From positions 1-36,087 of the forward strand of contig CASFBL010000026.1 of NCBI GenBank assembly GCA_949292775.1: a DNA stretch of 36,087 nucleotides. Reading direction: 5' to 3'. Source of the stretch: an uncultured Eubacteriales bacterium. Lineage in GTDB: Bacteria; Bacillota; Clostridia; Oscillospirales; Acutalibacteraceae. Position 1 is the stretch's first letter, and every line of letters starts with the position of its first letter. The notes beneath the pieces were generated by a model. That model saw nothing but the letters and a program-made list of their open reading frames with translations, did no database searches and was not told where the DNA came from. This document shows positions 1-36,087 of this stretch, in pieces. A program made the position numbers and the translations under genes.

Positions 1-20
1 CAAAAAATTTAATCTATAAA

Positions 21-55
21 ACCCCGCCGCACACTTTTGTGTGCGGCGGGGTTTT
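21..55 (-). terminator. Intrinsic terminator after the GH63-like gene
   Basis: A 14-bp perfect stem (21-34 with 39-52) and a TTTT loop are flanked by A and T runs, so it can stop transcription in either direction. It lies just beyond the stop codon at 58 of the minus-strand glycosidase gene. Confidence 0.9.
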
Positions 56-57
56 GT

Positions 58-1211
58 TTAAAATTGATTTTCTTCGTATTTAAGCAGCAGCAGTTCCAAA
101 ATAAAGACGCTCGACCAGCCAAAATCGCGTGCGCCAAGTCCTTTCCCTGTTTTGGAATCGTAGTATTCGTAAATACTGTCCTCATTTTGCGCGCACCAGT
201 TTAGCAGGTTTTCTGTCAGGCTATCGGCAAGACTGCGATACCCATAGTTCCATAGCCCGCGAACGGTGAAATATGCGGTATTCAGCCAGCAGGGACCCCG
301 CCAGAATTTCTCCGACCGGTAACGCGGGTGGTTATAGCTGATGGTCGGTATGCCGGGGTAAAACCAGGTTTCACTTTCAGCAAGGGCTTTCATGGCTTCT
401 GCCTGCTCTTTTGAGGCGGCGCCGCAGAACAGCGGCAGAAAAGAAGCCGGAGAAACGCGGTTTGTGTGCCGGTGCAGCCGAAAATCATAGTCACAGAAAA
501 AGCCTTTTTCAGCATTGTATAAAATCCGGCGGATATTTTCTTCCAATGCGGCGCGTTTTTTCTCAAACCCGGCAATCTCTTTGTCGCGCCCGGTACGCTC
601 GGCAATATAGGCCATCGCTTTGTAAAAATCGACCATAAAACCACAGCAGTCCACCGCATAGCAGTCTGCAATGCGATAAGGAAAATCAAAACGGACTGTA
701 TTATCCCAGCCGCTTTCCATTTTGTCGACCTTATAGCCGAAAAGCTTTCCGTCACAGCGCTGTGTCTCCCACCAGTGCAGATTTTTTAGCAGCCCGTCAT
801 AACATTCGTTTAAAAAACGGTATCCGGAGCAATGCGGTCGCTGCACATGACTGCCCAGGCGAGCACCGGCGGCTTTGTAAAACGGAAAATTGTTTTTCCC
901 GTGGTATAAACCACATCGGGCAGCTGCCCGTTCTTCGCTTGAAAATCGAGCAGGATTCGCACCTGGTCGTGTGCAATCTCCTTATCAAAATAGCTCATGC
1001 CAATGGTGTGGAATGTGCCGTCCCAGTTCCAGACGCCCTGGTAGGTGCGCGGGGAGGGGACAATGGCGCGTCGGTTTTTAAACACGAAAGGCGCGTCGTT
1101 TTTTGGCGGTTCAATAAGATTGCCAAATAAAGTGTTTACAGCGCGTTCGGCAAGACGGCGGTCTCGTTCAGAAAATTTGCTGTATCCCGGCAAAAGAGTT
1201 ATGTCTTGCAT
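58..1211 (-). pseudogene. GH63/MGH1-like glycoside hydrolase, frameshifted
   Basis: Two overlapping reading frames make one protein. The N-terminal part (1211 to 810, about 133 aa) ends at a TAA. The C-terminal part continues in the -1 frame from the same place to 58. The break falls in a run of six A on the plus strand (812-817); one extra base would restore a single 384-residue protein. Visible hallmarks are ESGWDNTVRFD, with the Asp expected of the (alpha/alpha)6-barrel acid catalyst, and FWRGPCWLN near the C terminus, both typical of the GH63 C-terminal/mannosylglycerate-hydrolase-like group. The chosen ATG (1211) follows an AACGGAGGA ribosome site, 19 bp after the stop of the upstream GH3 gene, so the two probably form an operon. 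No signal peptide is seen, suggesting cytoplasmic oligosaccharide breakdown. The frameshift could be a true mutation, a homopolymer sequencing error or, less likely, slippage. The substrate is unknown. Confidence 0.8.
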
Positions 1212-1230
1212 ACTGCGCTTTTCCTCCGTT

Positions 1231-3327
1231 TTAAATCGGGCATTTTTCAATGGCTTTAGTGGGTTTCGTATTTTGAAAGACAGTTGATGTGTCCAAAATG
1301 TCTTGTCCGTTTGAAACCGTCAGCGGATATTCCCCCTGTAAAAACACGGTGTCACCCGCTTCATTTACGGAATAAAAGTCTTTTTCCGAAAGCATAAACT
1401 CGACCGTTTTCTGTTCGCCTTTCGCCAAGTGCAGACGCTGAAACTTAATCAGCGCTTGCTGCGGGTTTTGATAGGGCGTTTTTGGATAGGCGGTATACAG
1501 CTGTAATACCGTGTCGCTGTCGAAGTCTCCGTTATTTGTTACGGTGCAGGAAAGGCGACCTTCCGAAAGCGTGAGCCGGGAAAGGGCAAAATGCGTATAG
1601 CTCAGCCCGTAACCAAACGGATATTGTGGCTTGCCTTTGAAATAACGGTATGTGCGGTTTTCCATGCGGTAATCTTCAAAATCGGGTATTTCTGCAATAT
1701 CGTTATAAAAAGTGACCGGCAGTTTTCCGCTGGGCGAAGCTTTGCCGAACAACAGGTCTGCAATGGCTTTTCCGCCCTGTGCGCCCGGATACCAGCATTG
1801 CAGAATCGCGTCGACCCGCCCCTTATAGGCGCGAAAATCAATGCAGCCGCCGGAAAAATTCAACAGAATCAGCTTTTTCCCTAAAGCGAGACAATCTTCA
1901 ATAAATTCCTGCTGCACCTGGGGCAGCTCCAGCGTTTCGCGGTCGCCCTGTCTGCCGATTTTTCCGCCGCCGCCGGAAAGCATGCCGCCGGACTCTTCCC
2001 CTTCAATAGAGGCGTCAAGTCCTGTGCAAAGCAGAATGACATCGGCGGTTTTGGCAAGCTCTAAGGCCTGCCGGCGTCCGTTGCATTTTGCCGGGTCGTA
2101 AAGGTGAATCCCCGGGGCAAAGACGGTGTCGGCGTTGCAGGCGCGAACAGCCTGCTGAACCATGCAGAATTCGCGCGGCGTGCCGTTATAGTTGCCGAGA
2201 TACGCCAGTTCATTTTCAGCATTATAGCCGGTCACCAAAATGCGCTGTGCGTTCGGCGACAGCGGTAAGATGCCGTTATTTTCTAAAAGCACGATGCATT
2301 TTTGCGCAGCCGCCGCGGAAACCGCCTCGTTCTCCGGCGTGGCGTTTTCAGCCGGGGAGATTTTGTGAAACGGACAGTCTTTGTCAAACATGCCAAGCGC
2401 GCTGCGCACAGCCATCAGCCGCGCAACAGATTTGCGAAGTGTGGAAGCCTTCACCAGCCGCAGGGCGTGGCAGGCCGGCAAAAGGGAATACAGCGTGCCG
2501 CATTCCAGTTCACAGCCGCAGTTGAGCGCTAATGCCGCACCCTTCAGCGGATTTTTGGCATAACGATGCCGGAACACAATGTCCATAAGTGCGCCGCAGT
2601 CGGAAACATAATATCCGTCAAACCCCCATGCGCCGCGCAGAAGCTTGCCCATCAGGGTCGGCGAGGCGCAGCAGGGCTCGCCGTTTGTGCGGTTATAAGC
2701 CCCCATAACGCCGCTGACATGTGCGTCCTGTACCGCCCGGCGGAAAGCGGGCAGATAAGTTTCAAACATATCTTTTTTAGAAACCACGGCATTGAAGGTG
2801 TGGCGTTCAGGTTCGGGCCCGCTGTGTACGGCAAAATGCTTTGCGCAGGCTGAGGTTTTTAAATATTTCTCATCGTCGCCCTGCAAGCCTCGAATAAACG
2901 CAACGCCCAGTTCCCCGGTCAAATACGGGTCCTCGCCGTAAGTTTCGTGCCCTCTGCCCCACCGGGGGTCTCGGAAAATGTTGATGTTCGGCGACCACAT
3001 CGTCAGCCCTTTATAGATGCCGCGATCGCCTATGCTTTGGCTGTAATTATATTTTGCGCGCGCCTCATTAGAGATGATTTCGGCTATGTGATGCACCATT
3101 TCAGGGTCGAAAGCTGCTGCCATAGCAATGGCCTGCGGGAAAACCGTCGCCGTGCCTGCGCGTGCCACACCGTGCAAACTTTCGTTCCACCAGTTGTATT
3201 CGGGAATGTTCAGCCGGCGAATCGACTTTGCACTGTGCCGCAGCTGGGAGCAAAGCTCCAAAATATGCATTTTTTCGGCAAGCGCTTCTCCTGCCGCTTT
3301 GTGCATTCGCTTGTTCTGTTCTGTCAT
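1231..3327 (-). CDS. Glycoside hydrolase family 3 (beta-glucosidase/beta-xylosidase type)
   Basis: A 698-residue GH3 enzyme that removes terminal beta-linked sugars from oligosaccharides. The N-terminal barrel contains SPNINIFRDPRWGRGHETYG and GEDPYLTG. The nucleophile is Asp243 in YYVSDCGA. The second domain has IEGEESGGMLSGGGG, and a C-terminal fibronectin-III-like domain occupies roughly residues 590-690. This three-part layout and length match clostridial GH3 beta-xylosidases and beta-glucosidases; the sequence alone does not settle which. There is no signal peptide, so it should act on imported oligosaccharides in the cytoplasm. The ATG is preceded by AAGGAG at 7 bp. It is the first gene of an operon with the GH63-like gene (19 bp downstream) and has its own promoter at 3391-3419. 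No sugar transporter or regulator lies beside it. Confidence 0.95.
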   Translation of the reverse strand: MTEQNKRMHKAAGEALAEKMHILELCSQLRHSAKSIRRLNIPEYNWWNESLHGVARAGTATVFPQAIAMAAAFDPEMVHHIAEIISNEARAKYNYSQSIGDRGIYKGLTMWSPNINIFRDPRWGRGHETYGEDPYLTGELGVAFIRGLQGDDEKYLKTSACAKHFAVHSGPEPERHTFNAVVSKKDMFETYLPAFRRAVQDAHVSGVMGAYNRTNGEPCCASPTLMGKLLRGAWGFDGYYVSDCGALMDIVFRHRYAKNPLKGAALALNCGCELECGTLYSLLPACHALRLVKASTLRKSVARLMAVRSALGMFDKDCPFHKISPAENATPENEAVSAAAAQKCIVLLENNGILPLSPNAQRILVTGYNAENELAYLGNYNGTPREFCMVQQAVRACNADTVFAPGIHLYDPAKCNGRRQALELAKTADVILLCTGLDASIEGEESGGMLSGGGGKIGRQGDRETLELPQVQQEFIEDCLALGKKLILLNFSGGCIDFRAYKGRVDAILQCWYPGAQGGKAIADLLFGKASPSGKLPVTFYNDIAEIPDFEDYRMENRTYRYFKGKPQYPFGYGLSYTHFALSRLTLSEGRLSCTVTNNGDFDSDTVLQLYTAYPKTPYQNPQQALIKFQRLHLAKGEQKTVEFMLSEKDFYSVNEAGDTVFLQGEYPLTVSNGQDILDTSTVFQNTKPTKAIEKCPI

Positions 3328-3390
3328 GGTGCCACTCCTTTGCTTTTAGGACTATGCGCAGTTTTATGCGTTTCGTTCGCGTGCACGGTC

Positions 3391-3419
3391 ATTATAACAC
3401 AGAATACAATTTTATGCAA
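3391..3419 (-). promoter_or_regulatory. SigA-type promoter for the GH3 operon
   Basis: On the minus strand, TTGCAT (3414-3419), a 17-bp spacer and a perfect TATAAT (3391-3396). It is divergent from the plus-strand promoter at 3453-3481. Confidence 0.8.
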
Positions 3420-3452
3420 CCAACCCAAGGAAAGCCGCTTTTGTTTAAACTA

Positions 3453-3481
3453 TTGCAAAGAACGGTAAAATAGATTATACT
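3453..3481 (+). promoter_or_regulatory. SigA-type promoter for the 593-aa membrane protein gene
   Basis: TTGCAA (3453-3458), 17-bp spacer, TATACT (3476-3481). The start point would fall near 3488, leaving a leader of about 65 nt before the TTG start at 3553. Confidence 0.8.
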
Positions 3482-3552
3482 ATGTTTTGTCCGAAACTCG
3501 CAGAATGACCCGGCCGAAGTGCCGTGGATTAAACAAAAAGGAGAGGATTTTT

Positions 3553-5334
3553 TTGGATCCCATCAATGTCGATTTCACCGGCGGCGGTAAAAAAGACGAC
3601 GGCAAGAAAAGCGTCGTTGCCGATATTTTAATCCCCCCGGAACACGCAGGCAGAAAAATCGCTGTTAATATCATCCTTACGCTGATTGCGGCCGCGGTTT
3701 TATATTACTTTATGATTCCTGCGCTCAACTTTAAGGCCATTGAGCTTTATATGTATGTGGTGTTTGTCTGCCTGATTTACCTCGGGCTTACCGTGCTTTC
3801 CACCAAAGTGTTTGCAAAGCCGGAATACGGCCCTTATGTGCGCAAGCGTGCCCGCGTGCCCGGCGTCATTATCGGGCTTGTTCTGGTTGTCGGCATCATC
3901 GGCTATCTTTGCGGCGCGACCATTTTCCGCGCGCAGTCTTACAGTAAGCTGCTGACTGTCGAAGAGGGCGATTTTGCACAGGATGTTGCTGAAATCGACT
4001 TTTCCAGCGTGCCGCGCCTCGACTCTGCTTCTGCGAACCAGCTGGCAGTTCGTGCACTTGGCGATTTGCCGGACTATGTTTCTCAGTTTGTTGTTTCCGA
4101 ATATTCCACACAAATCAACTATCATGGCACGCCTGTCCGCGTTTCGACGCTCGCTTACGGCGATATTTTCAAATGGCTGAAAAACACCAAAGACGGTCTG
4201 CCGGCTTACATTATTGTGGATATGACCACGCAAAAAAGCGAAGTTGTGCGTTTGGAAGAGGGCATGCGCTACACACCCTCTGAGCACTTCAACCGCTATC
4301 TGCTGCGGCACCTGCGTTTCCAGTATCCGACCATGATGTTCGACACACCGAGCTTTGAAATCGATGAAAACGGGGATCCTTACTGGATTGTGCCGATTCT
4401 TGACAAGACGATCGGTCTCTTCGGCGGCACAGATGTTATCGGTGCAGCAGTCGTCAATGCGGTGACCGGTGAATCGCAGCTTGTCTCTACCAGTCTGACC
4501 GGCGAATCTGCCCTGCCTACCGATCAGTTCGTGACCGACGCCCAGTGGCAGTGGCTCGACCGGGTATATTCCGCCAATATTCTTGACCAGCAATATAATT
4601 ATTACGGAAAACTGTCCGGCGGTTTCATCAACTCCATTATCGGGCAGGAGGGCGTCAAGGTGACCAGCTCCGGCTATAACTATCTTGCGCTCAACGACGA
4701 TGTTTACATGTATACCGGTGTGACTTCCATAAGCTCCGACCAGTCGATTATCGGCTTTGTGCTTTTGAACCAGCGCACGAAAGAGACCAAATATTACCCG
4801 ATTTCCGGTGCGCTTGAACAAACGGCACAGACCTCGGCACAGGGTGCGGTTCAGCAGTATTCTTATGTTGCGACCTTCCCGCTGCTTCTGAATATCAGCG
4901 GTGAGCCGACTTATTTCATGGCGCTGAAGGATTCCAGCGAACTGGTTAAGATGTACGCCATGGTAAATGTCAAACAGTCCACCATCGTGGCGGTCGGCAA
5001 CAACCTGACCGAGTGCACCGAAAAATATGCTGTGGCGCTCGAAAGCAACGGCATTAATGTCGATATCGATGTCAGCGAGATGGGTAGCGAGGAAGACCCG
5101 TCTGCGGAAAAGCCGACCACGCGCGAAGTCTCCGGTAAGGTTGCCGAGATTCGTTCGGTGGTTACCGGCGGCGAGACCTACTTCTATATCCGCCTGGAAA
5201 ACGACCCGACCTTCTATAAGGTTTCGGTTGCCAATGCGGAAAAAGTGGTGCTTCTGAATGTTGGCGGTGACGCAGCGTTTACCGTTGGCGCAGATGCAAA
5301 GGGCGACATTGTCGAAGTCGTCTCCATGAAATAA
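3553..5334 (+). CDS. Large membrane protein with extracytoplasmic domain, function unknown
   Basis: About 593 residues. I do not recognise a characterised family. After a charged, glycine-rich cytoplasmic start come three predicted membrane segments (about residues 37-56, 64-84 and 102-122). A long soluble region of about 470 residues follows, probably outside the membrane. It has repeated mixed alpha/beta stretches, e.g. YIIVDMTTQKSEVV and GAAVVNAVTGESQLV, which resemble PepSY-like repeats only loosely. The start is TTG at 3553, because AAAAAGGAGAGG lies 9 bp upstream and an in-frame TTG at 3487 coincides with the predicted transcription start. The gene stands alone, with its own promoter and terminator. 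Similar proteins seem to occur as conserved hypotheticals in Clostridia (recollection only). Confidence 0.85.
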   Translation: MDPINVDFTGGGKKDDGKKSVVADILIPPEHAGRKIAVNIILTLIAAAVLYYFMIPALNFKAIELYMYVVFVCLIYLGLTVLSTKVFAKPEYGPYVRKRARVPGVIIGLVLVVGIIGYLCGATIFRAQSYSKLLTVEEGDFAQDVAEIDFSSVPRLDSASANQLAVRALGDLPDYVSQFVVSEYSTQINYHGTPVRVSTLAYGDIFKWLKNTKDGLPAYIIVDMTTQKSEVVRLEEGMRYTPSEHFNRYLLRHLRFQYPTMMFDTPSFEIDENGDPYWIVPILDKTIGLFGGTDVIGAAVVNAVTGESQLVSTSLTGESALPTDQFVTDAQWQWLDRVYSANILDQQYNYYGKLSGGFINSIIGQEGVKVTSSGYNYLALNDDVYMYTGVTSISSDQSIIGFVLLNQRTKETKYYPISGALEQTAQTSAQGAVQQYSYVATFPLLLNISGEPTYFMALKDSSELVKMYAMVNVKQSTIVAVGNNLTECTEKYAVALESNGINVDIDVSEMGSEEDPSAEKPTTREVSGKVAEIRSVVTGGETYFYIRLENDPTFYKVSVANAEKVVLLNVGGDAAFTVGADAKGDIVEVVSMK

Positions 5335-5347
5335 AAACCTGCAAAAC

Positions 5348-5379
5348 AAAAGCCGTACGGAATTGGCCGTGCGGCTTTT
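5348..5379 (+). terminator. Terminator after the membrane protein gene
   Basis: A 13-bp stem with one G-T pair (5348-5360 with 5367-5379), beginning with AAAA and ending with TTTT, 13 bp after the stop codon. Confidence 0.85.
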
Positions 5380-5384
5380 CTCAT

Positions 5385-5424
5385 AAAAAAGAGCCGATGC
5401 GTTTTGTGCGCACCGGTTCTTTTT
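5385..5424 (-). terminator. Terminator after nadC
   Basis: A hairpin reading on the minus strand AAAAAGAACCGGTGCG, loop, CGCATCGGCTCTTTTTT, with a T-run at the end. It directly follows the nadC stop codon and sits back to back with the plus-strand terminator. Confidence 0.8.
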
Positions 5425-5425
5425 G

Positions 5426-6265
5426 TTATTTTTTCATTTTCATAGAGATATCGAACGCCTGCACCGAGTGGGTGAGCGCACCGAGTGAAATAATATCCAC
5501 ACCGGTTTTTGCGACTTCTGCAATCGTTTCCAGCGTAATGCCGCCGGAAGCTTCTGTTTTAGCTTTGCCGCCGATGATTTCCACAGCTTCCCGCATCATG
5601 TCATTTGTCATGTTGTCCAGCATGATGATGTCCGCACCGGCGTCCAGTGCTTCGCGCACCTCATTAAGGTCACGCGTTTCCACTTCAATTTTTACCATAT
5701 GGCCGAGCTTGCCGCGAAGAATGTCCACCGCGCTCTTAATTCCGCCGCTTGCGTCAATGTGGTTGTCTTTGAGCATGGCGCCATCAGAAAGGTTGAAGCG
5801 GTGATTTTTTCCGCCGCCGCAAACCACTGCGTATTTTTGCAGTGCCCGAAGCCCCGGGAGCGTTTTGCGTGTGTCGGTGATTTGCGCGTTCGTACCCTTG
5901 ACAAGTTCCACTGCACGCGCCGTAGCCGTCGCAATGCCGGACATGTGCTGCAACAGGTTTAAAGCTGTGCGTTCCCCTTTCAAAAGCAAAACGGTCTTGC
6001 CGGAAAACTCTGCAATCAAATCGCCTTTCTGAATCTTGTCACCGTCTTTTTTATAAGTTTTCGCGGTGAAAGTATCGTCCAAAAGCTGAAAAGTGCGTAG
6101 CGCCACATCCAAACCGCACAAAACGCCGTCGGCTTTTGCAACAAAATAAGCGTCGTTGCGCTGCTCTTCCGGAATCAGATAATCTGCGGACACATCCAAA
6201 TAGTTGATATCTTCTTTAAGCGCCCGTAAAATAATGTCGTCTACATAAAACTGAGGTAAGCTCAT
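5426..6265 (-). CDS. nadC: Quinolinate phosphoribosyltransferase
   Basis: 279 residues, the normal length for NadC. The enzyme converts quinolinate and PRPP to nicotinate mononucleotide, CO2 and pyrophosphate in de novo NAD synthesis. Diagnostic stretches are ALNLLQHMSGIATATA, DTRKTLPGLRALQKYAV, GGGKNHRFNLSDGAMLKDNH and, near the C terminus, EASGGITLETI; these carry the His/Arg/Lys residues that bind quinolinate and phosphate. The ATG overlaps the nadB stop by 4 nt (ATGA), so translation is probably coupled. It is the last gene of murC-nadB-nadC. nadA (quinolinate synthase) is not in the window. Confidence 0.97.
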   Translation of the reverse strand: MSLPQFYVDDIILRALKEDINYLDVSADYLIPEEQRNDAYFVAKADGVLCGLDVALRTFQLLDDTFTAKTYKKDGDKIQKGDLIAEFSGKTVLLLKGERTALNLLQHMSGIATATARAVELVKGTNAQITDTRKTLPGLRALQKYAVVCGGGKNHRFNLSDGAMLKDNHIDASGGIKSAVDILRGKLGHMVKIEVETRDLNEVREALDAGADIIMLDNMTNDMMREAVEIIGGKAKTEASGGITLETIAEVAKTGVDIISLGALTHSVQAFDISMKMKK

Positions 6266-7716
6266 CCCTCGTCAACCTCCTTTAAAATGATGTGCGCCAC
6301 CGTTGCCAGGCTGAGCGCTTCACAGTAGTCGGGGGTAATGGCAAATTTGCCGGTTTGCAAACGCTTGAGAATCGCGTCTACGCGTTTCAGCCCTGTGCGC
6401 ACCGCACCAAGGTCTGGAATGACGAAATAAGCGCGCTGCATAATGGAGCGAATTTCTGTACGCAGCCCTTTCGGCAGCGGCGCACCGGAAATGTCCGGCA
6501 CACGGTCATCGGGAACGACATGCGCAAAGTTGGCTTCCACACAGCGGGTGATATCCTGCGCCGCCCGCCGACCGAATACCAGCGCTTCCAACAGCGAGTT
6601 GCTCGCAAGTCGGTTTTTGCCGTGCACGCCGGTGCAGGAGCACTCACCGACCGCGTACAGCCGCGCAATGGTCGTGCGTGCGTCCAAATCCACACCGATG
6701 CCGCCCATCAAATAGTGCTGGCAGGGGAAAACGGGAATCAAGTCTTTTGTAATATCCACGCCGTGCTTCATGCAGCCCTCATAAATCCCGGGGAAACGGT
6801 TTAACAGGTAGTCGCGGTCACGGTGTGTAATGTCCAAATAAAATTCGTTGCTGCCGGTTTTGCGGCTCTCCATGATGATGCATTTTGAAACCACATCACG
6901 CGGCGCCAATTCCAGCCGCTGGTCATAGCGGTGCATAAAGCGTTCTTTTTTGCAGTTGAGCAGATAAGCGCCCTCACCGCGCACAGCTTCACTAATCAAG
7001 AACTGTTCGCGGTCTGCACCGTTAAAGGCGGTGGGATGGAACTGCACGAAGCTTAAATTGCGAATGGTCGCACCAAGCTCATAAGCAAGACGAATACCGT
7101 CGCCGGTCGCCACAGCGGGATTTGTGGTGTATTTATAAACCCGCCCGATGCCGCCGGTCGCCAAAACACAGTAATCGCAAAACACCGTATAGGGCTTTTC
7201 ATCATGCAAAATGTCGGCGCAAAAGCCGCTTTTTACTTTTTCAAGCCGGAACACCATGCTGTTTTCGCATTGTGTAATGTTTTTACGCCTTTTGACTTCT
7301 TCTAAAAGTTTGTTGACAATTTCCGCGCCGGTGGTATCCTTATGGTGAACAATGCGGCGGCGGCAGTGACCGCCCTCCAGCGTTTTCTGAATCGAGCCGT
7401 CCGGATTTTTGTCGAAATCTACACCATAAGACATGATTTTTCGCACATCGTCCGGTCCTTCGGTGACAAGTGTGCGTACGGCGTCCGGGTCATTTTTGTG
7501 CTGCCCGGCAATCATGGTGTCTTCGTAATGCAGGTCAAAGCTGTCGTTTTCGAAGCTCAAGACCGCGGCAACGCCGCCCTGTGCCAACGAACTGTTGGAA
7601 AGGGTATCGCTTTTTTTCGAAAGCATCAGCACCGAAAGATTTTCCGGCAAAGAAAGTGCGGTATATAAGCCGCCCACGCCGGAGCCGACAATTAAAACAT
7701 CATATTTTTTATCCAT
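6262..7716 (-). CDS. nadB: L-aspartate oxidase
   Basis: 484 residues from the ATG at 7716; a GTG two codons upstream is an alternative. NadB is an FAD flavoprotein that oxidises aspartate to iminoaspartate, the first step of de novo NAD synthesis. Visible are the FAD-binding GSGVGGLYTAL, SNSSLAQGGVAAVL, the HHKDTTGAEIV segment, FVQFHPTAF, LISEAVRGEGAYLLN, LAPRDVVSKCI and the second FAD segment AVGECSCTGVHGKNRLASNS. These fit NadB better than fumarate reductase/succinate dehydrogenase flavoproteins, and the adjoining nadC supports the call. The C-terminal helical domain is shorter than in many NadBs (about 530 aa). The ribosome site is weak. Only about 40 bp separate it from murC with no terminator, so read-through from murC is likely. 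Confidence 0.95.
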   Translation of the reverse strand: MDKKYDVLIVGSGVGGLYTALSLPENLSVLMLSKKSDTLSNSSLAQGGVAAVLSFENDSFDLHYEDTMIAGQHKNDPDAVRTLVTEGPDDVRKIMSYGVDFDKNPDGSIQKTLEGGHCRRRIVHHKDTTGAEIVNKLLEEVKRRKNITQCENSMVFRLEKVKSGFCADILHDEKPYTVFCDYCVLATGGIGRVYKYTTNPAVATGDGIRLAYELGATIRNLSFVQFHPTAFNGADREQFLISEAVRGEGAYLLNCKKERFMHRYDQRLELAPRDVVSKCIIMESRKTGSNEFYLDITHRDRDYLLNRFPGIYEGCMKHGVDITKDLIPVFPCQHYLMGGIGVDLDARTTIARLYAVGECSCTGVHGKNRLASNSLLEALVFGRRAAQDITRCVEANFAHVVPDDRVPDISGAPLPKGLRTEIRSIMQRAYFVIPDLGAVRTGLKRVDAILKRLQTGKFAITPDYCEALSLATVAHIILKEVDEG

Positions 7717-7758
7717 TTTCACATCACAACCATTTGGTTAGAATTCAAAGCCTGCAGG

Positions 7759-9138
7759 TTACTTTTCCTGCAAGCGGTGAATCATAATTTTTGCAGCTTT
7801 GTAAATGTCGCCGCAGCCGAGCGTCAGAACCAAATCCCCGCTTTGCGCGTGCGCCAAAACATAATCGGCAACCTCGTCGAAAGTGTTGAACCACACTGAA
7901 CCCGGTATTTTTTCGGCCAGCTGCGAAGTATATACATTATAAGTGTTGCGCTCGCGTGAGCCCATAATTTCAGTCATCACGCAATGGTCCGGGATTTGCA
8001 GCACTTCGGCGAATTCATCCATAAGCATATAGGTTCGCGAATAGGTGAACGGCTGGAACACCGCCCAAACCTTGCGGTAATGCATTTTCATTGCGGCTTC
8101 CAATGTCACGCGAAGTTCCGCCGGGTGGTGGGCGTAATCATCGGCAAAGGTAATGCCCTGATAAGTGCCGAGATTTTCAAACCGGCGACCGGCGCCGTGA
8201 AAGGCTGCAATGCCTTTTTTACAGTCGTCAAAGCTCGCGCCCGCGTGCATGGCAGCAGCAACCGCAGCCAAAGCGTTCAACACATTGTGCTCACCCGGAA
8301 TTTCCAATGCAAGGTGACCGAGCGTTTCGCCGTCACGGCACACATCAAACGCATAATACGCACCGTTTTCCGTGGAAATATTCGCCGGGTAATATTGGTT
8401 TTCTTTGGAGAAACCAAAAGTGATTTTCGTTTTTTCACCAACGCCCTGCATGGCGGTCAGGGTGTTTTGGTCGTCGCCGTTATAAATGACGGCGACCGTT
8501 GCCATGTCGGCAAATTTATGGAAGCTGTGAATCAGGTTGTCAAGCGTTTTGAAGTAATCCAAGTGGTCCTCATCAATATTCAAAATGACAGCGACCGCCG
8601 GGGAAAGCTCTAAAAAGGTATCCACAAATTCGCAGGCTTCGCAAACGAAATTTTCACTTTTGCCCACACGCCCGTTTGCGCCAATCAACGGCAGCTTACC
8701 GCCGATGACCGCCGAGGGGTCTAAGTCTGCGGTAATCAAAATTTGCGTGAGCATCGAGGTGACAGTGGTTTTGCCGTGTGTGCCGCACACACCGATGCAG
8801 TTTTTATACATTCTGGAAATGGCGCCGAACAGTTTGGCGCGCTCAAAAGTCGGCACGCCGCTTGTCTTAGCGGCGACAAGCTCGGGGTTGTCAGGAAGCA
8901 GCGCCGCGGTGTAAATCACCATTTCGGCGTCACCGATATTTTCTGCCCGCTGCCCCATGGAGACCGGGATGCCCAGCGCCCGAATGCGCGCAAGTGTGTC
9001 GCTTTCGTTGTTGTCTGAGCCTGAAAGCTGGTAGCCCCAGCTGTGCAGAATTTCTGCAAGCGGGCACATGCCGCTTCCGCCGATACCGATAAAGTGAATG
9101 CGCTTGACCTGCTTTAACAGGGTGTCGATATTTTCCAT
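7759..9138 (-). CDS. murC: UDP-N-acetylmuramate--L-alanine ligase
   Basis: 459 residues, normal for MurC. It adds the first amino acid, L-alanine, to UDP-MurNAc with ATP in cytoplasmic peptidoglycan precursor synthesis. Shown by the N-terminal Rossmann motif IGIGGSGMCPLAEIL, the ATP loop GVCGTHGKTTVTSML, the central Glu/His motifs (NIDEDHLDYF) and DDYAHHPAELRVTL in the C-terminal domain. ATG at 9138 with GGAAGGA upstream. First gene of the probable murC-nadB-nadC unit, divergent from the sporulation genes dpaAB. Confidence 0.97.
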   Translation of the reverse strand: MENIDTLLKQVKRIHFIGIGGSGMCPLAEILHSWGYQLSGSDNNESDTLARIRALGIPVSMGQRAENIGDAEMVIYTAALLPDNPELVAAKTSGVPTFERAKLFGAISRMYKNCIGVCGTHGKTTVTSMLTQILITADLDPSAVIGGKLPLIGANGRVGKSENFVCEACEFVDTFLELSPAVAVILNIDEDHLDYFKTLDNLIHSFHKFADMATVAVIYNGDDQNTLTAMQGVGEKTKITFGFSKENQYYPANISTENGAYYAFDVCRDGETLGHLALEIPGEHNVLNALAAVAAAMHAGASFDDCKKGIAAFHGAGRRFENLGTYQGITFADDYAHHPAELRVTLEAAMKMHYRKVWAVFQPFTYSRTYMLMDEFAEVLQIPDHCVMTEIMGSRERNTYNVYTSQLAEKIPGSVWFNTFDEVADYVLAHAQSGDLVLTLGCGDIYKAAKIMIHRLQEK

Positions 9139-9169
9139 ATCAAAAGTCCTTCCAAACTTTAATACTTAT

Positions 9170-9198
9170 ATTATATTGCAAAGCGCAAAAAATTTAAA
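9170..9198 (-). promoter_or_regulatory. Probable SigA promoter for murC
   Basis: Minus strand: TTTAAA (9193-9198), 17-bp spacer, TATAAT (9170-9175). The -10 is perfect, the -35 moderate. Confidence 0.6.
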
Positions 9199-9218
9199 CC
9201 CCCTAATGCATTTTTTAT

Positions 9219-9247
9219 CACCGTGCTGCAAAAAGAATCATACAATA
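9219..9247 (+). promoter_or_regulatory. SigK/SigE-like sporulation promoter for dpaAB
   Basis: CACC (9219-9222), a 16-bp spacer and CATACAATA (9239-9247). The -10 matches both the SigK form CATAnnnTA and the SigE form CATACAAT; the AC in the -35 favours SigK. In Bacillus the equivalent spoVFAB operon is SigK-dependent in the mother cell. Confidence 0.65.
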
Positions 9248-9279
9248 GGGTAGTGAACCGAAAAAAGGAGCGTGTCAAA

Positions 9280-10113
9280 TTGCAACCTATCGTTTTGCTC
9301 GGCGGCGATTTACGCCAACGATATTTAAATACTTTTTTAAAAGAAAAGGGATGTTCTACATATTGCTTCGGCCTGTACCCGGGCGACAGCCTGCAAGCGG
9401 TGCAGGAAGTTTTGCGAAGCAAATATGTGGCGGCGGTTCTGCCGCTGCCGGTAACGAGAGACGGCACGCATGTGCAAATGCCCCTGACAAACGAGATTTT
9501 GCCGCTTGCACAGGTCCTTGCGGATATAAGACCGGGCAGCCTTGCAGCAGGCGGCATCATGCCGGGCGCGTTTGCTGAAAGCCTTCGGCAAAAAGGCGTG
9601 ACCGTCTCGGATTACTACGACGAGGACTTCATCCTGAAAAATGCAGAACTGACTGCCGAGGGCGTGCTTCTGGAACTGCGCAAACACACCGCGGCGCCGC
9701 TGGAGACACTGCGCATTGCGGTGACCGGCTTCGGCCGTGTGGCAAAGGCTGTTACAAAAGCCCTGCGCACGCAAAACTGCACACCGGTCATTGCCGCGCG
9801 CAGCGAAGCGGCGCGAGACGAAGCAAAGCGCGCGGGTGTTCCGGCGGTCTCCATTGCTGCGCTTTGCGCAACAGCGGGGGAATATGATGTGATTATAAAC
9901 ACCGTCCCTGCGCAGATTTTAGGCGCGGATGCGCTGCGCAGAACGAAGTCCGGTGTCCTTTTGCTGGATGTGGCCTCTGCACCGTTCGGTGTGGACTTTG
10001 CAGCAGCAGAACAGCTGCAAAGAACCGCTGTCAAGGCGCTTTCCCTGCCCGGGAAATATACGCCGCAGGCAGCGGCGCAAATCGTGGGGGAGAAGCTTCT
10101 TTCTCTCCTGTAA
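9280..10113 (+). CDS. dpaA: Dipicolinate synthase subunit A
   Basis: 277 residues. DpaA with DpaB turns the lysine-pathway intermediate dihydroxytetrahydrodipicolinate into dipicolinic acid, which is loaded into the spore core with calcium. The N-terminal domain starts LQPIVLLGGDLRQRYLN. The NAD(P)-binding Rossmann segment is RIAVTGFGRVAKAVTKALR (about residues 146-164), followed by VIINTVPAQILGADALRR. The start is TTG at 9280, with AAAAGGAG 9 bp upstream; an earlier in-frame start would lie before the predicted promoter's start point. Its partner dpaB follows after 15 bp. This gene pair marks the organism as an endospore former. Confidence 0.93.
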   Translation: MQPIVLLGGDLRQRYLNTFLKEKGCSTYCFGLYPGDSLQAVQEVLRSKYVAAVLPLPVTRDGTHVQMPLTNEILPLAQVLADIRPGSLAAGGIMPGAFAESLRQKGVTVSDYYDEDFILKNAELTAEGVLLELRKHTAAPLETLRIAVTGFGRVAKAVTKALRTQNCTPVIAARSEAARDEAKRAGVPAVSIAALCATAGEYDVIINTVPAQILGADALRRTKSGVLLLDVASAPFGVDFAAAEQLQRTAVKALSLPGKYTPQAAAQIVGEKLLSLL

Positions 10114-10128
10114 CGAAGGGGGGAAATT

Positions 10129-10701
10129 ATGTCCCAGATTCGAGTGGGGTTTGCCATGTGCGGTTCTTTCTGCACATTTCATAAAGTGCTTCCTGAAATG
10201 GAAAATCTCGTAAAACAAGGGTATGATGTATTGCCTATTATGTCGCAGGTCGCATATTCAACAGATACGCGGTTCGGTAAAGCGGCAGATTTTGTAAGAG
10301 AAATCGAGGCTTTAACCGATCACGAAATCATTCACACCATTTTTTCTGCGGAGCCGATTGGACCAAAAAAGCTTTTGGATATTTTGGTGATTGCACCGGC
10401 GACCGGCAACACGCTTGCAAAACTAGCGAACGGCATTACCGATACGCCGGTAACGCTTGCGTGCAAGGCGCATCTGCGTAATGCCCGACCGGCGCTTCTC
10501 GCCGTATCGACCAATGACGCGCTCGGCACGGCGGCAAAAAACATAGGAATGTTGATGAATGCAAAACACATGTATTTTGTGCCGATGCGTCAAGATGACC
10601 CGGAGAAAAAGCCGAGTTCAGTGGTTGCTGATTTTTCGCGTATTCCTGAAAGCGTCGAAGCGGCGCTTTTAGGGCGGCAGCTGCAGCCGATGCTGGCATA
10701 A
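10129..10701 (+). CDS. dpaB: Dipicolinate synthase subunit B (flavoprotein family)
   Basis: 190 residues, the usual DpaB length. It belongs to the flavoprotein family of UbiX/Dfp type and pairs with DpaA to make dipicolinate. Visible: VGFAMCGSFCTFHKVLPEME at the N terminus, VAYSTDTRFG, ILVIAPATGNTLAKLANGI (the flavin-family PATGNT-type motif) and VSTNDALGTAAKNIG. ATG preceded by AAGGGGGG. Co-transcribed with dpaA and followed by a terminator. Confidence 0.94.
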   Translation: MSQIRVGFAMCGSFCTFHKVLPEMENLVKQGYDVLPIMSQVAYSTDTRFGKAADFVREIEALTDHEIIHTIFSAEPIGPKKLLDILVIAPATGNTLAKLANGITDTPVTLACKAHLRNARPALLAVSTNDALGTAAKNIGMLMNAKHMYFVPMRQDDPEKKPSSVVADFSRIPESVEAALLGRQLQPMLA

Positions 10702-10713
10702 AGCGCGTTTGCG

Positions 10714-10760
10714 GCACGGAACACTTTTGCAGGTTCTGCAAAGTTTCCGTGCTGTTTTTT
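10714..10760 (+). terminator. Terminator after dpaB
   Basis: Outer stem GCACGGA (10714-10720) with TCCGTGC (10746-10752), inner TTTGCAG/CTGCAAA-like pairing, then a T-run to 10760. Between here and 10,995 there is no gene; the stretch holds short A/T-rich hairpins and a TACAAT that could be the -10 of the following ABC operon (its -35 is unclear). Confidence 0.8.
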
Positions 10761-10995
10761 GTGTTTAACAGCGGATTTTTGCTATGTTTTCTCTGTGAAA
10801 CCGCTGTTTGCAAAGCGGAAAAGAAGGGCTTTCCAAATTTTGCCGAAAGAGCCTGCAAAAACATTGGCAATTTGTCGAATTCACAGCAAAATTTTTATGC
10901 TGTTTGCCTAAATTTTCTCCCAAAGCGATTTTCGATAGAATTCCGCAAAATTGTGTGCTACAATAAAAATTACTATTGTGCACAGGAGGCATATA

Positions 10996-11697
10996 ATGTC
11001 TTTTATCGAAGTGAAAAATGTGACCAAAACCTATAAGATGGGTGAGGTTGAAATTAAAGCGTTGGACGATGTCGGCTTCGGCATTGAAAAAGGAGAATTC
11101 GTAGTCATCGTGGGGCCCAGCGGCGCAGGTAAGACTACGGTTTTGAATATTTTGGGCGGGATGGATACTGCCACCTCCGGTGAAATTTTCGTGGATAACG
11201 ACGATATTACCAAATATGATGAAAAGGCAACCACGCGCTACCGCCGTGACGATGTTGGCTTTGTGTTCCAGTTTTACAACTTGGTCGGCAATCTGACAGC
11301 GCTTGAAAATGTGGAGCTGTCTTTGCAAATCTCCAAAAATCCGCTGAGCGCGAAAACCGTTTTGCAGGAAGTCGGGCTGTCAAACCGCATGGACAACTTC
11401 CCGGCACAGCTTTCCGGCGGTGAGCAGCAGCGTGTTTCCATTGCGCGTGCGTTGGCGAAAAACCCGAAGCTGCTGCTTTGTGACGAACCGACCGGCGCGC
11501 TGGACTACATAACCGGTAAATCGATTTTGAAGCTGTTGCAGGATACCTGCCGCGAAAAAGGTGTGACGATTATTGTCATTACCCACAACCTTGCCATTGC
11601 CCCCATGGCGGACAAGGTCATTAAAATCAAAAACGGAAAAATTGACCAGATTTTGATGAATAAGCGCCCCACCCCCGTGGAGTACATTGAGTGGTAA
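10996..11697 (+). CDS. ABC transporter ATP-binding protein (MacB/LolD family)
   Basis: 233 residues, one nucleotide-binding domain. Walker [18 protein letters not shown]-loop [18 protein letters not shown], signature [16 protein letters not shown], Walker [13 protein letters not shown] and switch His in VITHN. This set of residues is characteristic of the MacB/LolD/FtsE group, whose members power permeases of the FtsX type instead of classical importers. ATG at 10996, 6 bp after AGGAGG. The permease gene begins 13 bp downstream, so the two encode one complex. Substrate unknown; members export peptides or lipoproteins, act in antibiotic sensing/resistance, or transmit force to periplasmic or cell-wall partners. 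Confidence 0.95.
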
Positions 11698-11710
11698 AGG
11701 AAGAACAGGC

Positions 11711-14700
11711 ATGACAAAAGGTATGAGAAAAGACTTCCGACGGGAAGTACGCAAAAGCATCAGCCGGTTCCTGTCTATTCTTCTGATTTCGGCGCTCGGT
11801 GTTGCTTTCTTTGCTGGTATTCGTTCGGCGAGCCCTGCAATGGAGGCTTCTGCGGATAAGACCTTTGACAAGGAAAATATGATGGACATCCGCGTGCTGG
11901 GCACACTGGGCATGACGGACAATGATGTGGCAGCGTTCCTGAGCCTTGACGGTGTGTCAAGTGCAGAGGGCATTTTCACAAAGGACTATCTTTGCGAATC
12001 CGAAAATGAAGTGGTCGTGACCAAGGTAATGTCCATGACCGACCAAATCAATCAGGTCAAGGTGCTCGAAGGGCGTTATCCGGAGCAATATAACGAATGT
12101 ATTGCCGACCAGCAGTTTTTAGACGCCTCCGGGTATCAGCTCGGCGACACGGTGAAACTGAAGACCGGCACAGATGAAAAAGTCAGTGATATGCTGGCAG
12201 ATGACGAATACACCATTGTTGGTGTCGGCGAAACCGCTTATTATCTCGATTCCGACCGCGGTACTTCGACAATCGGCGACGGCACAGTGGACGGCTTTTT
12301 GGTAATCCCGAAAGAGGCGTTCGTGCAGGAAATCTATTCGGAAGTGCTCGTTACCATGATGGGCGCCAAGGATATGAACTGCTTTTCTGACGAATACAAC
12401 GAGCTGCTGAATGCGGTTACGGCAAACATTACTTCTATTGAGGAACAGCGCTGTGCCGCGCGGCTTGCGGAATTCAAAGCAGATGCAGACAAGCAGCTTC
12501 AAGAGGCAAAATATAAATTCCAGACGCAAAAAGATAAAGCGTTAAGCGATTTAAACGACGCCTATCAGGCGCTTATCACCGCAGAAGCGGAGTTGGAAAG
12601 CGCACAGCTCGAAATTGAGCAGCAGCGTCAACAGCTTGAAGAACTGAAAGCCCTGTTTGATTCCGGTGACCAAAGCATTAAAAGCGGGCAAGCGCAGATA
12701 GAAGAAGCACGAGCGATGCTTACAGAGCTTGAAAATCAGAAAAAACAAATTGAACAGCAAATTGCCGATGACGAGGCCAAGATTGCTGAAATGCAGAAAA
12801 AACTCAAAGAGGACGCGGCCTATATTTCCAATGATGAATATTATGAGCGCAGCATGGAAATCATCGAGGCAACGGCTAAGGTGCAATATTATAAAAGCCA
12901 GCTAACGACGATAGACCAGAGCATCAGCAGCGTGAACCAGCGATTGGATACCGCGCAGGCATTTATTGATAACTTCCCCGAAGCGGCAGCTGCCGCCCGC
13001 GAGCAGATCGCGGCGGGTGAAGCAAAGCTTGAAGAGGGCGAGAAAAAAGTTCAGGACGGGCAGATTCAGCTTGACCGCAGCAAAGAAGATTACGAAATTG
13101 CGAAGCAGGACGCCGAGGCGGAGCTTGAAGCCGCTGAGGAAAAGCTCCAAAACTCCGAAGATGAAATCAACAATGTTGCTACGCCGCAGTGGTATGTTTT
13201 AGACCGCACTTCGGTTTCCAGCTATGCGGCGTTCAAAGGGGATGCCGACAGCATCCGCGCCATAGGTACAGTGTTCCCGGTCATCTTCTTCTTGGTCGCG
13301 GCGCTGGTTTCCTTAACGACCATGACGCGCATGGTCGAAGAGGAGCGTACCCAAATCGGCACTTTGAAAGCGCTCGGTTACAGCGAAGCCTCTATCACGG
13401 CGAAGTTCGTGTTGTATGCGCTTTTCTCCACACTTTTAGGCAGTATCATTGGTGTGGCGCTCGGCGAATCGCTTTTGCCCTCGCTGATTATCAACACCTA
13501 TAAAATGGTATATGTCAACCTTTCCAGCGTGGTCGTGGAAATCAATGTGCTCAACGCCGTTGTGGCAACTGTGCTTGCCGTGCTTGCAACCGTCGGCGGG
13601 GCGTTTGCTGCCAGCCACCGCGTGCTTTCCGAAAGTCCGGCTGCACTTATGCGCCCGGAGGCGCCTAAGGCAGGTAAGCGCACCTTCCTCGAGGATATCG
13701 ACTTTATCTGGCTGCGGTTGAATTTTGCGCAGAAAGCGGCATGCCGCAATCTGTTCCGTTATAAAAAACGGTTCTTTATGACGATTTTGGGCGTTGCAGG
13801 CTGTATGGCGCTGCTGCTGGTTGGTTTTGGTATCAGCGACTCCGTGAAGGCCGTGCCGCAGAAGCAATACGGCGATGTTTTTGCTTATCAGGGCACCGTC
13901 GGAACAGATACCTCCCTTTCCCGTGCGGAACGGCGGCAGCTGCTCGCCAAGGTCAGCTCGGTAAGCGGAATTACTGATTATTTGCAGACGCAGAGCCAAG
14001 TAACTTACGCCGAAACCGACAAGGGCGAGACCACGGCGTATCTGATTGTTCCGCAGGATACAGTGAAACTTGGCGAATATGTCAATCTGAAGCCACGGTT
14101 GTTCGGCGATACACTCAACCTGACCGATGACGGTGTGCTGATTACAGAAAAATTTGCCGATTTGCTCGGCGTTTCCGTCGGGGATATGATTACCCTGAAA
14201 GACGACAAGACCGCGACGCCGGTCGGCGATGTCCGTGTGGCGGGGATAGTTGAAAACTATCTAAACCATTATATCTATATGACGCCGAATGTCTATAAGG
14301 CGCTGTATGGTGAAACCGCGTCGCTGAATGCCGCATTGATTAAGACCGAAGCGGACGCCGATGCTTCGCAGATTGCGAAGAACATTTTAAGCATCAACGG
14401 CGTGACCTCCGTTTCTATGAGTGCCACAGCACAAGAACAGGTCAACACGATGATGGATAACCTGACCGTCATTATCGCGGTAATGATTATTGCGGCCGGT
14501 CTTTTGGCTTTCATCGTGCTTTACAACCTCAACAATATCAATATTACCGAACGCCGGCGCGAGCTTGCCACCTTAAAGGTGCTGGGCTTCTATGACGGCG
14601 AGCTCGCGGCATATGTCTATCGTGAGAATATTATTCTGACGATTTTTGGTGTACTGCTCGGCTTGATTTTGGGCACGGTTCTGCATTTCTTTGTCGTGCG

Positions 14701-14863
14701 GACCATTGAAACAGAATATGTCATGTTCGGGTTGGAAATCAGCTTTTTAAGCTATCTGTTCAGCACACTTCTGACGCTCGTGTTTGCCGCGCTTGTCAAC
14801 TTTATCATGTACTTCCGTCTGAAAAAAGTGGATATGGTAGAGTCTCTCAAGAGTGTGGAATAA
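11711..14863 (+). CDS. Large FtsX-like ABC permease with extracytoplasmic coiled coil
   Basis: 1050 residues from the ATG at 11711, with AAAGGAAG upstream. First membrane segment at about residues 15-36 (FLSILLISALGVAFFAG). An extracellular MacB-like region follows, then a Glu/Gln/Lys-rich coiled coil of about 250 residues (roughly 240-490). The first FtsX core comes next (VFPVIFFLVAALVSLTTM, then TQIGTLKALGYS, with two more segments). A second half has its own membrane segment (MTILGVAGCMALLLVGFG), a second extracellular domain and a final FtsX core (NNINITERRRELATLKVLGF). The duplicated-FtsX plan with an inserted coiled coil is known from Firmicutes permeases annotated only by family. It works with the upstream ATPase. 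The long rod suggests that it reaches into the cell wall or clamps a partner (inference). Confidence 0.93.
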   Translation: MTKGMRKDFRREVRKSISRFLSILLISALGVAFFAGIRSASPAMEASADKTFDKENMMDIRVLGTLGMTDNDVAAFLSLDGVSSAEGIFTKDYLCESENEVVVTKVMSMTDQINQVKVLEGRYPEQYNECIADQQFLDASGYQLGDTVKLKTGTDEKVSDMLADDEYTIVGVGETAYYLDSDRGTSTIGDGTVDGFLVIPKEAFVQEIYSEVLVTMMGAKDMNCFSDEYNELLNAVTANITSIEEQRCAARLAEFKADADKQLQEAKYKFQTQKDKALSDLNDAYQALITAEAELESAQLEIEQQRQQLEELKALFDSGDQSIKSGQAQIEEARAMLTELENQKKQIEQQIADDEAKIAEMQKKLKEDAAYISNDEYYERSMEIIEATAKVQYYKSQLTTIDQSISSVNQRLDTAQAFIDNFPEAAAAAREQIAAGEAKLEEGEKKVQDGQIQLDRSKEDYEIAKQDAEAELEAAEEKLQNSEDEINNVATPQWYVLDRTSVSSYAAFKGDADSIRAIGTVFPVIFFLVAALVSLTTMTRMVEEERTQIGTLKALGYSEASITAKFVLYALFSTLLGSIIGVALGESLLPSLIINTYKMVYVNLSSVVVEINVLNAVVATVLAVLATVGGAFAASHRVLSESPAALMRPEAPKAGKRTFLEDIDFIWLRLNFAQKAACRNLFRYKKRFFMTILGVAGCMALLLVGFGISDSVKAVPQKQYGDVFAYQGTVGTDTSLSRAERRQLLAKVSSVSGITDYLQTQSQVTYAETDKGETTAYLIVPQDTVKLGEYVNLKPRLFGDTLNLTDDGVLITEKFADLLGVSVGDMITLKDDKTATPVGDVRVAGIVENYLNHYIYMTPNVYKALYGETASLNAALIKTEADADASQIAKNILSINGVTSVSMSATAQEQVNTMMDNLTVIIAVMIIAAGLLAFIVLYNLNNINITERRRELATLKVLGFYDGELAAYVYRENIILTIFGVLLGLILGTVLHFFVVRTIETEYVMFGLEISFLSYLFSTLLTLVFAALVNFIMYFRLKKVDMVESLKSVE

Positions 14864-14892
14864 TAAAGCCGAAATCTTGTAGAATCTGCACA

Positions 14893-14921
14893 TTGCAGAG
14901 ATGCAGACCGTGTGGTACAAT
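14893..14921 (+). promoter_or_regulatory. SigA-type promoter of the pflB leader
   Basis: TTGCAG (14893-14898), 17-bp spacer, TACAAT (14916-14921); transcription would start near 14928, just before the riboswitch. Confidence 0.75.
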
Positions 14922-14942
14922 ATAGATACAATCAAACGACAG

Positions 14943-15029
14943 GCGTGTAACTGACGGAACACCGCGCAACGCGGTCGCAGGCAAACTGCGGGGAAGCACG
15001 CTTGAAATACACAGCCGACCGTCTGGGCA
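14943..15029 (+). ncRNA. ZTP riboswitch (pfl motif)
   Basis: The leader has the conserved pfl-RNA blocks: GTGTAACTGACGGAACA at the 5' side, GGGGAAGCACGCTTGAAATACAC in the middle and CCGACCGTCTGGGCA at the 3' side. GTGTA pairs with TACAC and GACGG with CCGTC. This RNA class senses ZMP/ZTP, which rises when 10-formyl-tetrahydrofolate is short, and switches on one-carbon/formate genes. The gene behind it is pyruvate formate-lyase, the gene that named the motif. The terminator at 15025-15064 shares the final GGGCA with the aptamer. Confidence 0.92.
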
Positions 15030-15064
15030 ATCTTGCAAAACGCAGGGTTGCCCTTTTTGTTTTG
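15025..15064 (+). terminator. Riboswitch-controlled terminator
   Basis: GGGCAA (15025-15030) can pair with TTGCCC (15048-15053), followed by CTTTTTGTTTT. The 5' arm overlaps the last conserved bases of the ZTP aptamer, so ligand binding should prevent the terminator and allow pflB transcription (established for this class). Confidence 0.85.
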
Positions 15065-15091
15065 CAGGAAGTGAAAAAAGGAGCAGACAAA

Positions 15092-17323
15092 ATGGATTTT
15101 GCAGCATGGAACGGATTTAAAAAAGGCGAATGGAACGAAAAAATCGATGTGCGCGACTTTATTCGCCGCAATTACACGCCTTATCTCGGCGACGCTTCTT
15201 TCCTCGCGGGGGCGACAGACAGAACCAACGCGCTCATGGAAAAATGCAATGCGCTGTTTCAGGCGGAACGCGACAAGGGCGGCGTGCTCGATGTCGATAC
15301 AGAGCATGTTTCTTCACTTGTGACCTATGCGCCCGGCTATGTCGATAAAGAAAACGAGCTGATTGTCGGGCTTCAGACCGACGCACCCCTGCGCCGCGGC
15401 GTGAACCCCTTTGGCGGCATGCGTATGGCGCGCAGTGCGGCAAAAGCTTACGGTTATGAGCTTTCCGATACCATTGAGCAGGAATTCAGCTACAAAACAA
15501 CCCACAACGACGGCGTTTTCCGCGTTTATACTGACGAAATGCGCGCCGTTCGCCACATCGGTCTTTTGACCGGGCTTCCCGATGCCTACGGCCGCGGCCG
15601 TATCATCGGCGACTACCGCCGCGTGGCGCTTTACGGCGTGGATGTGCTGATTGAACTGAAAAAACAGGACAAGCGCAACATCGGCAAAGGCAATATGCAG
15701 GTGGACACCATTCGCCAAAGCGAAGAACTTTTCCAGCAGATTCATTTCTTAGAACTTCTCAAGGAAATGGCGCAGCTTTACGGCTATGACATCAGCAAGC
15801 CCGCCACCAACGCGCGCGAAGCGATTCAGTGGCTGTACTTTGGCTATCTTGCCGCAATCAAAGAGCAAAACGGCGCCGCCATGTCTTTGGGGCGCACAAG
15901 CACATTCCTCGATATTTACATCAACCGCGATTTGGAAAACGGCACTTTGACCGAAAGCGGTGCGCAGGAACTTATGGACGATTTCGTAATGAAACTGCGC
16001 TTGGCGCGGCATCTGCGCACGCCGGAATACAATGAGCTGTTCGGCGGCGACCCGATGTGGATTACCGAAAGTATCGGCGGCATGTCCTGCGACGGCCGCA
16101 CGCTGGTGACCAAAAACTCCTACCGCGTGCTCAATACGCTTTATACCCTCGGCTCTGCGCCCGAACCGAACCTGACCGTTTTGTGGTCCGAGCAGCTGCC
16201 CGCGCCGTTTAAAGCGTTCTGTGCCAAGGTTTCGGTCGATACCGATTCCATTCAGTATGAAAACGATGATTTAATGCGCCCGGTTTACGGCGACGATTAT
16301 GCCATCGCCTGCTGTGTTTCCGCAATGCAGGTTGGCAAACAAATGCAGTTCTTCGGCGCACGCTGCAACCTCGCTAAGCTTCTGCTGCTCGCCATTAACG
16401 GCGGCTATGATAACATGAGCGAAATGCGCGTTGGTCCGCAGATGGAGCCCGTACAGGGCGACACTCTCGACTATGCCGAAGTCGCCGGCCGCTTCTCGGT
16501 CTATCTTTCGTGGCTTTGCAAGCTCTATGTCAACACCATGAATGTCATTCACTATATGCATGATAAATACGCCTATGAAAAAATCCAAATGGCGCTGCAC
16601 GACACCGATGTCACGCGCTTTATGGCGTTCGGCGTTGCCGGCCTTTCCGTCGCGGCAGACAGCCTTTCGGCGATTCAGTTTGCCAAGGTGCACCCGGTTC
16701 GTGACGAAAACGGCTATATTGTCGATTTTGAAACCGTCGGTGATTTCCCGACCTACGGCAACGATGATGACCGTGTAGACTTCATTGCGCGTTCGCTTTT
16801 GGAAAGCACCATAACCGAACTTCGCAAGACTCCGGCTTACCGCGGCGCAATCCACACGCTGTCGGCGCTGACCATAACCTCCAATGTGGTTTACGGCAAA
16901 AAGACCGGCAGCACACCCGATGGCCGCAAAAAAGGCGAACCGTTCGCACCCGGTGCGAACCCGATGCACAACCGTGAAAAGAACGGTGCGCTCGCGTCGC
17001 TCAACTCCGTTGCCAAAATGCCTTACGACGCTTGCCGCGACGGTATTTCCAACACCTTCTCGATTATTCCGCAGGCGCTCGGCAAGACCGACGGGGAACG
17101 CGTCAATAACCTTGTGACCATTTTGGACGGCTACTTCAAAAACAAAGCCCACCACATCAATGTCAATGTCATCAACAAGGAAATGCTGATGGAAGCTTAT
17201 GAGGACCCGCAGAAATATCCGAACCTGACCATTCGCGTGTCCGGCTACGCGGTGAATTTCCACAAGCTTTCGAAAGAACAGCAGCGCGAGGTCATCATGC
17301 GCACTTTCCACAGCGTCATGTAA
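15092..17323 (+). CDS. pflB: Formate C-acetyltransferase (pyruvate formate-lyase)
   Basis: 743 residues, the expected length. This glycyl-radical enzyme cleaves pyruvate with CoA to acetyl-CoA and formate in anaerobic fermentation and feeds formate to one-carbon metabolism. The paired catalytic cysteines are in [14 protein letters not shown] and the radical glycine in [11 protein letters not shown] near the C terminus. Other hallmarks are [20 protein letters not shown] and [15 protein letters not shown] at 15092 follows AAAAAAGGAG. Transcription is controlled by the ZTP riboswitch just upstream. The activating radical-SAM enzyme PflA, often adjacent, is not present in this window, so activation must come from elsewhere. 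Confidence 0.98.
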
Positions 17324-17343
17324 CCGGCAAATTCCAAAATCAA

Positions 17344-17389
17344 AACCCGCCCTTTCCGGTTTCGGAAAGGACGGGTTCTTTGTTTTTTA
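17344..17389 (+). terminator. Bidirectional terminator between pflB and the HAD gene
   Basis: A 14-bp stem with one mismatch (17344-17357 with 17364-17377) followed by CTTTGTTTTTT. It can also serve the convergent minus-strand gene. Confidence 0.88.
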
Positions 17390-17398
17390 TCCTGCGCT

Positions 17399-18004
17399 TT
17401 ATGCGCGCGGCGCTTCGTCGTATTTTTCCTTGTAATCAAACGGCGTTCTTTCGCCGCCTTTTTCAATATGTACGCAAGCGCTTCCCAGCGAAAAAATCGG
17501 CCGGTCGTTTTTGTAGCTGTCGGAATACACCGTGTTGACCTTTGCGCCGTCGGGGAACGCTTCGAAAAACCGGCGTACCTTTTCTTCGCCGCGGCAGTTG
17601 TTATAAAGCAAAGTGCCGGTTTTCGGGTCGTGGCGCGTGCACAAAAGCGTGTCGATTTTTAACCGCGCGGCAATTTCTTTTAACAGAAAATCCGGGCTGG
17701 CGCTGATCACCACCGTATACCGTTCGCGTTTTTCCGGCAAAAACCAGCCGAACACATCTTTTTCGTGCTTGTCCCAAAACGCTTTGACCGCCTTTTGCAA
17801 AGGAATAAAGCGAACAAACACAAAAATATGCTTTTTGAAGCGGTCGAGGCGAATCATCCGCAGCCCGAACAAAAGCCCCATCACCGCGTAATACGGCAAA
17901 AGTAAAAATAAATACGGATACCGTAAAAAGCAGAAAATCAGAAAAGTCGAGCCGGAGTCAAACGGCACAACGGTTTTGTCGAAATCATAAATATCTAATT
18001 CCAT
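17399..18004 (-). CDS. HAD-superfamily phosphatase (HAD-IB type)
   Basis: 201 residues from the ATG at 18004, which follows GGGGAGAAAAT. Motif I is DIYDFDKTVVPFDSG (the two Asp of the DxD pair), motif II is VVISASPDF, the conserved Lys follows in the LLYNN-CRGEEKV region, and motif IV is YSDSYKNDRPIF. The spacing is that of the phosphoserine-phosphatase-like HAD-IB group. The cap contains a hydrophobic stretch (FLRYPYLFLLLPYYAVMGLL), so it may be membrane-associated. Natural substrate unknown. A longer in-frame extension upstream to 18613 has no family resemblance and crosses the promoter at 18032-18060, so it is not used. Confidence 0.88.
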   Translation of the reverse strand: MELDIYDFDKTVVPFDSGSTFLIFCFLRYPYLFLLLPYYAVMGLLFGLRMIRLDRFKKHIFVFVRFIPLQKAVKAFWDKHEKDVFGWFLPEKRERYTVVISASPDFLLKEIAARLKIDTLLCTRHDPKTGTLLYNNCRGEEKVRRFFEAFPDGAKVNTVYSDSYKNDRPIFSLGSACVHIEKGGERTPFDYKEKYDEAPRA

Positions 18005-18031
18005 ATTTTCTCCCCAAAACAGTTTTTCAAT

Positions 18032-18060
18032 AGTATAGTGGAAAACGCCGAAAAGCACAA
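18032..18060 (-). promoter_or_regulatory. SigA-type promoter for the HAD phosphatase gene
   Basis: Minus strand: TTGTGC (18055-18060), 17-bp spacer, TATACT (18032-18037). Confidence 0.75.
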
Positions 18061-18145
18061 CCCCTTTTCGTGCTTTTTGTCCATAGATAATGCTTGTTAT
18101 GTGTGCTATGCTACAATTACAGAGAGGTTTGCGGCGGCAGGGATT

Positions 18146-18412
18146 TTGCTGAATTGCACCCCGTGGGATTATACGCTGACAGGTGCAGCATGGCATATCT
18201 ACAACTTCTGTACACACTTCTATATAGATTTGGAAGCGTTCTCGGCACTTCATATTGTTTGGATGCCGATTGGCTTTTTCGTGTATACGGGGCTGGTTTT
18301 GCTTTTGTATAAATCCTTTACGAAAAAGCAAAAAATCTGGTTCGGGCTTCTGCCCGTTGCCGCGGTTTTCATCAATATAACCGCTATGGCAGTCGTTGCG
18401 GCTTTGGAATGA
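18146..18412 (+). CDS. Possible small membrane protein, start uncertain
   Basis: An open frame encodes about 88 residues from TTG 18146, and runs open upstream to 18038. It contains a Trp/His/Tyr-rich stretch (WDYTLTGAAWHIYNFC) and two hydrophobic segments (ALHIVWMPIGFFVYTGLVLLLY and FGLLPVAAVFINITAMAVVA) separated by a KSFTKKQKK-like basic turn. That is a plausible two-pass membrane protein with inside-positive charge. An extended -10 element (TGCTACAAT, 18109-18117) lies upstream, but the only ribosome site, GAGAGG at 18122, is badly spaced for the in-frame TTG. I do not recognise a family. It could be a degraded gene or use a non-standard start. Confidence 0.45.
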   Translation: MLNCTPWDYTLTGAAWHIYNFCTHFYIDLEAFSALHIVWMPIGFFVYTGLVLLLYKSFTKKQKIWFGLLPVAAVFINITAMAVVAALE

Positions 18413-18420
18413 AATTGCAC

Positions 18421-18448
18421 TTGCAAATTTCAAAAAGTGTGCTATACT
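18421..18448 (+). promoter_or_regulatory. SigA-type promoter of the pheST leader
   Basis: TTGCAA (18421-18426), 16-bp spacer, TATACT (18443-18448), starting a leader of about 290 nt. Confidence 0.7.
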
Positions 18449-18503
18449 ATTATACGCAAAATAAATCCAACAAACGCTGTGAAAAAGGCAGTAGGCAAAA
18501 AGA

Positions 18504-18710
18504 CAGCCGCCTAAAAGAGAGGATGCGTCACGGGCTGAAAGCGCGTTCAAGCCGGTTTTTTGCTGAACTTTCACTTTGGAGCGGTGCGGCTGAAAGCTTT
18601 CAGTAGGCTGCAACGGTGGCCGCCGTTACGGGCAGGGGCGTATTAGCGCCTTCACATTGGGTGGTATAACGGCTTTTTGCGCCGTCCCTTTGGGGGCGGC
18701 GTTTTGTTTT
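18504..18710 (+). ncRNA. T-box riboswitch, phenylalanine (UUC) specifier
   Basis: Stem I is closed by CAGCC (18504-18508) with GGCTG (18606-18610). It carries the AGAGAGG / AGTAG kink-turn strands. The codon UUC (18599-18601) is placed directly before AGTAG, where the specifier sits. Further 3' come AACGG / CCGTTAC and the T-box proper, GGGTGGTATAACGGC (18659-18673), a known variant of GGTGGNACCGCG. The RNA binds uncharged tRNA-Phe and then favours an antiterminator. The UUC codon agrees with the downstream genes, phenylalanyl-tRNA synthetase. Confidence 0.88.
18680..18710 (+). terminator. T-box-controlled terminator
   Basis: CGCCGTCCC (18680-18688) pairs with GGGGCGGCG (18693-18701), followed by TTTTGTTTT. 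It forms when tRNA-Phe is charged. Confidence 0.85.
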
Positions 18711-18745
18711 GCAATTTTGCAAAAAACAGGAAAGGATGAACGGCC

Positions 18746-19798
18746 TTGAAACAGAAACTCGAAGAAATCCGTGCGCGTGCCGAAGCCGAGCTTCAAAAAA
18801 TCGACGCGCTTGCCGATTTGGAAGCGCTGCGCGTGCAGGTGCTCGGCAAAAAAGGGGAACTGACCGCCATTTTGAAAAGCATGGGGTCTCTTTCCGCAGA
18901 GGAGCGCCCGAAAATGGGGCAGCTCGCCAATGAAGTGCGCCAGAGCATTGAAGCGATGCTCGCCGAAAAAACCAAACAGTTAAAAGAAGAACAAATGCGC
19001 CGCGAAATCGAAGCCACGCCGGTGTTCGATGTGAGCGCACCGGTCGATTTAACGCGCGGGTCTTATCACCCGATTACGCTTGTCCAGCGCGAGTGTGAAC
19101 GCATTTTCAAAACCATGGGCTTTACCGTGGAGGATTACAGCGAAATCGTGACCGACTATGAGTGCTTTGAATCTCTGAATATCCCGAAAGCACACCCCGC
19201 GCGCGATATGCAGGACACCTATTACCTCGAAAACGGTCAGCTTTTGAAAACCCAGACTTCTGCGGCGCAAAACGCCATTTATAAAAAATATAAAGATGCG
19301 CTCATTAACGACGGCGTGCCGATTAAGGCGATTTTCCCGGGTCGCTGCTTCCGTAATGAAGCGACCGACGCCTGTCACGAAAACACCTTCTTCCAAATGG
19401 AAGGCGTTATGGTGGACAAGAACATTTCCATTTCCAACTTGATTTACTTCATGAAAACCATGTTGTCCGAAGTGTTCCAAAAGGACATCAAGGTGCGCCT
19501 GCGCCCGGGCTTTTTCCCGTTCGTTGAACCGGGCTTTGAACTCGACATCAGCTGCCTTATCTGCGGCGGCGAGGGCTGCCCGTCCTGCAAACACAGCGGT
19601 TGGCTGGAGCTTTGCCCCTGTGGCATGATTCACCCCGCGGTGCTTCGCGACGGCGGCATTGATCCCGAGGAATACACAGGCTTCGCATTTGGCTTGGGCC
19701 TTACAAGACTTGCCATGATGAAATACGGCATCAAAGACATCCGCGACTTAAACAGCGGCAGCTTAAAGAGCCTGTCGCAGTTTGCGGACGACGAATAA
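18746..19798 (+). CDS. pheS: Phenylalanyl-tRNA synthetase alpha subunit
   Basis: 350 residues. The alpha subunit carries the class II catalytic core of the alpha2-beta2 enzyme that charges tRNA-Phe. The N-terminal helical arm (about residues 1-85) binds tRNA. Then come motif 2 in the FRNEATDACHENTFFQMEGV stretch and motif 3 in FGLGLTRLAMMKYGI. A zinc-like CLICGGEGCPSCKHSGWLE segment is a common bacterial feature. Start TTG at 18746, with AGGAAAGGA upstream; an ATG at 18736 is in another frame. Controlled by the T-box and followed 18 bp later by pheT. Confidence 0.97.
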   Translation: MKQKLEEIRARAEAELQKIDALADLEALRVQVLGKKGELTAILKSMGSLSAEERPKMGQLANEVRQSIEAMLAEKTKQLKEEQMRREIEATPVFDVSAPVDLTRGSYHPITLVQRECERIFKTMGFTVEDYSEIVTDYECFESLNIPKAHPARDMQDTYYLENGQLLKTQTSAAQNAIYKKYKDALINDGVPIKAIFPGRCFRNEATDACHENTFFQMEGVMVDKNISISNLIYFMKTMLSEVFQKDIKVRLRPGFFPFVEPGFELDISCLICGGEGCPSCKHSGWLELCPCGMIHPAVLRDGGIDPEEYTGFAFGLGLTRLAMMKYGIKDIRDLNSGSLKSLSQFADDE

Positions 19799-19816
19799 GG
19801 AAGGAGGAGAAAAGAT

Positions 19817-22177
19817 ATGTTTTTATCGATGAACTGGATTTCAGATTTTGTCGACCTTTCGGGGCTTGACAAAATGGAGCTTATCCACCGCTTTTCTCTG
19901 TCCACCGCCGAAGTGGAAAATGAAATTTTTGAGAAAGGCAAAGACCTTTCCGGCGTTGTGGTCGCCGAAATCAAATCGGTTGAACCCCACCCCGAATCGA
20001 AAAAACTGCACCTTTTAAAAGTCGATGCAGGCGACGGTAAGCTGACGGATGTTGTCTGCGGTGCGCCGAACGTGCGCGTCGGCATGAAGACCGCTTTTGC
20101 CAAAGTGGGCGCGCAAATCGGCGACATCACCATTGCGCCGCGCCCGCTTGCAGGCTTTGACTCGTTCGGTATGTGCTGTTCCGAAAAAGAAATCGGCATC
20201 AGCGACGACAATTCCGGCATTATGGATATCACCGACGATATTCCCTGCGGCACCGACATCAAAGACGCCTACGCCGTGGACGATATCGTGTTTGAGGTCG
20301 ATAACAAATCGCTGACCAACCGCCCCGACCTTTGGGGGCATTACGGCATCGCGCGTGAGTTCGCCGCTTTAGCGGGCAGACCGTTAAAGCCGCTCGACAC
20401 GGTCGATTTACACGCTTATGACGCACTGCCGAAAGTGGATATGAAAATCGAAGACCCGCTTTGCCAGCGCTATTCCTGCCTGCAGGTGGAAAACATTCAC
20501 ACGGCGGTAAGCCCGGTGAATATGCGCATCCGCCTTTACTACTGCGGCATGCGTGCAATCAACTTCCTTGCCGACCTTACCAACTACCTGATGCTTGAAA
20601 TGGGTCAGCCGATGCACGCGTTTGACTCGCGCAAAGTGGAAAAGCTGCGCATCAAGCGTTTTTCTGAACCGTTTGAGTTCCAGACACTTGACGGCGTGGA
20701 ACGCCATATTGACGAAAACACCCTGATGATTTGCAACGGCGACACGCCGGTGGCAATCGCCGGTATCATGGGCGGCCTTGACTCGGAAATTGTCGAAGAT
20801 ACCACCACCCTGACGCTCGAATCCGCTACCTTTGATGCGGTTTCCGTCCGCAAATCGACCGTCCGTTTGGCGCACAGAACCGACGCTTCCGTGCGCTATG
20901 AAAAATGCCTTGACCCGGAAATGACCGTTCCGGCAATTGCGCGGTTCGTAAAACTTTTGACCGATACCGACAAAGATGCCCGCGTGGTCTCATCGCTTAC
21001 CGACGAATACGCCTATCATTACAACACCGTGACGCTCGACTTTGATCAAAGCTATGTAGACCGCTATACCGGCATTCAAATTGACGGCGACACGATTGTC
21101 CACACACTCGAAGCGCTGGGCTTCAGCGTGACAAGAAACGGTGATAACTTCTCGGTGACCGTGCCGAGCTGGCGCGCTACCAAAGATGTCACCATTAAAG
21201 CGGACATCATCGAAGAAATCACGCGTGTCTACGGTTATGACAACTTCGCTGTCCACACTGCCGAAGCACCGCTTTACCCGGTGCGCCCGGAAACAGAAAA
21301 GACCGACGAAGACCGAATCAAGGATATTCTTGTCAAACGCTTCTCCCTGCACGAAGTCCATTCCTACATTTGGGCATATTACGACGAATATAAGGCGCTC
21401 GGCCTTGCGGTGGAAGACAATGTGAAGCTTTTGAATGCCACCAATCCGAATATTGAGACTTTGCGCCGTTCTATGATCCCAACCCAGCTTTGCCAGGTGC
21501 GCGGCAACACGGCGTTTGCGCCGTCGTTCGGCATTTTTGAAATCGGCAGAACGGTAGACGGCCTTGACGAAAACGGTATGTGCCGCGAGCATAAGAAGCT
21601 GGCAATCACGCTGTTCTCCAAAGTCGATTCTACCGAAACGCTGTATTTGTCGCTGCGCGATATGCTGGCGGTGCTTTCACTCGACATCAAGCACAAACCG
21701 CTTAGCTTTACCGCGGAAAAAGCTACGCACGATTACCAGCACCCGCGTAACCTCAACACCGTGCTTTGCGACGGTGTAGCGCTGGGCGAACTCGGCGTTG
21801 TCCACCCGACCGTTGCGAAGAAGATTGACAAAAAGGCCGCGATTGTGTATGCTGAAATCGATATGCAGGCGTTTTCGAGCGTAACGGACGCCGGGATTCA
21901 TTATAAAGAGCCTTCACGCTTCCCCGGTATGGAAGTTGACCTGTCGTTCGTTTCGGAAACCTATGCGCCGATCGGCGCTGCGGTCGAAGCGGCCAACTGC
22001 CCGTGGATTCAGAGCGTGGATGTGGTCGACACCTACCGCGATGAATCGGGCAAATCCATTACCGTTCGTCTTGTGTTCTCCGACAACCAGCGCACCTTAA
22101 AACGCGAGGAAGTTATGGAAGTGGCCGATCAGATTATAGCGTCGCTTTCCAAACAGAACATTGCACTGAAACAGTAA
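19817..22177 (+). CDS. pheT: Phenylalanyl-tRNA synthetase beta subunit
   Basis: 786 residues, full length. Order of domains: N-terminal B1 and tRNA-binding OB fold (residues about 40-150, with SKKLHLLKVDAG and VCGAPNVRVGM), B3/B4 editing domain that removes mischarged Tyr (about 210-390, with AGIMGG), B5 domain (about 400-475), catalytic-like domain, and C-terminal ferredoxin-like anticodon-binding domain (about 690-786, starting at SRFPGMEVDLSF). ATG with AAGGAGGAG upstream. Co-transcribed with pheS. Confidence 0.97.
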   Translation: MFLSMNWISDFVDLSGLDKMELIHRFSLSTAEVENEIFEKGKDLSGVVVAEIKSVEPHPESKKLHLLKVDAGDGKLTDVVCGAPNVRVGMKTAFAKVGAQIGDITIAPRPLAGFDSFGMCCSEKEIGISDDNSGIMDITDDIPCGTDIKDAYAVDDIVFEVDNKSLTNRPDLWGHYGIAREFAALAGRPLKPLDTVDLHAYDALPKVDMKIEDPLCQRYSCLQVENIHTAVSPVNMRIRLYYCGMRAINFLADLTNYLMLEMGQPMHAFDSRKVEKLRIKRFSEPFEFQTLDGVERHIDENTLMICNGDTPVAIAGIMGGLDSEIVEDTTTLTLESATFDAVSVRKSTVRLAHRTDASVRYEKCLDPEMTVPAIARFVKLLTDTDKDARVVSSLTDEYAYHYNTVTLDFDQSYVDRYTGIQIDGDTIVHTLEALGFSVTRNGDNFSVTVPSWRATKDVTIKADIIEEITRVYGYDNFAVHTAEAPLYPVRPETEKTDEDRIKDILVKRFSLHEVHSYIWAYYDEYKALGLAVEDNVKLLNATNPNIETLRRSMIPTQLCQVRGNTAFAPSFGIFEIGRTVDGLDENGMCREHKKLAITLFSKVDSTETLYLSLRDMLAVLSLDIKHKPLSFTAEKATHDYQHPRNLNTVLCDGVALGELGVVHPTVAKKIDKKAAIVYAEIDMQAFSSVTDAGIHYKEPSRFPGMEVDLSFVSETYAPIGAAVEAANCPWIQSVDVVDTYRDESGKSITVRLVFSDNQRTLKREEVMEVADQIIASLSKQNIALKQ

Positions 22178-22191
22178 TTTGCAAAAACAAT

Positions 22192-22230
22192 AAAGCCGGC
22201 GGCAAACCGAAAAGTTTGCCGCCGGCTTTT
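22192..22230 (+). terminator. Terminator after pheT
   Basis: A 16-bp perfect stem (22192-22207 with 22214-22229) and TTTTATC. Confidence 0.92.
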
Positions 22231-22268
22231 ATCTTATTCATTTTTTGTGTAAAACCGGTCGGGTCATC

Positions 22269-22297
22269 TTGCTTTTTAGCGGGCATAGAGTTATAGT
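22269..22297 (+). promoter_or_regulatory. SigA-type promoter for the VanZ-like gene
   Basis: TTGCTT (22269-22274), 17-bp spacer, TATAGT (22292-22297). Confidence 0.7.
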
Positions 22298-22339
22298 AAA
22301 AACAGAAGTTGCAGAGGGAGCAAAAAGAGGGGTGTTTTT

Positions 22340-22969
22340 ATGAGCTTTGGTGCTTTTTTGAGCGCTGTGGGAAAGTATATTGGTCCTTTAGTCATCTACA
22401 TGGCGATTTCTGCGGTGATTTACATCCCGTGCCGCCTTTTATATCTTAAGCGAAAACGGCAAATTTTTGCCGTTTGCCATGAGCTTTTTCTGTTTTTGTT
22501 TTGGATATATCTGTTTGGCGTTTTTTCGCAGACCGTCCTGCCGCGGTTTTATATTGGGATTACAGACAGCGGCGTGTTTTATTTTGACTCCTACATTCCG
22601 CCGCGGACCGCGCCGAATTTCATGCCCTTTGCAACGCTCCGGCTGTTTTGGGAAAATCGGGGAAATTCATTGGATTGGAGTTCGTTGTCTTTTATAAATC
22701 TGCTGGGCAATCTTCTTTTGTTCCTCCCGTTCGGTATTTTGCTCCCGACGGCGTATCCGCGTCAGCGGCGGTTTTACCGCGTGTTCCTCCTTTCCTTTTT
22801 AGGGATTTTGGGTGTGGAAGTTTTGCAGTATTTTTTCGGCCGCGTGGCGGATGTAGACGATGTGCTGTTGAACAGCATCAGCATCGTCATCGGCTATTTC
22901 TTGTTCGCCGTTTGGATGCGGATTTACAAAGCCTTTCAAAAACGGCGTGGACTAAAATCGAAAACATAA
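22340..22969 (+). CDS. VanZ-family membrane protein
   Basis: 209 residues with about five membrane segments. The VanZ signature is in the C-terminal half: NLLGNLLLFLPFGILLP, then GVEVLQYFFGRVADVDDVLLN with acidic residues near the membrane surface, and a last segment ending in a basic tail. VanZ of vancomycin-resistance clusters gives low-level teicoplanin resistance; most chromosomal homologues such as this have no known role. ATG after AGAGGGG. It stands alone between terminators, with no other van genes nearby, so a resistance function should not be assumed. Confidence 0.9.
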   Translation: MSFGAFLSAVGKYIGPLVIYMAISAVIYIPCRLLYLKRKRQIFAVCHELFLFLFWIYLFGVFSQTVLPRFYIGITDSGVFYFDSYIPPRTAPNFMPFATLRLFWENRGNSLDWSSLSFINLLGNLLLFLPFGILLPTAYPRQRRFYRVFLLSFLGILGVEVLQYFFGRVADVDDVLLNSISIVIGYFLFAVWMRIYKAFQKRRGLKSKT

Positions 22970-22973
22970 AATA

Positions 22974-23006
22974 AACCATCCCGCAGCAAAACACTGCGGG
23001 ATGGTT
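22974..23006 (+). terminator. Bidirectional terminator between vanZ-like gene and putP
   Basis: A 13-bp perfect stem (22974-22986 with 22994-23006) with T-run on the plus strand and A-run before it; convergent genes share it. Confidence 0.9.
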
Positions 23007-23033
23007 TTTGTGTTAAAAGAGATAGATGCCTTA

Positions 23034-24602
23034 TTATTCCTGGTAGGTTTTCGCCTTTTCAAATTCGTCCGTAATTGCCTTATCGGGCGCTTTGGAGAGA
23101 AGCGATACCACAACAATCGCAATGCACGACAGCACGAACGCCGGGAACAGCTCGTAAATGTCCCAAAGCCCGCCCAAAGGACGAAGCAGCAAATTCCAGA
23201 CAAACACCATTACGCCGCCTGTGAGCATACCGGCAATCGCACCGGCGCGCGTGGTGCGCTTCCAGAACAGCGAGAACAGCATAATCGGACCGAAGGTTGC
23301 GCCGAAGCCTGCCCACGCAAAGGAAACGACCTTGAAAATGACGCTGTCCTCGTCCCAGGCAATCGCAATGCCTATAAGCGCAATCACCATCAAAATGATA
23401 CGAGACACCCACATGACCTGTTTGTCGGAAGCACCTTTCTTAAATACGCCCTCATACAGGTTCTTTGAAAATGCCGAGGAGGCAATCAGCAGGTAAGAGT
23501 CCGAGGAGCTGATTGTCGCGGCGAGAATGCCTGCCATCACAATACCCGCAATGACCGGGTGGAACAGCGTCTGGCTCATGATAACGAAAATGTTTTCCGC
23601 GCCCGACGAAGTGGAAAGGGATTCATGTACCGGGAACATCGCTCTGCCCATAAGGCCGATGTAAACTGCCGCGGCGAGGGAAATAAAGCACCAAATCGTT
23701 GCGATGCGGCGCGAGCGGGTAAGCTCTTTGCCTTTGCGAATCGCCATAAAGCGCAGAAGCACCTGCGGCACGCCGAAATAGCCAAGGCCCCAGGAAAGGG
23801 TGGAGATAATCGTCAAAAAGCCATAGCTGCCGGCTTCACCGAACAGCGGCAGCCCGTTTGCGACCTGCTGCACGCCGTCGGCGTCCACGGTGGGGGACGC
23901 AATGGAGGTCAGCGAGAAAAAGCCCTCAATCGCCTGCGCGTTGTCGAGAACCGCCGAAAAGCCGCCGGCTTTAATCGTGCCGAAAACCAGCACGACGACC
24001 AGCGCGAAAAACATAACGACGCCCTGCATGAAATCCGAAGCGCTTTCGGCGAGGAAGCCGCCGAGGAAGGTGTAAATCAGCACGAACAGCGCGCCGACAA
24101 TCATCATGGAGTGATAGGAAAACCCGAACAGCGTGCTGAACAGCTTGCCGCAGGTCACAAAGCAGCTTGCCGCATACACGGTGAAGAACACCAAAATGAA
24201 AACGGCGGAAATCGAAAGAATAATCTTTTTCTTTTCATGATAGCGGTTGCTCAAAAAGTCCGGGATGGTAATTGCATCGCCGGAAACAATCGAATAGCTG
24301 CGCAACCGTTTTGCAACGATCAGCCAGTTGACATATGTACCGATTGCAAGGCCGAGCGCTGTCCAAAACGCGTCGGCAAGACCGCACCAATAAGCCACGC
24401 CCGGCAGTCCCATCAAAAGCCAGCCACTCATGTCTGAAGCTTCGGCGCTCATGGCGGTGACCCACGGTCCGAGCGAACGCCCGCCGAGGAAATAGTTCTC
24501 GGAATTTTGTTGAGAACGCTTTGCGAAATAGATGCCAATGCCAATGACGATCAGCATGTAACCAATCATAGCAACAAGCACCTGTAAGGTATCACCTGAC
24601 AT
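23034..24602 (-). CDS. putP: Sodium/proline symporter
   Basis: 522 residues, a solute:sodium symporter with about 13 membrane segments. PutP-like features include YFLGGRSLGPWVTAMSAEAS, DMSGWLLMGLPG (sodium/substrate site in the first helices), IPDFLSNRYHEKKK and GLGYFGVPQVLLRFMAI. It takes up proline with Na+ at the plasma membrane, for nutrition or osmotic protection. No proline dehydrogenase gene is nearby. ATG at 24602 follows AAGGGG. It has its own promoter. SSS members differ in substrate, but the match to PutP motifs is close. Confidence 0.93.
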   Translation of the reverse strand: MSGDTLQVLVAMIGYMLIVIGIGIYFAKRSQQNSENYFLGGRSLGPWVTAMSAEASDMSGWLLMGLPGVAYWCGLADAFWTALGLAIGTYVNWLIVAKRLRSYSIVSGDAITIPDFLSNRYHEKKKIILSISAVFILVFFTVYAASCFVTCGKLFSTLFGFSYHSMMIVGALFVLIYTFLGGFLAESASDFMQGVVMFFALVVVLVFGTIKAGGFSAVLDNAQAIEGFFSLTSIASPTVDADGVQQVANGLPLFGEAGSYGFLTIISTLSWGLGYFGVPQVLLRFMAIRKGKELTRSRRIATIWCFISLAAAVYIGLMGRAMFPVHESLSTSSGAENIFVIMSQTLFHPVIAGIVMAGILAATISSSDSYLLIASSAFSKNLYEGVFKKGASDKQVMWVSRIILMVIALIGIAIAWDEDSVIFKVVSFAWAGFGATFGPIMLFSLFWKRTTRAGAIAGMLTGGVMVFVWNLLLRPLGGLWDIYELFPAFVLSCIAIVVVSLLSKAPDKAITDEFEKAKTYQE

Positions 24603-24634
24603 ATTGTTACCCCTTTTTTTAACAAGATGTTTCC

Positions 24635-24663
24635 ATTATATAGGAAAAGGGGGAAAAAGTAAA
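24635..24663 (-). promoter_or_regulatory. SigA-type promoter for putP
   Basis: Minus strand: TTTACT (24658-24663), 17-bp spacer, TATAAT (24635-24640). Confidence 0.7.
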
Positions 24664-24727
24664 CAAATATTTGACTTTCACCGGTGGGATTTGAAACCGA
24701 AAGGGAGTAAAGCGTTTGAAAATGCGG

Positions 24728-25099
24728 TTACTTTCGCAAAAGGGCTTCTATTTCATTTGCTTTAAGCACTTTCCCTACGGAAACCACTTTGTCATTCACC
24801 ACAAGGGCGGGAAGGCTCATCACGCCGTATTCAACGATTTTCGGCATATCCGTAACATATTCGACCTTTACCGAAAGGCCCATAGTTTCAATTGCCTGCT
24901 CTGTGTTTTTCAGCAAAGCGTGGCAAGACGGGCACCCCGTTCCCAAAACCTTTACGCTGACAATGTCGCCTTTTTCCTGTGCACAGCAGGTGCATTCTGC
25001 TTTCGCCGAATCGGTTCCCGCCGCAGCAGATGCGCTGCAGGCGCAAGCGGGGACTTGATTTTCTTCTCCTTTTTTCTTACCAAAACCAAATCGTAACAT
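24728..25099 (-). CDS. Cys-rich thioredoxin-like redox protein
   Basis: 123 residues from the ATG at 25099, 8 bp after GGAGG; a TTG at 25114 lies before that ribosome site. The C-terminal ~77 residues form a small thioredoxin fold of the 'redox-active disulfide protein 2' type, with the active site GTGCPSCHALLKN and cis-Pro in SLPALVV. Ahead of it is an unusual 45-residue extension, with a basic start (GFGKKKGEE) and two cysteine clusters (ACACSAS and ECTCCAQ). These look suited to holding a metal ion or metalloid, though this is inference. It is the last gene of arsR-permease-trx; such small thioredoxins are often paired with COG0701 permeases. Role likely electron transfer or cargo handover to the permease. 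Confidence 0.88.
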   Translation of the reverse strand: MLRFGFGKKKGEENQVPACACSASAAAGTDSAKAECTCCAQEKGDIVSVKVLGTGCPSCHALLKNTEQAIETMGLSVKVEYVTDMPKIVEYGVMSLPALVVNDKVVSVGKVLKANEIEALLRK

Positions 25100-25132
25100 A
25101 ATAAAAACCTCCAAAAATGAAATTTGAATGGA

Positions 25133-26146
25133 TTACAGCAAAACGCTTTGTAAAGCGTTAAAGAAATAGCCGACGAGGATGATGCCGATTGTGCAAATCG
25201 AGACGAAAATCCCCAAAAGCTTTGGTTTGACCGCCTTGCGCAGCAGAATCATAGACGGCAGGGACAGCGTGGTGACCGCCATCATAAACGACAAAACAAC
25301 GCCGAGCAGCGCCCCTTTGGAAAGCAGTGCTTCCGCAATCGGAATTGTGCCGAAAATATCCGCATACATCGGAACGCCGCAAATGGTTGCGAGCACAACG
25401 CCCAGCGGGTTCCCGTCACCCAAAATGCGGACAATCAGTGTTTGCGGAATCCAGTTGTGAATCACCGCGCCGATGCCGACGCCGATCAAAACATAGGGCG
25501 CAACCTTTTTTGCGGTTGCCGCGACCTGTTCCCAAGCGTATTTTGCACGGTCTTTTAAATAAAGCTCGTTTTGCGGAATGTCAAGGGCACGGCTGTTTCG
25601 GATATATTCTTCCACTTGATTTTCCAAATGCAGTTTTTCAATCACAGTGCCGCCGACAACTGCGATGATAAGTCCCAAGACGACATAAACCACAGCAACT
25701 TTCCACCCGAAAATGCTCATCAGTAAAATCAGCGAGCCGAGGTCAACCATCGGTGAGGAGATTAAAAACGAAAATGTAACCCCCAGCGGTAAGCCGGCGC
25801 TTGTAAAGCCGATAAACAGCGGAATCGACGAACAGGAGCAAAATGGCGTTACCGTGCCGAGCAGCGCGGCAAGCAAATTGGCGCCAATGCCGTGAAAGCG
25901 CCCGAGGATTTTCCGGGTTCTCTCTGGCGGAAAATAGCTTTGAATGTAAGAGATGATAAAAATCAAAACGCCGAGCAGCACCATGATTTTGATGATGTCA
26001 TATAAAAAGAACTGTACGCTGCCGCCGATTCGCGTGGTTGTGTCCAGCCCCAAACGGGTCAGCAAAGCCTCAATCAGCCGGTTAAGCCACGCCATGCCGA
26101 GAATTTCATTTTGGAAGAAATCCCAGCCGGTTTTCAGTGCTTCCAT
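25133..26146 (-). CDS. Permease of the COG0701/ArsP family
   Basis: 337 residues with about eight to nine membrane segments. The family signature TPFCSCSSIPLFIGF, with its cysteines, lies at about residues 100-115, and FLISSPMVDLGSLILL follows. A second half repeats the pattern (ICGVPMYADIFGTIPIAEAL). Members include ArsP, which exports trivalent organoarsenicals, and uncharacterised permeases; the partner genes here (ArsR-type regulator and Cys-rich thioredoxin) point to metal or metalloid export. ATG preceded by AAGGAGG. It lies 85 bp downstream of arsR and 33 bp before the thioredoxin gene. The exact substrate cannot be read from the sequence. Confidence 0.9.
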   Translation of the reverse strand: MEALKTGWDFFQNEILGMAWLNRLIEALLTRLGLDTTTRIGGSVQFFLYDIIKIMVLLGVLIFIISYIQSYFPPERTRKILGRFHGIGANLLAALLGTVTPFCSCSSIPLFIGFTSAGLPLGVTFSFLISSPMVDLGSLILLMSIFGWKVAVVYVVLGLIIAVVGGTVIEKLHLENQVEEYIRNSRALDIPQNELYLKDRAKYAWEQVAATAKKVAPYVLIGVGIGAVIHNWIPQTLIVRILGDGNPLGVVLATICGVPMYADIFGTIPIAEALLSKGALLGVVLSFMMAVTTLSLPSMILLRKAVKPKLLGIFVSICTIGIILVGYFFNALQSVLL

Positions 26147-26184
26147 AAAAAGCCTCCTTATAATAAATAGTTATATTCAAATAT

Positions 26185-26194
26185 ATCTATATAT
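26185..26194 (-). promoter_or_regulatory. Possible second ArsR box between arsR and the permease
   Basis: ATCTATATAT here is the reverse complement of ATATATAGAT (26589-26598) inside the arsR promoter. It is AT-rich and partly palindromic, as ArsR-family operators are. Low complexity makes chance possible. Confidence 0.35.
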
Positions 26195-26231
26195 AATCGT
26201 AAATAGAAGTCGTGCCGGAAAACGAACCAAG

Positions 26232-26546
26232 TTATTTTTCACAGCACGACTGCGTTTTCGTTTCGTCTTTCACATTTGTAAGTGTTTTTAAACATTGCAG
26301 CGCATATTCCCGCCCGTCAGGGGATATGGAATAATGCATCCATTTTCCGTCTTTGCGGGCGACCACCATCCCGGAATCGCACAAAATTTTCATGTGGTGC
26401 GACAGTGTGGGCTGGGTCACCGGGAGCGCTTCCAAAAGCTTGCAGGCGCATTTTTCGCCGGAGCACAAAAGCTGTAAGATTTGGATTCGGTTTTCGTCGC
26501 AAAGCGCCTTGAAAACAGCGGAGGTCTTTTTTGCGTCCAACTCCAT
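26232..26546 (-). CDS. ArsR-family metal-sensing repressor
   Basis: 104 residues, a winged-helix repressor that leaves DNA when it binds a thiophilic metal or metalloid. The recognition helix region is VTQPTLSHHMKILCDSGMV. The Cys pair in EKCACKLLE corresponds to the CVC sensor site of arsenic-responsive ArsR. A C-terminal QSCCEK could supply a third thiolate. ATG after GGGAGG. It heads the operon with the permease and thioredoxin and has a strong promoter with an operator-like repeat in the spacer, so autorepression is likely. The inducer (arsenite, antimonite, organoarsenical or other) is not settled. Confidence 0.92.
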   Translation of the reverse strand: MELDAKKTSAVFKALCDENRIQILQLLCSGEKCACKLLEALPVTQPTLSHHMKILCDSGMVVARKDGKWMHYSISPDGREYALQCLKTLTNVKDETKTQSCCEK

Positions 26547-26578
26547 TTTCGCACCTCCCGAAAAGAATATCTGTAAAC

Positions 26579-26607
26579 AGTATATACAATATATAGATGT
26601 TTGTCAA
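26579..26607 (-). promoter_or_regulatory. Strong promoter and probable operator of the arsR operon
   Basis: Minus strand: perfect TTGACA (26602-26607), 17-bp spacer, TATACT (26579-26584). The spacer holds ATCTATATAT, also found at 26185-26194, where a bound ArsR dimer would block RNA polymerase. Confidence 0.8.
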
Positions 26608-26908
26608 TATGTTTTTTGAAATTTTTGTATAGTTGAATGGGAATTTTATCGGTTCCCATAGTGGAGCGCTCTCGCATGGACAAAGAGTTCGAGTCTCTCA
26701 CAAGTTACACATCAAAAAGCAAAAGAAACTATGCAGGGCTTCTTTGCTTTGTGCTGGTGCCCGGCTCTGTCTGTGGCGGAAGCCGCCTTGCCAATCGCCG
26801 ACCGCTGCGCCAGTGCGCCCTCCCTGCATCTGCCCCCCGGCGGCGGTCGGTTGCACTGCCCGCGCCGGTTCCCGGCCCTCACGCTTCGGTTTTCCTCCCT
26901 GACAAAAC

Positions 26909-26938
26909 AAAAAAGACAGGTAAAAACCTGTCTTTTTT
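26909..26938. terminator. Bidirectional terminator in repeat copy 1
   Basis: AAAAAAGACAGGT (26909-26921) pairs perfectly with ACCTGTCTTTTTT (26926-26938). It is identical to the one after tRNA-Ser(GCU), and here follows only a tRNA fragment. Confidence 0.85.
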
Positions 26939-26941
26939 GTT

Positions 26942-26964
26942 TGGCGGAGATGGAGAGACTCGAA
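26942..26964 (-). pseudogene. 3' fragment of tRNA-Ser(GCU)
   Basis: The last 23 nt of tRNA-Ser(GCU), from within the T-loop through CCA, are repeated exactly here, 384-385 bp from the intact gene; the rest of the tRNA is missing. Confidence 0.85.
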
Positions 26965-27037
26965 AAGGCTGCGCCTTCCCGTTTGCTTCGCAAACATCCG
27001 ATTATATGTCCGCGTGCCTCGGCTGCGCCAACCGGCA

Positions 27038-27349
27038 CGCATGGACGAAGAGTTCGAGTCTCTCACAAGTTACACATCAAAAAGCAAAAGAAACTATGCA
27101 GGGCTTCTTTGCTTTGTGCTGTGGACTGCTTGCCCTCTTGCGGTGCCCGGCTCTGTCTGCGGCGGAAACCGCCTTGCCAATCGCCGACCGCTGCGCCAGT
27201 GCGCCCTCCCTGCATCCGCCACCGGCGGCGGTCGGTTGCACTGCCCGCGCCGGTTCCCGGCGCTCACGCTTCGGCTTTCCACCTTAACAAAACAAAAAAG
27301 ACAGGTAAAAACCTGTCTTTTTTGTTTGGCGGAGATGGAGAGACTCGAA
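27038..27349. repeat. tRNA-bounded repeat, copy 2
   Basis: About 312 bp, matching copy 1 apart from scattered substitutions and a 21-bp insertion near 27120-27140. The left end is AGAGTTCGAGTCTCTC (from about 27049). The right end is the inverted T-arm inside the intact tRNA-Ser(GCU), giving 16-bp inverted ends. Copies 1 and 2 are separated by a 73-bp unique spacer (26965-27037). Confidence 0.85.
27294..27323 (-). terminator. Terminator after tRNA-Ser(GCU)
   Basis: A perfect 13-bp stem (27294-27306 with 27311-27323), A-run on one side and T-run on the other, 3 bp past the CCA end. Confidence 0.9.
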
Positions 27350-27417
27350 CTCTCGCGCCGGTTACCCGACCTACGCCCTTAGCAGGGGCGCCTCGTCACC
27401 AACTTGAGTACATCTCC
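27327..27417 (-). tRNA. tRNA-Ser(GCU)
   Basis: 91 nt including encoded CCA (27327-27329). Acceptor GGAGATG/CATCTCC with discriminator G; anticodon stem CGCCC/GGGCG around CTGCTAA, giving anticodon GCU for AGC/AGU codons. There is a long class II variable arm and T-arm GAGAG-TTCGAGT-CTCTC. It lies inside the right edge of repeat copy 2. Confidence 0.97.
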
Positions 27418-27533
27418 GTGTTGTAACTTGTTTTAGAACTATGAAGTTGTTGCGCGTTTTGTGTTAAACGCCGAAACCCTCGCGGGCTCCAATCAATATA
27501 TAATTAAGATAGCCAATCTATCAAACAGTCGTT

Positions 27534-27622
27534 TGGCGGAGAGAGTGGGATTCGAACCCACGGTACGTTGCCGTACGACGGTTTTCAAGACCGTTCCGTT
27601 ATGACCACTTCGGTATCTCTCC
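27534..27622 (-). tRNA. tRNA-Ser(UGA)
   Basis: 89 nt including encoded CCA (27534-27536). Acceptor GGAGAGA/TCTCTCC; anticodon stem ACGGT/ACCGT around CTTGAAA, anticodon UGA, reading UCA and other UCN codons; long variable arm; T-loop TTCGAAT. Upstream of tRNA-Ser(GCU) on the same strand, 116 bp apart, possibly co-transcribed. Confidence 0.97.
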
Positions 27623-27707
27623 GTGTTAGGCACGGATTATTATATCAAACTATGAAAGGGATGTCAATGCAAAATTTGCTTTTTCTGTTCTCTCAATTTC
27701 GACAAAA

Positions 27708-27741
27708 CCCGCCCGGCATTTTGTGCAGGGCGGGCGTTTTT
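27708..27741. terminator. Terminator after the GH28-like gene
   Basis: CCCGCCC (27708-27714) with GGGCGGG (27728-27734), flanked by AAAA and a seven-T run, so usable in both directions. It directly follows the minus-strand stop codon at 27746. Confidence 0.82.
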
Positions 27742-27745
27742 TTGA

Positions 27746-29284
27746 TTATGTATCGCTGTCTAACTGTAAGTTCGTAACACCCGGTGCGTAAATATTCACG
27801 CGCTTGGTATCGGTTCGCGGACGGACACGGAAGTTTTCCAAAACCACATTGTCTGCGTAGCGCGCCCACAGCCCATAGGCGTTTAAATTGCGCATCCGGT
27901 TGCATTCCGGATAAGTGTCTTCATAAGCCGGAACAAACGGCCGGGAGTCGTAATAGTCCTCGCCGGGGGCATAGGCAATGTCAAAATCTTTCAGTGTTAC
28001 ATTTCGCACGGTCAGCTTTTTGGTGCCTGTAATAATGACGGGAATCTCCACGCCGGTCGCCACAATATTTTCCACCGTAATGTCAGAAAGTTCGCCGCAG
28101 TTGTCAAATTCCTTGTCGCGGTTGCGGTTGTTCAGGCTGATAAACAGCGGGCAGGCTTCGCCTTCCATATCGATGTTGCGAATGGTTACATTCTTGACCT
28201 TGGCGCCGTCGGCGGATTCCAGAGAAATGCCGGATACACCGCCCGGATAAAGGTCGTTCAAAAAGAACGCGCAATCTTCAACCAAAACATTGGAAATATC
28301 CTGGCTTGTCTCCGTGCCGATTTTAAAGGCGTTTGTGCAGGTGGTTATCTTGCAGTTGCGCACCGTGATGTTTTGCATCGGCGCGCCGCCCAGACCGACG
28401 GCATTTTTCAGCACGATGCCGTCGTCGCCTGTGGAAATAAAGCAGTGCTCGACCGTTACATTGGAAGAACCGGCAATATCAATGCCATCTGTGTTGGCAA
28501 TGTGGCGGTTGTTGTTGATGACAAAGTCCCGAATCGAGACGCCGTCGCAACCGTTCAACTCCAGCGTCCACGCCGCAGAGTTCTCGAGCATAAAGTTTTC
28601 AATCGTTATATTTTTACAGTTGACCAAACGAACCAGATTGCCGTATTTGCTTTCGTGCGCAAAACGAACGCGGTAGCGGTATTCCTGCCGCATTTCCCAA
28701 ACATCCAGTGTCTCGTCAAAAGGCGTCAGCTTTGGCTCATATTTTGGTGCAAGCGAAAAGAAGTTGCCCTCGCCGCAGATTTTTCCGCCGCCGGTCAGGG
28801 TAATGTCCTGTGCATTTTCGGCAAATAACAGGCAACCTTTGTCCATGGCCTCACTGTCGTGCGAAGCGACCAGCGCCGCATCGGTGTCGATAAACAGCGT
28901 AATGCCGGATTTCAGCTCAATGCTGCCGGTGGTGTATTCGCCGCCGCCGACATAAATCACCCCGCCGCCGTGCCCGGCGACTTCATCGATTGCGGTTTGG
29001 ATGGCGTCGCTGTTATCTACACTCGTTCTGCCGGGGACTGCACCGCAGGTGCGAATGTCAACCGTCAAAAGCCCTTCCTGCGGTTCTGCGCTTTGCAAAT
29101 ATTCTGAAAACGGCAATTCCTCATAAAAATCGCCGGGATATACTTGCGAAAATACATCGCCTTTGGTGACCTTAAAATCCCGTGTGTATACGCCGAAGTA
29201 ATATCCGAGACCGCCGCCAACGACCAGGCAGACACAAAGCAGCACGCACAGCAAAATTCTTCGCTTTCTTCTCTTATACAGCAA
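27746..29284 (-). CDS. Membrane-anchored GH28-like (polygalacturonase-fold) beta-helix protein
   Basis: 512 residues. A basic start (YKRRKRR) and one hydrophobic segment (ILLCVLLCVCLVVGGGLGYY) suggest an uncleaved N-terminal anchor with the rest outside the cell. Residues about 70-500 form a right-handed beta-helix with many NITVRN-type coils and a pectate-lyase-like GGGVIYVGGGEYTTGSIELK start. GH28 catalytic motifs are NTDGIDI, STGDDGIVLK and AFKIGTET (in place of RIK); the usual GHG motif is not obvious, so activity is uncertain. Family members cut pectin or related polymers, but this could be a glycan-binding or other beta-helix enzyme. Start TTG at 29284, about 10 bp after CAGGGGG. It has its own promoter and terminator. 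Confidence 0.85.
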   Translation of the reverse strand: MLYKRRKRRILLCVLLCVCLVVGGGLGYYFGVYTRDFKVTKGDVFSQVYPGDFYEELPFSEYLQSAEPQEGLLTVDIRTCGAVPGRTSVDNSDAIQTAIDEVAGHGGGVIYVGGGEYTTGSIELKSGITLFIDTDAALVASHDSEAMDKGCLLFAENAQDITLTGGGKICGEGNFFSLAPKYEPKLTPFDETLDVWEMRQEYRYRVRFAHESKYGNLVRLVNCKNITIENFMLENSAAWTLELNGCDGVSIRDFVINNNRHIANTDGIDIAGSSNVTVEHCFISTGDDGIVLKNAVGLGGAPMQNITVRNCKITTCTNAFKIGTETSQDISNVLVEDCAFFLNDLYPGGVSGISLESADGAKVKNVTIRNIDMEGEACPLFISLNNRNRDKEFDNCGELSDITVENIVATGVEIPVIITGTKKLTVRNVTLKDFDIAYAPGEDYYDSRPFVPAYEDTYPECNRMRNLNAYGLWARYADNVVLENFRVRPRTDTKRVNIYAPGVTNLQLDSDT

Positions 29285-29322
29285 AATTCGTCGCCCCCTG
29301 AATTTGCAGTGATATATTTAAA

Positions 29323-29351
29323 AGAATACCATGCTGTTTTTGAAAAGTAAA
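29323..29351 (-). promoter_or_regulatory. SigA-type promoter for the GH28-like gene
   Basis: Minus strand: TTTACT (29346-29351), 17-bp spacer, TATTCT (29323-29328). Confidence 0.6.
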
Positions 29352-29421
29352 GTGCAAACCAACAAGGCGCAGCAAGATTGTGACGGATTTGTAAATATTT
29401 TTTGTTGCGTAGTGATTTTGT

Positions 29422-29450
29422 TTGAAATGCGGCGCATATCGTGCTAATAT
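29422..29450 (+). promoter_or_regulatory. SigA-type promoter for the zinc-ribbon/TPR gene pair
   Basis: TTGAAA (29422-29427), 17-bp spacer, TAATAT (29445-29450), 30 bp before the TTG start. Confidence 0.75.
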
Positions 29451-29480
29451 ATTAAAGAATACTTACAAGGAGGTATACCC

Positions 29481-30995
29481 TTGGACGATCAGAAAGAGAA
29501 AAAGAACGCCATGCCTGACGCTGCGCCTGAAAACGAGGCGGCAAAGGCGGAGGAGCAGGCGATACATGATGAAATGGAAGATCTTGCCAAGGTCTTTCAA
29601 GAGGAGCTTGACCGGGCGAAAGCCGAGGCGGCAGAGGTTGCCAACACGGTGCCGGAAGAGCCTGAAATCTTGATTCAGGGGCTGGACGACCTGCCCGACC
29701 CGGCAGAAGAAATTCAGGCGCAAGAAGACGAAGAAACAGAAAAAGAACCCTGCGCCTGCTGCGGCGAGCACCCGGCAGGAACGCATAATGACCCCAATTC
29801 CCCTTACTGTGAAACCTGCGACACGGGGCTGCGACACTATCCGTTTGATTTTGTCAACATTCTTTTGGTACTTGCTGTGCTGTGCTTCGTGTTTTACGGC
29901 GGCTATGTGTTTGCCGACCACACACAGGTGTTTTCAGAAGTCCACAAAGCAGACACACTCGCGCGGCAAAACAAGCTGTATTCTGCACTCGATGCTTATT
30001 CAACCGCAGCAAATACCATGGTCAACCAACATATCAATGGTGAGATGGTTTACAAACGCGAGATATTGCTGGCGTACCGGCTCGGCGGTATCAACATAAT
30101 GCAGGACCCGGCGGAAAATATCAAATCCTGGGAAATGTCCCTGCCGCACTTCCGCTCGCTTCGGCTGGCGCTGGATGATGCGGAAGCTTTCTTAGCCACA
30201 ACCGACGCGGCCAATGCAATTCTCGCGCCTTATGATACGACCAAGGCAGAGGATATTCCGTATGATGACCTGATTGCGCAGCTTGATGCGCTCAAGGACC
30301 AGACGATTACAACAACGGAGGCCGCATCTGATGCCGACACCGAAAGCGAGACTACAACGGCGGCTTCGGGGTACACGCCAAAGGCGGAAAAGTACAGCGT
30401 CGCCATGCTGGCATTCTTTAAATATCAGACGGCACTCATCTGTGAAAAGGATATGGAGACCCAGCTTGCATTTGCGGAAGAAATCCGCGAATACGGTCCG
30501 CAGTACCCGTGGTTATATGGGGCGATTTTAGGCGACTTGTATGCGCGCTCCGGGAAAGATGTCGAGCCGATTTGCCAACTGCTCGAAGCGGAGAATGCTG
30601 AGGACGACACGCCGGCGCTTTTGCGTGCAATCGTAAAGCGCATGAACGGTGATTATGACGGTGCAATCGCTATTTGTGAAGAAAAACTGGAAGCACAAAG
30701 CTCAATTTCCAGCGAGTTTTACCGTCAGGAAGGCCTTTGCTATCTTGCAAAGGGCGATTACGAAACCGCTTATAGCCGAGTGAACGAGGGCTTCCAAAAC
30801 ACCACTTATCCTTCCATGCAGTACTGCAATACGCTGGCACTCTGCGCGGCGGCAGCCGGTCAGACCGACGCCTATGACGAAATTGACGAGCTGTTCCAGA
30901 GCAGCGGTTATACCATTTCCGCAGAAGTTTCCGGCTACAAAAACGGTACAGTAACCTTGGAAAGCATACTTTTGGAAGGGGACTTTGATGTATAA
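29481..30995 (+). CDS. Membrane protein with zinc ribbon and TPR-like repeats, function unknown
   Basis: 504 residues from TTG 29481, after AAGGAGG. The first ~85 residues are acidic and helical (EEQAIHDEMEDLAKVFQEEL). A four-cysteine zinc-ribbon-like knot follows (PCACCGEHP ... SPYCETCDTG, about 90-115), then one membrane segment (FVNILLVLAVLCFVFYGGYVF, about 121-143). A long, presumably extracellular region has TPR-like helical pairs (residues about 145-185 and 370-470, e.g. YDGAIAICEEKL and CYLAKGDYETAYSRVNEGF) and a Thr/Ser-rich linker (about 275-297). No known family recognised. The stop codon overlaps the ATG of the next gene (TAATG), so both proteins are probably made together. Confidence 0.85.
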   Translation: MDDQKEKKNAMPDAAPENEAAKAEEQAIHDEMEDLAKVFQEELDRAKAEAAEVANTVPEEPEILIQGLDDLPDPAEEIQAQEDEETEKEPCACCGEHPAGTHNDPNSPYCETCDTGLRHYPFDFVNILLVLAVLCFVFYGGYVFADHTQVFSEVHKADTLARQNKLYSALDAYSTAANTMVNQHINGEMVYKREILLAYRLGGINIMQDPAENIKSWEMSLPHFRSLRLALDDAEAFLATTDAANAILAPYDTTKAEDIPYDDLIAQLDALKDQTITTTEAASDADTESETTTAASGYTPKAEKYSVAMLAFFKYQTALICEKDMETQLAFAEEIREYGPQYPWLYGAILGDLYARSGKDVEPICQLLEAENAEDDTPALLRAIVKRMNGDYDGAIAICEEKLEAQSSISSEFYRQEGLCYLAKGDYETAYSRVNEGFQNTTYPSMQYCNTLALCAAAAGQTDAYDEIDELFQSSGYTISAEVSGYKNGTVTLESILLEGDFDV

Positions 30996-31570
30996 TGAGA
31001 GTCGTTTATTTAATTGTTAAGTATATTACGGTAATCGGCACATTCCTGCAGGCGTTTTTTGAGCATCTCGTCTGCAGAACCTATGAGATATTGATTGAAG
31101 ACGGGCGGTATTTGCGCGCCAACGAAATGTGCGGTCATGTGGAACACGAGATCATCCGCAAGCGCTCTAAAATTTTCGGCGTCTGCTTTTTTCCGTTTCT
31201 GTTTAACCTGCTGATTGGGCTGGTGCTCGTGTCGGTCGGCTCGGTCAATGTGTATTATCTCGGTGAGTTCTTTACGGCGGGCGGCAATCTGAATATCGCA
31301 AACTTCCTGTTTTTGTGGGTGGGCATGTCCTGCCTTACCAATCTGTTCCCGCAAATGGAAGATGCGCTGACTTTGCGCGAAGAAATCTACGGCAAGGGTA
31401 AATCCAAGCTGTTTGTCCGCATTATTGCAGCACCGATTTTTGCTGTGCTTTATGCGGGTGCATACCTGCAAAAATGGGGCGTTACGCTTTTGACCTCCAT
31501 TGCATTTTCTTTTGCAGTTCCCTATATTCTCGGAACATTCGTGCCGACGATTTACAGCATGATTGCCTAA
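30995..31570 (+). CDS. Multi-pass membrane protein, partner of the TPR protein
   Basis: 191 residues with four or more hydrophobic segments (VYLIVKYITVIGTFLQAFF, FFPFLFNLLIGLVLVSVG, ANFLFLWVGMSCLTNLF and two near the C terminus). Between the first two lies an amphipathic cytoplasmic stretch with CGHVEHEIIRKRSK. HVEHE is reminiscent of, but does not match, an HExxH protease motif, and I would not call it a peptidase. Function unknown. It is translationally coupled to the upstream zinc-ribbon/TPR gene by a 1-nt overlap and followed by a terminator. Confidence 0.85.
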   Translation: MRVVYLIVKYITVIGTFLQAFFEHLVCRTYEILIEDGRYLRANEMCGHVEHEIIRKRSKIFGVCFFPFLFNLLIGLVLVSVGSVNVYYLGEFFTAGGNLNIANFLFLWVGMSCLTNLFPQMEDALTLREEIYGKGKSKLFVRIIAAPIFAVLYAGAYLQKWGVTLLTSIAFSFAVPYILGTFVPTIYSMIA

Positions 31571-31582
31571 AAAAGCCAAATA

Positions 31583-31615
31583 AAAACAGGACCTGTTTTT
31601 GACAGGTCCTGTTTT
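31583..31615. terminator. Bidirectional terminator before ahcY
   Basis: Stem AAAACAGGACCTGT with ACAGGTCCTGTTTT (31583-31595 with 31602-31615), shared by convergent genes. Confidence 0.9.
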
Positions 31616-31630
31616 GTTTTTCAGAGAATG

Positions 31631-32875
31631 TTATACATTCCAGCTGTGCAGATAGGTTTGCTGGGCCTGTGAAAGTGTATCGACAGACACACCCCACGCA
31701 GCGAGCTTTCTGCGCGCAACCTCGTCGTCAATCTCCTGCGGAATGTCATACACCCCGGGGGTTAACGCACCGCGGTGTTCTGCAAGATACCGTGCGGACA
31801 ATGCCTGAATGGCGAAGCTCATATCCATGATTTCCGCCGGGTGGCCGTCGCCTGCTGCCAGGTTTACGAGTCTGCCTTCGGCAATCAGGTGCAAAGTCCT
31901 GCCGTCCGGCATGCGATAGCCGGTAATGTTCTTACGGCTTTCATAGGTCTTTTCTGCCAGTTTTTCCAAATCGCCAATGTTGATTTCCACATTAAAATGA
32001 CCTGCGTTGCAAAGAATAGCGCCGTCTTTCATGCGCTGCATGGCGCGCTCGGTAATAACATCGCGGCAGCCGGTTACTGTGATAAACAGGTCGCCTATTT
32101 CGGCTGCCTGCTCCATCGGCATAACAGTGAAGCCGTCCATGACCGCTTCCATAGCTTTCACTGCGTCTACTTCGGTGACAACAACCTTTGCGCCGAGCCC
32201 TTTTGCCCGCATGGAAACACCCTTGCCGCACCAGCCGTAGCCTGCCACGACAACCGTTTTTCCGGCGACGATCAGGTTGGTTGTGCGGTTGATGCCGTCA
32301 AACACAGACTGCCCTGTGCCGTAGCGGTTGTCAAACAGATATTTGCATTTTGCGTTGTTGACTGCCATCATGGGGAAAAGCAGCTTATTGTCCGCAGCCA
32401 TTGCGCGCAGGCGAATAATCCCGGTGGTGGTTTCTTCACAGCCGCCGATTACATTTTCAAGCAGCTGCGGATAGGTATTGTGAATCAGGTTGACAAGGTC
32501 CCCACCGTCGTCAATGATGATGTGGGGCGCCGCTTCAATCACTTTTGCCAAATGTGCGTTGTATTGTTCGGCTGTGGCGCCGTGGACAGCGAAAACCTGA
32601 AGCCCGCTTTTGTCAAGCGCTGCGGCAATGTCGTCTTGGGTTGAAAGCGGGTTGCTGCCGGTCACATACATTTCCGCTCCGCCTGCGGCGAGCACCCGGC
32701 AAAGATAAGCGGTCTTTGCTTCCAAGTGCACAGAAAGTGCAACGCGAAGCCCGGAAAACGGTTTCTCTTTTTTAAATTCTTCCTCAAGACCGGACAAAAG
32801 CGGCATGTAGCCGCGTACCCACTGTATTTTTTGTTCGCCGCTTTCGGAAAGCGCCGGATTGCAAATGATACTCAT
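31631..32875 (-). CDS. ahcY: S-adenosylhomocysteinase
   Basis: 414 residues. AhcY splits S-adenosylhomocysteine into adenosine and homocysteine and so recycles the by-product of methylation. Substrate-site motifs include SVHLEAKTAYL, DDGGDLV, GCEETTTGIIRL and NNAKCKYLFDNRYGTGQS. The NAD-binding GYGWCGKG and the later GCRDVITERAM, CNAGHFNVEI and NLAAGDGHP are all present. The length fits the shorter bacterial/archaeal form. ATG after AGAGAGG. No SAH riboswitch is visible in its leader, and no methionine-cycle gene is adjacent. Confidence 0.97.
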   Translation of the reverse strand: MSIICNPALSESGEQKIQWVRGYMPLLSGLEEEFKKEKPFSGLRVALSVHLEAKTAYLCRVLAAGGAEMYVTGSNPLSTQDDIAAALDKSGLQVFAVHGATAEQYNAHLAKVIEAAPHIIIDDGGDLVNLIHNTYPQLLENVIGGCEETTTGIIRLRAMAADNKLLFPMMAVNNAKCKYLFDNRYGTGQSVFDGINRTTNLIVAGKTVVVAGYGWCGKGVSMRAKGLGAKVVVTEVDAVKAMEAVMDGFTVMPMEQAAEIGDLFITVTGCRDVITERAMQRMKDGAILCNAGHFNVEINIGDLEKLAEKTYESRKNITGYRMPDGRTLHLIAEGRLVNLAAGDGHPAEIMDMSFAIQALSARYLAEHRGALTPGVYDIPQEIDDEVARRKLAAWGVSVDTLSQAQQTYLHSWNV

Positions 32876-32941
32876 TAAAATCCTCTCTTTTCAGCCGAAC
32901 CGACAGGCGCGGCATCATTTTTGTCGATTTTTTGCAAAAAT

Positions 32942-32970
32942 AGAGTATCACACGCCCGTTAAAAAAGCAA
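32942..32970 (-). promoter_or_regulatory. Probable promoter for ahcY
   Basis: Minus strand: TTGCTT (32965-32970), 17-bp spacer, TACTCT (32942-32947). Confidence 0.5.
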
Positions 32971-32976
32971 TAGATA

Positions 32977-33005
32977 TTGACACCAAAAGGGATTTGTGCG
33001 ATAAT
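32977..33005 (+). promoter_or_regulatory. SigA-type promoter for the DUF4474 lipoprotein gene
   Basis: Perfect TTGACA (32977-32982), 17-bp spacer, GATAAT (33000-33005). Confidence 0.8.
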
Positions 33006-33052
33006 TTTATGCACGGAATGTTGGGATTTTTTTGAGAAACGGAGGCTTTATT

Positions 33053-33967
33053 ATGCGTGTAACAGCAAAAAGAATGTTTTGTATGGTGCTTGCAGCGCTG
33101 ATGATATTATTTTCGTTTACTGCGTGCAATAACGAAGAAGAAGATCCGGGTATCACCCGCGGCACAGATTCCATTCAAGCACCGGCAGTTACAACAACGG
33201 CACCTGTGACCGAAGCAACGACGGCGGCGACTACGGGTACAACAGCATCCACGACCAAAAAAAGCAGTTCTTCCAACAACAGCAATACGCCTACAAAATC
33301 ACAGCAGGATATTTCCGATGCGGCGAACAACAGCGGGCAGTCTTTGGCACTTGTCAGCTCGCTTATCAATGCGTTTGGCTTTAACTATGACTCTAAAGAG
33401 CAGGTTTTCTATACCGAGCTGGATTCCTGGCAGCGCTCCGGTAACTATATCAAGCACTATGACACCGTTGCGGCATTCGGCAACATGCGTTACCTGACCA
33501 CAAAGGTAGACTTCAACTACGACGGGCTTTCCTGGCGTTTGCAGTTCTGGAAAGGGCAGTACGGCGCATTTGGCGGCGCGGAGATTGGCGTTTACAATAA
33601 AATCCCCGGGCAAACCGATGAACTGTATTATTGCGCAGACGATGATCATCTGCTGTATATGTCTTACACAATGTATAAAACGCCGTCGGACTATCATAAC
33701 GGAATTAAGTATTTCACCCGCGGTTGGCAGAAACACTGGTGGCTGACCGGCTTTAAACCCGGCACGGCTACTGCAACCGATCTTGTTATGTCTGCACGGA
33801 TTCGCACCTATGACACCCAAATGGCTTCTGCTATGGAAAAAGGTCTTCAGGCAGCTGGCTTTAAGAGCGGCGATGCGAAAACCCAGTATGATACATACCG
33901 TCGTTCCGGTTTCGATTTCTTTATCCTGTGGTATTCTGTGGGCACCACAAACTATAATAACAATTAA
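33053..33967 (+). CDS. DUF4474-containing lipoprotein
   Basis: 304 residues from ATG 33053, after CGGAGG. Lipoprotein signal peptide with FTAC as the lipobox and Cys25 as the lipid-bearing residue, so it should sit on the outer face of the membrane. A Thr/Ser/Asn-rich linker (about residues 45-90) leads to a compact domain with FYTELDSWQRSGNY, DFNYDGLSWRLQFWKGQYG and GAEIGVYNK. This is the DUF4474 pattern, a domain of unknown function common in Clostridia. Stands alone with its own promoter and terminator. Confidence 0.88.
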   Translation: MRVTAKRMFCMVLAALMILFSFTACNNEEEDPGITRGTDSIQAPAVTTTAPVTEATTAATTGTTASTTKKSSSSNNSNTPTKSQQDISDAANNSGQSLALVSSLINAFGFNYDSKEQVFYTELDSWQRSGNYIKHYDTVAAFGNMRYLTTKVDFNYDGLSWRLQFWKGQYGAFGGAEIGVYNKIPGQTDELYYCADDDHLLYMSYTMYKTPSDYHNGIKYFTRGWQKHWWLTGFKPGTATATDLVMSARIRTYDTQMASAMEKGLQAAGFKSGDAKTQYDTYRRSGFDFFILWYSVGTTNYNNN

Positions 33968-33994
33968 AGGCAATTCCATTTGATGCACAAACAG

Positions 33995-34028
33995 CAGCCC
34001 GCGGCCATTGCTACCGCGGGCTGTATTT
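33995..34028 (+). terminator. Terminator after the DUF4474 gene
   Basis: CAGCCCGCGG (33995-34004) with CCGCGGGCTG (34014-34023), then TATTTTC. It lies only about 14-18 bp before the next ATG, so the following gene relies on read-through or an unseen promoter. Confidence 0.8.
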
Positions 34029-34041
34029 TCGGAGAAAATTT

Positions 34042-35046
34042 ATGAACGGGAATTTTTTTGCATTTCTTTCGAGAATCAAATATATCAATCGTTGGGCGTT
34101 GATGCGCAACACCAATTATGAAACGCTCAGTCAGCATTCTTTTGAAGTGGCTACCCTTGCCCATGCGCTTGCTGTAATCGGCAACCGCCGGCTGGGGAAA
34201 CGCTACGATGCGGCGCGCGCGGCGCTTTTAGGGCTTTACCATGATGCGCCGGAGATTATTACCGGCGATATGCCTACACCAGTGAAATATCACAGCGCAG
34301 AAATGCGTGAGGCGTTTGCTACGGTGGAGCATTATGCGGGGGAACGCCTGCTCTCGATGCTGCCGTCCGATTTGCAGCCGGATTTTCGCCCGCTTTTGCA
34401 GGAGGAGCCGGAAGACGCAGATCTGCAAACGCTTGTTAAGGCGGCGGATAAACTTTCTGCCTATATTAAATGTATAGAGGAGCGAAAGGCCGGCAATGCG
34501 GAGTTTCGCGAGGCTGAAAAAGCAACTATTTCTTTTATGGTTAATTCTTTAGACCTAGACAAAAAAGTATCTAGAGATAAAAACAAAGAGATTACAAACA
34601 AAATTGTAAGTGGGTTAGCGGAACTTGGAATAGTAAAAGATATGATAAGTTATTCTTATTCTTCTTGCTATTTGACTCGTGAAGGGTTCAAAAATAATTT
34701 GACAGGTACAAGGACAAGTACAACTCTTAGTGTACAAGTTGACAACTTAGAAAATTTAATGAGTGCAATAAATAGTATTACGGAAAATGGCGGAGAAGTA
34801 AATTCTATCAACTTTAAGCTAAATGATTTTGAAAGCAAATATAATGAAGTTCTAAATCTAGCAATTAATAGTGCAAAAATAAAGGCAGATGAAGTTCTAG
34901 GGGCAACAGGCACTATAAAGGGAATAAAAGAGGAATATATTTATTCTTGTGATACTAAATATCAAAGCTATATTGACGGCTTAGATGGGGAGTTTTTAAA
35001 TAACAAAATAACTGTTGAAGCACAAGTTGAAATTGTTGTAGGTTAA
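34042..35046 (+). CDS. Chimeric ORF: YfbR-like HD hydrolase joined to SIMPL domain
   Basis: 334 residues, two unrelated halves. Residues 1-160 form an HD-domain 5'-deoxynucleotidase of the YfbR type, with SQHSFEVATLAHA, LLGLYHDAPEIITGDMPTP (His-Asp metal site) and VKAADKLSAYIKCIEE. The usual last ~30 residues of YfbR are missing. From about residue 161 (ATISFMVNSLDLDKKV) it becomes a SIMPL/DUF541 domain ending in INSAKIKADEVLGATG and YIDG. SIMPL proteins are normally secreted with their own signal peptide, absent here. At the switch, base composition falls from roughly half G+C to under one third, and codon choice changes. The join is in frame, but the fusion makes no clear functional sense; see the finding. 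ATG after GGAG. Confidence 0.75.
   Translation: MNGNFFAFLSRIKYINRWALMRNTNYETLSQHSFEVATLAHALAVIGNRRLGKRYDAARAALLGLYHDAPEIITGDMPTPVKYHSAEMREAFATVEHYAGERLLSMLPSDLQPDFRPLLQEEPEDADLQTLVKAADKLSAYIKCIEERKAGNAEFREAEKATISFMVNSLDLDKKVSRDKNKEITNKIVSGLAELGIVKDMISYSYSSCYLTREGFKNNLTGTRTSTTLSVQVDNLENLMSAINSITENGGEVNSINFKLNDFESKYNEVLNLAINSAKIKADEVLGATGTIKGIKEEYIYSCDTKYQSYIDGLDGEFLNNKITVEAQVEIVVG
34510..34535. other. Composition breakpoint / probable chimeric junction
   Basis: Upstream 34381-34440 has 32 G/C of 60; downstream 34561-34620 has 17 of 60. All sequence from here to the window end is AT-rich. No repeat, att site, transposon end or tRNA marks the boundary. Confidence 0.75.
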
Positions 35047-35063
35047 AATTAATGTTTAAATTG

Positions 35064-35103
35064 AAAAAAGCATACTTGAAGATTATGTTCAGTATGCTTT
35101 TTT
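35064..35103. terminator. Terminator after the SIMPL half
   Basis: AAAAAAGCATACTTGAA with TTCAGTATGCTTTTTT, one bulge, T-run on both sides by symmetry; serves both convergent genes. Confidence 0.85.
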
Positions 35104-35164
35104 ACTTAATCTAATTTCAGCTTAAAATATTTATTTTTAAACTGATTGCTATTTAAATCAAAAA

Positions 35165-35623
35165 TTATTTAATTTCAATTCTGGAAGAGCTATCAAGTGG
35201 CTTTTGTGATTTTGGTACTATAATTTGCAAAATGCCATTTTCTAGTTTTGCATCAATGTCTTTTTCTTTTATGTCACCTACATAAAATGACCTTGAAAAA
35301 CTTCCGTAACTTCTTTCACGTCTAATGAAGTTTTCTTTTTTGTTGTCTTCATTTACGTTGTGCTCTCTGTGTACGCTAATTACAAGATAACCATCTCTTA
35401 AATCAAGAGTTACATCTTTTTTGTCAATGCCAGGTAGTTCTACGTCGATCACATATTCATTATCTCTTTCCTTAACATCAGTTTTCATCATATTGTTAAG
35501 CCTTCTGAGTTCTCTCCTGTCAAATATAGGTGCGTCAAAAAAGTCATCAAAAAATGGATCAAAATCCCTCAAAAACCTATCTTCATCTCTTCGTGACACC
35601 AAATCAAATTTATCATTTTTCAT
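35165..35623 (-). CDS. Hsp20-family small heat-shock protein
   Basis: 152 residues. Small heat-shock proteins hold unfolded proteins in a refoldable state without ATP. An acidic, Phe-rich N-terminal arm (FDPFFDDFFDAP) is followed by the alpha-crystallin domain (about 46-140): VIDVELPGIDKKDVTLDL, DGYLVISVHRE, SYGSFSRSFYVGDI and the conserved LENGILQIIVPK. The C-terminal tail ends SSSRIEIK, with an I-x-I anchor. ATG follows GGGAGG. Base composition is AT-rich, unlike the bulk of the window. Confidence 0.95.
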   Translation of the reverse strand: MKNDKFDLVSRRDEDRFLRDFDPFFDDFFDAPIFDRRELRRLNNMMKTDVKERDNEYVIDVELPGIDKKDVTLDLRDGYLVISVHREHNVNEDNKKENFIRRERSYGSFSRSFYVGDIKEKDIDAKLENGILQIIVPKSQKPLDSSSRIEIK

Positions 35624-35641
35624 AATAATTACCTCCCTTAC

Positions 35642-35698
35642 ATTTTAGTATTTCCTAAAATGCAAAACACATTATAGTCCCTTTTATAATTTTGTTAA
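35642..35698 (-). promoter_or_regulatory. hsp20 promoter with inverted repeat at the start site
   Basis: Minus strand: TTAACA (35693-35698), 16-bp spacer, TATAAT (35671-35676). The inverted repeat ATTTTAG-N6-CTAAAAT (35642-35661) covers about +3 to +22 of the transcript. It is not the CIRCE element; it could bind a repressor or fold in the mRNA. Confidence 0.65.
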
Positions 35699-35744
35699 GT
35701 ACTTTTTTGACTTTTTTATTTTTGTGCAAATTGTTAAATTTATT

Positions 35745-35772
35745 TTGAGTTTATTAATTAATATGATAGACT
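35745..35772 (+). promoter_or_regulatory. Possible promoter for the glycosyltransferase gene
   Basis: TTGAGT (35745-35750), 16-bp spacer, TAGACT (35767-35772). Weak -10 in AT-rich sequence. Confidence 0.4.
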
Positions 35773-35803
35773 TTTTACAAAATAAGAGCTTGTGAGGAGA
35801 ACG

Positions 35804-36087
35804 ATGGAAAAAGATAAAATAAGTGTAATAGAGCCAGTGTATAATGTTGAAAATTATTTGGCTAAATGTCTTGATAGCATTATAAACCAGACCTACAAGA
35901 ATTTAGAAATAATTGTAATAGATGATGGATCGACTGATAGCTCCCCAAGCATTTGCGATATTTATAAGGAAAAGGATAAAAGAATAAAGGTTATACATAA
36001 GGAGAACGGAGGGATTTCGTCAGCGAGAAATATTGGGTTGAAACATGCAACAGGTAATTTTATTGCCTTTGTAGATAGTGATGATTG
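35804..36087 (+). CDS. Family 2 glycosyltransferase, 5' part only
   Basis: The frame starts at ATG 35804, after GAGGAG, and runs off the window end after about 94 codons. The N terminus is the GT-A nucleotide-sugar fold: ISVIEPVYNVENYLAKCLDS, NLEIIVIDDGSTDSS, KENGGISSARNIGLKHATG and the metal-binding DSDD at the edge. Such enzymes transfer sugars to polysaccharides, teichoic acids or lipids at the membrane; the donor and acceptor cannot be judged. The usual SVI(I/V)PVYN has Glu in place of the hydrophobic residue. AT-rich like the rest of the segment after 34,520. Confidence 0.92.
   Translation, partial: MEKDKISVIEPVYNVENYLAKCLDSIINQTYKNLEIIVIDDGSTDSSPSICDIYKEKDKRIKVIHKENGGISSARNIGLKHATGNFIAFVDSDD

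Follow-up and report, generated by a model that had tools for sequence, protein, structure and literature searches.

In its account of chimeric contigs in metagenome-assembled genomes, the GUNC paper (PMC8201837) names misassembly as one, relatively rare, source of them. The contig described here, CASFBL010000026.1 (hereafter C26), resembles the cases treated in that account in holding fragments from two sources within one contig and differs from them in that its join is in frame and thus mimics a new fusion protein. It appears to break at a short stretch common to both sources, and a second contig of the assembly seems to carry its correct continuation. The two families brought together by the join are the YfbR-like 5'-deoxynucleotidases (PF12917; NF003009) and the SIMPL, or DUF541, proteins (PF04402). 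We put the probability that C26 is a chimera that arose in assembly, with positions 34509–36087 coming from a different, AT-rich bacterium, at roughly 0.96, and the comparisons of sequence set out below indicate that the YfbR–SIMPL frame is almost certainly an assembly error, with no true fusion protein behind it.

The window analysed is the entire contig C26 (36,087 nucleotides), one of 44 contigs in an assembly of 2.16 Mb, probably a metagenome bin, for which completeness is estimated at 98.61% and contamination at 1.27%. On its minus strand, at 27327–27622, it carries a tandem pair of tRNA-Ser genes with the anticodons gct and tga. The abrupt fall in composition on which the initial annotation had based its suspicion is borne out by G+C contents of 50.8% over 1–34508 versus 29.4% over 34528–36087, with the maximum-likelihood change point at 34516 (log-likelihood ratio 142). 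Inside 1–34508 every 1560-bp window has at least 46.4%. Codon use changes with it, as had also been proposed: third-position G+C drops from 0.55 at residues 1–156 of the fusion to 0.20 at residues 157–334, and the two genes that had been said to share the AT-rich style, both confirmed, stand at 0.25 (Hsp20) and 0.29 (the start of the glycosyltransferase). The presumed foreign part is the terminal stretch of C26.

A single open frame of 334 amino acids spans 34042–35046 and is uninterrupted at the seam. Residues 4–164 match the Pfam YfbR-like profile (E 4.7e-68; 228.9 bits against a cut-off of 25.9), and NF003009 is reached at 213.9 bits against a curated cut-off of 122, so that across the Pfam and NCBIfam profiles residues 3–164 are matched well over the curated cut-offs. 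The difference from an ordinary YfbR is that some 30 C-terminal residues are swapped out, and these would belong on another contig, C19. Residues 157–332 match the SIMPL profile (66.5 bits against a curated cut-off of 25.2); this match begins only at profile position 12 of 205, and the portion preceding the domain is therefore absent from the fusion, which has neither the linker nor the signal-like N-terminus seen in the nearest relative of the tail (contig L022, below). The frame is thus, as first described, an HD hydrolase that loses its C-terminal end and turns into a SIMPL domain without a signal peptide. We assign 34042–34508 (plus strand) to a host yfbR truncated at the seam (residues 1–155) on the basis of the Pfam and NCBIfam matches, the same-genus matches and the first base of C19, and 34510–35046 (plus strand) to the C-terminal 178 residues of a foreign SIMPL domain.

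The source of the tail can be approached through L022, a contig titled 'uncultured Christensenella sp.' with a G+C content of 29.3%. Positions 34509–35748 of the window are collinear with it at 97.5% identity over 1241 aligned bases, and the SIMPL part of the fusion shares 97% of its amino acids with the L022 protein. There the SIMPL gene is whole, encoding 290 residues from its ATG with an N-terminus of its own that, judged by eye, resembles a signal peptide, and the gene for an Hsp20-family small heat-shock protein, found in the window by profile match at 35165–35623 (minus strand), comes after it in the same place and at the same spacing. Between these convergent genes, at 35064–35103, the window holds an imperfect inverted repeat of 40 bases, probably a two-way terminator, with a counterpart in L022 at 6555–6593. 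The same SIMPL–Hsp20 arrangement recurs at 77% identity to the window tail in L023, from another bin. L022 and L023 are collinear for more than 6 kb from within the SIMPL gene onward, and upstream in three more blocks between which the two contigs differ in length; L022 is thus unlikely to be a chimera itself.

In all five donor-like genomes with a SIMPL relative, the match covers at most residues 152–334 and never the YfbR part, and the host stretch 29000–34527 found no match in the two donor-like genomes in which it was sought, by a search run without a positive control. The searches did not recover the donor strain, and its nearest representative is the 97.5% relative L022. When 391 genomes drawn from the class were searched at E 1e-20, nine matched the tail, one of them the window's own; the remaining eight matched it at 68–74% identity, six in the glycosyltransferase part only and two in the Hsp20 part only, with two candidates scored per genome so that weak matches could escape. 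A mobile origin of the tail was considered against phage and viral sequences and rejected: the phage collection gave two weak matches, one with the glycosyltransferase and the other with host yfbR, and a scan of viral contigs gave no confirmed relative of the SIMPL part.

Beyond 35748 the homology to L022 and L023 ends. The last 339 bases (35749–36087, plus strand) are AT-rich, find matches elsewhere of only 65–74%, and contain by profile match the start of a family-2 glycosyltransferase whose frame is interrupted by the end of C26, at a place where L022 and L023 have other genes in common. The next genes of L022 look, from their translations, like surface-polymer genes. Regions of surface-polymer genes often vary from strain to strain. 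The loss of collinearity may come from natural differences among donor strains or from a further join.

Within the host genus, YfbR ends as it should. A search of 59 genomes with the fusion protein, the window's own included, gave matches in 55; besides the window's own, 54 of 58 genomes match, none beyond residue 192, and all 35 matching genomes of the same genus match the YfbR part only. The 19 same-genus relatives among these 35 whose loci were fetched all have, by alignment, a YfbR that ends normally at 193–196 residues (a fixed peptide motif recovers 10 of the 19 ends), most with a C-terminus like ..LPLDKLK; for G014 an open frame of 992 residues is also listed, and translation from the yfbR start there yields an ordinary protein of 194 residues. 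The SIMPL–Hsp20 part gives no match of more than 41 bases in any of the 38 other genomes of the genus, eight of which match the tail weakly, mainly at the glycosyltransferase; at most nine candidates were scored per genome, and weak matches could escape. Neither the 58 genomes besides the window's own nor the five donor-like ones contain this fusion, whose presence in an independent related genome the initial annotation had named as evidence that would overturn its reading. That the fusion is old and inherited, or that the segment was horizontally acquired and is common to the host genus, is extremely unlikely even though both Pfam domains share one open reading frame, for the SIMPL–Hsp20 part is missing from all 38 genomes, the 19 orthologues are unfused, and the composition and codon use are those of the donor.

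The missing end of the host gene lies at the start of C19, of the same assembly. At the start of C19 (L058:1-60) the first twelve bases encode K-L-K-stop, the end of YfbR, with no foreign base before them, and a terminator-like hairpin comes next, as in the nearest relative, G024. Aligned to the entire assembly, a 15-kb stretch of G024 (L035) matched C26 up to L035:4577 at 79% and then C19, from base 15 of that contig, over L035:4705 to 14992 at 87%, collinear for about 10 kb just past yfbR. In five of the 19 relatives (L003, L006, L009, L010 and L012) the first 2 kb of C19 also match the DNA immediately after yfbR, in the same orientation; no such match is present within the flank of about 1.5 kb in the other 14, nor were C19 genes found after yfbR over about 8 kb in G033. 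Among the relatives with wider flanks the C19 order follows yfbR in one of four, G024 being in both sets. The gene order of yfbR followed by C19 is thus not conserved across the genus. On the L035 scale the gap from the seam to C19 amounts to about 84 bases (4600–4683), which were sought elsewhere in the assembly and not found, so that the true join is not directly visible. Host yfbR almost certainly passes from C26 into C19, to judge from these alignments, with about 84 bases missing between them. The two contigs can accordingly be placed head to tail on the host chromosome, C26 before C19.

Homology places the seam at 34509–34528, close to the edge near 34,520 proposed earlier. The window and L022 are identical over the 19 bases from 34509 (34509–34527), and base 34528 fits either parent. 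The sequence is ..FSEAEKATKKAL in the host homologue L004 and ..YEAEKATVSFMV in L022, and both encode EAEKAT in the same frame; the shared stretch is accordingly defined by the 19 bases against L022 together with the L004 peptide, the host side being known through this homologue. Simple arithmetic indicates that two unrelated genomes, one of 2.2 Mb and the other of 1.2 Mb, have a handful of 20-base words in common by chance, and such a seam therefore needs no biology. Short-read assemblers commonly take 21 as their smallest word size, which makes k-1 equal to 20 bases. We suggest that about 20 bases at the EAEKAT codons were alike by chance in host yfbR and in the SIMPL gene of the AT-rich bacterium, that the shared stretch would have acted as an assembler overlap at which the path crossed from one gene to the other, and that the true host chromosome would proceed from yfbR into C19. 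Since both genes translate the shared stretch in one and the same frame, the fusion stays open across the seam.

A real and very recent illegitimate recombination, held out by the initial annotation as the alternative, would instead have brought foreign DNA into yfbR, with C26 ending within the insert and C19 starting at its far edge. The frame open over the seam agrees with it, and the order of C26, gap and C19 is also compatible with an insert between the contigs; C19 would, however, need to start, by coincidence, precisely where the insert stops within the broken gene, and on this ground we consider the proposal very improbable. Further against it, L022 and L023 carry the foreign part as ordinary chromosomal DNA, none of the seven candidate stretches from the viral contig scan was confirmed as a relative of the SIMPL part, and the assembly holds no other match of at least 1240 bases to the 12.5 kb of L022. 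We accordingly see only a very slim chance that a real strain took up AT-rich chromosomal DNA via some 20 bases of chance homology and now makes an in-frame YfbR–SIMPL protein without a signal peptide.

Misassembly, already judged the simplest reading when the contig was first annotated, is supported by the intact collinear segment in L022, by the normal YfbR ends in 19 of 19 orthologues and by the end of YfbR at base 1 of C19; in addition, the two parts of C26 have separate nearest relatives, the host genus for one and L022 for the other. We infer that no cell carries the YfbR–SIMPL fusion. It follows for the host that 34509–36087 (about 1.58 kb) should be cut from its genome, that yfbR should be handled as split over C26 and C19, and that any claims of fusion or gene transfer based on 34509–36087 should be dropped. 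The chimeric contig holds no wider biological interest of its own; it illustrates that even in a genome that looks clean, at an estimated 1.27% contamination, a 'fusion gene' with an open frame can be purely a product of assembly.
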